Below are positions 1 through 64,000 of a stretch of DNA of 64,000 nt, one piece after another (positions within the stretch are counted from its first letter, which is position 1; each line of letters begins with the position of its first letter). Origin of the DNA: Paralichthys olivaceus (taxonomy: Eukaryota; Chordata; Actinopteri; Pleuronectiformes; Paralichthyidae); the NCBI RefSeq assembly GCF_024713975.1, contig NC_091114.1, forward strand, positions 4,436,001-4,500,000, given 5' to 3'. The translations under genes were made by a program, and so were the position numbers. A model generated the notes under the pieces. That model did no database searches. It saw only the letters and a program-made list of their open reading frames with translations, and was not told the DNA's origin.

Positions 1-42
1 GATCGTGACGGGACAGGGACGGGGAGGGGAGAGGCTACTTAC

Positions 43-381
43 GCTGCTGTTCTCTCCTGTCCAGTGGACCATCGCCTGGTTGTGGGTCGCATCCCCTTTG
101 AGCACGAAGGAGCTGCTGAGCAGTGACATTTGTTTTTCCCGGGATAGTGCTCTCCTGAAGCGGGGCGAGCCCCCCTCGTCACCGTCCCTCTGGAAGCCCG
201 GCGGGGATCCTCCGTCTCCGACGCCCATATCAAACGTACGGTCCAGCCCGCCGCGTCGGTTTAAAGCCCCGCTGTCACCGCGCGCGGGTCCCGGCAGTGC
301 CATCCAGGCCGAGGTGGTCAAGAGAAAGACGCAGAGGTGCGCAGCGGCAGAGAGCGGCTCTTTGGGGCGCAGAGGTGCCAT
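43..381 (-). CDS. sorcs2: SorCS2 receptor, first coding exon (partial gene)
   Basis: First coding exon of the Vps10p-domain sorting receptor SorCS2, a type I membrane protein acting in neuronal sorting and proneurotrophin signalling. The ATG is at 381-379, and 113 codons run to a GTAAGT donor at 42-37, ending in phase 0; the rest of the gene lies beyond the left edge. A hydrophobic stretch near residues 14-34 fits a signal peptide. Residues 74-77 are RFRR, a furin-type site, as expected because SorCS2 is made as a propeptide form. The exon ends with [17 protein letters not shown] and following residues, recognised as the strongly conserved start of the SorCS2 Vps10p region. The reading frame stays open upstream but I saw no earlier in-frame ATG as far as about position 580. 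The neighbouring grpel1 matches the SORCS2-GRPEL1 adjacency in human. Confidence 0.9.
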
Positions 382-700
382 GCTTTGCGCCGGAGAAGCG
401 CTCGTATCGCGGAGACTGATGGAGAGACTGCTGATGCTTGTGGTAGAAAGATAGGAGTACACTGTAAGCCGAGAGAGAGAGGGGGAGATAGTGAGGGAAG
501 GAGGGAGGGAACCGGAGCGAGGGCAGACAGCGGGAACAACGTGGACGCGTCTCTGTGCCAAGCGCGATCCTAAAGGCGGCACTGCGGCGCCCTCTGCTGT
601 CCTGCAGCCGCAGTGTCCTGTAAAGACTCAGTCCAGTCCGGTCACTCCATCCTCAAGCGCTGCCACCACGTGAGAGTTCACATTTCAGAGTGAGTTTCTA
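382..700 (-). promoter_or_regulatory. sorcs2: GC-rich 5' leader/promoter region of sorcs2
   Basis: Sequence upstream of the sorcs2 ATG is rich in CpG and purine runs (GAGAGAGAGA near 471-482, GGGAGGGA near 499-509) and then turns AT-rich after about 700. This fits a CpG-island type promoter with its 5' UTR. The transcription start cannot be fixed from sequence. Confidence 0.4.
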
Positions 701-1690
701 GATATCACGCAGACTGATCTTCTCAAACTCCCTCTATGAAATGACTCATAGCCTCAAATTATGTCTTTATTCTCGCATATTATATCTTTATTCTATTAAA
801 ATGTCTTTATTCTCCTAAATTATGACTTAATTTCTTAAAAATTACTGACTATTCTCCAAATGTTTGTTTCCACATCATGGCCCTATAATACTCCATCACA
901 CAATCAGGAGCAAATATCCTCAGTGTTGAAAGATTCCCCAAAACACAGAGAGATAATCTGAATGCACTAAAATCACTGGGTTGAAAATGTAGCCGATAAT
1001 AGAGTTACAGCCCCAACACTTTACCCATGTGGTAACAATGAGTCAGTGTTTTTAGGATATTGTGTTTGAGACAATGTCACGAAACAACATGCTACAATCC
1101 AGCAGTGCCTGTCAGTGTAGAGTAATTTACTCAAGCTTCTACTCCACATCTAATACCCTACACTCATTTGAGCACGGCCCATAACAATTGAGTTGTAAAT
1201 CCATTTCATCACCAGTCTTTTAGCTTAGATGTGTTTTTTTTCTCTTTTTTCTATCTTTCCATCTTTCAAATAGATGTGTGGACTCAGATGACACGAGATG
1301 ACCTAAAGCACGAAATGTAAACACTCGCCCAAAAAAGGCCATCAGTCCGCTTGTCTCCCTCAGTGCCTGTGTGGCCAGCTGGCGGAGAGGTCAAGGTTCA
1401 CATTTGATCCCAGTAAGTAATAGGTCTCCTCTGTGTCCACCCTCCCCATCCAATTATATCTGGAAGTACTGGACTAACCCATGACTGCGTGGGGCAGGAG
1501 CGGTAGGGGTCGGACGTCTCGTCAGGTCAAACGAGGATTTACCGTCTCTACGTGTTGACATTCAGCTGCAGCCACAGAATCTTAATGATTTTTTTTTTGT
1601 TCTGGTATAAAGATTATTGGTTTTACTGATCACGAAGTGCAGCACACAAAGAAAACACTGTGTGGAACCAACAGGATTTAACTAAATTCA

Positions 1691-1693
<3 letters not shown>

Positions 1694-1736
<43 letters not shown>
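1694..1736. repeat. (CA)n microsatellite
   Basis: Uninterrupted AC dinucleotide tract of about 43 bp. Likely length-polymorphic. Confidence 0.95.
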
Positions 1737-1737
<1 letters not shown>

Positions 1738-2944
1738 CATCAGGCATAGGGATGAACTAAGAAACTAATAAATAGTGAAATAAAACCAATAATTAAAACT
1801 AAAGCATATATAAATATTAATAGTAGTCCAAGTTAACATTAAAAGCAAGATTTAAAACAGATATTATAATATATTCTTGAAAATCCCTACAGAAGGCTGG
1901 TGATTCTAATAACCAGGACCAGTGTGTTCCACAGTAAAGGGGAATAACTGTTGTAGGACTCATAAGGAGCATTCAGAAGAAAAGCAGTGAGCCCAGTGAT
2001 CTGACTGCAACATCAAATGAAAGATAATCTCTGATTGACCTGCATAAAGATAAAAACAGTGGGATGTGCTGTGGAAAAGGAGGATGACTTGGAACAACAG
2101 GAACTTCCATCTTTTTCTTTACACACAGCTTTGTTGTTGCAGTATTTACCATTAACTCTTTGTTCAAATTGGACTTCAGGAGGTGGACAACTGCTCTATA
2201 AGGCCTCATCAAGCTCATTTATGGGAAATTAATTAATTGAACAGATTTCCCCCCTCCATCCACACAACCTAATTTAATAAAATATCTCAGAGAACACTTC
2301 AACCTCTAACGAGCATGAAGAGTTTTTGAAAATGTGTAATGTGAAGGGGGGGTGGGTTTGTAGAGAATCCAGGGGATCATCCCCACATCTGCCTTGTCCT
2401 CGGCTGCATGAGCTCAGTAGCTTCTTAAAAGGTCATTCGTTTGGTTCAGTGGTCACAACTAAACTGTTATGGTTCATTCTCATTAACCGTGTTTCCAGCA
2501 GCAGCAGCAGGCGACTGTTTTCAGTAAATAAACCTCAGATGAACCCGCTGGAAACCCAGCGTGAAAAAGAACACAGGGTGTATATCTGCGGAGCATTTGG
2601 AAGCGACAGGAGCAGATACTCTTCTCAACCCAGAACAGAGCTAACAGGAGAATGAATGTCTCTGCCAACATGTAATCCACATCAACTTCACAAGGTGATT
2701 ATATGTCAGCGTTGTGTTTACTGCTGATGCAGCTCTGAGAAAATACAAATGAACACACCGATGAAATATTTTCTTTTGTCCCCAATCAGAAACCACTGGT
2801 AAGTCAGCCTGCCCCAGCCGTGGTTCTTCATGAAGGACACTTTCTATCACTCAGAATGTCTTTCTTTTGTGCAAAAAGAAAATAACTTGACTAGAATAGA
2901 GTAGAATACCAAGGCCCAACAGTTTCCGCATGAAAACACATTAT

Positions 2945-3280
2945 ATTCACAAGATCTGGATTTTTATTTGTATCTGCACCAAATTACACACACTCATAAA
3001 TATCTGTCCTCTCAACATGCCAGATTGTTTTAATCAAGATCCAATCATTATTCCCTGGGAGATCTGTGAAAATGTCGAAACAAAATCTCACAATGTTAAA
3101 GAAACAAAATCTTGGATCTGCACCAAAATCGAATGGGTTCCAGTCTGACCCACAACAAGTCTGTCCACCAAGTTTTGTCCTTGCCGTAGTTTTTCTGTAA
3201 TCCTGCTAACTAACAAACCAACAGGCAAATGGAAAGGGGCAGAAATATAACCTCTTAGTGGAGGCAATAAGATTTCAAAA
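2945..3280 (+). mobile_element. Interspersed repeat, copy 1
   Basis: This segment shares phrases in the same order with three other places in the window: an AACATGCCAGAT block (also in the copy at 35238); TGGATCTGCACCAAAATC followed by TCTGACCCACA (also at 14812 and 48340); and GTAATCCTGC plus a run of short ACAAAC/AACCAA words near the end. The 3' part ends in a GTGGAGGCAATA-like phrase, matched by GGCGGAGGTAATG in the 14.8 kb copy. It is a high-copy teleost-type interspersed repeat; I cannot assign a transposon class. Confidence 0.65.
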
Positions 3281-4751
3281 AAATTCAAAGCAGCTGAATT
3301 CTGCGGAAATGGAATTTCTCATGTTGAGCCAGCACTATAATAAATGAACAACTATCGCCGATCTGCAGATGGAGAGGTGAGGTGTGAATGAAAGCTGTGA
3401 CCTTGAGTTAAAACGTGTCTTCCTCTAACAGCTCAATAACCAACCTAAATTATATTATTTTACAATGTTTAAAACAGTGTTGTGCTGCAGAACGACGTCT
3501 CAGTTCTAGGAAGGTTGAAACAGATTTTCACGCAGACGAGGCTGGACATTATTATTTCACCCGGAGCGTTCTTATAGGCGGCCCTCTGGTCTCGGTGACC
3601 TGTGAGCAGTATCAGTGTTGAAAAGGTGATCCCTGTTAATTATTTACGTGTCTGTTGTTGCTGCTGCTGCTGGTGGGGAATAAATGGACGGAGCGGTGTT
3701 GTTGGCTCAGATCAGTGCACTCGGGTGTCCGCAGTGGCAGAACAGGGGCAGAGGCAGTTTGAATATTTGATGGCTGCGAGGATAGACGGCGCATCAGTGT
3801 AGCAGAAAAGGAGTGGGGGGGGGGGGGGGAACGCCACACTATATCATCACAATATATCACCTCGGGTTTGTGTGCATGTTGCTCCATTTTCTGACCCTTA
3901 TAGTTTTCTTTTCTCTTCATACACCTTTAGAGTTGACAAAACTTAACTTTAGTATAGTTTTAGAAATGAAAACACCGGGTTTTTTTACTGCAGAATATAC
4001 ACCTTTGGGCGCAGTCTGGGAACCGGTTCGTTATGTCTTATTTATTTGGTAATTTTAACAAAACAAATTAAAAGTCAACACTAAATAATGCACGAGCCTG
4101 GAAAATGTTGAATAATTCAGTCAAGGCTGTTGATATGTATTAAAATGAACAGTGTATGTGAGATGGCTACGGGACTCGTGGATGGAATTGCAGTCTTGTG
4201 ATGCCGTTGATTTGGCAGCACTTCACGTAGAAAAATCTCCATGTGAGTTTAACGGTAGAACACGTTCTGCCTTGAATTGCTCTTTTATGCACAAGTGGAC
4301 GGGTGTGCCGATGATAGCAGGGTGTGCACCCGCCATGACCTCTGTTGTCAGCACGCTGCATGTAATTGCGCCTCCTTAACCGGAGCATCAGTTTAAATAT
4401 TTCATACCGCTGTGTGCGTGTGTGTGTGTGTTAGCCTGCAGTGAGTGTGGATGTAATGTGCTTTAATTTAAATGACAGCTCCAACACAAAAGTCAATTAG
4501 CAATTAAATCGGAACCCTAAACTGCATTTGTCCAAATGTTCATGCTCAGCCGCAGAATTGACCAGCGTAATCACCTACTTATACATATGGAGAAAGTTTC
4601 CATGTCCCATCCGCTAACACGGAGAGGTGGCCCTGAGGACCTCTACTGCATCGAGTCACCAGGTGGCGATTGAGACTCTTTGGCTTCACTACTGGGATCA
4701 TTCCATCTGTATAATTAAAGACTCTCAATAGTCAAGCAAAGACATTTCCAT

Positions 4752-4765
4752 CGCCCCCTGGTGGC
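4752..4765 (-). promoter_or_regulatory. Candidate CTCF site
   Basis: CGCCCCCTGGTGGC; the minus strand reads GCCACCAGGGGGCG, matching the CTCF core CCASYAGRKGGC exactly. It is about 4 kb upstream of sorcs2. Single motif match, no occupancy data. Confidence 0.4.
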
Positions 4766-7700
4766 TACATGGTAAGTTTTGTTTCTCTGCAAAAAACGAA
4801 TTAAAATATTTTTTCAGACACAAACATTTTGCTAAAGAACGTAACAATTGGTCTTTTTATCCTCCTATCTGATATTTTTATGGAGCTATTTTCCTACCAA
4901 AACCTTTTCTGAACAATATATCTAAAATATATTCAACATTTCATGTACTGTCAAACTACACTGTTTATTAGTGGAAGTTTGTAAAACACCTGTTTGTGTG
5001 TATATATCCTGCATGTTGCTCCTTAACTTATTAAAATTGACACAGTGAGAAGCTAGAGAATGGACACAGACAGAAGCTGCTGAGCATCAGGCCATATTTC
5101 CTGGTTCTCCTGCCGCTCTGTAAAACAAATACACATCAATCTTCATAACACCCAATTATCCATGAAAATTTCATGATGAACAAAGCTACGTTCAGCAGCA
5201 TGCTAACAAGCTGGACTCCCGCGGTCCAAGGATTGCTTCCCCCTGAGTTGTCTCTCCACTCAGAGGATGCACGACCTGTTTTATTCATCCATACTTCTCA
5301 TTTGCAAACACACACACACGACGATGCTACAGGCACCCATCAATGAGGGCCATCAAATATTTACCGAATTTCGTTGGCTAAGCGGTTATACTGGGGAGAT
5401 GCACTCTGAAATTTGTCTTAGATTTTTTGCAGCTCTCCACTCACAAGTCAACAATCCTTACATTGGGTTTTTTTACGAAGATGATGTGATTTTGACGATA
5501 CACACAAATGTCCGCCAACGAATCGCAGCCTTATGTGGTGTAATCAGGGCGTTGAATCTGATGTAGCACGTAAGAGAAATTTAGGAGAAGAATATGAACA
5601 TGTTCTTGCGTGAGACCCGATGTTGGCAACAAGGTATTTAATAAAACATCAAGCAGCTGAAGAGCCAGTTATTTTCATGGAGATAAAACGTTTGCAATCT
5701 TACAAAAAATGATTGTAAAACAGTTACCAAGCTATTATATTGATTTTTTTCATCATCATTGAAGCCATGTTTGATGATCATGCTTTTGATAAACACTGTT
5801 GCAGCATCAGTCAAAGCAGAGATCAGACAATGCAGCAGTTTTGTTTTGTATCAGTGAAAACATGAAGTCAGTGACAGCGCTGGGGGTTTTCAGCTTTCTA
5901 AGAGATTCTGAGGTCTGCACATATTTTGGTTAAATAAGAGCCAAGATGGTGACTTTACGCCGTCATTTTCTTTCTACACGTTCTGCAGAGACGAAACAAA
6001 GCAAGTTCACTTTCACCTCAGTGCATGATGTGGGGAAATGGTGGGTAAACATAAGGGTTTCTTGATAAATAATGTCAATTAAAATGAAGCTTTCAGTATT
6101 TCCTCCTCTAATGTTGTTGTGCTGTTGCCCCCTTTGTGTGTTAACAGACTCTAACAGAATATGTGGCTTTGGTGACATTTGGTTTTGTTCATTTAAAACT
6201 AGACATTCAGCCATTGAAATGCTCCAGGATCAGAAAGACAAATACACAACTACACACGGTGACTACAACTACACAAGACTCATCTGTATTCATGTCAGTA
6301 ATTGGGCTAATTGCAATTACTACCACTGAGGTCTTGCTCATTGGTGTTTGTCAGTCATGTGGCATATACTCAAATACAATAAAGAAAATAGACTGTAAGC
6401 CAGATTTAAGAAACTTTAAATGTAATTAAATTTGGATCTTAATATATATATATTATATTTTACATATTAGGAAATACATCTTTTCTTTTGCTTTAGTTTT
6501 AATGTGTGTACCTGCGGTGAGTCCATTAGCAATTAAATAGTATTAATAATAATCTCACAACACAATAGTGAAATTATTTGATCGTGTGTATGAATCCTTT
6601 CCAACATATTGAAATAATACCATGATGTCATGGTCTTTGTGTTACCTTCAGTATTGTGTTTGGCTCACAGTATTATGACTGAGATGATGTCTCACAGATG
6701 TTTGAGCTGAGAGGTCTGAAGGCCTCAGCAGGAATGTGTTAGGTTACATGTTTTATGTTTTGTGTTGGGAGTTGCTGTCCTGTCTCTGGGGCTGAGATAA
6801 GATGAACCTTGAGAGAGTCTCCACTCTCATGATTTGCAAAAGACCTAGACCGTAATCTGCTCCCTCCCGTGTGGTGTAACACTGAAATGCTTCTATTGTG
6901 CTTCAAGGTTTTGGGCTTGCATGATAGACCAAGAATTTACTCTGTCAACAGATCAGTGTTATGATTAGAATTTTTAACTCAAGAAATGTGTCTGTCTCAC
7001 TTCTAGCTGGGAAATTGGTGAAATAGACTGTGGTGTGTTCTATCGGTACATCTGCAAGTAGTGCTATTGTGAATTGCCAGCAACTGTATCAGTTTGCAAA
7101 GGCACATCAATAGATCAGACATCTGAAGATGAAAAATATATAAAAGAAGTTAAATTGCTCTTTCTGCTCTCACCTCAATTCTGATACAGAGATCGTTGCA
7201 GAGAAAGGAGGGATAAGTACGCAGGAGGACCCCACAATTCATGACATCTTTGAGATTCACAATCAGAATTAAATCCAGAATATTCATAAACCTCAGGTTG
7301 CATTGAATGTATGATTAGTGTTGTTTTCTGTTGTTGATTTTATTACATCCTAGGAACATAGGAGACTGTGCCACTTTTATATCAACAGCTTGAAATCTGA
7401 GAGGTAACAGGAATTTGACAGAGAAATTTTCCTCTAATCCAGTCTGGCATGCCTGCAGAAATAGAGGCTAAACAAGCAGGAGAATGCTATGTGATACTTA
7501 TCACCGAGCTGAATAAGTGGACTGTTGGTGAATGACCAGTTGCTGTGTTGTTTTCAGACAGAAAGTTAAAAATCATGAGTGATGTTGTAAAATCGGGGAA
7601 GGGGAATTAAAAATGAAAATGAGATGAAGCCTTATGCTCCCAAATTGATAAAATAGCTGCAAATGCTACTGTAAACAGATTCCTGCTACTTGCTAATGCA

Positions 7701-10700
7701 TTCATGTTTAAAAGTTTCAAAATAGAAGCAATAGAAGCAAAAGATCCAGGCCAAATAGACAAGCAAGCCCCTGCTATGTGCCATGCATGGGTCGAAAAAC
7801 ACCCTCATCCTAGAGAGATTACTCAGTCAGCTGGATCATGGACGTATTAAGCTTGAATGATTTCCTATAGAGAAAAGCCACCTAGGCCTCTATGCTTAAA
7901 GACCAGTAAGACATACTGATAGCATGTGGTCACTTGCTGTACAAATGGACCAAGACCCAGGTGCAGACAGGGATGAAACGGAAGCGGGGGGGGGGGGTTT
8001 CACCATCCGCCCCTGGCACGCCTTCAGCCTCCATGACACTGAGGTCACTCAGACTTCTGCTCCACCACACAAAGTATCTTTGAAACCAAATGCTGCTTTG
8101 CTGAGAATGAAACAGTGTTTTATCCCAACATTTCATTCTTTAATTAGAAACAAACCATTTGATTGTTCAGTGCCAATCAATGTTATTTCTGGTTATATAA
8201 AACTGATTTTACAGTAGGAATCGTTAATACATTGGGGAATAGGCCACATCGCATGTACCTGTACTTTGAAAATATATTTACTACTTTTACTTACTACCTT
8301 AGAAAAAGTTAACGTGGTACTTTTACATTTTTGTCTGTTTCTTTGTATTTTTACTCAAATAAAATGTTTAAGTATTTCCTCCCCCACTGACAGCCGTGAT
8401 CATTTTAGTCAATATCACTGTGATCAGAAATGTTCACCTCGAGTAGAGACCAACACAAAGGAGCAATATTCATCAGGTGGCGAGAAACAAACTCCAATTG
8501 AATTGAAATGTTGCTTTGTCTGATCAATATTATATTGCAATATGCACCTGAAATAATCTGCAAACACAGCATAGCCACATTATAACGTTGTGATGGTGAG
8601 AGAGTCAGAAAACATCTCACCTCCAGTGCACACAAGATAGAATTAGCACTCATTTGATTGTCACCAACAAGGTCATTTTGAACAGATGCTTGCAGCAGCT
8701 GGAAAAGACTGATGAAAGAAAAGAGAGTGAGCTAAAACTGCAGAGGTAGAAAACGAGCTGAGAGACACTAAAAAACCCTGCGGAGCTTATAACTGCACAT
8801 TCAACTAATTCTCACTGACGTTACTACAAGTATTAGGAGTAATTTAAGCCTTTTCACACGAACCTCAATGAAGGAAATATCTCCATCCAGACAAGAACAC
8901 AAAAATGACTACAAACGCTCAAACAAGCATGCCGGGCCTGTAGGTGGATCACCTATGCTTCAGAAGAAGGATGCTGTGGCTCAAGTAATATCACGTGAGT
9001 CAGTTAGCTGCTAATTTGTAATTGGAGGTAAACTTTGTAAAACTCTGGTTTCGAGACTTAAAATGCCATTTGCTTGTGGACTAGAGAACAAAACGCACAA
9101 GGATAAAAGTTGTTTTTCAAAATATCTGGGATAGTGTAGATAGGGTGTGAATCCTTAATACAAAATATTGATTAGTGCAGCTTTGATAAAAGTAGAAGTA
9201 GTAGAAAAGTAAAAAGTGTTTATTGAAATAAGATTTTGTAATGGTTGTAATAATTTCCAGGCTCTGTGGTCAAGCACAACCACACACACACTTTCATCCA
9301 ATGTAAGTCATACCACCACCACAGTTTAATAGGATGTTCCACCACAATAATGAGGGAGCCAATGATTGACCTCACTGAACCCCTTGATATTAGTCAGGAA
9401 CCATAAAGCACTTTTAGACGCGAGCACCTTTAACCACACACATGCACACACACACACACACCTAAGTATCTCCTCTTACATGGTCTAAAAGGTGTGACCA
9501 TCTATTAGGGACCAAGCAGGGGGGCGTCCCCTCCTCTCGTCCCTTGTAGACAGGTCCCCGTGCCCATGCAGTCACGCTCTGTCATCCCAAATTAAAAGCG
9601 ATGAGCTTGATAACTCACCCTGGCTGCTGAACACACACCCCCACAGGAGGGAAACTAGGATCTCCGTGTCCCTCGGCTCCGCTAGTGCATGAAGGAATGA
9701 ATCTTCAGGCTTGTTTTTGCAGGCTACTCAACCAGTACGTGTTTGAATGTTTGTGCCTCCATGCATAACAACGTGTGCATGCTGCACTGTACCAGCCTAT
9801 GTTACTTTAGATGCACCAGTTTACGCTAAAGCTGATGAATGCATTTGATACCACAAGGTCAATATGAGCGTAAATGGTCCGACCGCTTCTCTTGCATTGC
9901 CATGGTGAAATAATAAATACAATGTTATAGGAAAATCACACTCCACATTCACCAAATTGTTTCAGTCACACCTGTTCATGGAGCGTGCGGGAGTGTGGGA
10001 TCATTAGCATAATTTGTACGCCCTAAAATGACCATCTGATGGCCTGTTCCACTTTGCTTGGCTCATTCACAAAAAGGTCATAGAGAATCTTAGCGGAGTC
10101 ACTATCTCATTCAGGACGACTCAATTAGAAATACAGAGGGGACGGTTCAGGTGTCATGAAGTCAGACGATGTGATATGAAACATCATTTTCTAAATCAAA
10201 GCAGTCTGTTTACCACTGAGGAGAGAAAATTGTTGGACCGACTTACCCGCCTTGTACGAGGATGCTGCATCTCGTGAGTTATCCGGAGGCCTGTCTCGCA
10301 ATACGCCTGGGTTCCAGGTGTGCCCTCATTCGAGTCATCCCGCCGACAACGTCAAGTTTGTGGTGGCAGCCTCCTGTTGAATAAAGAGCAAAGACAACAC
10401 TTTCAATTCAGCACCTGCGTGGACGACACATCAAGAGCAAGACAAGGGGAGAACGAGTGAAGTGGCGACATGTATGACATCACATGTTATCTAATATACC
10501 AAATATTATTTAACACACATATGCAACCCCTCAGTTCAAATCTTTTTTAGCGGCCACAGGTAGCGACGGACACTTCAGGTCATCTTATCCAGTTATGTCC
10601 TGCTCTTGGACATTCAGTGAAATGTGTTGTGCAAACATTGTTAACGCATCGGGTCACACCGACGATGAGTGATGTGTCAGTTAAAATTATAATTTGTTAC

Positions 10701-13214
10701 TTAGATAAGAAAAAAGTCAGTGAATCATGTTAAGCAATCAGAAATTAGAATTTCTAATACAGGAGGTATTGAAAAGAAGCAGCTATTCAACCATTTGGTG
10801 AAAATACAACTCCAGACCGACAATTATGTGAAATCAAAACCATTTAAAGATCCTTCATTATCTTTAAATAGTTGGAATGGTCTAGTGTGTGTAATGCTGA
10901 CCTTGACAAAATGCAGATCTATTCAGTGGCAGTGGTAAATGTCTTGTTGTGGTTAAAGCCTCTGACACAGCACTTTGACTATTACAGCACAATACACCTC
11001 TCCAGTAATACAAGAAGAGAACAAGAAGGCGTCCCACTGTCAGACGGTGATGGAATCAACCCCCCGTACATTAAAAGGCTTCAGCTCCATTAACTCTCAA
11101 CATCTGTAAACCCTCTTCACTGCAGCAATAAACACATCGCAGCAGTTTTACTCTGCCACCAAATTTATGCTTTGGGAATTCTCACAATACGTTTCCATTT
11201 GTCAGATTTCCCCCGAGAGCCGGGTCACGTTCCAGCAGCCTTCCCGCCCGCAACTCCCACTCAATCAAACAAGCCCCTCTCGCCTGGGGTTTTTATTTTC
11301 AACAGAGCTAAACATCTGAGCTCCGACACAAGAGCCTCCCAGCGCCTGCACCTCCCCAGCACCGCAGCCGCTGCAGCCACCACCCTGGACCCGAGCTAAG
11401 CCCCTGAAACGCACCCTGCTGTAACCACGCTAATTGTGACAGATTTGTTTACTGTGCAAGGCAAACATCTTAATTGTAGTCAAGGGAGGGCAGCAAGGAA
11501 AGGAGGTGGAGGAGGTGGAGAGGGATGGAGCGAGCGTGTGAGTGTGTGTTGGGGGAGTGCAGAGGCGGGCACGCTCGTCTGTGGGGATGAAGGGAAACGA
11601 TGCGTTGTCACATCTACGAACGTAGCAGTGGATTAGAACTCCCATAAGTTATTCCATACTCAAGGTTAAAGCCCAGGGTCTTCAGCTATAGAGTCAGTCT
11701 AAGTGTTTCTCCCTGGAAATTCAAAAACATGCCTTTAGAATGCAATGATGGGAGGAGGGGCTGAGACGCTGAGACACTGCTACCTGTAATTGGCCCCTTT
11801 ATGGCCCCTGATTCAGAAAGATCCTCAATACAGCACTGGGGCTTCCCTTAAAACCATCAACAAACAGATTCACTATGATACGATCAAGGCCAAGAGAAAG
11901 CACAAGCACAGATAGAAGGGAGAGTTGTGTAGCCTGAACAAAATCCAAAACTTGAATGAAGCAAAATCACTGACTGTGTGTAAATCAATTCATCATTGTT
12001 GCACAGCAGGTGAACCCACCATTTAAACACTGTCGACACGCGTTTTGAAATCCAGAACCAACATGATATGTGTGAGGAGCTGCTGAGAGACATTCCCTCC
12101 GACAAGCCCCCCCACACACACACACACACAAACACACACTCTGGAGGATGTCCGATGGAGGCTGAGCAGGTGCAAACCAGGCAAGGTACCCGGGGGCCAG
12201 ATGGCATCACAGCCAGAGAGCCATGTCTGTGCCATGTCTGTGCCATGTCTGTGCCATCTCCTTTGCATCTTTGCATCTTGACATATTGATAGACTTTGTT
12301 TTGTCTCTACGTAAAAGCCACTTGATCACTCAAGCCACCAAATGTGGCTGCAGAGGGCGCTGGTGCTCAGTAAAAGCTACACAGCGTTGCCTAACATATT
12401 TCATTCGAACTGTAATATTGTTGCTGTTGTCATTTATTTGTTGTTGGTGTTCAAGACAAAGTTTACAGCAACCTTCAAATAGCGGGCGCATAACGGAGGC
12501 CAATGAACAAAAATTATATTTGATGAAGGATGTTCACAGAAAAAAATCCATTAATGTCATTGTGCACGTGATGGGCTGTGCAGGTAAAGGTGGTGAAAGG
12601 GTTGATTTCTGCTATCCTCCCTGTCTTTGTGTGCTGAGTGTGTGCACTTAGCCACAGAAGAAAATGGTGAATGGCCTGTGTGTGTGTGTCACATGCATGA
12701 GAAAGCCTCTCTCCAGATTTGTTTGTGCAGGAACCCCTCTTCTACCAGTGTCTTGCATCAGCCATTCATTAAAAGAGGTCTGTTAACGCCCCCTGTTGGT
12801 CGTCTGCACACTCTGCACGTCAAAAATCGGTGGCAATCATCAGACTCAAGTGAGCTGTATTTCCCCCTGTGCACTGATTCTGATCCGTGTAAACAAACAT
12901 CCCCTCGGTAACACTGTGAAGGTCTTGTTAGTCTTGTCGGATGAGAAGTGAAAGGGCTCAGAGAGATTCCCAGAACATGAATAATTGAACAACCTTGAAT
13001 ATGTTGTCTTCTCGGAAGAAAACTAACTTTCAAACTATCTGAATCCAACCACCCACCCCCCGCTCTGTCTTCCATTACAAGTGGGCTTTGATGCGAGGTT
13101 GATTGAAAGGCTAGCTAACTTTAGCGGGCTAACGAGCAGCCATCGGAGCTAGCGTTAGCTTAGCTAGCTCCGAGGCTGGAGATTCATAGTAAATAAAGAG
13201 TTTCGCGGCAGATA

Positions 13215-13334
13215 ATGTGTTATTTAGAGGCTGTAATGTGGATGCCCCAGTCACTTGCGTTGTATGGATGTATGCCGTTCGCGTGTGGATCGAAAAGCGT
13301 CCGAAGGACTGCAAGTTACTCCAAATCTTTATGG
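13215..13334 (+). other. CpG-rich segment with exon-like open frame
   Basis: An open frame starting at the ATG at 13215 reaches GTGAGT, a strong donor, near 13335, inside a roughly 250-bp patch with many CpGs in an AT-rich neighbourhood. The encoded peptide is not recognised. It may be a first exon of an unknown transcript or a transposon relic; GCTAGC-rich words at 13110-13175 are common in fish repeats. Confidence 0.15.
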
Positions 13335-13548
13335 GTGAGTAGATCTACATACCATATGCTGGGAATAAGGACCAGGTTGAAAAGAAAAAAGCCCGTCCTC
13401 TCCTCTCCTTCTGCTTTAAATTCACACTGAACTGATGACTAACTCGAGACAGGTGGCACAGGATGAACAGGTGAGCCTGATGGGGGCAGGAAGTCTGGCG
13501 GGGGAAACACGCCAGGAGCAGGGACTACAAAATAAAACAGGAAACAGA

Positions 13549-13830
13549 GGAACGCAGAGGGGAACACAGGAGAAGCACAGGGTGGAACCTCTTTATATAC
13601 AGTCTATGGGTGGAACATGGAGGGGAACAGCGAGATGAACAAGGGGTGAAGCACAGGGTGGAACATAGAGGGGAACACAGGAGAAGCACAGGGTGGAACA
13701 CGGAGGGGAACACCGAGATGAACGCAGCGAAGCACACCGGCTGGAACACAGAAATGAAAGCAGAGGGGGACACAGGAGAGGGACACAGGAGAGGGACACA
13801 GGAGAGGGACACAAAGAGGGACACAGAGTG
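13549..13830 (+). repeat. GGAACACAGGAG-type minisatellite
   Basis: Imperfect tandem array built from phrases such as GGAACACAGGAGAAGCACAG and GGGACACAGGAGA. The last part has three near-identical 15-bp units (GAGGGACACAGGAGA type). A unique-looking insertion (CTTTATATACAGTCTATGGG) interrupts it near 13590-13610. Long open frames across it in several frames are by-products of periodicity. Confidence 0.85.
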
Positions 13831-13924
13831 ATACTTTAAACTTGAACTTAAAACTCTCTTTATAAAAGAGGACAAATACAATAACCATGACAATAAACTC
13901 CAAAGCTTTACACTGACCATCACT

Positions 13925-14215
13925 TTTAGAGCAGTAAGGGAAATGTCCCATTCAGATGTGTTCAGGGAATCTGATATCAACCTGATTAAGAAAATAATCT
14001 GAATAAGACACTGCCATGTAAACAGGATTCATACTCAGAATAAGCAACAATTGAATTAAGACGTGGAGTATTCTGACTTTAGTAGCCTGATGTCTTAATC
14101 GCAGGATAACCTCCTGTTGGAGTTTTGACATTGACATATGGCAGTTACTAATGTATCCCCTGGGTTTAAATAAGACAGAATAAAAAGTTTTAGCTTTTGC
14201 AAATGAGAAAGTAAA
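13925..14215. mobile_element. Probable non-autonomous DNA element relic
   Basis: Contains GAATAAGACACTGCCATGTAAACAGG and related phrases that resemble 49140-49330 (GGAATATTGGTGACCATGTAAAC). The CATGTAAAC word with alternating AATAAG/TTAAG blocks is typical of a dispersed teleost element. Boundaries are approximate. Confidence 0.35.
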
Positions 14216-14380
14216 CACAATTTCACAATTTCAACTATTTCAGGTTGGGGTTTTAAAAATAACTTCAGAGTGTTGTTGGCATAGTGGACGTAGTGACATG
14301 AGTCATAATCTATTCTCTGTAACTTGTAAACAGGAATATAAATGGAATATTCTATTAGCAAATCATGTGGACACCAGAAT

Positions 14381-14747
14381 AAAGATTCAGTGTGTAGAGT
14401 TTAGTGATATCTAGTGGTGAAGTTGCATATTGCAGCTGAATACCCGTCACCTCACCCTCCCCTTTCAAACATAAGAGAACCTGTGGTACCTTTTAGTTGT
14501 TATAAAAACTCAATAGGTGTTTGGCTTATCCAGTCTGAGCTACTGTAAAAAACATGGTGGCCTCTGTAGAGAGGATCCTATCGATGTAAATATATTATTT
14601 CAATTTAAAAGGACCATTCTAGTATAAAGAAAACAACAATTTGTACAATTTAGATGAAACACACTAGTAAAAAAAATCACTAGGATTATTTCATATGGAA
14701 TTTCTGCTAATAAATCCATTTCAGCTACATCTAACACACTGAACCTT
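14381..14747 (+). mobile_element. MITE-like element with terminal inverted repeats
   Basis: The left end reads AAAGATTCAGTGTGTAGA and the right end, on the opposite strand, reads AAGGTTCAGTGTGTTAGA, giving about 18-bp inverted termini with few mismatches. The inside has no coding potential and contains the phrase GTGATATCTAGTGGTGAAGTTGC. Length is about 367 bp. This fits a non-autonomous DNA transposon; I recognise the pattern as common in percomorph genomes. Confidence 0.65.
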
Positions 14748-14811
14748 AAAAATAATGTCCTATTCAGAATAAGGTCAAATGTAAATGTTTGGAAAAAATT
14801 GAAAGAAATGT

Positions 14812-14990
14812 TCCTGGATCTGCCCCCTGATCCGAATCCACACCGAAATGTAATTTGTTCCTTTTTGACCCACATACCACATCATTCATAATAACCTACA
14901 CAATGGTTTGTGCATAATCCTGTTTATTAATAGGGAAACCAATGCAGATTCAATCTCATTGGCGGAGGTAATGCGATTGTGACATGATGG
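14812..14990 (+). mobile_element. Interspersed repeat, copy 2
   Basis: Carries TGGATCTGCCCCCTGATCC, TTTTTGACCCACATACC, GCATAATCCTG and GGCGGAGGTAATGCG in the order seen in the 2945-3280 copy. Lies just downstream of the MITE ending at 14747. Confidence 0.6.
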
Positions 14991-16159
14991 TGGTGTTTAA
15001 CTATTGCATTTCCAGAAACCATGAAGTGGGCTTAATTGCAAAAACTGGCAACTGTAATAAGAGAATGTTGGAAACTTTAGAAGAAGAAGCCAAAATGTCC
15101 TTTTGAGTCCCTTGTTGACTGGACCCTACACAGTGTATCTTCAGAGAAAAGTCCACAAACAGTTAAAGCCTCCGCTGGTGCTGGTCTGAAGCAGAGCTGC
15201 TGTGAAAGCTTTCTTGACCATGTTGCCCGAGTCACTTCCACATTGAGCGCAAATCAAGAGTCAGTTGAGACATCAAAGTCCGACCCTGCGAGGCCTCATC
15301 AAAGCAGAGACGAGACAGATCTGTGCCTCACCTCACAGAAGCATGTCTCCTCCTAATGTGAAAGTGACAACTTGTCTGCTCCGCTTACTGCAAAATGGAG
15401 GAGTAAATTTCGCTGCGAGCAGGTGGGGTCGCAGGGAAAGTAGAGAAATGCCTATCAATTAGCTCCACCTTGTCAGATTTGCACTGAAAGGTCCAGAGAG
15501 ACAGGAAATGAAAAGGAGATTTGAGTGTGTGCACATGTGTGCAACAAAGGGAAAAAAATGAGAAAAAAAGATTTTGTATGTTACGTACATGAGGATGACT
15601 GCAGCTGCCAGCAGAAAGAAACACACTCTCCCAATCTTACTGTTGCTTTTTATTTTACTGCCCTGTTACATTACAAACAGCTGCACCTGTAATACTGCAA
15701 CATGGCGGATCCCCATCAAATCCCCGTGGGTCACAGGTCACATGTTGGGCCTGTCATTTCCACATACACTGCTGCAGCGATATCAGCGAAATCACCGTTG
15801 TTGCATTGCATTACTTTGGGGCCGGTGTGTTTTCTGTGTAGTCTCTGTCACCTGTTTTAGTTTCTAATCATAAGTTAAGTATATTTTTGTATTATTTATA
15901 TATAAGATACAACACTTTGCCTTTAAAATTCTAGATTGATTGAAATGATGACATATTTGAATCATTATGGATGGACAGACGGAGAGTGCAACAAAACTAC
16001 AAACCAAGAAACAGAAGTCTATAGTTTGATATAGCTGATCGACTGTCTGAGTTCAACAACCAGGGGCTGACTAACCTTCTGTTTGATAAGCTTTTTTGAA
16101 ATTGCCCTTGGTCACATGTGTCTCTTTCACCTTTAACTTCAACTCAACCAAACTACCAC

Positions 16160-16312
16160 CGGCGTCAAACCCCTTCTCTGAATCCGATTGGTCGGCTGTG
16201 AGAGTGGTCGTTCGTACTGACTTCCTATTGGCTCAAACCGCACGCTCGCTGCCAGCGGGGTTGTGTGTCGCATCAACGTGTGTCAGAAGGAGTCTTACCT
16301 GCTGTCGGGGAA
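16160..16312 (+). promoter_or_regulatory. grpel1: grpel1 promoter with two inverted CCAAT boxes
   Basis: ATTGG at 16187-16191 and again at 16227-16231, exactly 40 bp apart (about four helical turns), in CpG-rich sequence 80-125 bp upstream of the ATG. Paired NF-Y sites of this kind are typical of housekeeping promoters. No TATA box is seen. Confidence 0.55.
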
Positions 16313-16380
16313 ATGGCGAGCTGGTGTGTGCGAGCGGTGAGACAGAGCTACTCTCTGGTAGCCTCGCCCGCGTTGATACG
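16313..16380 (+). CDS. grpel1: grpel1 coding exon 1
   Basis: Encodes residues 1-22 and two bases of Arg23, the start of the presequence (MASWCVRAVRQSYSLV). The donor is GTGAGT at 16381. AAATGG at the start gives a good Kozak context. Confidence 0.93.
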
Positions 16381-18371
16381 GTGAGTGGCGTTTGTTTTGC
16401 TAGCTTTTACAGAAAGGGTGAGGTTACCCCGCTCGGGCGGTGCTAAAGCCCTGTTGTGTTCTGCCTGTGCCCGGCTAGCAGCGTTAGCTTACCTAACGGA
16501 CCGTGGTCCTTAATGTGGATAAACACACACTTAGACAAACCATAGAGACACGTGTGTCTGTCTGTGTCTCTGTGTGTGTGTGTGGAGGACATGGCTAAGA
16601 CACAGCAGGGCAGTGTATGCTAGCTGTTAGCATGTCACTGTGAGAACCGGAGGATGACATAAGGCGACATACCCATAATGCTGTAGAGGGATGTTAGTTC
16701 ATGCTAAGCTAATGTTCAGGCTGTGCGTTTTGTGGCGTTTAACCTTGTGTGTGTGTGTTTACATATGTTAAGTGTTTTTTGGTGAAGGAATGAATTCCCA
16801 ACCAAACTCCATGCACAAAGTCACGCATTTAACGTTTCCTGTCACCAGTAACGAAACCTTTTCCTCTTGCCTGGTGTGTCATAAGAGTTCAAGTGAACAA
16901 AGCGTGAATGGAGTTTGGCTGAATGTTTCCCCACTCATCCATCTTTTAGAGAGACGATGTCATGAAGTGACATATGCTGAGATCAGCCACTAAGTAGGAT
17001 GATTGCAAGCCAACACTTGACTATTGAATGACATTCAGGGTAGTTAGTTGCATAACATTCTTATTTGTTGTCTGATCCCATCAACTAGCAGACCTGTACT
17101 GAAGACCAACCTAATCTGACTCCTGGAAAAGTTTAGATAACATGCACAGCACAGACAGTATCTAAAATCTCTCAGGTGTTCAGATACTGGATGTTAAAGG
17201 AGATGTCATAGAACTCTACCTCAGCCTTTTTCCTCTGGGAAATAAAACATCTTCAGTAACAACGACGCTAACCATGCAGAGATTCTAGATGCTGTAGATG
17301 TGAAGTTAATCTATTTTACTGTTGCCCAGTATCGTCATATAGAAGCTGAAGTGGCACCATGCAGAGATACTTGATATACTTACATGAGAGGTTACGCAAT
17401 TGAATATTGGTGCAGAGTGTAATTAGGTGAGGTGGCAGCCAACAGCTCTAGACTAACGACGTATTCTGTGACTTTTTCCACAACAGAGGGTCTCCACGAT
17501 ATTTATGTGCGGCCACTCAGCAGAGGAGTGGCCCCGGGTCGGAGGAGGAGGCTGAGAAGCCGGAGCAGGGTGCAGCAGAGAAAGCCCTGACGGAGGAGAA
17601 GTCCCTGCTGGAGGAGCAGCTCAAGGAAATGACAGTAAGTCTGAAACTGAGACAAGAAAGTTTGGCCTTTGGTCCTGAGAGCTGATTTTTAAACTTTGCA
17701 TTTCTGCCATGCTTCCCAGGATAAGTACAAGCGGGCCTTAGCTGACACAGAGAACCTCAGGACACGGAGTCAGAAGATGATAGAGGATGCTAAATTATAC
17801 GGTAAATTCTTCCTTCATTTAAGCTTGCTAACAGTTAACCCAAGATTTCACCATAACAATCTCCCGCAGCAATGAATCCTATTTTTCTACATAAATAAAT
17901 TCTATTGCAGCTGCATGCATGTAGTCCAACCACTAGATGTCAACATCTAGCATTACTTCATTGTGTCCGAGTGACAGACAACTTGTATTTGCATTGCTGA
18001 GTAATGTTTTCGTTCAATCACCAGGGATCCAGGGCTTCTGCAAGGACCTGCTGGAAGTGGCCGACATCTTGGAGAAGGCCACGGAGAGCGTGCCCAAGGA
18101 GGAGGTGACGAGCAACAACCCTCACCTGAAGAACCTGTACGACGGCCTGGTGATGACTGAGGTCCAGATCCAGAAAGTGTTCACCAAGCACGGCCTGGTC
18201 AAGCTCAACCCCGAGGGCCAGAAGTTCGACCCCTACGAGCACGAGGCCCTCTTCCACGCCCCTGTCGAGGGCAAGGAGCCGGGCACTGTCGCCTTAGTGA
18301 CCAAAGTGGGCTATAAGATTCACGGACGCACCCTCAGGCCAGCGTTGGTGGGTGTGGCCAAAGCCCCCTAG
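16313..18371 (+). CDS. grpel1: GrpE-like 1, mitochondrial (4 exons)
   Basis: Nucleotide exchange factor for mitochondrial Hsp70 (HSPA9) in the matrix, needed for import by the TIM23/PAM motor and for folding. Coding exons are 16313-16380, 17487-17634, 17720-17801 and 18025-18371, total 645 nt and 214 aa (human is 217). All introns are GT-AG and the phases (2, 0, 1) close without a break. Residues 1-35 are rich in Arg and Ser with almost no acid, a mitochondrial presequence. An acidic segment follows, then a long coiled coil (about 55-110, including KYKRALADTENLR) and the C-terminal GrpE beta domain ending in GRTLRPALVGVAKAP. It converges on tada2b. Candidate poly(A) signals are AATAAA at 18794, 19000 and 19089. 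Confidence 0.96.
17487..17634 (+). CDS. grpel1: grpel1 coding exon 2
   Basis: Residues 23-72: the end of the presequence, an acidic linker and the start of the coiled coil (EEQLKEMT). Acceptor CAACAG, donor GTAAGT. Confidence 0.95.
17720..17801 (+). CDS. grpel1: grpel1 coding exon 3
   Basis: Residues 73-99 plus one base of Gly100; long helix DKYKRALADTENLR. Acceptor TTCCCAG, donor GTAAAT. Confidence 0.95.
18025..18371 (+). CDS. grpel1: grpel1 coding exon 4
   Basis: Residues 100-214 and the TAG stop at 18369-18371; the rest of the helical bundle and the beta domain that contacts the Hsp70 nucleotide-binding lobe. Acceptor ATCACCAG. Confidence 0.96.
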
Positions 18372-21300
18372 AAATGCTTGGGGAACTGTGACAAAGTGGG
18401 ATATGTTTTGTTGCCTGGGTGACGGATGACCTCAGGTACAGTCGACTGGCGAAGGCACACCGCCACCCTTTTCCCTGTCCTCACTACCCCTCCACCCTAA
18501 GGTGCCTCGGAGAGATGGGAATCCAGCTGAAACGAACCTTGTATCGGGACAAAAACCATGTTGTTAACACTTTGTCAAGCACGGGACAGTTTTTACTGTA
18601 AAATGTCAGTTAGTCATCAGTCATGTGTCATTTCAGGCAGTTTCCGTCAGATCATTAAAGTAATGTACCTGATCGTGAACCCCTTAAAATTGAAGATTTT
18701 TTGGGGGGGTGACATATGGTGCAAAATACATCCACAAATTGAGTCTGAACTGCTGGTATCATTCCAGACTTTTGTTTCTGAGTTGATTGTGTGAATAAAA
18801 TGAGAAACAGTACTTAAGGATATGAAGAAAGGTGGAAGTTTTACTGTGTACTGACGTAGGCCTTCCTCAGCATTTACATGGAAGACATCTCTGGTTCATT
18901 AGGATGTGATCAGGCCCCCGTAAGCCAGCCTCAGTTACAGTAATGCCCCTGTGTCTCGTTTGGCAGGAATGAAACAGTCACATATCTATAAACCAATAGA
19001 ATAAAGAAGAGTTTTGACCAGTTTGTCCAGACTGTCACAGTATCACAATAATCTGAAAGACTTGTTCCTTTTACACATTTTATCTTCAAATAAATGAAAC
19101 ATCATAAGCTCTTGATCATATTCATTGTGTCTTCAAGTGAAACAATCAGCCTCTACCTGCCATTAGTAGAAGTACTTCACATGACAGTGGACTCGTTTTA
19201 CTCACATTAAAGAATAAGGGTGTTGATAAATACACCAACTACAAATTCCATGAGTTCCAAATGTCCAAGTTAATTAAATTATGCACAAACCAACTGTCGG
19301 TTTGTATTTTTTTGATTTACTGTAATCAAATTACTCGGTACAGGTCATGTCTACTGTACTGTTTGCCCTTCTAACTGAAAACTGAAATTTCTATGATAAA
19401 ATTTCTTTCAAACATCATAACCAATGTGACCTCATCAAAAGTCCTCGACTACAATGTGTTGAAGATGAAACAGGACCATTTAGAATAATAAAGTAGTGGC
19501 ACTTTTAATAAATCTCCATACAAACCTCGTCGTGTGCGACAACAAGGTGACGGGTCACTAACACACCTCAACAGTATCAGACCTGTAACATGACCAAACG
19601 CCATCACGATACCAAAAGCCTCAGAAAATCATTCTTTTGTCATCTGATTTTTTTTAATTACAAAAAACTATAAAAAAAAATTTCAATGACAAAAATACTG
19701 TACATTTCACAGGTCAGTAATTATACTTTCTTTTTTTTTTTCAATGTATCTTACAAACGTATTTACAGTTGGTGACATAAAGTGAGCGACCCCCTCCCCA
19801 CCCTCCACCCATACAAAAGTCATCGTTCCCTCCAATGGGAACAACAAGAATCTGACGGCCATATTTTCCTTTTGAGACATTTACGCCACAACACTTTGGA
19901 ACATTCGGGAGCACAGACAGAATGACACCGGCAAAATCTGGAGAAGAGAAAAATGACAAAGCATCAGATAGCTTCAGCTGCCAATGTCGTCGCTGTCAAC
20001 GTTGTTACAGGAGGGATATTAGCATCGCCTCTCTGACACACTGAGTCAGACGGACTGTTGGCCCTATGAGCCGACCCCTGAACAAAACAAGCTTATGTCT
20101 TATTTTAACAATACAATGCTTCAACCAACCCGTGACAGTCGACTAATACATCTAAACACAACATGTTTGAAATGGGTCTAAGTCTAAAAATGAATCACTA
20201 TGACGGTTTTTCTATTGAATTGTCAGTGTGTTGCTGCGTGGTTCTACTGCAAAGAGAAATCCAAAAGATACGTTTTTCTTAGTGTCAACAAACCAAGCAA
20301 AACAAAAATTTTTCTTAAAATTCATCGAGCCTGTGTGCAAATGTACATTTTCTTAAAACAGCTGTAGTTTTTATTCCCACGATATAATTTTTTTTGGCAA
20401 ATGACTTTGAGGACTATTTCCCGTGGCGGATTAATACACATTTGGTGTCAAAGCTATCCATCCGTTCTACTGCTTATCCTTTGGGGGTTGCTGGGGGGGG
20501 GGGTTGGAGTTGTACTGATGCTAGCAAGTTTAGTAATTGTTGGATGAATGGATAGTTTTGTGGAGGAACGAAATCAGGCTTTATAGTTAGTCAGTGGGAC
20601 ACATGTGTTCTCATGGGCCCTGTTCACACCTGGTACATCCATCCTGAGAGTTCTGATCACAAGTGGTCAGCCCCAACCTCTCCTGTTCACACCTCGTATT
20701 AGAACGCGCCCCGAAATGTTTCCTGTGAGCTCTTGTGATCCTTTCTGTTAGCCAAGGTGCTGTTTCGACCAGTGTGCATTTACAGATGTGTCCCTTGTCA
20801 TTGCAATTGTGTGAATCTTTGAGATAGAGAGAGAGAGAGAGCTTTATGATGAATTTGACCAAATGTGGAGTTTCATTTGTGAGGCTGAAATAGATTTGTG
20901 GCCCCAAATAGATGTTTTTTGATCAGCTTGTCACCATTAGTAAATTACAGTAGAGCACTAGGGTTAGGAATAAGAAAAAAGTCAGAAGAAATTTTCAGAT
21001 TAAAGTCAAAATGTCAAAAATAAAGTTGAAATGTCAAGAACAGTCTCTGGCAGCTGCTTGTGGAGTTTCTCCCCCTGAACAGACTACATCTAAAATCTAA
21101 TAATGATTATCACACTGTGTTTATGGCTAAAAGAAAAATAATTTCCCTGTTACTAAAACTCATCCTGAAGCCGGCTCATCCAGGTAAGGTGTTTTTAAGA
21201 GGCAGTCAGATGCTTTTGATTTATTCTTAAAGTTCGACTATAATCTTGAAATGAACATTCGTTATCAAAACACAAAATGGATTTTCTTAAGCCAGGTCCT

Positions 21301-22331
21301 AATGCTCTCCTGTAGTGCATGGCTCATACATGAAGTTCCCAGTATTTCAGTTTTTCTCTGTGTTACTGAGCTTAGTTGGAAAAATGTAACTGTCAGGATT
21401 TGACATTCACAATCTGAATAAATAATACCTAGAGATTTCTTTTTTAAAATACAAATATAATATGAATGAATATTTGTTTCTCAGGAACCATTTGCACTGA
21501 GTGGGAAGTTTTGCGTTTGAAAAGAAAGAATTTGACAGCGCTCTCTGATGGACAGACTCTGTAATGCAACACTGACCTCCACATTATCTCCTCTGATATC
21601 TTTGGCACTTATTGTTTACTCACTGGCCAACCCCCCCCATACCGATACTTAAGCAATCTTTGATAAGGTTTTTTTAGCTTCATGCTAATGCATTTGTTGA
21701 GGCATGATACTAACAAACAACGACGATCTGCTTTTTCTTTTCCTTCCCTTGTCGCCATTAAGAAAGAAACGGGACTAAAAAAAACGACAGCTTCTGGGAA
21801 ATGAAGTCCTTAAAAGTATCAGACAGCTCTACTTCTTGTGGGAAAGTTACCGAATCCAGCTTTCACTGATGAAACAGGAAACAAAGTTGACAGGAATCAC
21901 AAACCACAATGGTGATTATTTTAAACGTAGGTGTGAAACGCTCCACTTCCAGCAGATGTAAAGTTAGATTTTAAATACATCTCCTTAGGCATCTTAAATG
22001 AAGCTGTTGCAATAACACTTCAGTATCTCCATAACTACATTATGTTTGTTAGCAGGGTCAATATCATCGTGTAATAACAATATGGACACAAACCTACTGT
22101 GAACCCACAGATTCATATTCAACCCGTCCCTTTCCAAATGCAAAAATAAAGGCTTATTTTTCTTCCCAGCCTTGGTATGAAAATAAGTGTTTTTCCCAGC
22201 ATCCTCCTTCTTTGCAATGTACATATTCACAAAGTCACCTTTGAATAAAAAAATGGTGAATCCCAGTAGTTTTGTTCGGCCTCCACAGTTTATATCCAAT
22301 CAGCTATCAGCTGCCTGACCAAAGGAATATG
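18372..22331. other. Convergent 3' regions of grpel1 and tada2b
   Basis: No coding sequence is supported. The left part (to about 19.1 kb) is probably grpel1 3' UTR, with AATAAA at 18794, 19000 and 19089. The right part is probably tada2b 3' UTR on the minus strand; possible minus-strand signals are ATTAAA at 19653-19658 and AATAAA at 21220-21225, and I cannot choose between them. A degraded inverted-repeat element lies near 20614-20760, a GA tract near 20825, and a TCCATCCGTTCTACTGC fragment of a common fish repeat at about 20457. Confidence 0.5.
20614..20760. mobile_element. Degraded copy of the 43.6-kb inverted-repeat element
   Basis: GGCCCTGTTCACACCTGGTA, CATCCATCCTGAGAG and TGATCACAAGTGG closely follow the left end of the element at 43618. 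A CTCTTGTGATC phrase near 20735 may be the remnant of the opposite arm. Confidence 0.5.
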
Positions 22332-23543
22332 CTAGGAGGCGTCTCGGGATATCCAGCCGCTTTCTGTGAGGAAGGTGAGGATGCGCTTCTTGAGGACTTT
22401 GTCCAGGTAGCTGGGCAGTCGGCTCTTGGCGGGGATGCCTTGCCGTTTCTGCAGGTGATCTTTGATGATGATGGTTTTGACAGTCAGGTAGCGCGCTGGG
22501 CTGAGGTTGAGAGAGTTGCACAGGACCTTCTCTCTGTCCGACAGCAGCTCAAAGCCTGTCAGATTCTCGATGGCAGCAAACTCGCCATCTTTGCCTTCTT
22601 CTTTGATTCCGCCTCCTACCCCTAACCCTCCAGCAATGCCTCCTCCCCCTCCAGCTCCACCTCCGAGCCCCATCCCCGAGCCAAGCCCGCCTCCTCCTCC
22701 GCTGCCCCGTTTGGAGGTGACCACACTTTTGTTCTCTTTGCGCTTTTCCCGTTTGTGGCGTGCGGCTTCATACTCGGCGGACTCTTCCAGGCGGGTGATG
22801 CCGTTTCGACGGTAGCGCTGCAGCTCACGCACCTTGGCCCTCAGCCCGCGCTCTTTATGCATGTTCTCGAAGAAGTCTTCAAACTCCCGATGGGCCATGA
22901 ACTGGCACAGCCCCCGCAGCCTCACTCGCTGCTCCTTCTCTTCCTTGGTGATCTTTCTTTTGGGTGTACTTGGAACGGAGCCTGATCCTGCTGCAGTTGC
23001 CAAACCTGATCCGATCGTGCCACCGCCAGCTCCCGCCCCGCCCACACCACTAGCAGTGCCCACAACTCCTTGTGCTCCTGGTTTCTCCTTCTCCTTGTCT
23101 TTCTTGTCTCGGCCGAGGAACACAGGCACCAGGTTGTAGTCTCGGGCAATGTTCTTACGTCTCTGTCGTTCTCGGAGCTTCCGCACATACATGTCCACGT
23201 GGGCACGTTTCATCTCAATTTCCACGTCCTCGTCGTCGTAGTTCACGGAGAGGCCGCTTATGAGCTTCTCTGCGTCCTGGTCATATTCAATCTCATAATC
23301 GTCACGCAGAGGCATGTAGCCCAGCTGCTGCTGCTCAGCCAGGGTGATATCCAGTGGGGGGAGAGGGGTGGTCAGGCTGGGCGACAGGGGACCCCCACTT
23401 GGGCAGGTGTGGTCGGTTACCCGGTTGGGAATATTGTCAGGGATGCAGGCCTTACCCAGGTTTCCGTGGATGTACATGGTGACATAGTGTTCCATGACTT
23501 CCTGAGGGGTACGTGATGCTCCAACATGAGCGGCCATGTCCTC
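22332..23543 (-). CDS. tada2b: tada2b coding exon 2 (SANT end to SWIRM)
   Basis: Residues 91-493. The acceptor is CTTTCAG just before GAGGACATGGCC (E-D-M-A). One large exon carries the rest of the protein, including both low-complexity inserts. Confidence 0.96.
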   Translation of the reverse strand, partial: EDMAAHVGASRTPQEVMEHYVTMYIHGNLGKACIPDNIPNRVTDHTCPSGGPLSPSLTTPLPPLDITLAEQQQLGYMPLRDDYEIEYDQDAEKLISGLSVNYDDEDVEIEMKRAHVDMYVRKLRERQRRKNIARDYNLVPVFLGRDKKDKEKEKPGAQGVVGTASGVGGAGAGGGTIGSGLATAAGSGSVPSTPKRKITKEEKEQRVRLRGLCQFMAHREFEDFFENMHKERGLRAKVRELQRYRRNGITRLEESAEYEAARHKREKRKENKSVVTSKRGSGGGGGLGSGMGLGGGAGGGGGIAGGLGVGGGIKEEGKDGEFAAIENLTGFELLSDREKVLCNSLNLSPARYLTVKTIIIKDHLQKRQGIPAKSRLPSYLDKVLKKRILTFLTESGWISRDAS

Positions 23544-24876
23544 CTGAAAGATGAAAAAAGGTTGGTATTAGTAAGGATAGAAAGTTTATGAAAGTTTCAC
23601 CTGGTGAAAGTCTAACCCTGGTCAGAGAGAGGATCAGCTATCTGCGGAGCGTTCAGGCGAGCCAGCCAGAGGCAGGGCGTTATTGTAAATTCTGCTGCGG
23701 AGATCATGTGTTTTTGTTTACAGCACAAATCATATATTTGTTGTCTTTTTGTCTTGCATCTGTCACATGTCAGAAATGTTATCAACCCCCCTACTTGCTC
23801 CCGGTGAATCCTACGGAGGATTTCCTGCCGTGTTCTCACATTAGCTCCCCCGGACTTTACACAAGGGGACTGGCCAGAGAAAGTCTGCAGAAAGTCTGGA
23901 GGCTCTTTCTCTCTGACTTTTGCGTTCACTCATACGGTCCCTCCAGAGAATACCGGAGGGGACCTCCGTAGTTCAGCGCATGTCTAAAGGCAACTTATGG
24001 CTCAGGCATGGGCGAGAAAGATTTCTGCAGTAGCTGACTGAGCCAACACAGCGAGGACTGGACTGGTTTCCTATGAGTCTCTCACTCATGCAAACTTTAC
24101 TTCCAGAACTTCCACCTCATTATCAATAAAGCTCGATTATGGCCCTGGACCAGACTCTGTGCATTATAAAAACAATATCATAATGACTTTATATATACAG
24201 CACTTCTCCAAACAAGGTTACAAAGCGCTTCACAAAAATCTGTGGCAAAAATGCAATGAACTAAAGTAAAAGGCAAATCAATCCAGTTGATTTTCGTGCT
24301 GTATAACAATTTTCTATACTGTCTTTGACGTTGTACACATTGTTTTCTCTGTCGTCTGATCTTTGACATGTTACTGACGCCATGTTGGACTTTGAAAGAC
24401 ACTTTCCGAACCCACACTTCAGAGTTACAAGTGTCAGAGATGCTGTCCCACTCGTGTTTAACGTCCACTCGTCCAACTCGCGGGACAGGGTGGAAAGAAG
24501 ATGGACAGTCGGTAGTTCGCAGCATTGTCTCTAACTTTCAGCCCCTCTCAGATCTCCTATCGGACAAATGGAGAAACCTAATCGACTTAATTAAACAGTG
24601 ATGTACCCAGTTTCCAAACCCGTACTGCTCGATCGCATCGAGGAGCGACTGCTCTTCCCTGCTGGTCCATCCTCCCTCTGCCTCGGGACCCCAGAGGGAG
24701 AAGCGGCCGCCGTCGACCTGCTGGTAGCCGTGCCATCTCCGGTGGTTCCCGATCTCCGCCCCCGCCGAGAAGCACTCCGGGCACAGCTCGATATCGGGGC
24801 AGTCGGTGCAGCGGAGCCGCAGGTTGGTGACGTCCGCCAGGCAGTTCACGCAGTACTTCTTGCCCAGGTCGGCCAT
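22332..24876 (-). CDS. tada2b: Transcriptional adaptor 2-beta (2 exons)
   Basis: ADA2B adaptor that ties the GCN5/PCAF histone acetyltransferase to the SAGA-type coactivator complex in the nucleus. Exons are 24876-24607 (90 codons) and 23543-22332 (404 codons with stop); the protein is 493 aa, against about 420 in human. A ZZ zinc finger at the N-terminus shows Cys9, 12, 23, 26, 32, 35 and His45, 49. A SANT domain follows (about 65-118, EAEGGWTSREEQSLLDAIEQ, crossing the splice junction), and a SWIRM domain lies at the C-terminus (about 405-493, ending ESGWISRDAS). The extra length is two glycine/serine/alanine-rich inserts at about 245-284 and 370-404. An open extension upstream begins only with TTG, so the ATG giving MADLGKKYC is chosen. 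It is head-to-head with ccdc96. Confidence 0.97.
23544..24606 (-). other. tada2b: tada2b intron 1
   Basis: 1,063 bp. Contains a short SINE-tail-like fragment around 24185-24240 (ATATACAGCACTTCTCC, GGTTACAAAGCGCTTCAC). Nothing else is recognised. Confidence 0.6.
24607..24876 (-). CDS. tada2b: tada2b coding exon 1 (ZZ finger, start of SANT)
   Basis: Residues 1-90, phase 0 end after GFGNW. The donor is GTACAT, weak after GT. The exon has very high GC content. Confidence 0.95.
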
Positions 24877-25080
24877 GTTGCCTGGATCCTGCTTCTTGTT
24901 GTCGGAGGCTGAACCCCGCGCATGCGCACCGCGGGCCCCGCCGCGCGAGCTGCTCAATATTAATGAGCTGCGGGAAAGGGCGCCGGTGATTGGCTCCCCA
25001 GTCTCCAGGACAACGAGCGGAACAGATAGTCAACTAAGATCTGCAACAGCACCTGCAGGTTGTTTCTTCTGGAGTGAAAG
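24877..25080. promoter_or_regulatory. Bidirectional promoter, tada2b / ccdc96
   Basis: Only 204 bp separate the two start codons. The GC-rich interval holds a perfect NRF1 palindrome GCGCATGCGC at 24918-24927, an inverted CCAAT box (ATTGG) at 24989-24993, and GTCTCCAGGACAAC at 25001-25014, which fits the RFX X-box consensus RYYNYY-N(1-3)-RRNRAC. No TATA box is seen. Confidence 0.65.
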
Positions 25081-25686
25081 ATGGACAGAGATCACGGAGG
25101 ACAGGAGGTGAAGACACCGGAGGACAGTCTCACTTCTCCAGCTAATGGGGAAGAAGGGGTCCCCGCTGTAATGGAGGCCTCACACCATGAAGAGGAAAAC
25201 TCTGCAGCTCCTGAGAGGCCTCCTGTTGAAGCGGCCTCCTCTGAGAGCGGAGCTCAGCGTCCTGCCATCGACGGCCTCACCGCAAGTGAACACGTGCACG
25301 AGGACGGTGAGGGGCCAGTGTCCCGCGATGGGACCCCGGAGAGCGAGGGGACTCAGAGCCCTGCGCATGAAGGGAAGGAGGCCGAAGAAGAGGAGATCGA
25401 CCCTACACAAGGTGAAGATGAGGATGAGCAGCTTCTCCAGGAGCTGTGTGAGGAGAGAGATAAAGCCCTCCAACGCAACGGCCAACTGCAGCAGCTGCTG
25501 GCTCAGTACTTCAGCAGGTCCGGAAACGCTGTCAAGCTGGAGACACTCGGCCCAGAGCGTCTGCCGGGGTACGAGAAGTCCATCAACATCCTGACCGACA
25601 TGAAACAGCGGTTCGCCTCGGAAGCAGAGGCGGCCCAACAGAAAACAGAGGAGCTGAGGTCACAGTCCCAAGCGAAGTCGGACGAG
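25081..25686 (+). CDS. ccdc96: ccdc96 coding exon 1
   Basis: Residues 1-202: acidic low-complexity region, then the first coiled coil (DEQLLQELCEERDKALQRNG). The donor GTTGGT is non-optimal, but joining here gives SDE-VKKEW and keeps the frame. Confidence 0.88.
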
Positions 25687-27254
25687 GTTGGTCTTGTGGT
25701 CAGGTTGCTTTGGATTTCCTAACACCAGTTTCCAAGTGTTGAGAGCTAAATGATGAACTAAACAGGGGTAGACCCAGAGGCACAGATATGGGGGCCACTG
25801 GCCCTGTAGTGGGAATCTGATTTCCCCCCATCCTGTCAGTGGTATTTTATTAATAGACATAACAATAAATGTGGAAATTTGTTAAGAATTATCAGGAATT
25901 GTTCATGGACTGGAAATATCACCATTTGAGTATATTGGGGGCCCTCAATGGCCCCTGATTTCGAAAAACCCTAATATACTGCATATTTATATACATGTTG
26001 ATTTTGCTATAGATTGTTATACTCATATAATAGTAAAATAAGTGGACACCAACCCACCAACATCTGTGGGTAAAGAAGGGATCAAGTAAAAATAATGTGA
26101 TTGTGTTACATTGATTTTTATCCTTTTTTTTTTTTTTCAAATTTCCATTTAGAGTTGAATATTGGAACCCTTTAGATGCTCCCCTGTCTCTGCAGGAAAA
26201 CAGGAGTACAAGGGGTCTACACATGCTGCTACACAGTCAGCTGGATGGATGTGACATGAGTACTGAGCCATGCGCACATGCTTTCACGACTCTGTGAACA
26301 GGAATGGGAAGACAAACTTGGGAATAACTAAAGTCTTGTAGGAATTCAGAGTGTAAAATATAGCAAACATTGCAAAAACAATTAATTTTATAGACATATA
26401 TTGTCATATGCCTGCACATAGATATATAACAATATTGTTGTGTGTGTTATGTGCTGATCAGTGGGCTAAACTCTCTCCTCCTCAGGTGAAGAAGGAATGG
26501 CAGGAGTTCTTGGCACTGAAGCAGGACGTAGGTGTGACAATGCTTAGTCGATCCCTGGGTAAACGAACGGCTCAGGCCAGAGTGAAATCAACGCTGGCGG
26601 CAGAGCAGCTTAAACATGACAAGCTGATCAAGCAGCGGCTGACGTACGTGAAGCTGAAGATGAGGGTCCAAGGACTGGAAGCCGAGCTCCGAGCACTCGA
26701 GGAAGCCAAGGACCCTGTGCAGGTCTTGGTTGCACAGCTGCATGCTACAAGGTTGGAGCAGAAAACACTCACGGAGAGGCAAAATGAGGAAGCGATAAGG
26801 CTTCAGAACAAGATCAGCCGCAACTTGGAGGTAGGTTGAAGAAAGCACAGCTACAGATTGTGTCAGTTATTTCTGTTTTCTGCTTCCAGTTCCAGTCAAT
26901 AACATAAAGTCACTATTTCTCCATAAGCTCCTGTCAAACATAAAGGAGAAGCTGTTCTGGAGTCAGAGGGAGGTTCAGGCCTTGCGAAAGCAGCTGGCAG
27001 AGTTGGAGGAAGAGGTGGCGAGGAAGCGAGAAGTCCGAGCCGCGACCAAGAAACAAATCAGAAAGCTGAAGAGGGACAACCAGAGGCTGAAGGAGAGCCA
27101 AGGATTACTGGGGTACCGGCTCCAGCTGCAGGACTTCGAGGACACTGTGGATGCCTGTGACCACCTGGAGGAAAAGCTGGAGAATCTGATGTGCCGCCAT
27201 TCTGAGCTGCAGAAGAAGATGAAACGAGAAGCTGGAGTCCCCTTAAAGAACTGA
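25081..27254 (+). CDS. ccdc96: Coiled-coil domain-containing protein 96 (3 exons)
   Basis: Ciliary axoneme protein of the CCDC113/CCDC96 coiled-coil family; studies of the family place a CCDC96-CCDC113 complex near the base of radial spoke 3 and the nexin-dynein link, where it supports ciliary beating. Exons are 25081-25686, 26486-26830 and 26928-27254, all in phase 0, giving 425 aa (human is longer, about 555, mainly from a longer acidic N-terminus). Residues 1-120 are disordered and Glu/Pro/Ser-rich, then coiled coil runs to near the end. The C-terminal block LLGYRLQLQDFEDTVDACDH is the most conserved part I recognise. AATAAA at 27562-27567 is a likely poly(A) signal. The identity also rests on its place next to tada2b. 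Confidence 0.9.
26486..26830 (+). CDS. ccdc96: ccdc96 coding exon 2
   Basis: Residues 203-317, continuous heptad-rich helix. Acceptor CTCCTCAG, donor GTAGGT. Confidence 0.92.
26928..27254 (+). CDS. ccdc96: ccdc96 coding exon 3
   Basis: Residues 318-425 and the stop. The acceptor CCATAAG is used in frame (LLSNIKEKLFWSQREVQALR follows). The intron before it is only 97 bp. Confidence 0.9.
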   Translation, partial: LLSNIKEKLFWSQREVQALRKQLAELEEEVARKREVRAATKKQIRKLKRDNQRLKESQGLLGYRLQLQDFEDTVDACDHLEEKLENLMCRHSELQKKMKREAGVPLKN

Positions 27255-29720
27255 ATGAGCAAAAGACTGACACGGTATCGATGTGAAAAAACAGATCAGG
27301 GACGAAAACGAGTTCCAGGTCTTCAAATTCACAGTTTTATCCCGTTAAGTGCCTCGATGTAGAAAATGACCAATTCTGAGCGTTTTGGTTGGCAAATCAT
27401 TCGGTACGTGATTTGCAGAATTGCTGACTCCATCACTTCTAAACAATTTAACATGATTCTACAATCAGCTCTTAACAGCAGCTTTGAATTTGAACTGCAT
27501 GTCCATCTCTTATGAGCCCCTAACACTTCTGGGACTACACATTTTGTTTTTCCACACTTCAAATAAAATGATATTTGATCATTTTAATGGTCATCACTCA
27601 TTTTATTGGTTGAAGTCATTGAACCACCATTGTTGCATCCCTCCCGCTTCATTTTCTGTCATGTCTCTGCCATTACTGTCAGTCTGTCTTTACTAATACT
27701 AGTTACAACACAACACATTCAGAACACTGGCACGTAAATATAAAAACACTAAATAGTTTTGAGCAGACATTTTTTATGAATGTACATAAAAACAAAGATT
27801 TAAGCAACGCCAACCATTGCAATGATACAATTAGAATGAGCTGATTTGACATCAGGGAATGCAATACGATAAAAGTGCGTTTGAAGCTTTGAAGCTCCTG
27901 ACTCAGTCTGTCGTGTTTCCTCAGGCAGGGTGTTCCTAAACCTCTGAGCTCTTATTTCAAAAGCTCTGGTCCCGATAGTCTTTAGCTGAGAGTCTGGATC
28001 AGTTCAAAGGCCCCTGCCAGAGGGTCTCAAAGTGCGAGCAGGGTTATACGGGGATAAAAGAGCCACGATATACTGTGGAGTCAGTCCATTCAGCGCTTTG
28101 TCAGTCATTTGATTCTGAACTATAAAGAGTGAACATTCTTCCACTTGTCTCAACTACTCAAACTGTCTTATGTGGGTCTTGCCCCCTGTTTATGTAATCT
28201 GACATTAAACACTGACATGATGGATGATGATTATTCCCACAGGTTTCCTTTTTCCTACCGAGGAGCTTCAAGAGTTAATGAATCCCTTCAGCATCTGGAT
28301 CCACACACTGGAAAATAGTTTCGCCTCAGACTTTGCACACATCCCACATGGTATGATGGCACTTGAGCAACACTGAATGTCAACTAAAGATGCCAAAGGA
28401 GGCCCGAATTTTTATATTTTGGTGATATTCACCATTTACCACGTATAGGCCACTTTGGGTTCTCATCCATTTTATCACGAGAGGCCAGATGTGCACCATC
28501 ACTGCCTGAAGTGGACCACACCAGTATTATATCTGGGTACCACTGTACCAAAAATGAACCATCACAATGTCACACAAAAAAAAAAAACCCTCATCTGTGA
28601 CTGCTCACATCCTGCTCACCATCTGTTTCAACTGTTACCCACTAAGAGGCGCTACAGATCCACACACACCAAATCCTTTCTTCCCCCCAACGACCCCGAA
28701 CTCTCTGCAACAACCATGACGGACACTTTAAAGACGCTGCACTGTTACTTTACTGTCCTGTCCATATTTGATCTTGTGTCATTATGTAGGGTCGCGGCTC
28801 AGTCCATAGAGATTTGGCTTGGGAACCGGAGGGTGGCCGGTTCAAGTCCAGCATGGAAGTATGGAAGGTTGGGCTGGTAGCTGGAGAGGTGCCAGTTCAC
28901 CTCCTGGGCACTGCTGAGGTGCCCTTGAGCAAAGCACCGAACCCACCAATTGCTCGCAGAGCCCTCCCCCAGGGCTGCCCATCACTCTACCATCTCTGAC
29001 CATATTTGCATGTCTATGAGCCCTCTGTGTGTGTGTGTGTGTGTGTGTGTGGGGGGGATTGTGGGTTAAAAACTGCATGTATTTAAAAAAAAATGAGTGT
29101 AAAAAGAATTTCCCCTTTGAGGGATTAATAAAGTATCACTTTGTTGCTATCGACACCTTTGTCGTTTTTATGTTAATATTTGCTTAAAATGTTGTACACA
29201 TGAAAAATCCCATGGCCTTGGTTGTGCGGTCATTACGAAATGATTGTGATATGTGTGACAGGAAGCTGAAATAGGCTGCAGCAGTGGAAGAGTCAGTGCA
29301 CACCACCATGTTGTGTTCCATCAAACAGCCGCCAGGTTTACTATACTTCACTTAAACTTCTCAGTGGGTTTTTTTCACAGGTTAGAAAAAATGGAAGAGG
29401 AAACAAATTTTTTAAAAGTATTAATTTGCCTCCCAGGGCTTCCATAGAGGGACATAGGATTAGACCTTACACCGGCTATATAATATAAATGTAAACACCA
29501 GGTATTAAGATTGTATAATAGCTATCATTAATGTGATGTAGTGTAATTCTATGTATAAGTCAAACACTCCCCAGCTGTAGCACATTTCTTCTTGTGATTG
29601 GTCCAGAAGTATTAAGTGATAAAAAGTAAAGTAACTTTCTATCTTGTTTTTTCCTCACATTTGTTTTCTATCAAAGAAGAGATGAGACAAAGTTCTGACA
29701 CGATCGACTGCGTATGTAAA
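27255..29720. other. ccdc96 3' UTR and intergenic region to the chemokine gene
   Basis: The ccdc96 3' UTR probably ends near 27.6 kb. At 27900-28140 there is a degraded dispersed repeat (phrases such as GTGGAGTCAGTCCATTCAGCGC). A SINE lies at 28786-29150. No gene is supported. Confidence 0.5.
28786..29150 (+). mobile_element. tRNA-derived SINE
   Basis: The tRNA-related head runs GGGTCGCGGCTCAGTCCATAG to the pol III B-box GGTTCAAGTCC near 28839. The body has CTTGAGCAAAGCACCGAACCC, typical of teleost SINEs. A TG tract (29026-29051) interrupts it, and the tail is GAATTTCCCCTTTGAGGGAT followed by AATAAAGTATC, a LINE-like 3' end. Not a functional tRNA gene: the cloverleaf cannot be completed. Confidence 0.75.
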
Positions 29721-29891
29721 ATGTTTATTCTTTATGATAATTGTGGATAGTACAAAGCTTTCAAAACAAAGTGCACAAACAGAAGTCTGGTTCAGTCATG
29801 GCAGGTTTGCATATTAATAGGGATATCATTTTGATTTAATTCAGCAACAGACAGGAAGACTTTTTTTTTTATTTTCAGACCGGCAGCTGGT

Positions 29892-29985
29892 TTAAAAATT
29901 TTTTTCATCCAAAAATTTCATGATGCCCTGAACCCACTGGACATCTGGATCCACACAGATGTGACGAGACTTCTGTGTCATTAAA
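29892..29985 (-). CDS. CC chemokine exon 3 (C-terminal helix)
   Basis: Residues 61-91 and the TAA stop; contains Cys71 and the C-terminal helix. Acceptor GTTTCAG. Confidence 0.92.
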
Positions 29986-30636
29986 CTGAAACATAGGAGG
30001 GAAATGTTAGTGTCAACTTTGTCCACTTTTTATGAGAATTTTTAAAGGATGCTAAACAGATTCAAGGAATGAGAAAATAACTTTAAATTTGGAGTGAATG
30101 CAGAAATGACAGAATAGCAGATGTATGATGCACATAAACAGCTAACCAAAATTTGAATTTATCATTTAAAATGAATGACGGAGACTTTCTTATTAAAATG
30201 ATGGAAATTAAGGTTATGAAGTGTGAGGGACGTGCAAAATGTGTTTTCTTTCGATTTTTCTAAAGTGGAATTAATCATGTATTAATAGGAATGAATTCAA
30301 AGTCACTTTTTAAACTTATTTACGTTGGTGCATCAAATATTGTGATGTAAGCTCATTATTCAGCACTTACATGACGCCCGTCTTTGAACACCTGGAGTCA
30401 GTCATGTAGTATGATTTGATCAGAGTTTTCTTCACTCGTCTTGAGTAGAAATTGAAGCAGCAGTCATCAGGACCCAGGGCGTCTGAAAAGAAAATGTCGA
30501 CCAATGAACCATCAACGCCTCTGACACAGAACAGATTTAAAATATTAACATGTTAGTCCGTCTTACTGTTGCAGAGCACTGGGGCGAGCAGTGCAGCTCC
30601 CAGGATACACAGCAGCAGGACCTGAAGGGGCCTCAT
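29892..30636 (-). CDS. CC chemokine (3 exons)
   Basis: Small secreted CC chemokine, 91 aa, expected to act on leukocyte G-protein-coupled receptors. Exons are 30636-30567, 30482-30371 and 29985-29892; phases 1 and 2 match the classic three-exon CC chemokine structure. Residues 1-22 are a hydrophobic signal peptide (MRPLQVLLLCILGAALLAPV). The mature part has the adjacent Cys31-Cys32 and the two partners Cys55 and Cys71, followed by the usual VDPDVQWVQGIMKFL C-terminal helix. The loop after CC is basic (SRRVKKTLIK). The poly(A) signal AATAAA on the minus strand is at 29729-29724. I cannot assign an orthologue among fish CCL genes. Its place inside the conserved 4p16.1-like block is noteworthy. 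Confidence 0.93.
30371..30482 (-). CDS. CC chemokine exon 2 (CC motif)
   Basis: Residues 24-60 plus two bases of Ile61; contains Cys31, Cys32 and Cys55. Acceptor CTTTTCAG, donor GTAAGT. Confidence 0.93.
30567..30636 (-). CDS. CC chemokine exon 1 (signal peptide)
   Basis: Residues 1-23 and one base of Asn24. The start context is CCACCATGA, a strong Kozak site. Donor GTAAGA. Confidence 0.9.
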
Positions 30637-30792
30637 GGTGGCTGGATGGAATTGTCTGGCGACGGAGATGATGGAGATGAAGACGACGGCTGCTGCGAAG
30701 GGCTTCTAAGAAAAATGTGTTGGGGGGGGTTATGTTTATTAAGAAAGAAAAAGGTGTTACCTGTGTGGAGAGGGGAGGGAGGGCTCTTGTGG

Positions 30793-30799
30793 TTTTAAA
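30793..30799 (-). promoter_or_regulatory. TATA-like box of the chemokine gene
   Basis: The minus strand reads TTTAAAA about 155 bp upstream of the ATG, a plausible TATA element placing the start site near 30765. Inducible chemokine genes often use TATA promoters. Single weak motif. Confidence 0.3.
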
Positions 30800-31730
30800 G
30801 ACAGGCTTTGCTTGTTTGGTTGATTGCACAGGAAATGCAGTCGCGGTCGGAGATGTAGCTCAGAGCAAATACACATATACACACATTTACAGATTTGAAA
30901 TTATTATTTATGATAGCTATTGATAAAAGGCTTTAATTCCTGTTGACGTTAAGGGACAAAACTGAAGATGTGTCCCTAACATCCACCAACATCTTATACA
31001 CCAGATATTTACAGTATATATGTGTATATGCAGTTGGTCATATGGGTATGACACATGTGGGGACCTTGGTTAAGGTTAGACAAGCTTATGGTTAAGGTTA
31101 AAGTTGGTGTCCAGGAAATCAATCTAAGTCATCGCAATGTCGTCTGAAGTTGTGTGTGTGTGTGTGTGTGTGTGTACCTGCTGTCTCTTCATCATTCCTT
31201 TGATTCAAAGAGATAAACAACACAATCGTAGTGGAAATAGAAGTCCATCAGACAACAGGAAGCAACAGTCTACAATGCAATTCTGCAACATGACTCAACG
31301 CCATCAGATTAGAGCAGCACAAGTCAAAATGACTATACTTTTTGTTTATACTCTTTCACTGTTCTTCTCTCACTGCTCTCTTCAACTTCATTTCATTACC
31401 ATCGGGCAAAAACAGCCAAACCAACTGTCAAACAAAGAGCAGCAGGCAAAGTTAGAGTCTAGCTGGTGAACAAAGTGGAGCACGAGCTGATAATATGTCT
31501 GGTGTTTCCCTCAGAAGTTGCTGAAAACCAAAACAGAGCTAAAAGGAGGCAAAATACTGGATTTGCATTCATCAGGTGTCCCCTTAACCCCCCTAAAAGC
31601 ACCTATCGTGGACATAGGCCCATGTTTAACAATAATGTAGGAGCACATTAGATACTAAGAGTTAAGGACTGATCCTCTGGGAAATCTAGCCATTCAAAGA
31701 TAAAATGGTTGCTCCTGGTTGGATATGTAC
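30800..31730. other. Region between the chemokine gene and the tbc1d14 3' end
   Basis: Upstream flank of the chemokine gene; contains a (GT)n tract at about 31150-31174. No gene or known repeat family is recognised in the rest. Confidence 0.5.
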
Positions 31731-31734
31731 AGCT

Positions 31735-34668
31735 CTTTATTTTAATAAAACCATCGTTTATATACATTTCAAGTGAGATACAGTTGCATGGTGACGCTCC
31801 GTTGTCTCCATGTGTCCATCGCTCCTCTACAGTACACAGGTCTCAATGAGAAAAATGAAAGACAAGGCAAAACAAACAGAACCCAAGTAAAGACATCCAG
31901 ATAATCAAACAGATCGATAACAGTATATTAGACTCCTTCATTTCATTTAAGCTTGGTTGAATTTGTTTTTTGATATAATCTGTGGATTATGGTGTTCATG
32001 TAGTGCTAGTGGAGCTGGGAGGGGCACTTTGTGGAAAATGGACAAACTATTTAAACCTGGTGATGTGAGGAGGAGGTGATAACTCAGAGGCTTACCAGGT
32101 GCCAAAAGCTTTATTGCAGTCCTGCGGTGAATCACCACAATGGGTGGGCGGTTGTGTGCAAAGAGAGGAGCAATCAGACGCCCTGCAGCACTGTGCAAGG
32201 GTGAAGCACCCCCACATACAGATCATCTGTCGCCAGCCACGAAACGAGCTGAGAGGATGATTTCCTGTTTCGCTAAATCTAAAGCTCGTCTCATATTTGA
32301 GCTTTAAGTGGCCCAGGCATTTAAGTATGAAAGTACAGTGTTGAGAGGCCTGATGGGGACGTCACTGGAAATACAGGGCACAAAACAGAAGTGAACGCCA
32401 TCACACACAGAATCAGTAGCACGGCACAAGAGTCAAAGCAGCTTCACAAGCAATAACGATAACGCTGGAAAATCCCATCAACGTGACAAATGCCAGTTTA
32501 CAGATCAGATTACTTCACTTCTGTCCTTTTTTAAATTTGATGAACAGGTCTGTGCAAAACTGGCATTGAAAGAAATAAACATGATATACAGAGGTATCTG
32601 ACAAATCCCTCATGAAATCAACAGCAAGACAGATCTCCACTTTAAAAAAGAAATCTTGTTATCAAATAGTGCCGTGTAGTGTCTTTGCACTCGCTAGCTG
32701 GAGGTTAACTCGTCAAAAAACACCGCTTGGACACAACCACAGTGCGAGTGCTGCATTGGGCGAGCCTATACACCAGCGACCTCAAACAGGAAGCTCAGGA
32801 TGACACTATGTCAAACTAGGCTATTTTAATGCCACTGTGTATGTCCTCACACATTCTGCTTCGGCTCGGCTTCGGCTTGACCACAGTTACTCCACGCACA
32901 CTACGCTCAATTGACGGATGTCGCAGATGACTTCCTGGATCACGGCCCGCAGCAGATAGCTCCTATAAACTTGACTTTACCAAGATGTTTTCTTGCATCT
33001 AATAGTTATTTCCATTTTCATGTAAAACGTAAAAAAAAAAAAAGCCTCACACAATCTGAAATGCTTTATCTTGCGTTTTTTTTTTTTAAGTGGCCACATG
33101 AGTCATAAGATAACGTGTGAGGACAGGTGAAAGTGAAGCGCAAGCCAGTGTAGTTACTGTAGTTCATCAATGCGATCAACAGGTGGCGCAAGCAGCAGTG
33201 AACGCGACACGGCACACGGAGGACATTAAGGTGCTTCAAAATACAATTTGCGTCTCGTCTCAGTCGTGTCTGAACATATTTTCTACGTTTTAATGACTGA
33301 CACATCCTCAACGTCATCATCTTTGATTTTTCAAGTCACAGGGGAAAAGAAGCTGCTTCTTATATATCCAGAACCTTTGAACTTTTCCTTAGTATTAAAC
33401 TCATCCAGTGATAGTCGTCTGTAAATCTATGGATACACTGCAAACAGGAAATGCTAGCAGCGTCTGTATATTTCTATAGTGCCAATTTGTCAAAATGACA
33501 ACAAATATGTGGTAAAAAGTTGCAGCCCATGAATCCAGAATTTTCAATCTCCATGGTTCTTGTGTGCATCATACGCAACTTGTCCAGAACATGCAATTCA
33601 AAGCATGACCAATGGGGGCAGTATAGATTGGGACATGAGGACAGGAAGTTTTAAAGCGATGTCACAACTGCTGCCATGACCTCCACATTAACAAAATAAT
33701 AACAGAGGTAATTCAACCCAAAAACTGCCCCCTAGTGGACGTTTTATTCCTCAAAGTGCACGAATCCGCTCATGGACGATGGTGCTCAAGTCATGACCTC
33801 TTGCTCATGCGTTGGAGTTGTTAAAATCACAGATCTATATACGCTCCATCACATTTGTGTGAGGTAGAGGTTCATCAACAACCCTTCATTTCACTGGAAC
33901 AAGTCCGGTCATCCGTTAGATAAATATTAAATAAGCGCACAAGACATCAACACTCACACCAAGACAAACACTAACAAGATGAAATGTGTCTCAAACATAT
34001 TCAGGGGAAGGGCCAATCCAAATCTGATACAGGAATTTGTGTGTCTCTCACAGTAACACATAATCTCATTATTTACTCCACTTCCAGTATTTTTTATAAT
34101 TTTACTGTAAAAGTCATTTTACAGGCAGCTTATCGCCTCTTTTAGAGGCTGAACACATTTCATCTCTTCACCAAACGTGAAGAGATGATTTCATGGAATG
34201 ATTCAGGAAATAAAATGTTCAATGATGATGATGGAAAACAAATGAAAAGCAAACTGAGCCCAAAGAAGAAACACAAAGAGATCGACACATTGTGACATTC
34301 AAAGATCTGATTCTCTGAACAAAAAAAAAAAAAAAAAGGAATAGACAAGTGGAACCGTTGGTGGAAACATACTTAAAAAATAAGTAGAGGATTTGAGTTG
34401 TCACTGGTCGTTTCCCCTGGACGTGAGTCAGTCGGCTGGGGACATGTATGTGGGAGTGTGTGGTACATTCTTCAGCGTCTGCCAGCTACAGTTTACAGTC
34501 CACTGCTGGGCCTCAGAGCAGAGGAGGGGTGGTGGGAGTTAAATAAGGCCTCATTTTCCTTTTCACATGCCTGCCTCATCACTGACAGACCCCTCCGGTC
34601 TCTCTCAGGTCCCTGGTAAGAGTCTGGAGGGGAACTGGAGTTCGTAGGTGAGACCTCCTGATCTCGGC
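31735..34668 (-). other. tbc1d14: Probable tbc1d14 3' UTR
   Basis: From the stop codon at 34669 the minus strand runs without coding potential to an AATAAA poly(A) signal near 31741-31736 (plus strand CTCTTTATTTT). The length, about 2.9 kb, is plausible for this gene. A consensus CTCF-like motif is at 33726-33738. The end point is inferred from one signal only. Confidence 0.45.
33726..33738 (-). promoter_or_regulatory. Candidate CTCF site
   Basis: The plus strand reads TGCCCCCTAGTGG; the minus strand CCACTAGGGGGCA matches CCASYAGRKGGCR. Same orientation as the site at 4752. Confidence 0.35.
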
Positions 34669-34725
34669 TCAGCGCTTCAGAACCGGGCTGCCTCGCTCCA
34701 GATCTTTCTGTAAAGCCTGTAGGAC
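34669..34725 (-). CDS. tbc1d14: tbc1d14 coding exon 14 (C-terminus)
   Basis: Residues 700-717 ([18 protein letters not shown]) and the TGA stop at 34671-34669; resembles the human tail. Acceptor CCCCTCAG. Confidence 0.94.
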   Translation of the reverse strand, partial: VLQALQKDLERGSPVLKR

Positions 34726-36536
34726 CTGAGGGGAACAGAGGGATAATTAAGAAAACAAAGATGCAAGAAACCACATCGAACAAGACGCCGAAACCGAACA
34801 GCTTTAACACCCCACCTGTGACCATTTCCTGTTGCGGCTGGTCATGTGCACAGCAGCGATGTGCTGGAAGAGCTGCTCGGCCGGTAGGAAGTCCGGCAGG
34901 CGGGTGAGGAACTGAGCCATGTGGATGAAGTCCATGCAGGTCAGGACGTCCTGGTAGAGACGCAGCAGGCCGAGCGCCGTGCGGAATAGGAACTCCTCGC
35001 TGTCTCTGCAGAACACGTCCCAAACCCGACATGCCAGATCCAACGGCAGCGACTTACTGTACAGAGTGAAGATCCTGGAGGGATGGATGAAAGGAGGGAC
35101 AGGGGAATAGGAGCAGAAAATACTGGGTTTGAGAAAATGAAGTGTCAATCCAAGTGTATATCTCAGACAAGGCAACAGTCCCCCCGAAGAAACTGCATTT
35201 AAAATGAATAGATCAAGACTTTTTTTTTTTTCCAAGCAAACATTTATAATAATCAGTTCCCTAAACATGCCAGATATTTTTCATCCAGATTCATGAATCA
35301 TTCTCTGAGAACTAAACAGAACTAATGGAAATCACCCCATCTCACATTGATAAAGTAAAAAAATAAAATAAATAAATCCTGGAGCTAACATTCTGCACCT
35401 CAGCAGGGCTGCAACAAGGTGATTAACTGATAAACTGAACCACCGAAAATTCATGGGCAGCTATTTTAATAATCTGTTAATTATTTTGGTTCTTTTTTTA
35501 AGCAAATGCAAAAAGTTTCAATATTTCCTGGTTCTCAAATGTAATATTTTGCTGCTTGTCGTCATCTGATATTAAATATTTTTAGGGCTGTCGTCTCCGG
35601 TTATTGTTAAACCAAGAAATCGTGTCTCATAAGTCTAAAGAAAACCAACATATGAATACCAAGGCAGTTGTGATATAAGTGAAAATAGTGGGGGGTTAGT
35701 GGGCAGAGATCACCGACGCACACCTGACTACAGTAACAGCCCTTCCTGTTTTCTCAGAAAAGCAAACTCAACACAAGAGTCAAGTTTCTTGATGACGACA
35801 AGTTTCCATCAGGGAGGGGAACAAGTTGAACTGCGTAGGGGGAGAATATATCGTATTCTCATATTGTGGCTTCATATGTATATTTCCATTCCAGTTGTGA
35901 AATTACGTAAGGTCGAAGAGGAAATATTGTACTATAATAGAATATGGAAAAAAAATGGCATATCATGAAGTTTAGGAGGAGAAAAAGAGATAGAATAAAT
36001 AAAAAATACTACGAAAAAAACAGAGGAGCTGGAGACTCACCAGTCGATTAAATAAATATCGGGGGTCAAGTTGTTTTTCTTGAAATGTGCAAAGAGCTTT
36101 GGTAGGTTTTCTTCAAAGAACACTTCAAATGCCGCAAAGTATGTCAACATCTGCGGAGAGGAGAGAAGATGGTGTCAGAGAGCCGAGCAAACCAAATCAG
36201 CGCGTTCAATCGGCAGGGCAGTGAGTCAGAGCAAAACATAAACACAGCGCACAGAGATGCAACAAAGGGAGATTTTTCTGGTCAGGTATGAGTGTGAGAC
36301 CGCCGATGTGATTTCTGTAGTGTACGAGACCCTGCTCAGGCGGAGACAGAGAAGTGAAGAGCTCTACGTTCATCTTTTCACACCTGGTGTTGAAATGACT
36401 CCTGAATGTGTCTCCTGCGTCCACATGTGATGAGATCTCACTTTCCTGCTATATATGTGTATCATGTGTTCATGATGACCAAATTATGTTTTTCCCAGTC
36501 TGCGTTTACAGAAGTGTGCAATGATAATGTTCCTAC

Positions 36537-36613
<77 letters not shown>

Positions 36614-39600
36614 GACAAGGCTGTGGTCGACTCTGAAGAAGGCCATCTGACACGGTTTGTTGAGCAGGTTGGCAAAAGCTATAAAGGCATCGGCTGTGTC
36701 CAGGTTCAGGATGAGCACTGCTGCAATGAATGACATTCCCTGCACCTACACACACACAGATTGAAAAAAACACACGCAAATGGTCTCACTGTGAGCTTGT
36801 ACGTAAAAACCTTGACCTGGTTTGACTTCCATCTCTGAAAGTGAGTGTAGAGAAAGGTGCAGGAGAACATGAACACCTGCTGGAGGTGAATATTACACAG
36901 CGACCTCACTGACCCTCTTGTTCATCTAAAACACCGATTCTATAAAATGGAATTCAAGAATGTAATTTGCAATTAGAAGTGGCTCGGCTTGGGGCTGAAA
37001 GTATCAGGAGAAATGCTGACGCCGGCGGCCACAAAACAAAAAAAGCACCCTGTGCACAGAGGTGAATGCAATGACTGTGCATTTGAGGCAGCTCATGGGT
37101 TGGGGTCAGTGCAGGAAGTTATTCACTTATAGAAAAGCACAGAGAGCTTGGGGCTGTGGTGAGGAGCGGAGAGACAAACCACAGCATCAACAAGCTCAAG
37201 GTGCAAACACGAGTTTGTACATAGTAAAAGCATGATGTTCAAATCACCAAGGAACATTTGGTTTTCGTTGCCACTGCACAGGGGGGGGTTTAAAAACGAA
37301 ATTTAAGCATTCATCTCCATAGGGGTATTAAAAATGTAGCACAGATCAAGAGGAGTCACTGAGAGCAAGTAGTCATGTTGATGACTACAGATATCTTATA
37401 TACACATTTGATTAGAGGGCATTATCTTTAAAAACATGTCATAATGTAGAGACATCTGCTGACTCATAATCGAAGACGATTTTAAAAACACCGGGTGGCG
37501 TTACGAGCAATATTTTTAACCCATGAAATGCTGATTTTTAAAAGATTGTGATATTAACACCAACATAAATGTGTTTCATTAAAGAACAATTTTTTTTTTT
37601 TTTGGAGCTCAAATAAGAGTGAAGTGTTTAAGTGTGCAGCATCTCTTTAAGCTTCAAGGAACAAAGTGGGTATTAACTATAGGGATAAAGTTGCTGAAAG
37701 GTGACAGGGGAAGTATTGCATCTGCGAGAGTGTGACTTACGTAGCCAACGTCTGGCCGGTAACAAGTGTATGCTCCCAGAATGCTGTGCAACACATCGTG
37801 ATAGGGCCCGCCCTGGTAATGAACAAAAGAAATAATGAAGACATACAAACAAATGGACTAAACGTAAATTTAAACTTATCCCATTATTTGCTTTCTGCAT
37901 TGGAAACACACTGAACAGGTAAAAGGAGAAGAGCAGCCGTGGTAGCGCCATCGTGTTGGTGGTTGTTGGCTGAGCTTCTCTCACTGACCTGCTGGAAGAT
38001 GCACAGTTGGGGGAAGGTTCTCGAGATGTCCAGCTTGATCAGCTCCAGGCTCGACTCCCTGTCTAAAGAACCAGCATCTGACGGGAAGACGCGGCAGCAC
38101 GTTCAGAAACACACAGAAAGATGCGGGGTGATATAACGTTAAAAGAAACAGTGGGAAACAGTGATTGACAGTTTCTCGTCTTTCTCTACCATCAGTTTCG
38201 ATCTCGGCGGCAGGTGCTGGCGTGGTCCACTTCTCTTTCGCCCGGGACAGACAGATGTTGTACAGCTCTGCAGGGAAACATCACAGCCATAAGAGACGAA
38301 GGGAAAACAGAGGCTAAAGAGACTGAGCAGAGAGCAGGATTACTGGACAGATGATGAAAGGATTCAGCTCCTTTGAGGTGGAGACAGAAAACAGATCTCC
38401 TGCCGTCTCAAGAGGACATTTATTTCGGTGCAGTACGATGAATGCACCCCGGCATGGCTTACACCTGAGGCTGCCTTCCAGTGATTAAGCGGGATCGAAA
38501 TAATGAGCGTTCCGAAACATGATGTGGAGCTCTACACTGCTCTGGCTGATCAATGTTAACTACATGCAGAGGGTTTGTAAGGAGAGGACGAGAAGTGCAG
38601 TCTAATGTAAAGATGTATTGATTTCACAGAGATATCTTAACACAGAAGCTACAGCCACACTACTCGGTTTTTGTTTGAAAGCAAATCAACTCTGCTACGG
38701 ATACGCCTGGTGTCCACACTACTCCAGAATTTTAGAGCCGCCAAACCGGGGAGTTGGAGAAACGCTGCTGGCCTTGTTTTAGATTGAAATCTCAGAACAC
38801 AACATGGATCATCAATTACAAGAAAGAAAATTCTCACTCTTACTTTTCACCATTGCTGCTTCTAGTTCGTAGCCTAGTGCTTCCTGAGATAAACAACGAA
38901 ATGCTTCCTCACGGCAGGTGGCTCTCCATTATCAGGCTTGTTAGTATGGACGGGGAGTAAAATTGATTCAGAGCCAAAACTGAAAGCAGTTCTTAAACGA
39001 AAATGTGGAAGTATAAATGTAACCACATATATTCATACATACAAGCACTATGTACAACAGTGCAACACATAAAATCATGCAAACACAAGCCAGAAGCTTC
39101 AGTTAATGTTCAGGTCAAACAGGGTCATCTCAGTGACTGTGACAGGACAGATGGTTTGAGTGTCAAAGAAAGCGATCTTAGTCCTTGTAGCAGTACGTAA
39201 AGTGAGGGGAATACTGTCAGCTGCTAAAGAGATGGACAACTTTGACTGTGTGTGTGTGTGTCACTGTGTGTGTGTAGGGTGATAATGGTAAAGGGCTTGG
39301 GAATTCATTATACCATTAAGTGTAGAAGTACAAGTATGCGTCTCAAGCCACAGAACTCATTGAAATGCTGCATGTTTGCGCTTGTGCTCGAGCTCAGTGG
39401 ACCATGCTCCTGCTTTAATAGACCTTCAATCTCACTGCCACTTCTGCTCAATAACAAAAGCTGAGACAAACTGCTACACTCATCTATGTTTATGTACGTG
39501 GGTGCATGTACGTGTGGGTGCATGTATGTGGGTGCATGTATGTGGGTGCATGTTCACACAAATAGAACATTGAATGAAAGACGGAAGTATCAGTGTGGTT

Positions 39601-40948
39601 TTTACTGATTGTTCTGAAGGTCAAATATGTAACAGATCAGCACAGCTGAAAGTTTCACCATTTCTCCTCATTCACTCCCACGACTTACCGTGCGTTATGT
39701 TGAGATCGTTGCCCACAGCCAGGCTCCACACTTTGCCTCTGACACTGGGGGGGATGCCTTGCCACCAGAGGTCTCTCACTCGTCGAGATGTACACCTGTG
39801 CACACGTGGGAACAAATACAGTTCTTCATAGAGCACACGAACATATGTTGGTCAACCACTTCAAGTCAAATTTGATTTTATCTTTCATTCATCTGCCAGA
39901 GACTTCTAACAAACCACAACATTTGTTTCATCATCACTTCCAGGCACCAAGTTTAACCATGACATGCATCAAGTACTCATCATTCTCAAACAAGTTAGAA
40001 AAAAGTGCCACAGACATGAAACATGGAAGAATAAAAATTATCTCAGGATGAAAAAAAGGAGCCATAGATGAAGAGGACACTGAAAAAGATCTCAACTTAA
40101 TAAAGAAGACATGATTTAAGAGCTTCAGGCGATAAAGGCCGACGCTAGTGTCCATGTACTGTCACAAAAACATTGTGCTTTCCGCAGTGGAGTTTAAACA
40201 TCATGTTCTGACTACTGCTGCACTCTACCCTGCGTCCGCCTCTTGCCTGAATGTTTCAGACATCTTCTTAGTAGCTGTGAACACGTCTGACCCTGAAGAT
40301 CTCCTGCTGCGTTGTTCATATGTGAAAAACAAACTCAGCAAAACATTATTTTTTTTTTAACTGCCACTTTCATGTCTGAAAACAATCGATAAATCAAGAT
40401 GGTATAAAGTAACATTTCTTCATTTTTGGAAATCATGTACCAATGTTAGATTCAAGGTCTTACACCTGTGGGAGTGGCACATTTCAGAATAACCGAGTAT
40501 AACAATGAGGTGTAACAAAGGTAATGACAATGTCGTGAATTCCATCCAACATGCTGGACTGAACATGTGGCAGTAAAGCTTGTAAAACAGGTTGTGATCT
40601 CACGATTCTGTCAGTCCACAACATGGCGACTGTGACATCCCAATGAACACTAATAATCTGCACTACATTAAGGTAGAATGGACCACAGAGATGAATTCCG
40701 ACCATGTTATACATTTCAAGAATTAAATCAAAAGTTGAGCCTTTCAGAGCTAACCATATATAACATGTACTCCTTTACTATGCAGCAGATTAAACGCTAT
40801 AGTACACTGAGAAGTACAGTTACCTACTACAACGTTATAAGGAAGATTATATCCTCATATGTTTGCCAAGATTATAAAAAACAATAAAGACGTTCATGAG
40901 AAGGCTGTGGAATCTGTGGACTGGGTAATTATTAGATATAATAATTAC

Positions 40949-40980
<32 letters not shown>

Positions 40981-43900
40981 TGCTGAATCAATGAGGACAC
41001 TTCACTGTATTTAATCTGGTGCCTCAGAGATTAACCTGGCTGTATTCAACTTGGAGTTTCAACAACAGGCTAAGTCACATCTATGACATTTCCAGTGTTT
41101 TAAAAAAACAACTACGAGAAACAGTTGCACGAGCACAATCATGTGAAAAAGAAGAGGGTGAAGCATCGATGACAACCGATTCAGATAACTCATAGCCGTA
41201 CTGATTTCCACCACAAGGTTGGGGTAATGTGCCACGAGCTCTTCTTTTTTTAAAGCTCTGGGCTTTTCGAAGGGGGTTTTCTGGGGAAATACTTTGAACA
41301 TTGTGATACTTCTAAACTCTGCGAGAGTGATTGTACTCACATTGCACTCCAGTTAGGCAAAATCTCCTGGTTCCAGGCCTGGGCGGCTGTGCCAATGCTC
41401 TCCTCAAGCTTACACCGATCCTCCAGCTGCTTCTTCCTCTTCTGAGCCTCCTTCAGCTCTACAGACAGGAGTGTGAGGAGAGGTGGTCAGATACAGTAAA
41501 GCTTTTTTTTCCCCCACTGGTCAAAAACCCACTAACACCCACTAACAAATAGCTATTGTCTGCAATGGGAATGGATACAATCGGCATTCACTCCAGGGTC
41601 AAATGGCTCTGCAGTAGATACAGGTTGTTATCGGCTCCGATTGCCAGTGATGGAAACAAGACACGCAAGTAAATGTGCTAATTTGGCAAGACAGTAAGGT
41701 GAGAGAGAACCTCAGTCAACTTAGTGTTTGTGGCGTTGAATATGATGCATCAGAAAGACAGAGATAAGAGACGCCGAGCTTTGGAGAACGGTAGAGGACA
41801 AATTAAATAGCAGCTTCCTGTTATCAGGTTCCTGTTGCTTTCTTGGGGAATTCCGGTCCTCCAGAGATGACCTCTGACCCTAGAAAAAGACAGCAAGTGA
41901 ACCTTGATTCTTTTGTCACATGTCCTCACCTCTCTTCTTGGCCTGGGCCACCATCTCCTCATACTGCTGTCTGTGTTTCTGAGCCTCCTCAGCTGGCTTG
42001 GCAGGCAGGTTCCTGTATCACACATACATGCATTTAAGTTAATGGGTTAGCAGGGATGAGTTTCTCTGAGGTTAACTTGCATTATTCATGTCCGACTGCT
42101 TCTGTGGCATGAAATAGAGGAGAATGTACACAGGAACAGGCCAACCGCACTTCACTGCATGTCGTTCCCCTGGTGGTGGGAGATGCTGTCAGTTGGGGCT
42201 TAGATGTCTGTTTAACATTTATGTCGATGAAGTCACATCTTATGTCAGGTATTTGACCCTTTTTATTGTGTCCTGTAATATCTGACAAACCAGTCATATT
42301 AGAACACTGGGTATAAAAGATCATTCCTGACTTTTTCACTTTTTCAGAAATTTCACTTTACAGTCTAATGCAAATTAAATATCTATAATCTCAGACAACT
42401 GGGCAAACTGTGCTGATGATGATGATGATGATTGTGTCATATATGCATGAGTGACAGCCCGAGAAAAACAACTAAATGGACCTTGAGGTGGTGATTTGTT
42501 CATTAGAAACCAGTTTAAAAAACAAGCTTTTTTTATAATTTTACAACATGCTCAAATAAATGTAGGTGATCATAAAGGTATTTTAATATTACCTAATATT
42601 AGTTAATATTATAGTAGTTTTTACTGAAATGTTATCAACTTCACTAATTATGTTGCATCAGTAGAGGTTCATATGTTTTCTGCTTCAGCATGTTCAATCT
42701 CATACCTGTGTCTTCACATTTGGTTCCTTTACTTCTTTTGTCTTACTCTATTCTACAGATACAGATAGATGATGCACTATATTTCTACTTAATCACCAAA
42801 TACAGTAGGTGCACTTCTCTAAATGGTTGCTACCAGCAGAGGGTGACACTGACAATGGAAAAAGATAAGGAAGCTTGCATGTAGCGAAAAACCTGAGCAG
42901 CAGCTGAACTCTGTTTTTCAAGCCGTGGTGTTAAAATCAACTTCCTGTAAACACAGAAAACCAGGCTGAATTACACTATTGTTTTTATTCAGCATGTGGT
43001 GGAGCAGTGCCACCTAATGTAAGATGAAGCCCAGTGAGGCCCAGCATAGGTCCGTCGCTTTTTATGTAAACAAAATGAAAACTCAACACAACACACAAAG
43101 CGGGGTAATGGAGCCAGGCGGAGGGAGGGCCATTAAACTTTCAGCAACGCTTCTCTTTTACTGTTCGTGAGACGAGCGGAGGAAGCGCTGAGAGCTGGAA
43201 TGACACTAAACAGGGTAATGATCCAGCAGAGGAAGGAGGGCTGATAAAGAAGGAATGATGGGGGAGGATGGAGACACAGCAGCCTTATTTTCTGAAGAGC
43301 AAACCCCACTGGCGGTGAGAGAGAATGAAAAATGTGGGTTAGTCCAACAACCCAAGGATTGACAGTGTGTGTGGCTGTTTACATACGCAGGTCTGTCCTC
43401 CAGTATAAGTGCAGTAGTGGAGAGTGGCTCAAAGTCCAGGTTTTTCCTCACACTCTGCCTGGGGGACGTTGGGTTGCCGGTTCCAGCTCTGCCACTCTTC
43501 GTTTCATATTCCTGCAACAAAAACAGATGATGAAGACAATTACAGCTAAAATGAACCTTAATTACAACAGTGTAACAGGGAAAACAACTGCCGAGGTCAG
43601 TTTTATTCGGAATTTCTTTGGACCCTGTTCAGACCTGGTATTAACATCCATCCTGAGTGAGCGGATCACAAGTCCTCCGCGTCCTCAATGTGTGCTTAGA
43701 TCCAATCACAGAAACCACATGCGGTGGTGGTCTGGGACGCATTTTTCCACATTCTTTCAGCTGTGTGAACGCAAATAAGTCCTGGGCCACACGGGGGACA
43801 ACCTACTCAGCTGACGTCCTCTGACCTTCTCAAGTTTAACAATTACCCGGCCATATTTTTGAGATTCTCTGTTCCTATATTGGATTTTGTGGTCACGTCA

Positions 43901-46900
43901 CAATATAAACACTTTCCAAGTCTGGCGCTCTCTCACTCTCTCTCTCTCTCTCTCTCAATATGCACATCTATATACTCAGACTGGGTAAAAACAACATAAT
44001 TTGGTCTTTGCAAACGCAAATGATGTACATGCTTATTTGCCTATAGATCAGGGAAGTGAGATCTGATCACAAGAGATGCATTCAGGAAGCATTTTAATAA
44101 CAGATGCGAAAAGACGAACTTAGTGCTGACAACTTGTGATCGGATCTCTCAGGACGGATGTTAAATCCAGGTCTAAACAAGGCCTTAGTTTCACATTACC
44201 GGGGACAATGACGAATGCACATAATCTACACACACAAATATAGTGAAGTGAATAGTTACTGGAGTTTCCCTATACTGCATTAAAAGTACTGACAGCCTGC
44301 AGAACAGGGATGTGGTTCCACAGCCAGGGAATTTACCACAATGGTTACAGCTGACATTTAATTCCAACTGTAAGGATTTTAAGGGAAAAAGGAGGGGGAT
44401 GGAAAACATGAAAAGAAATAAGAGGGAGGGCTTGTACATCCACGTTAAGTCACACAGGGACACTGAGAAATGTCTTGACAACCTTGTGACGACGTTCTTA
44501 TGGCCTCTGAGCATTTGTCAGCTGGTGTCTAATGAGCATGTGGTTGCTGTTCCGCCCCTGGGAGTGTGATACAGGCCTATAGAAAGAGGAGGCCATGTGA
44601 CTGTCAGTCTGTTACAGCTAAAGCCACAGAGGAGCACTTTAACCAAAGGGACAAGTATCAGCTGACTGACTTTCAGGTTCTGTGTGTGTGTGTAAACCCA
44701 GCAGTAAGAATAAGAGAGGCCAAACAGTGCAGGGGCGACCTTTAGAGGAGAACATAGGAAGATGCTGTGTTGTCTTACTAGTTAATTAGGAAGCTACTTT
44801 AAATAGGGCAAGTGCAATATGAGCGCGCACGCCCCTCTGTGTGTCCAGAATGTCCTCCAGTGTGTGTCGAGCTGGTTAATAATGCAGGCTGAGGTCTGCA
44901 GGCAATCAGCTGAACACTGTGCTACATTCACATTGATCTGCACAGGACTCAATACAGGCAGAATAATCTATTCTTCCGGTGTGTGCGTGTGAATGCACAA
45001 GTGTGTGTGTGTGTTACCGTTCGTGATGCAGCACATGTTATTAATCTGTCTTTGTGACGCTGTCTGATGTACCAGAGCCTGAGATCTATTGGCCCTGAGG
45101 GACAAATAAAGGTAATTGAATCGGGCTGAATTTCTGCATGAGGAGGACATATCAAATCTAAATGCAGGAGGAGAATTTAAAAAAATAAAAAAGACATACA
45201 ACTACCATGAATTACTTACAATAACCATAAAATCTATGTACAGGGCACCTGGCAGACAATAAGTTCTTTACAGGTTGACTAAAAATGTCATAAAAAAACA
45301 ACAAAAGAAAGAACCAAGAGTGTACACTCTTGGTACAGTATGACTCTTAGAATTTTTTTTATGCTATACTTGTCTGTAATCACTGGGTGGTTGTGGGGAA
45401 TAGTCTGATTTGAGCTTAGCTGAGAAGCTGCTTGAGCCTGAATAAGACGAGAGAATAGAAATATGAAGATGAGTCATCATGAGGCTGTGGAAGGAGAGGA
45501 AAACGGGATAGCCTGAGAGGGAAATGCCAAAAACATCTCTTGAGGGTTGGACGTCAAGGGAGAGATGTTGACACATAAGACAGGAAGAAATGAGGCCAGT
45601 GGTGCATGAAGCAAAGATGAGAGGAGGATGCATGAAGCTGGAAGTTTGAGTGGTAATGAAAAACCTTCACTGCTGGAGAGTGGATGTGATTCATGGAAAG
45701 ACTGCACCCTGAGCACTGGGCTGAGAGAATGCTACACTAAAGGGTGAGTCACCAGTCTTGTGTGAGTACTTAACCCTCCACTTATTTTAATTTTTTTTTT
45801 TTAAACCGTCTATCCAGTAATCACTCTTCTCTCTTGTACCCACTTTGACTGCATATTATATTCAGGATTATAAACCAGGGTGATTTAGTCCAAATCTCCC
45901 TCATGCTGCAGAGGAGAGACTAATAACAAGGCCTTTTGCTCATCTTTGTTCTGAAAGACATTTGCCTTGTCCGGTATACAGTGCTCCAACAGGCTTAATG
46001 TGTCCCAACCTTAGAGACCAAAAGAAGCAGGAGGGGGGAAATGTTTATTTAAGCTGCACTTAAATTACCAGTGGTGTGTGTAATGTGAAGATCATTTTCA
46101 CCCAACTCTGCAGACCCACTCAGCTTGGACGTTTCCTCCCCCCCTCCCCAGTTTGTTCAGCTTGTTGTTTAACAGCCCACAACGTAACTGTTTTGATTCA
46201 CACTCTAATCCAACCAATTTACCCCAGCAGCAGGCGGCTGGTTCTCTGTGAGGACGCTGTGATGAGCCCACTGCCCTGCCCAGCACCGTATGACAAAGGC
46301 AAAGATACACCAATAGTGGTCACTAATAGTATTTACTGCATGAGAATAGTGTATGTTACGGTAAGCATAGTGGGTCACGGGGGAACTGTGAATGTAGTCG
46401 GTAACCGTGATGTACAATGGACAATATCACAGTATTCACAGCAATCAACTTAATGAGTACAAGTATATTAACGTATAACTCAAAATATAGTTTGTCTTGT
46501 ACCATTGTGAGTCCATGCTTAACTTTACTAGTAACATGCATGTACTGCTGCTTGGTTTATTAAGGACAGCAAGTACTCCAGGGAGCAGCTGCAGGTCAAT
46601 AAAAAAAAAGGGGAAGCCGAGCTTCGCGTCCTGGGAATGGATGGATACTGCAGAGACAGGGAGGGAGAGGAGGGGGAGGTAGACAGGCTGGGGGGGGCAA
46701 TTTGGCATCTGTTCAGCAGCAATGCAGGTGTTACCAAGGTTGAAACAGGAGATGGGATGTGTGCGACTGCACTGAGGTGTGTCTGTGGACAGGGAGATAT
46801 GTGTGGATAAAAGAAATTGGGAGGTGACAATAATGAAATGAGCAGTGACAAGTATTAAAAGAATGAGGGTGAGAAACACCTTAGACTCATTACCTGAGTT

Positions 46901-49900
46901 ATAAAAACAAAACACAATGCTGATGGTGCCAGAGCAAGACTCCGGTTAACGCTCGACACACAATTACACATTCCTCTGCGACTCAACAACTAGTATGACT
47001 GGTGAATCGGCACTTAAGCTGACAAGAGGCAGAGCATAGAGAGAAGGAAAGAGACTGCACATTATTACATTACTTTCTTCCTCCTGGAGCTGTTATCTAC
47101 TTCAGCTGCAGCACAATTTGCCTTGTCCTCTTTCACACAAAATGGTGTTTGTTCCCCACACTTCTATATCCTGTTAAACATCTCGCAAACCATCGCAAAT
47201 TGCAAAAATAAACATAAACTTGTCTCTCATGCATTGTGCGAGCACCATAACAAAGTATAGCACTACTATTTTCAGTGTTCTTCCCCAGATTTGTGAAACT
47301 AGTGTGGTGCAAAAGTATAAATCGCGACGTTTTCATGCAATCCTGCTTTGTGAGACTTTATCGTTCGCCCACATGGATTCAAATGAAACATACAAGTAAT
47401 GAATCTCTCTTAGTGCATTGTTTTTTTTGCGGAAATAAGTGTACAGCTGATCAGATTACACGTTTCACTGTGTGATACGATACAGACCTACTGGCTCATT
47501 AGTGTTTCACGTGGCTTCATAAAGGCCCACTTTCATGATCTGGCTACACAAACCAGAATATCTGGTTATCTGGCAGCAGACTAAAAAACAAGTAAGTAAA
47601 CGACAACACACATGTTGTCATGTTTCTCTGAAATGTTCTGCGATTCAACAATGATACAAAACCCCTCCTGTCCCACCATGGTAGCCTTTAGCTGTAATAG
47701 CTACTACATCCCATGATAACCTGCTGCCAGAGCAACCTGCTTTGTCACACTGGCTTTCAGTAAAGTTCTCTGATTTCATGGTTGTGATGTAAGAGCTCTC
47801 TGGGTGCACTCACTGACTAGCTGCCTGGCTGTTAATGTCCTCTATGGTTTCCAACTGCAGACACTAGGACGCAGCTGAACATAATATCAAGTCTTTCTCT
47901 GGTGCCGATTCAAAGTAAATGAATGCTCCAATGATTAAAACGACTACAGATACATTTGATGAGCGCAAAAAGGTGCAACGTGGACTTAAAAATACACCAA
48001 TGTCACAATTGCTAGTTAATCTATCCAGTTTTGCATTGGGTTGTTGCCTTTGCATCTCAGCCCCCGAAAAAGCGCTGCTGGTTTTCTTAATAATTGAAGC
48101 TGAGAGATGAAAGGCCACAGCAGGACACTTAGCCTGGTTTCACTGCCAAATGCCAAACTGCTATAACACAAACTTGATGGAACTGCAACACTTAATTGCG
48201 ATGATACCTTTCTAACAAGCACTTCAGTGTTCACTGCTGAAACACAGGAGAGCATTCAATTTAATCTGACAAAGCAGATTTCATTTCAACAAATATTTAA
48301 ATGAAAATCAACGAAAATGTTTATTCACACATTTAACGGGATCTTCTCTGACCCACAATGTATCCTTCGATACATTTTGTGGTCTAGTTTTTGTGTAATC
48401 CTGCCGACTCAATGACAAACAAACGAACATAACCAAACAAACCCATAAGCTCTTTGGTAAATAGAGGCTAACATCATTTCTGTTCTAAGTGAGTCTGACA
48501 TAATTTTGTTTTAGCAGTAGCTAAAAGCTTTCCAGTGAACTTTACATAACTTCATGTTGTAGACTGACTGGTTGTTTAGTAAACTTGGGCCAAGGCAGCA
48601 GTCACACTGTGGGATTCGAGTCTTGGATGCAGATCATCTTTGGTCCCAGGATCGTTGGATGATCATTAGATTAACTCAATAATGGATCTTGAATCAAATT
48701 ATGGCTATCGCATTGCATTATTTGATTACATTTAGTTTTTGGATTCGCTAATGTAATATCCTTAAATTGACTTGGCACCAATATTCATAATATTGACCTT
48801 ATTAAAAATAAGACATTACTTTGATTAAAATATAAAAATATTTAATTTACACATGTAAGAGAGCACAATCTGATTATAACTAATGTCATTACATCAACCA
48901 ATCTATTACGTGCTGTGTTATTTCACCTGTTTTAAAAACCACAACCGTAAATGTATGATGCTACTGTATACCATTTTCAATATTTTGCAAAAGCTACAAC
49001 TCCTTTTTTTTTTTTAAATCTTGTTTGCACCTAAGGATAGCTCATCAAGCAGTTGGTAACTGCTGTATGTAGATGGTGCAAAATGCAGTTAAACTACAAC
49101 AGGACTATAACAGTCATTTGACTAAGCTGTATACAGGTCTACATAAAGGCCAGAATACTCCTTGTCTTTATTCAATTATTGTTTATTTCGAGTATGAAGT
49201 AGTATTCTGGTTAAGGTGACAAGAAAATACTGTTAACATGGCAGCGTCGCATTCAGACTGTTGGCTTAATCAAGTTAAAATCGGAATATTGGTGACCATG
49301 TAAACATGTCACTGTCAATAACAGGCAATTTGTGATCACACCTGGTTATTTATAGTAACTGGAAACTGCACATCTGATACACTATTGTCGACATAATTAA
49401 ATGTACCTGAATAACTTTCAATGGCAATTTAATCTGCATGTAGAATCTACCAGTAACCACAACAGTTACCACAGGGGAGCTGGGGAGGAGTAGAATATTA
49501 ATCTGGCAGCTTCTTTGAGAGAGAATGAAGAATATGTACAGTATCTACCCTAAAACATTGAACTATGAGTAATGGCACAAACCCACTGTGCAGGTAAAGT
49601 AATCCAGTACTTGTTTCTTTCTACCTTTTTAATCAAAGGATGTTTCACTGCAAAAAAAAACTGTGTTCCACTGATTCAGCTGTCAAATGAGCTCTGTGTC
49701 TCCAACAGCATCAGTGATCGCAGCAGGAGGAAATCCCTTGACACACTTCAAAAAGCCGACCTAGAAAGGAGACTAGGCTACCATGCTTCTGCACGTGCTT
49801 TTGTTGTACTAACATGCGGTGAAGATGGGTGCTTATTTAATCAACGCATCAAGAAACACAGACATTTTCATCATCTTTCTAGTGATTCAGACGTTCTGAC

Positions 49901-52900
49901 AATCAGCATCCGGCTCCTGTCCACAGCCAGCATGAAACACAGAGCCACGGCGAGCTGAAAGAGGCTATTGTGTGAAATCTGAGCCATCCTCCTCTGCTGC
50001 CTCTCTTTCACGCTCCGACTACAGATGCCCTCTGATTCTGCTAGAAGAGGACAGAGACAGTGGGTTCCCCACGTTCGCCCGCTTGTCCTCACAGTGTTTA
50101 AGTGCTCACTCACCATGAACGCTGCGGTTCCTTACAGGCGGCCAGTCCTCCGGTGGGGGTTTGATTCCAAAAACCCTAGCCTAGCGTCATTGCTGCCCCC
50201 TGAGGGCTCACTCCTGGCAACCGGACACCCAGGAGGTGCAAAAGGAGGCCAGAGGGACAGTCAAGCTGCCGACAGAGGGACACACCCCGCATTGGAAAGG
50301 ATGTGGTAGCAGCATAACACCCCTCTTCTCTCTCTCCCTACTCACCCCTCTCCCTCTGAGCTGTGACGCTACACTGACCGGCTCTGCATCAGGTCTGTCA
50401 ATGCTGCTGCTGCTGTGTGTCAGTAAATCAGCACTGCCGTGTGTTATTAGTAACGGTCTCTCTGCTGAAGGTGCTCTGTGCTCTGCTGCACCCAGGCATC
50501 CTAATCAACCCCAGAGTAACAGATCAGGTTTCAGCCACTCAGCTCACTGCTTTCCTTATCCAGTCAGGACCCATCGAGCAGCTTTAGTGCCAAAACATGT
50601 GAATCTACCAGCTGTGCCTTGAGATTTGTTTCACTTGTTCCCCGCTCACCAACTTCTGACTACTACTGACTATTGCTTTTTCAGAATACTATATTTATTG
50701 TTGGCTATTGGGATGTGACGGATACAATTTAAACTGATCTTCTCTGTATATAAATGCAATGCTTGCCCAACAGCACTCTTGTACTGCGTACTGAAGATGA
50801 ACTGTTTTCACAAGATGTTTTTTAAATATTCAGTATTCTGGGAAAGACAGGAACTTTCTAGAACATTTGTTTGCTTAGTAGGATGTTGCGACATGCAAGA
50901 ATTTCTAAATCTCGTTTGACACAGTAACAACCACACCTGATCCAAGTTGCCCAGAAGATATTTAACCTTGATCTAAAATGCCAAAATAACCTGAACAGAG
51001 AGGTGTGTTGATTGTTGTGTACCACTTGTTCAGATACAACAATTCGTCATATTAACGCACAGACCTGTGACAGTAAAACAAGAGTTGACCTGATTAGATC
51101 GAGCAGAATTTAAAGCAGAGTAAAGTCTCAGGTCTGAGGATTGCAGCCAGAAAAAAAACTCTAATATAAAGGATTTCTTATGCGTTGACCCCAAATCACT
51201 AAATCTACGCTAAGGAGCACTGAAGCTGTTCTGGAGGACCTTACATAGACACATAATGTTGGTGTTCCCATTTGTCACCTGTTTAACTTTAACCACCTCA
51301 GATGTGATGATGAATAAAATGCCATTTGCTCAATTTATAGTAGAAAACATTAGCAATTACCAGTTGCAGCAAATTTATATGCAACCATCTTCCTCCCGAA
51401 GACTCTCTTTTCTTAAAGTCAACACAGGATTTGAAGCTGGGGTTGTTAATCTGTGTTAATGTGACGGATACAATTTTCTGAAAAAAATCCTTACCAGCCC
51501 TCCCTTCGAATGATATTCAAATTTAACTACTGGAGAATATTGTTCAATTTCAATTCAGCCTTACTTCCAAATTGCAGTAACAGTAGTTCTTCTGCCACAC
51601 AATGCGATTGAGAGGCTCAGCCTACTACAGACCAGTTTCTTTACCTTGGCAGCAATTCACTGCAGCCACACATTGCACTGAGGCCTTCATATACAGGGGA
51701 GTGCCGAGTGCTTGAAGTCACAGATAAGTGGTTTAAATTAGAATGGTAAACCTGATTCGTAAAGTTGCTCTAAAAGGAAAAAAAAGGGGAGAAGTTGCTG
51801 GTAGAAATAGAACTATAGGTCCAGCAGTAGCTGAACAATAACCCTGGCAAATAAAGCACTACACGGACAGAGTTTAATGACCCTCCTTTGAACAGTCACT
51901 GGCAACACAAAAGCTTGAAAGCTAATCCTTGTTAACCGATTCCTGAGGTCCAATATAAGGTTACAACCACAGAGGAGATTGACTGAGGATATTAAACCCG
52001 TGGGTGTGTATAGTGTGTGTGCGCATATTCATTTGCTTAGAGAGACAACATTTAAATCCTGGATTTCCGACACCAAACCAATACAACAAGACAGTCGACA
52101 TGGATAAGCCTGTTATCAACAGAACAATTTGCATATGGATACTGGTCGGAAACCTTTCAGTTCATTAGTGATTACACAGGGGGCGTCATCAATGGGCACA
52201 GACCAAGATCCCTGTGGATGCAAGAGGACTGAAATCTAACGTGTGATGTAAACTACACTTTAACATTACAAGTGTAGTTGTTTGAGCTTCTTTTGGGTAA
52301 AACAAACGTCAAGTTATTTTCATACTGTAACAATAGAAGATTCAAACTCTCCACATCAGCGGGTGCCGTCTTAGTTGTTAACGAAAAACGCTTCAACAGC
52401 GCTCCTGTCTCAGATTTTGCATCAAACCCGTCTCAATTTAGATTGCAGTTACAGTTATTTAAACCACACTTGTGACAGGTTACATGGCTAATAAGTGGTG
52501 CATTAAAGCACATTACAGGAATTTCAACCCCAGTTTCAACAGCACAAAGAGAGGGCTGCTTCCCTCATGTCAGCCAAAATGGCAGCGCAATTACAGGCTT
52601 CTACAGGTTCTAATTACAGACTGCCATCTTGTTCTTTGGTTTATTTTGCCTGTAGGAAACGACCATGCTTTTTAATTAGGCCAGAGACCCTTTCCTGTTT
52701 GCTCTCTGTAAGGCACTGAGAACTTCTGTGTCCAGTCACTTGCTGGCTATCGAATCAAGTGCTAAGAACGACCTTGACATTTTGAATTACAGCTGCATGT
52801 TTAGAGAGAAAGGTAACAGTTAGTGTGATGTATATAAATAGTTCCAATTTTGGTTGTTGTGTGCTTGAGGATAATTATCTTATTATTTTGTTTAAAAATC

Positions 52901-55900
52901 TTTTTTCATTCTATCTTTTTTGATATTAATCTACACTTCCGTAGTTTTGAGAAAGCAAAACACAAATGCACTCATTACATAATCGTCATTTTTTATGTTC
53001 AGTCTGTAAGTGGAGATATGATGGGTATTTCTGCACACTGCAGTCAAACTACATAAAAGAGCAGAAGCTTAAAAGACAAGACATCTCAAAAAAGTTTCAG
53101 TATTTCTACATTCAGGTTTTACAGGTGTGGTAATCCAATACTTTCTTTACATGGTTTTATTTTCCTCAGCACTGAGTATATGAAGAATTTAAGAAATCTA
53201 ATTTATGCCAACCCTCAATGTTGTGTGAAGTAAGAACCAGGCTCCCTTTGTCATGAAGACATTAACTGGTGGTAGATTATGCTGGAGAAATCGGATTGAA
53301 AATGCTTAACCTGTTTTTTCTTGCATGAAACTTGGACTGGGTAAGTATTACTGACACATCAGAGAGATGTGGTCGAGTATGTTCACACTGGATTACAAAA
53401 AACAGTGGTTTGAGACAGTACTTATCAATTTGGGGCGAGCTGCTTCAAAGATGCATGACATAAATACTATAACCATTAGAATTTGCTTATTTATCCTGCC
53501 CCAGGTTGAGGATTATATAATTCTCTCTATATTATTATATCCTTTTTGATATATTAATGCACTAATTTCCAATTTCTTCCAGTTACCACTGCCTTTGTGT
53601 CTATGTAAACATAGTCAACAAGAAAAATAAAAGAATAAAAATCTTCTACCTTTTGTATTTTCTTAGGATCCTTGATGGGGCCTTCCCGTGGGGGGACTTT
53701 CCCGAAAAGCTTCCACCCTGGATCCCTCTGCTCCACTGGCCGACTGTCCTTAACCCTCCTGGCAAACAGGCTCCTGAGAGAGATGCAGGATGGAGAGCGG
53801 GAATTATATTATAAATATAATAATAATATTAATTATGTGTCACACTGTCAGCGTGCAACCCCAATGATAGTGGCTCCCATTCCCTATCAAACACAGTCAT
53901 TCAAAGTGTGGTCAAATCTGAAATGCCTGCATGTCTATAACAAAGTTTTGTGCTTTTGTCAGTAAATGCACAATACCTTTGAACATTTTTGCTCATCTGC
54001 TCTACTACAAACACCTCAAAAGAAAACCAAGAAACCAATGAGACAGCAGCAATGCCTTTAAATTCACATCTATATTATTTTGACTTTTTCTTTTTTACTT
54101 GAGAAAAAGGTTGAGCAGTTAATGGTAGCTGTTACGGTTATTTTTTGGTAGGTTAACCAAAGCCTCAAATCAACTAATCAGAAAACAATCGATTGATTGG
54201 AAAAATGTGGGGACTAATTGAAAAAAACAAATAGATTAATACAAATGTATAAAAAGATATGTTGCACACTAATATGTAACAATTATTTTACCATATTTGC
54301 TGCTTTCATTGAAGAACTTCACTTCCACTTCAATTTATCATGACACAGAGTGCTCCGCTGGAAGAGAGCGCAATCTGTATGGATTGTTTATCTTCCATCA
54401 CCTGGTGTTTAAATACCACATGCAAAGCTGCTGAAAAGCCTTCCCACCATTCAGCGTGTTGTTCCTTTCATTATTCTGTCAGAGCGGTGTTATCACAGAG
54501 CTGTCTGTCTGCGGGGGCTTTAATTAAAAGCCTGAAAAAAGCCTAGCACAAAAAAAAGACATGAATGAACTGGTCCGACAAAAAGCCTCTTCTGACCGAG
54601 CAAGGTGGCATAACAGCAATCAAAGAGTCCACATGCCGCTGTTTGCCTCTGATAAATCTCATCAAGAGCAATTCACCGTGGCAACTGCCTTGTGTAATGA
54701 TTATGCGTTGACACCACTTGGACTCAACTGCGTGGACCTCAGTGATGTGGAAAGGAGGTGTAAACCCACTAAGTTGTTTCAGGTGGCTAAATCTGACCTT
54801 TGACCTGCTGACTGCAGCACAGTATGACCCGAGGGCTCTACGCTGCCTCCGGGGGAGTGATGACAGGACAGCATGCTGACAGACGCTGAGTAGCTGCAGC
54901 TACGTCCGCTGATAGCTGACCGTGTCTGCTGCTGGCTCCTGTGTTTACTGTGGACAGAGCTGTCACCAAGACACGTGGCCATCTGTGCTCGCTGATAACT
55001 CACTGAATCCTGATTGATCGTTTCTCAAATCTGCCCGAGCAACAAAACGTGGGTGTGAGCGCACAGTTTGAGGACAAGCAGAGTGCAGGCTTTTGAGCGA
55101 AAGCATTGCAAACTGGAAGACCACGCTCTTGAATAATAATATGAAAAAAAACAAGAAAAAAACAAATGCTACACTGCAATTGCAGCTGAAGAAATACTTA
55201 AGGTCATTTAGGATCATAAGAAAACAAATGGTTAGAAAACAATGAAGAATGGGTTAGTGTCTAAAATTAGTCCATGTACTTTACTCAAGTGATAATAAGA
55301 TTAAAATAAGTTATACATCTGTAAAATGCACTTGTTTATCACAGCTTTGCCTTTATGAGTTGTATAGTTTACAAGTGTGCAAGACAATAAAATGATACAT
55401 TCATCCTTAGGCCTGCTGAAATGTGCAGCACTGCCTCCCTGATGCTTCACCTTGTAGTAAAAGAAACATGAGCCACATTAAAACAGGCTACTGGTTATAT
55501 AGGAATATCAAAACACTATGTAGGCATGGTTCTGACCATGAGAAGCTGATTAAGCAATACCAGATAAAAGGTTCTTTCCAGTGTGACTGGCCAAAGATAA
55601 ACACTCTTAGCAGTTATTCACAGGCTGCTACAGTATCTTAAGTAACCAACACTCCGTAGAGTGAAATTTCAATTTCTCTTTTCTTGGAGAGAAAACAGAA
55701 AAGGTGCCGGAACATAAGTTGTCAGACTTATAGAGCAAGACTATGGACAGCTGTCATTTCAATATATCTGCAGTTATCAAAGTTGCTGAACAGAAAGGAA
55801 GGACACACCTGCTGACGTGAAAGAGTTAAAAAACACTGAAATCTAATCTAAAGAGAGGTGATGATACAAAGAGGACATTGACCAATAATAACCTATGTAC

Positions 55901-57495
55901 CGACAAAAAAAGAATTCCTAACACTAAGGCTCACAGACTACATTTTATCTGAGCTATGGAAACACCTCTCAGGGCCTTCATCAGCATGTAGACACATGTT
56001 TTTGTTGTGATCAATTATCGTATGTCAGATGTTCCACATTTAGGTCACGTGATGACAAACCAGACATCGCCATTACAATAGAGCACACTCCATCTGCCAA
56101 CAAAGACCAGGAGACGCAGCTGAAAGGTTGAAAAAAAAGCCTGAGCGCTGTTTGAAGATGTTTTCTGGTCAAACTACTAATTCCAATATCAATTAAGAAG
56201 TTTTAAATTCAAAATGTGAATTATTCAAGAAATGTACAACAAAGCATGTGTACAATTGTAACTTGGAAAGCAATGGATTGATTATGAACTCATATCTCAG
56301 TTCATCATACACCACAGCACAAACCTAAGGTGGAAAAAGTAAACTGCAACCAAGAATGGAGCTATGGGGAGTGTTTGAACTTTAGTAACCTCGTAAGCCA
56401 CCATAAAACAATGCTGCACAGAATAAAGTGCAGAGGCCAAATGAGTTCTGCCTTTAAAAAGGAGAACCTGAAGTCTTGGAATAATATATACGACCAATTT
56501 TTTTGTACAGTTAAACAAAACAATATCTGCTCTGTTTTCAGACCTGCCAACAAACAAATGTTCACAAAGCACGAGCATTATTTGCATTCTGTCCAAACCA
56601 AATGTGCTTCAACGTGACAGCTGAATAGCTGCGGGAATGGTCGGCTGCTCAAGTGGAACGGCTAGAAAAAAAAAAAAGACTGGCAGGGGATGCTTGTTTG
56701 TAATGTTGAGTTCAAGCCAAGGCTTTGCAGTGGACTGATTTGTAGCGAAGTCTCTAAAGAATTTTGGGGGATTTCACAGCACTTATGTTCGGTCTTGAAG
56801 TGTGCAAATAAGGTGATAAGAGGTCCCAGTGGTTGGTATGGTTCACTTGACAATGAAGATGCCTCGTACACAAATACCGAGCAAGCTGGTTCAAGAAGGA
56901 AAGCAGAGTACACCAAGTTATTTTCCACACATCATAAAAGACACGAATGAACTGGAGCTGCTCCAAGCGTGTTTACAACAGTCACCCAAGTAGAAAGTAA
57001 ATCCAAGGTACAGTGTGTATTTAGTCAACAAGAAACCGGCAGTCCAGCACAAAAGCCTCAGTATTCAACTGCTCGCCAAATCTCTGCCGCTTGCTCTCGT
57101 ACATTTTTTAAAATTAGATAGGGAAGAAACTAAAATGTGCTGTGTACAAATGTACAGGCTGAAAAAACATCAATCAATGAACAAACTTAAATTCAGACAA
57201 AAAAGCAAAATGTGTTTCTATCCTACCTGTCGATGTAAAGAAGTGATGGGGTTGCCATCCTGCTCCTTCACCACAAAACACAATGAGCCCCAAAAAATCA
57301 AAACAACACAGAGAAAGAAGCAGCGAGTGCCTGAGCTTTGAAAGACGGAATGGGTGAACACAGGAGAGCAACACCTCCTGACTAAGTCAAAGCTCCCCCT
57401 CAGTTCAGACTCATAGCTTCCACCCAGAGTCTAACACAAGTCCCACACAGCCACCGGACTCAGGCAGACTGAGACTGTGAAGAAACTGCTGCTCA

Positions 57496-57529
<34 letters not shown>

Positions 57530-60500
57530 ACCCCCTCCTGGGTGTGAGACGCAGGAATCTGAAGGGCACTCAGGGAATGAGTAACTTCTCCATGTGAGCG
57601 AGGAGAGATAACAGAGAGAGAGATAACTATACAGACTGAGAGGGAGGTGGGGAGTCAGAGGAAGCACTTCACACGTGATACATCACACTGAATCTCAAAT
57701 CAATTACAGTAAACAGTAGTTTAAGTCTGCCGGAACAGCCAAGGACACTGTGAGCATAATGCAATTTAATTTAACAGTCATCACTGTTAGTGGCCACAAG
57801 GGGATCTTATACGTCCTGTCACATATCAGCATCACTAACAACCAAGACTCTTCATTATCAAACACTGATGATGGGAAGTACATTTCTGGTATTTACCAGT
57901 GTTGGGAAGGTAACGTATCAAATATTCATTACACATTACTCTCTAAAAATAAAAATAAAATGAGTCAACTAGAATGGCACTCAGTAGAGCGCCTGCCATC
58001 CACGAGGCACAAGAGTCGCATTCGATTAAGTCAAGCTGCACTAAATAGGTAATCTCCAAAATATGCCTGAATTGTACATGAACGTGATATTTCAAGAGTG
58101 CCTTGAAGAAATGTCTTCAAATTTATATTCACATAAATAGAACACATTGAATTTTGGTGGTCAACGGTAAAAAAAAGTCAAAATCATGTGACCGTACTGA
58201 TCGTTTTTATATTTTAGAAATGCCCAAAGGAAATTTCATCACATCTAGCACAACCATTCAATGTTAATCAAAGGTCAAAGTGGCTTCACAAAGCACATTT
58301 TTTGGCTTTTGGATGCGATATCTCCGAAAGGCTTTGAGGGAATTCTTTCACATTTGGCACAAACATTCACTTGAACTTCATTTTGGCAGTCAGGCCAAAG
58401 GTCAAAGGTCACGGCGGCCTCACAAAGCATGTTAATGTTCTTTAAATTCATTCAGCTTGAGGGAATGTCTTCAAATTTGGCACAAACGTTCACTTGGACT
58501 CAGAGATAAACTTTCATTAGTGTTCATCCTCTGAGCACCATGAACTCTGTACCAAATATAATTACAAACCATCCAATAGCTGTTGAGATTGTTGTGTCTG
58601 ACTGGCAGCCCAACACTGCCAGCCATACAGCCAATGCTAAAGCTGTTAATGTGGCTAAAAATTAACAGGATAATCTAACCTGTGTCTGTTATATCAATTT
58701 AAAAATCAATGCAATCATCATTTAATGTATCAGTCTTAGCCACAGCATCATTACAGGTCATTATCAAGCCCTGCCATAATTACAGTGTTATGGTTTTTTT
58801 TTTTTACAACTTGCAGTTTATTAGTTTATTACTTGTTGCTGTAATGCTAAAATAACATTGTTTAATTGCAGTCATACCCAAAACACACACACACACACAC
58901 ACACACATCATAAAACAACACAGCAGGTGTGAGACTCACTGCTAAGGAAAGAATTTTCAACAAGCAGCATGGTGCAAAATAGAAAATTCAATTAAATAAA
59001 AAATCCAGGACGTCAACAGAAAGTGTAGCGTGGCAAATTACTGAGAGGAAATGACGGGCCTTTCTGATTAGGTTTGTGATGGTTCCATGTGAATGAGGCG
59101 AGAGAGTGTGAAAACTACTGAGCAAAATGCATTACTACTGTATGTAAATTCATAGTGGAGGAAAGGTCTGTGGGTGAATGAAAATGCAGATGATGGATCT
59201 TGTTTGATCAGGAACAACAGGCTGAACACGTCCCTGGTCGTTTTCAACTCTTGAAGAGAATCTAAGAATGAATCCACAAGGTTACCACATCCCCAAACAT
59301 ACAGTCACAGGATTGGGAAGTGACACAATCAACATGGCAGCATTCTTTTCATAACCTGGGATATCGTGTGGACCCATAGGGCCACCTTTAAGGGCCAAAT
59401 TCTGATGTTCTACTTTTTTTTCACAGCTAAGATAGTGCTAATCAGGAACTTTCCTTTCCTCAACAGCATAAATAACATTTGTTCCCAAGACCAGACTTTA
59501 TTATTAGATGTGCCCATGTGTTGGTTTCTGTCATTAATCTCACTGTCCTTGATTTGGGACAACTTTGTACCAGAAAGCCAGTTCCCTTAGATAATAATGG
59601 GGTTGCTTTGGCGGGTCATGGAGATACAGCAGGTTGTCCACAAACCAGAGGGTCACTGGTTCGATCCCTGTATCCCTGTTACCCGACCTCGGTGAATGGC
59701 AAAACTACACTGTAATATGCAGTTTATGTCTATACTGTAAAGCACTTTGAGTGGCCATCAAGCCTTGAAAAGCTCTATTTAAATACAATATCTTAAATCC
59801 TAATTGTACAACTGCTGTAACATGTTGAGCTGAGGATAAGGGCATGTTCTGGAGAAGCTGTAATAAGCAAGAGAGGAGGGAGTGGACAGGAAGTCTTGGC
59901 TAAGCGAGTTTGTATAACAACATTGAGCAATGTTTGCTTCTGTAAGCCTACTATAAGGTCTTCAGCAAAAAGCCTAATGAGAGGAAGTGGAGAACGCATA
60001 ATCATCCAGCTCAGGCTGCCTACATTTGACTGTGTAGACCATAGAATTAATGACAGTGACATATTCAATAGTACGGATTGAATCAATATAAAACAAGGAT
60101 GGAAATACATTTCAAAATATAGTTGGATTTTAAAGACTTATGCTGAGTCATATGTGAACTCACCTGTTGAATAAGCTTGCAAGAGGTCCCAGTTTATTTT
60201 TCCTGACATCATCTTCCTGCTGCAGGACACCTGACCCCGGGTAGGGTCGCACAGGACTCCATAAGTCTCTGGAGTCCCCTGGAGAGGACGACAGCGTGAC
60301 ATCTGAGAAGTGAGCGGTGCCGCTGTCATCCGTCTCCAAGGTGACAATGGCACTGGAGTCAGACGTGACGGTGAAATCCAAGATGTCTTCGTTGGAGACC
60401 GACAGTTCGGTGCTCATGCTGGACACGCTGCACACAGAGATGTCATCGACACCCATACCCGTGGTGGTTGATAATCTGAGGGTGGGGCTGAAGAGGCGGA

Positions 60501-63258
60501 TAGAGTCATATCCGCTGCGAGGAAAGGTGGAGGATTTGCGGATGGTGTTGTCGATAGAGTGATCATCATTCAAAGGTAAAGTGGCGGGGGAATCATGACT
60601 GGCATCCAGGATGAGGCCTGCATCGCCTGGGCGTTGGTGGCCATGAAGGATGGGCTCAGGAGGGTTTATCTCGAGAGTGGGTATACCTGAGTCCTGGGAA
60701 GTCAAACTGTGGCTGTCCTGGTCCAGGTCTGAGTAGCTTTTCTGGGGGCTGCTGTAGTAGGTGGGGGTAGAGGAGCAGGATGGCTTGTAACTGGGCAGGA
60801 CGGGTATGCTGTGTGGGGTCGTGCTGGCTTCATGACAGTGATGGTTGGTGTGATCGTGGGGGTCAGGGGCAGTCTGATCTTTGACCACAGAGCCATTCTC
60901 CGCTATGGCTTCTCCAGACACACCTTCAAAAGAACATGACTGAATTAGTTTGATTTGAAAAAAATGTACAGATCCGGGATGTTTCTAAATCAGGGGCCAT
61001 AAAAAAGGGGCCAATTTTACTGAATAAAATGTTTTAATCCACAGTAAAACTAATACAAATGAATCTCCAACAATTTAGATGATTGATTTAATTGTTGTGA
61101 TTTGTGACCAAAATGCAAATGTGAGGATTTGCTGCTTTTCTCATCAGAATAAATTTAATATTGTGAGATTTTTTTCTAAACGAGTGATCTAAACACGTCG
61201 CCTTCGGCTCTACTGCATTTTAGCACGGATAATTACTAATCATGAAGAGCAGGCCCAGGGGATTCACCCTCTGGCAGTTTCTTTGAGTGATTGCGGATTT
61301 GTTTATTAATATTGTCTGTGCAACAGAAGCAAAATACAAAGTGACACTTGAACAATTGCATTATAATAAGGGCTCCTCTGGGTTACATTTTAGAATAAAA
61401 CCCTTCGAAGTTTCCATGTATCTCGTGCTTATCTAGTGCAATAAATGCACAATCAGATCACCACAAACTGATTATAATTAGTAAGTAATACATGGGTGGG
61501 AAAATGTGGTTAACAGAGGCCAACTCAATTCTGCTCCAGTGACACATTTAGTCTATAAACAAACCAATCATCAGTCTACAAATTGACAAAATATGATATT
61601 ATTAAAAGGCTTCTGCCAATTAAACAGGGTATTTCGAGCCATATGAGTGTAGGAGCCTTGTGAGATGAAAACTAATCCCACAGTAACCAGGCTGTAACTG
61701 GAGTCTGCTGTGTAACATGAACAGGGCTCCAGCAGGGCTACATCATGCTTCAACACCAGCTGGGAAGCTAAGCTTAAGCTAGTGTGTCTATAAGCTCTCG
61801 GGCTGCATTAATTCGACTCCTGACTCTCAGGGACAGACACATTCCCACCCCATCAGTTACACACTTCATATCCATTTGGCAGAGCTCGACAACACTCAGG
61901 TTGGAGCTAGCTGTGTGTGCTGTGGAGGGGTTCTGTTTTTAGACAAAACAAGGGGGAAATAAGGGCTTTGAAAAAACACACACTATTGTTGTTGCTAAGA
62001 ACTTCAGTGGAGTTTGCAGTAACAGTTTATCTAAGCTCTGCACCGGGAGGTTGTTTCAACACAGAAGCAAAAAGAAGCTGGAGAGCTACAAATCATTGGA
62101 TCATGCTTTCTCCATGAGGTGTAACCGTCTCATATTCTTCATCATTTAAATTCTCTCAAAGATGATGCCGTAACCGAGAGCACAGTAGAAAAACCCTATC
62201 ACAGGGTCTCGTGTATTCTTACTGGTTAACGCACAAAGCCAGATTCTTGCCCAAGCTCTAAACCCTGACCTGGTCATGTGAGCCTGACAGACTTTGTCCC
62301 AAAACGCGGCAACAGGTTCTTCCTGTGCCACAGGGGGAAATAACGAACAAGAGCTCACCAATGAATTACAGGCTGTTTACGTACTCATTGTTATTATACT
62401 CACACTGTATTTATTTAAAAATGAGATACTGTACCACTCATGAAGCTTTATTCATTAAATAGTGCATGAAGTGCGTGAGGGCCACACCAAACCCAGGCAT
62501 GTTTTAAGCTGCTGCTCTTATTGTCTGCTTTGTTGAGCCACCTATTTGAGTGCACACACAATGTTGGTCTGTGAATCACAACAACACGTGATGAAAGGCT
62601 TCCCAGGGAAGACACAGTACTATTCCATTTTGAAAAGTGGCCCTTCTTCAGCCAAAGACCAGACTGAATGGAGTAACATCACAGGGAACATTAAAAGAAA
62701 GAGGTTTTCAAATTTAAGAGGCTGTTCTTCAGTGCAGCTGCAGTTCACACGTCTATTTTCGACACTCAGATTCACTTTCTGGCCCAACAGAGGATGCAAC
62801 CTCACATTTTAACTAGTGTGTCACATGTATGTTGAAGTTTAGAGCCTGTCACAAAACATCACGGTTAAAGTGTGGAGTTAAACGTTTACATCTTCTGCTC
62901 CACTAAAAGACTGGTTTCAAATGATTCACTATCTGATCTTTTAGTGGCTGAGGTATAAGATTATCCCTCAGCCTCTGGTAAATGAAAAGTACGCCGAATT
63001 CGACACTGATAATAAATCAGTCCTAAATGCTAAGTGTTAGAGTTGATCAACAGAGAGAATTGAGAATATTTAAGGCTGAGTTTATGTTTATATATTCTTT
63101 CAATGGAGTTTGGTGCGATGTTAGCAGGAGGAGAACAGCACGTGGATCAGGATGTGAGTTTGCGTGTTTCTTGCGTGTGCTGCGTGACGAACATTCATCC
63201 GTCACACTGACTCACCGCAGCGGCTGTCCCTCAGCTCCTGGCCGGTCGTGTTCGCCAT
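34669..63258 (-). CDS. tbc1d14: TBC1 domain family member 14 (14 coding exons)
   Basis: TBC-domain protein that in mammals binds RAB11, sits on recycling endosomes and restrains starvation-induced autophagy, partly via TRAPP complexes. Fourteen exons from 63258 to 34669 give 717 aa (human 693) with all phases closing. The N-terminal half is disordered and Ser-rich with conserved islands: DSGIPTLEI (92-100), [13 protein letters not shown] (143-155), SNEDILD (191-197), GWKLFGK (287-293) and the [20 protein letters not shown] block in exon 4. A coiled coil (about 355-400) precedes the TBC domain (about 431-640). The domain has the arginine finger IKLDISR with Arg499 and the glutamine finger YVQG with Gln535, so it looks catalytically competent. 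Upstream the leader has two uORFs, and an alternative first exon lies in intron 2. Confidence 0.96.
34816..35074 (-). CDS. tbc1d14: tbc1d14 coding exon 13
   Basis: Residues 613-699; [19 protein letters not shown] through [20 protein letters not shown], the end of the TBC domain. Donor GTGGGG. Confidence 0.96.
35238..35400 (+). mobile_element. Interspersed repeat, copy 3
   Basis: TATAATAATCAGTTCCC, AACATGCCAGATATTTTTC, ATCATTCTCTGAGA and TCTCACATTGATAAAG follow the order of the first half of the copy at 2945-3100. An A-rich stretch separates it from GGAGCTAACATTCTGCACC. Confidence 0.55.
36041..36150 (-). CDS. tbc1d14: tbc1d14 coding exon 12
   Basis: Residues 577-612 plus two bases of Trp613; [20 protein letters not shown] matches the TBC core. 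Acceptor CCGCAG, donor GTGAGT. Confidence 0.96.
36541..36610. repeat. (GT)35 microsatellite at a splice site
   Basis: Seventy bases of uninterrupted GT on the plus strand, (CA)35 on the tbc1d14 sense strand, directly next to the donor hexamer of exon 11 (36616-36611). The longest simple repeat in the window. Confidence 0.97.
36617..36745 (-). CDS. tbc1d14: tbc1d14 coding exon 11 (glutamine finger)
   Basis: Residues 534-576, 43 whole codons; [20 protein letters not shown] holds the glutamine finger Gln535. The exon is frame-neutral. Its acceptor side has a short TG repeat (TCTGTGTGTGTGTAG) and its donor GTCAGT runs straight into a (CA)35 tract on the transcribed sense strand. Confidence 0.96.
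37741..37812 (-). CDS. tbc1d14: tbc1d14 coding exon 10
   Basis: Residues 510-533, 24 whole codons ([20 protein letters not shown] then DVGY). Donor GTAAGT; splits the YVQ motif from exon 11. Confidence 0.96.
37989..38077 (-). CDS. tbc1d14: tbc1d14 coding exon 9 (arginine finger)
   Basis: Residues 480-509; [20 protein letters not shown] contains the IxxDxxR motif with Arg499. Donor GTCAGT. Confidence 0.96.
38190..38267 (-). CDS. tbc1d14: tbc1d14 coding exon 8
   Basis: Residues 454-479 plus one base of Asp480; [13 protein letters not shown] then a variable linker, shorter than in human. Acceptor CTGCAG, donor GTAGAG. Confidence 0.93.
39490..39553 (+). repeat. 14-bp minisatellite
   Basis: Four to five units of TGTGGGTGCATGTA with small changes (ACGTGGGTGCATGT, GTGTGGGTGCATGT), in tbc1d14 intron 7. 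Confidence 0.85.
39689..39795 (-). CDS. tbc1d14: tbc1d14 coding exon 7
   Basis: Residues 418-453 plus one base of Glu454; [20 protein letters not shown] starts the TBC domain. Donor GTAAGT. Confidence 0.96.
40951..40975. repeat. (AAT)n microsatellite
   Basis: Eight AAT units followed by A-rich sequence, in tbc1d14 intron 6. Confidence 0.9.
41341..41458 (-). CDS. tbc1d14: tbc1d14 coding exon 6
   Basis: Residues 379-417 plus two bases of Met418; [20 protein letters not shown], end of the coiled coil. Acceptor CTGTAG, donor GTGAGT. Confidence 0.95.
41930..42012 (-). CDS. tbc1d14: tbc1d14 coding exon 5
   Basis: Residues 351-378 plus one base of Glu379; [20 protein letters not shown], start of the coiled coil. 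Donor GTGAGG. Confidence 0.95.
43387..43511 (-). CDS. tbc1d14: tbc1d14 coding exon 4
   Basis: Residues 310-350 plus two bases of Ala351; holds the highly conserved [20 protein letters not shown]. Acceptor TTGTTGCAG, donor GTATGT. Confidence 0.96.
43618..44187. mobile_element. Non-autonomous DNA transposon with long inverted termini
   Basis: The left arm GACCCTGTTCAGACCTGG then TTAACATCCATCCTGAGTGA then CGGATCACAAG is matched by the inverse complement of the right arm ending at 44187 (CCTTGTTTAGACCTGG, TTAACATCCGTCCTGAGAGA, CCGATCACAAG). The arms are about 55 bp with high identity. The roughly 570-bp interior has no transposase and includes a CT tract. A degraded relative lies at 20614. Confidence 0.8.
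48340..48475 (+). mobile_element. Interspersed repeat, copy 4
   Basis: GATCTTCTCTGACCCACAATG, TAGTTTTTGTGTAATCCTGC and ACAAACAAACGAACATAACC match the 3' half of the 2945-3280 copy. Confidence 0.6.
53650..53773 (-). CDS. tbc1d14: tbc1d14 coding exon 3
   Basis: Residues 268-309, with [19 protein letters not shown] matching the human GWKLFGKAPLRE region. Acceptor TCTCTCAG, donor GTAGAA. Confidence 0.95.
57227..57258 (-). CDS. tbc1d14: Candidate alternative first coding exon of tbc1d14
   Basis: In intron 2, GCAGGATGG (strong Kozak context, A at -3, G at +4) opens ten codons, [10 protein letters not shown], plus AG, followed by a GTAGGA donor at 57226. The phase (2) is exactly what exon 3 needs: AG joins G to give Arg, then SLFARRV. 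The product would be 460 aa, lacking the Ser-rich N-terminal half but keeping the coiled coil and TBC domain. I recall that mammalian TBC1D14 has a shorter isoform with its own N-terminus, which supports the idea. No transcript evidence is available here. Confidence 0.5.
57500..57535. repeat. Poly-C/poly-G tract (C30, A, C5)
   Basis: Thirty consecutive C on the plus strand, then A and five C; G-rich on the tbc1d14 sense strand, about 240 bp upstream of the candidate alternative ATG. Could form G-quadruplex structure; length in an assembly is often unreliable. Confidence 0.95.
58075..58530 (+). repeat. Degenerate tandem repeat, about 120-bp units
   Basis: Unit markers AATGTCTTCAAATTT (58110), AATTTCATCACATCT (58231), AATTCTTTCACATTT (58341) and AATGTCTTCAAATTT (58464) are 121, 110 and 123 bp apart. 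Each is followed by a GGCACAAACRTTCACTTG-like phrase and a CAAAGGTCA word. A common teleost interspersed tandem repeat type. Confidence 0.75.
58883..58908. repeat. (CA)n microsatellite
   Basis: About 13 CA units in tbc1d14 intron 2. Confidence 0.9.
59604..59790 (+). mobile_element. tRNA-derived SINE
   Basis: The B-box GGTTCGATCCC lies near 59660, preceded by CACAAACCAGAGGGTCACT. The tail AAAGCACTTTGAGTGGCCAT and AAAGCTCTATTTAAATACAA is the well-known end of a teleost SINE family. No folded tRNA is possible. Confidence 0.75.
60164..60923 (-). CDS. tbc1d14: tbc1d14 coding exon 2
   Basis: Residues 15-267 plus two bases of Arg268; a large exon with the conserved motifs [22 protein letters not shown] and [20 protein letters not shown]. 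The exon opens GT-GTG directly after AAG, so the apparent start at 60921 is a GTG within the exon and not an initiator. Confidence 0.95.
60924..63215 (-). other. tbc1d14: tbc1d14 intron 1 (about 2.3 kb)
   Basis: AT-rich, with no recognised gene or repeat family. Confidence 0.5.
63216..63258 (-). CDS. tbc1d14: tbc1d14 coding exon 1
   Basis: Residues 1-14 ([14 protein letters not shown]) plus one base of Gly15; donor GTGAGT. The N-terminus does not resemble the human start, so the identity of this exon rests on its strong donor, matching phase, CpG-island setting and position. Confidence 0.75.
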
Positions 63259-63296
63259 GCCGCCCGGGGCCGGGGGTGGGTAGGGGGGGGTGGATG

Positions 63297-63326
63297 CTAC
63301 AGGTGGGTGGCAGGTGCACGCTCCAT
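63297..63326 (-). other. tbc1d14: uORF in the tbc1d14 leader (9 codons)
   Basis: ATG at 63326-63324 in a perfect Kozak context (CACCATGG), encoding MERAPATHL and a TAG stop, 38 nt before the main ATG. Ordinary scanning ribosomes should start here and would need to reinitiate. Confidence 0.5.
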
Positions 63327-63339
63327 GGTGATGCTGTGA

Positions 63340-63360
63340 CTACCGCTGCTGCTGCACCAT
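63340..63360 (-). other. tbc1d14: uORF in the tbc1d14 leader (6 codons)
   Basis: ATG at 63360-63358 followed by VQQQR and TAG, upstream of and not overlapping the 9-codon uORF. The context is GTGATGG (G at -3, G at +4), reasonably good. Confidence 0.45.
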
Positions 63361-63780
63361 CACCTCCTCCTTCTGCTTCTCCTTCTCCTCTAACGCTGCT
63401 CGGTGGACACACACAGCGGCAGTCAGCTCGATGGACGGACAGACGAACCACACACACATTCAATGGCCGGTGAACACCAACACCGCGGACAAACCGGACT
63501 CGCTCGCCGGGCGCACTGGCCGCTGACGCCCGCTTCCTCCTCACAAGGAACCAACTTAAAGTTCAAACACGACGGACATTTTCCCTCGTTCCGTCCCGCG
63601 GCACCAACACGGCAGAGGGGGTTCTTCCCTGGCGTCTATCGACTTGTGCGACCGGGCACATCTTTTCTTTTTTTTTTTTTTACGAGTTTATCCGGTATCG
63701 TAAATATTTCATACCTGTCTCCGAGCTTCCGCCGCCATTTTAAAACAAACTTGTGAGGAGGTAGTGCGGTGCAATCGAGT

Positions 63781-64000
63781 GGAGAATGCTCACCGTCGAT
63801 GGATTCACCTGTCTGGACCTGCAGACATTAATAATCGACCACCTGAGTTTCTCTCCACGAACACTAAACTCTACAGATCCTCTACTTGTAGTGTCTTCTC
63901 ATTATATCTATATTCGTCTATTTGATTTACTCCATTTAATTAAGCGTCTTCTTCTTTACTGAGAGTGTTGTGGTTGTTGACTTTTATTAAAATGAACGCA
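63781..64000. other. Right-edge sequence upstream of tbc1d14
   Basis: AT-rich sequence with no recognised gene or repeat. In human the next gene is KIAA0232, so its orthologue may lie beyond the edge. Confidence 0.3.

Follow-up and report, generated by a model that had tools for sequence, protein, structure and literature searches.

A candidate alternative start in intron 2 of a fish tbc1d14 gene and its possible origin by chance

The gene tbc1d14 helps to control cell recycling (autophagy), and its product is a RabGAP. We take human TBC1D14 to comprise a canonical protein of 693 aa and a RefSeq isoform b of 413 aa. Residues 120-223 of TBC1D14 are reported to bind TRAPP and residues 224-330 to be involved in the interaction with ULK1 (PMC4741301); in the same study, a construct of residues 224-669 left the tested TRAPP subunits unbound, was membrane associated and did not fragment the Golgi (PMC4741301). 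Two mouse Tbc1d14 records, NP_001106833 and NP_598671, number one TBC-domain residue as 433 and 413, respectively (PMC3009607). The literature match for TBC1D14 with an alternative promoter concerns DNA methylation. Among the matches listed, the titles and opening lines of the abstracts made no mention of a short TBC1D14 isoform starting from a first exon of its own, and papers naming the human isoform b accessions that we tried were not found.

The window, that is, the whole stretch of 64,000 nucleotides analysed here, is part of contig C22 in a genome of 588 Mb and 25 contigs. Its right part carries tbc1d14 on the minus strand, modelled with 14 exons that encode a canonical product of 717 aa. 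The closest solved structure to this product is 2qq8 (PDB, TBC1D14), with an E value of 4.4e-179 compared with 3.1e-24 for the runner-up; this match and the continuous long coding model identify the gene as TBC1D14. Open frames at about 17.9-28 kb of the window resemble, by their translations, grpel1, tada2b and ccdc96, the neighbours of TBC1D14 on human 4p16. The parts of tbc1d14 that concern us are as follows.

63216..63258, minus strand: exon 1, coding part (14 residues and G), in CpG-rich surroundings
60164..60923, minus strand: exon 2, the Ser-rich N-terminal half, ending in phase 2
53774..60163, minus strand: intron 2, 6390 nt, containing the candidate
57227..57258, minus strand: candidate alternative first coding segment (10 residues and AG), with the donor GTAGGA at 57226-57221
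53650..53773, minus strand: exon 3, the target of the predicted 460-aa form
43387..43511, minus strand: exon 4 (EYETKSG...), starting in phase 0

From 57258 to 57227 the minus strand reads ATGGCAACCCCATCACTTCTTTACATCGACAG and then GTAGGA, giving the codons ATG GCA ACC CCA TCA CTT CTT TAC ATC GAC and AG. The ATG lies in a strong Kozak context (A at -3, G at +4), with a TGA in frame four codons 5' of it, and within 300 bases upstream there is a single further ATG, at 57414, whose frame closes at a stop after three additional codons. Because the junction between exon 2 (ending at 60164) and exon 3 (starting at 53773) is AG/G, phase 2 is the correct phase for the candidate, which has its own ATG, an open frame and a donor that suits exon 3, as an alternative first exon would. 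Spliced to 53773, the segment yields exactly 460 aa, in which Pfam RabGAP-TBC spans residues 178-400 and IKLDISR and GYVQG, which we take to be the two catalytic-finger motifs, are both present. The first-pass annotation had described a strong-Kozak ATG, ten codons, AG, a GTAGGA donor and a phase-2 fit to exon 3, all of which are borne out by the minus-strand sequence, and the assembled model with its Pfam match (178-400) agrees with the 460-aa product retaining the TBC domain and both finger motifs that it had predicted. The donor scores 8.44 and beats 3 of the 10 real tbc1d14 donors scored out of 13 (the motif of exon 10 was not found, and exons 11 and 13 were not entered); all splice scores given here come from consensus tables that are not fish-trained. 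These features of the candidate, from its sequence and phase to the length of its product and its scores, are direct observations.

Within the 6390 nt of intron 2, the candidate is the only ATG that combines a strong Kozak context, an open frame, phase 2 and a donor of at least 8.44. The expected number of this class in intron 2 is 0.08-0.10 in first-order Markov sequence (two sets of 500 runs), and 13 were counted in 340 kb of other sequence from the same genome, or 0.24 per 6390 nt; this own-genome set covers both strands of 17 of the 25 loci, includes genes and leaves out the short, gene-centred loci L001-L008, and its count kept junction stop codons, which the Markov and intron scan dropped. 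When the context is relaxed to at least adequate Kozak, the expectation per intron 2 rises to 0.60-0.65 (Markov) and 0.83 (own genome), and 73 cases were counted in the 340 kb regardless of Kozak. No phase-2 candidate of any Kozak context was found in antisense intron 2, in a 10147-nt slice of intron 3 or in intron 1, compared with about 4 expected at the own-genome rate, so the figure of 0.24 may overstate chance locally. Given the chance rate, and the more so given that the candidate was picked post hoc, its sequence pattern is weakly suggestive, not remarkable. The degenerate coding pattern of the candidate occurs a single time in the whole genome, at this site, and was not found in the genome contigs and viral contigs of other organisms, a collection that holds no relatives of this fish. 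With regard to a mobile-element origin, positions 57000-57750 matched only themselves in a DNA comparison with the window and 25 loci of this genome.

The CpG observed/expected ratio at 57250-57750 is 0.21, at the 8th percentile of the window, with no CpG island, and the ratio at the canonical tbc1d14 start is 0.95, at the 99th percentile; many promoters lack CpG islands. A scan for seven promoter motifs in the 500 bases upstream of the candidate gave one match (CACGTG at 57677), but it discriminates little, as the canonical start gave two matches and the intron 3 site discussed below gave one. GC content near the candidate is 0.52 compared with about 0.38 around it, and is raised partly by a G run, which appears on the forward strand as follows.

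57500..57535: run of 36 C, reading as G on the minus strand, some 240 bases 5' of the candidate ATG

This run may itself be a sequencing or structure effect. A further GC-rich block of intron 2, at 54500-55250 (GC up to 0.51), holds no start candidate of the scanned class. The earlier suggestion of an ancient internal promoter therefore finds no support here, there being no CpG island, one of the seven motifs and no counterpart in tbc1d12.

A search of the same genome with exons 3-4 returned the window, tbc1d12 on contig C14 and an unconvincing match on contig C4 (E 5.25). The query found no second tbc1d14 in this genome, although a diverged copy could be missed, as exon 3 on C14 itself scored only E 0.3. 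Like tbc1d14, tbc1d12 (locus L009) has a phase-2 AG/G junction before SLF(A/S)R; unlike tbc1d14, it has a 3-kb intron without a similar start, the ATG-donor candidates listed there being dissimilar, and DNA comparison of 57000-57750 with its locus gave no match. On this comparison the candidate is not a feature common to TBC1D12 and TBC1D14. A paralogue of the age of tbc1d12 is nevertheless a poor guide to other fishes.

Chance is, narrowly, the most likely reading of these data: we give close to an even probability to the candidate being an ATG in strong context that happens to be followed by a short open frame and a fair donor, and not a used exon. Transcripts that begin in the CpG-rich region at 63.2-63.7 kb would then splice 60164 straight to 53773 and encode 717 aa, the candidate remaining unused, and the case would matter only in cautioning that, going by the measured background, roughly one in four introns of this length can be expected to hold such a candidate. 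That the segment is instead a real alternative first exon, with an internal start upstream of 57258 and an mRNA splicing 57227 to 53773, is somewhat less likely. The strong Kozak context, the right phase, a donor score (8.44) inside the range seen for real tbc1d14 donors and the position of the candidate as the only one of its class in intron 2 argue for it, as does the resemblance of the 460-aa form to the TBC1D14 224-669 construct, if the numbering agrees (PMC4741301). The chance rate of 0.08-0.24 and the lack of a CpG island and of a tbc1d12 counterpart argue the other way. Moreover, the observation alone does not imply a first exon, since an internal exon could equally contain these bases.

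57227..57265, minus strand: cassette-exon reading of the candidate bases, 39 nt and in frame, with an acceptor of 5.13

Placed between exons 2 and 3, this cassette (57265-57227) would insert 12 residues in frame and give a long form of 730 aa, in which the ATG is merely a codon. The cassette is free of stops, a multiple of 3 in length and in phase 2 at either end, and just before the candidate ATG, in its frame, stand three AGs at three-base spacing. The acceptor at 57265 (5.13) comes near that of exon 5 (5.25), the lowest of the 9 real tbc1d14 acceptors scored out of 13, but it falls below all 9 (5.25-11.74); other in-frame cassette starts, at 57259 (2.22) and 57262 (-1.93), are weaker, and four higher-scoring AGs upstream (57558, 57537, 57468 and 57330; 5.49-8.14) would produce frame-breaking exons of 332, 311, 242 and 104 nt. 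The difference of 20 between the mouse records was considered as proof of a cassette and set aside, because the cited passage does not locate it and an upstream start would give an equal shift (PMC3009607). No paper on tbc1d14 and a microexon was found in the literature search, and overall we regard a cassette exon here as improbable.

A separate question, compatible with the chance, first-exon and cassette readings alike, is whether a conserved short form begins in intron 3. In the 693-aa human sequence, the counterpart of exon 3 runs from residue 242 and that of exon 4 from residue 282, leaving 452 and 412 residues, respectively. On these lengths, 413 aa equals M plus the 412 residues from exon 4, so a junction at exon 3 does not fit. 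The parallel that the first-pass annotation had drawn with a short mammalian isoform thus holds for the TBC-keeping anatomy and is doubtful for the exon 3 junction, the human lengths pointing to exon 4; homology of the candidate to that isoform is likewise doubtful. A candidate for a start that joins exon 4 can be pointed to in this gene.

50114..50116, minus strand: ATG abutting a GTGAGT donor that scores 10.33, within a GC-rich part of intron 3

Spliced to exon 4, the ATG at 50116 is predicted to give M followed by EYETKSG..., 409 aa in all. It was noticed with the human length in mind, and is therefore not a blind prediction. A conserved short form beginning at 50116 is a lead that we rate as less likely than not. 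Its 409 aa would match a human isoform b of 413 aa (M and 412 residues from exon 4). It is the only phase-0 ATG-to-donor candidate in intron 3 with a donor of at least 8.44, GC content around it reaches 0.59 (50101-50400), and an ATG abutting a donor this good was found once in the 340 kb of own-genome sequence, corresponding to 0.03 expected in 10137 nt. The Markov expectation is less favourable (0.15, P 0.14), and the wider class (phase 0, any exon length, at least adequate Kozak, donor of at least 8.43) has an expectation of 1.8 per 10137 nt from the own-genome set. Furthermore, its Kozak context is merely adequate, its CpG observed/expected ratio is ordinary and ATGGT does not occur in the tbc1d12 intron stretch L009:4801-6130. 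It is unlikely, in our estimation, that the intron 2 start (460 aa) and the intron 3 start (409 aa) are both used, with promoter choice setting the autophagy partners of this RabGAP; the 460-aa form would then keep most of the ULK1-binding region, and the 409-aa form would lose its exon 3 part.

Should the intron 2 candidate prove to be a used exon in spite of the favoured chance reading, the consequences would lie in the partners of the protein, alternative first exons being in themselves commonplace. Lacking the N-terminal half, the 460-aa form is predicted not to bind TRAPP; it would keep the coiled-coil and the TBC domain, and could work at recycling endosomes independently of TRAPP. The cell would thereby have a naturally occurring TBC1D14 devoid of the TRAPP-binding region, similar to a truncation that has been examined in cultured systems, which would make TRAPP-dependent and TRAPP-independent roles in autophagy separable in vivo.

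Compared with known forms, the candidate product would resemble the mammalian short isoform in lacking the N-terminal half and keeping the TBC domain. The two would differ in their junctions: mammalian isoform b, by its length, would join a single residue of its own to exon 4, whereas the candidate would join ten residues and a split Arg to exon 3. The mouse Tbc1d14 records likewise vary naturally ahead of a residue in the TBC domain, but the number of that residue differs by only 20 between them, so neither is a TBC-only form (PMC3009607). The 224-669 construct is engineered and not a natural isoform (PMC4741301); like the predicted 460-aa form, provided that its numbering agrees with that of the 693-aa sequence, it combines most of residues 224-330 with the TBC domain and dispenses with residues 120-223 (PMC4741301).
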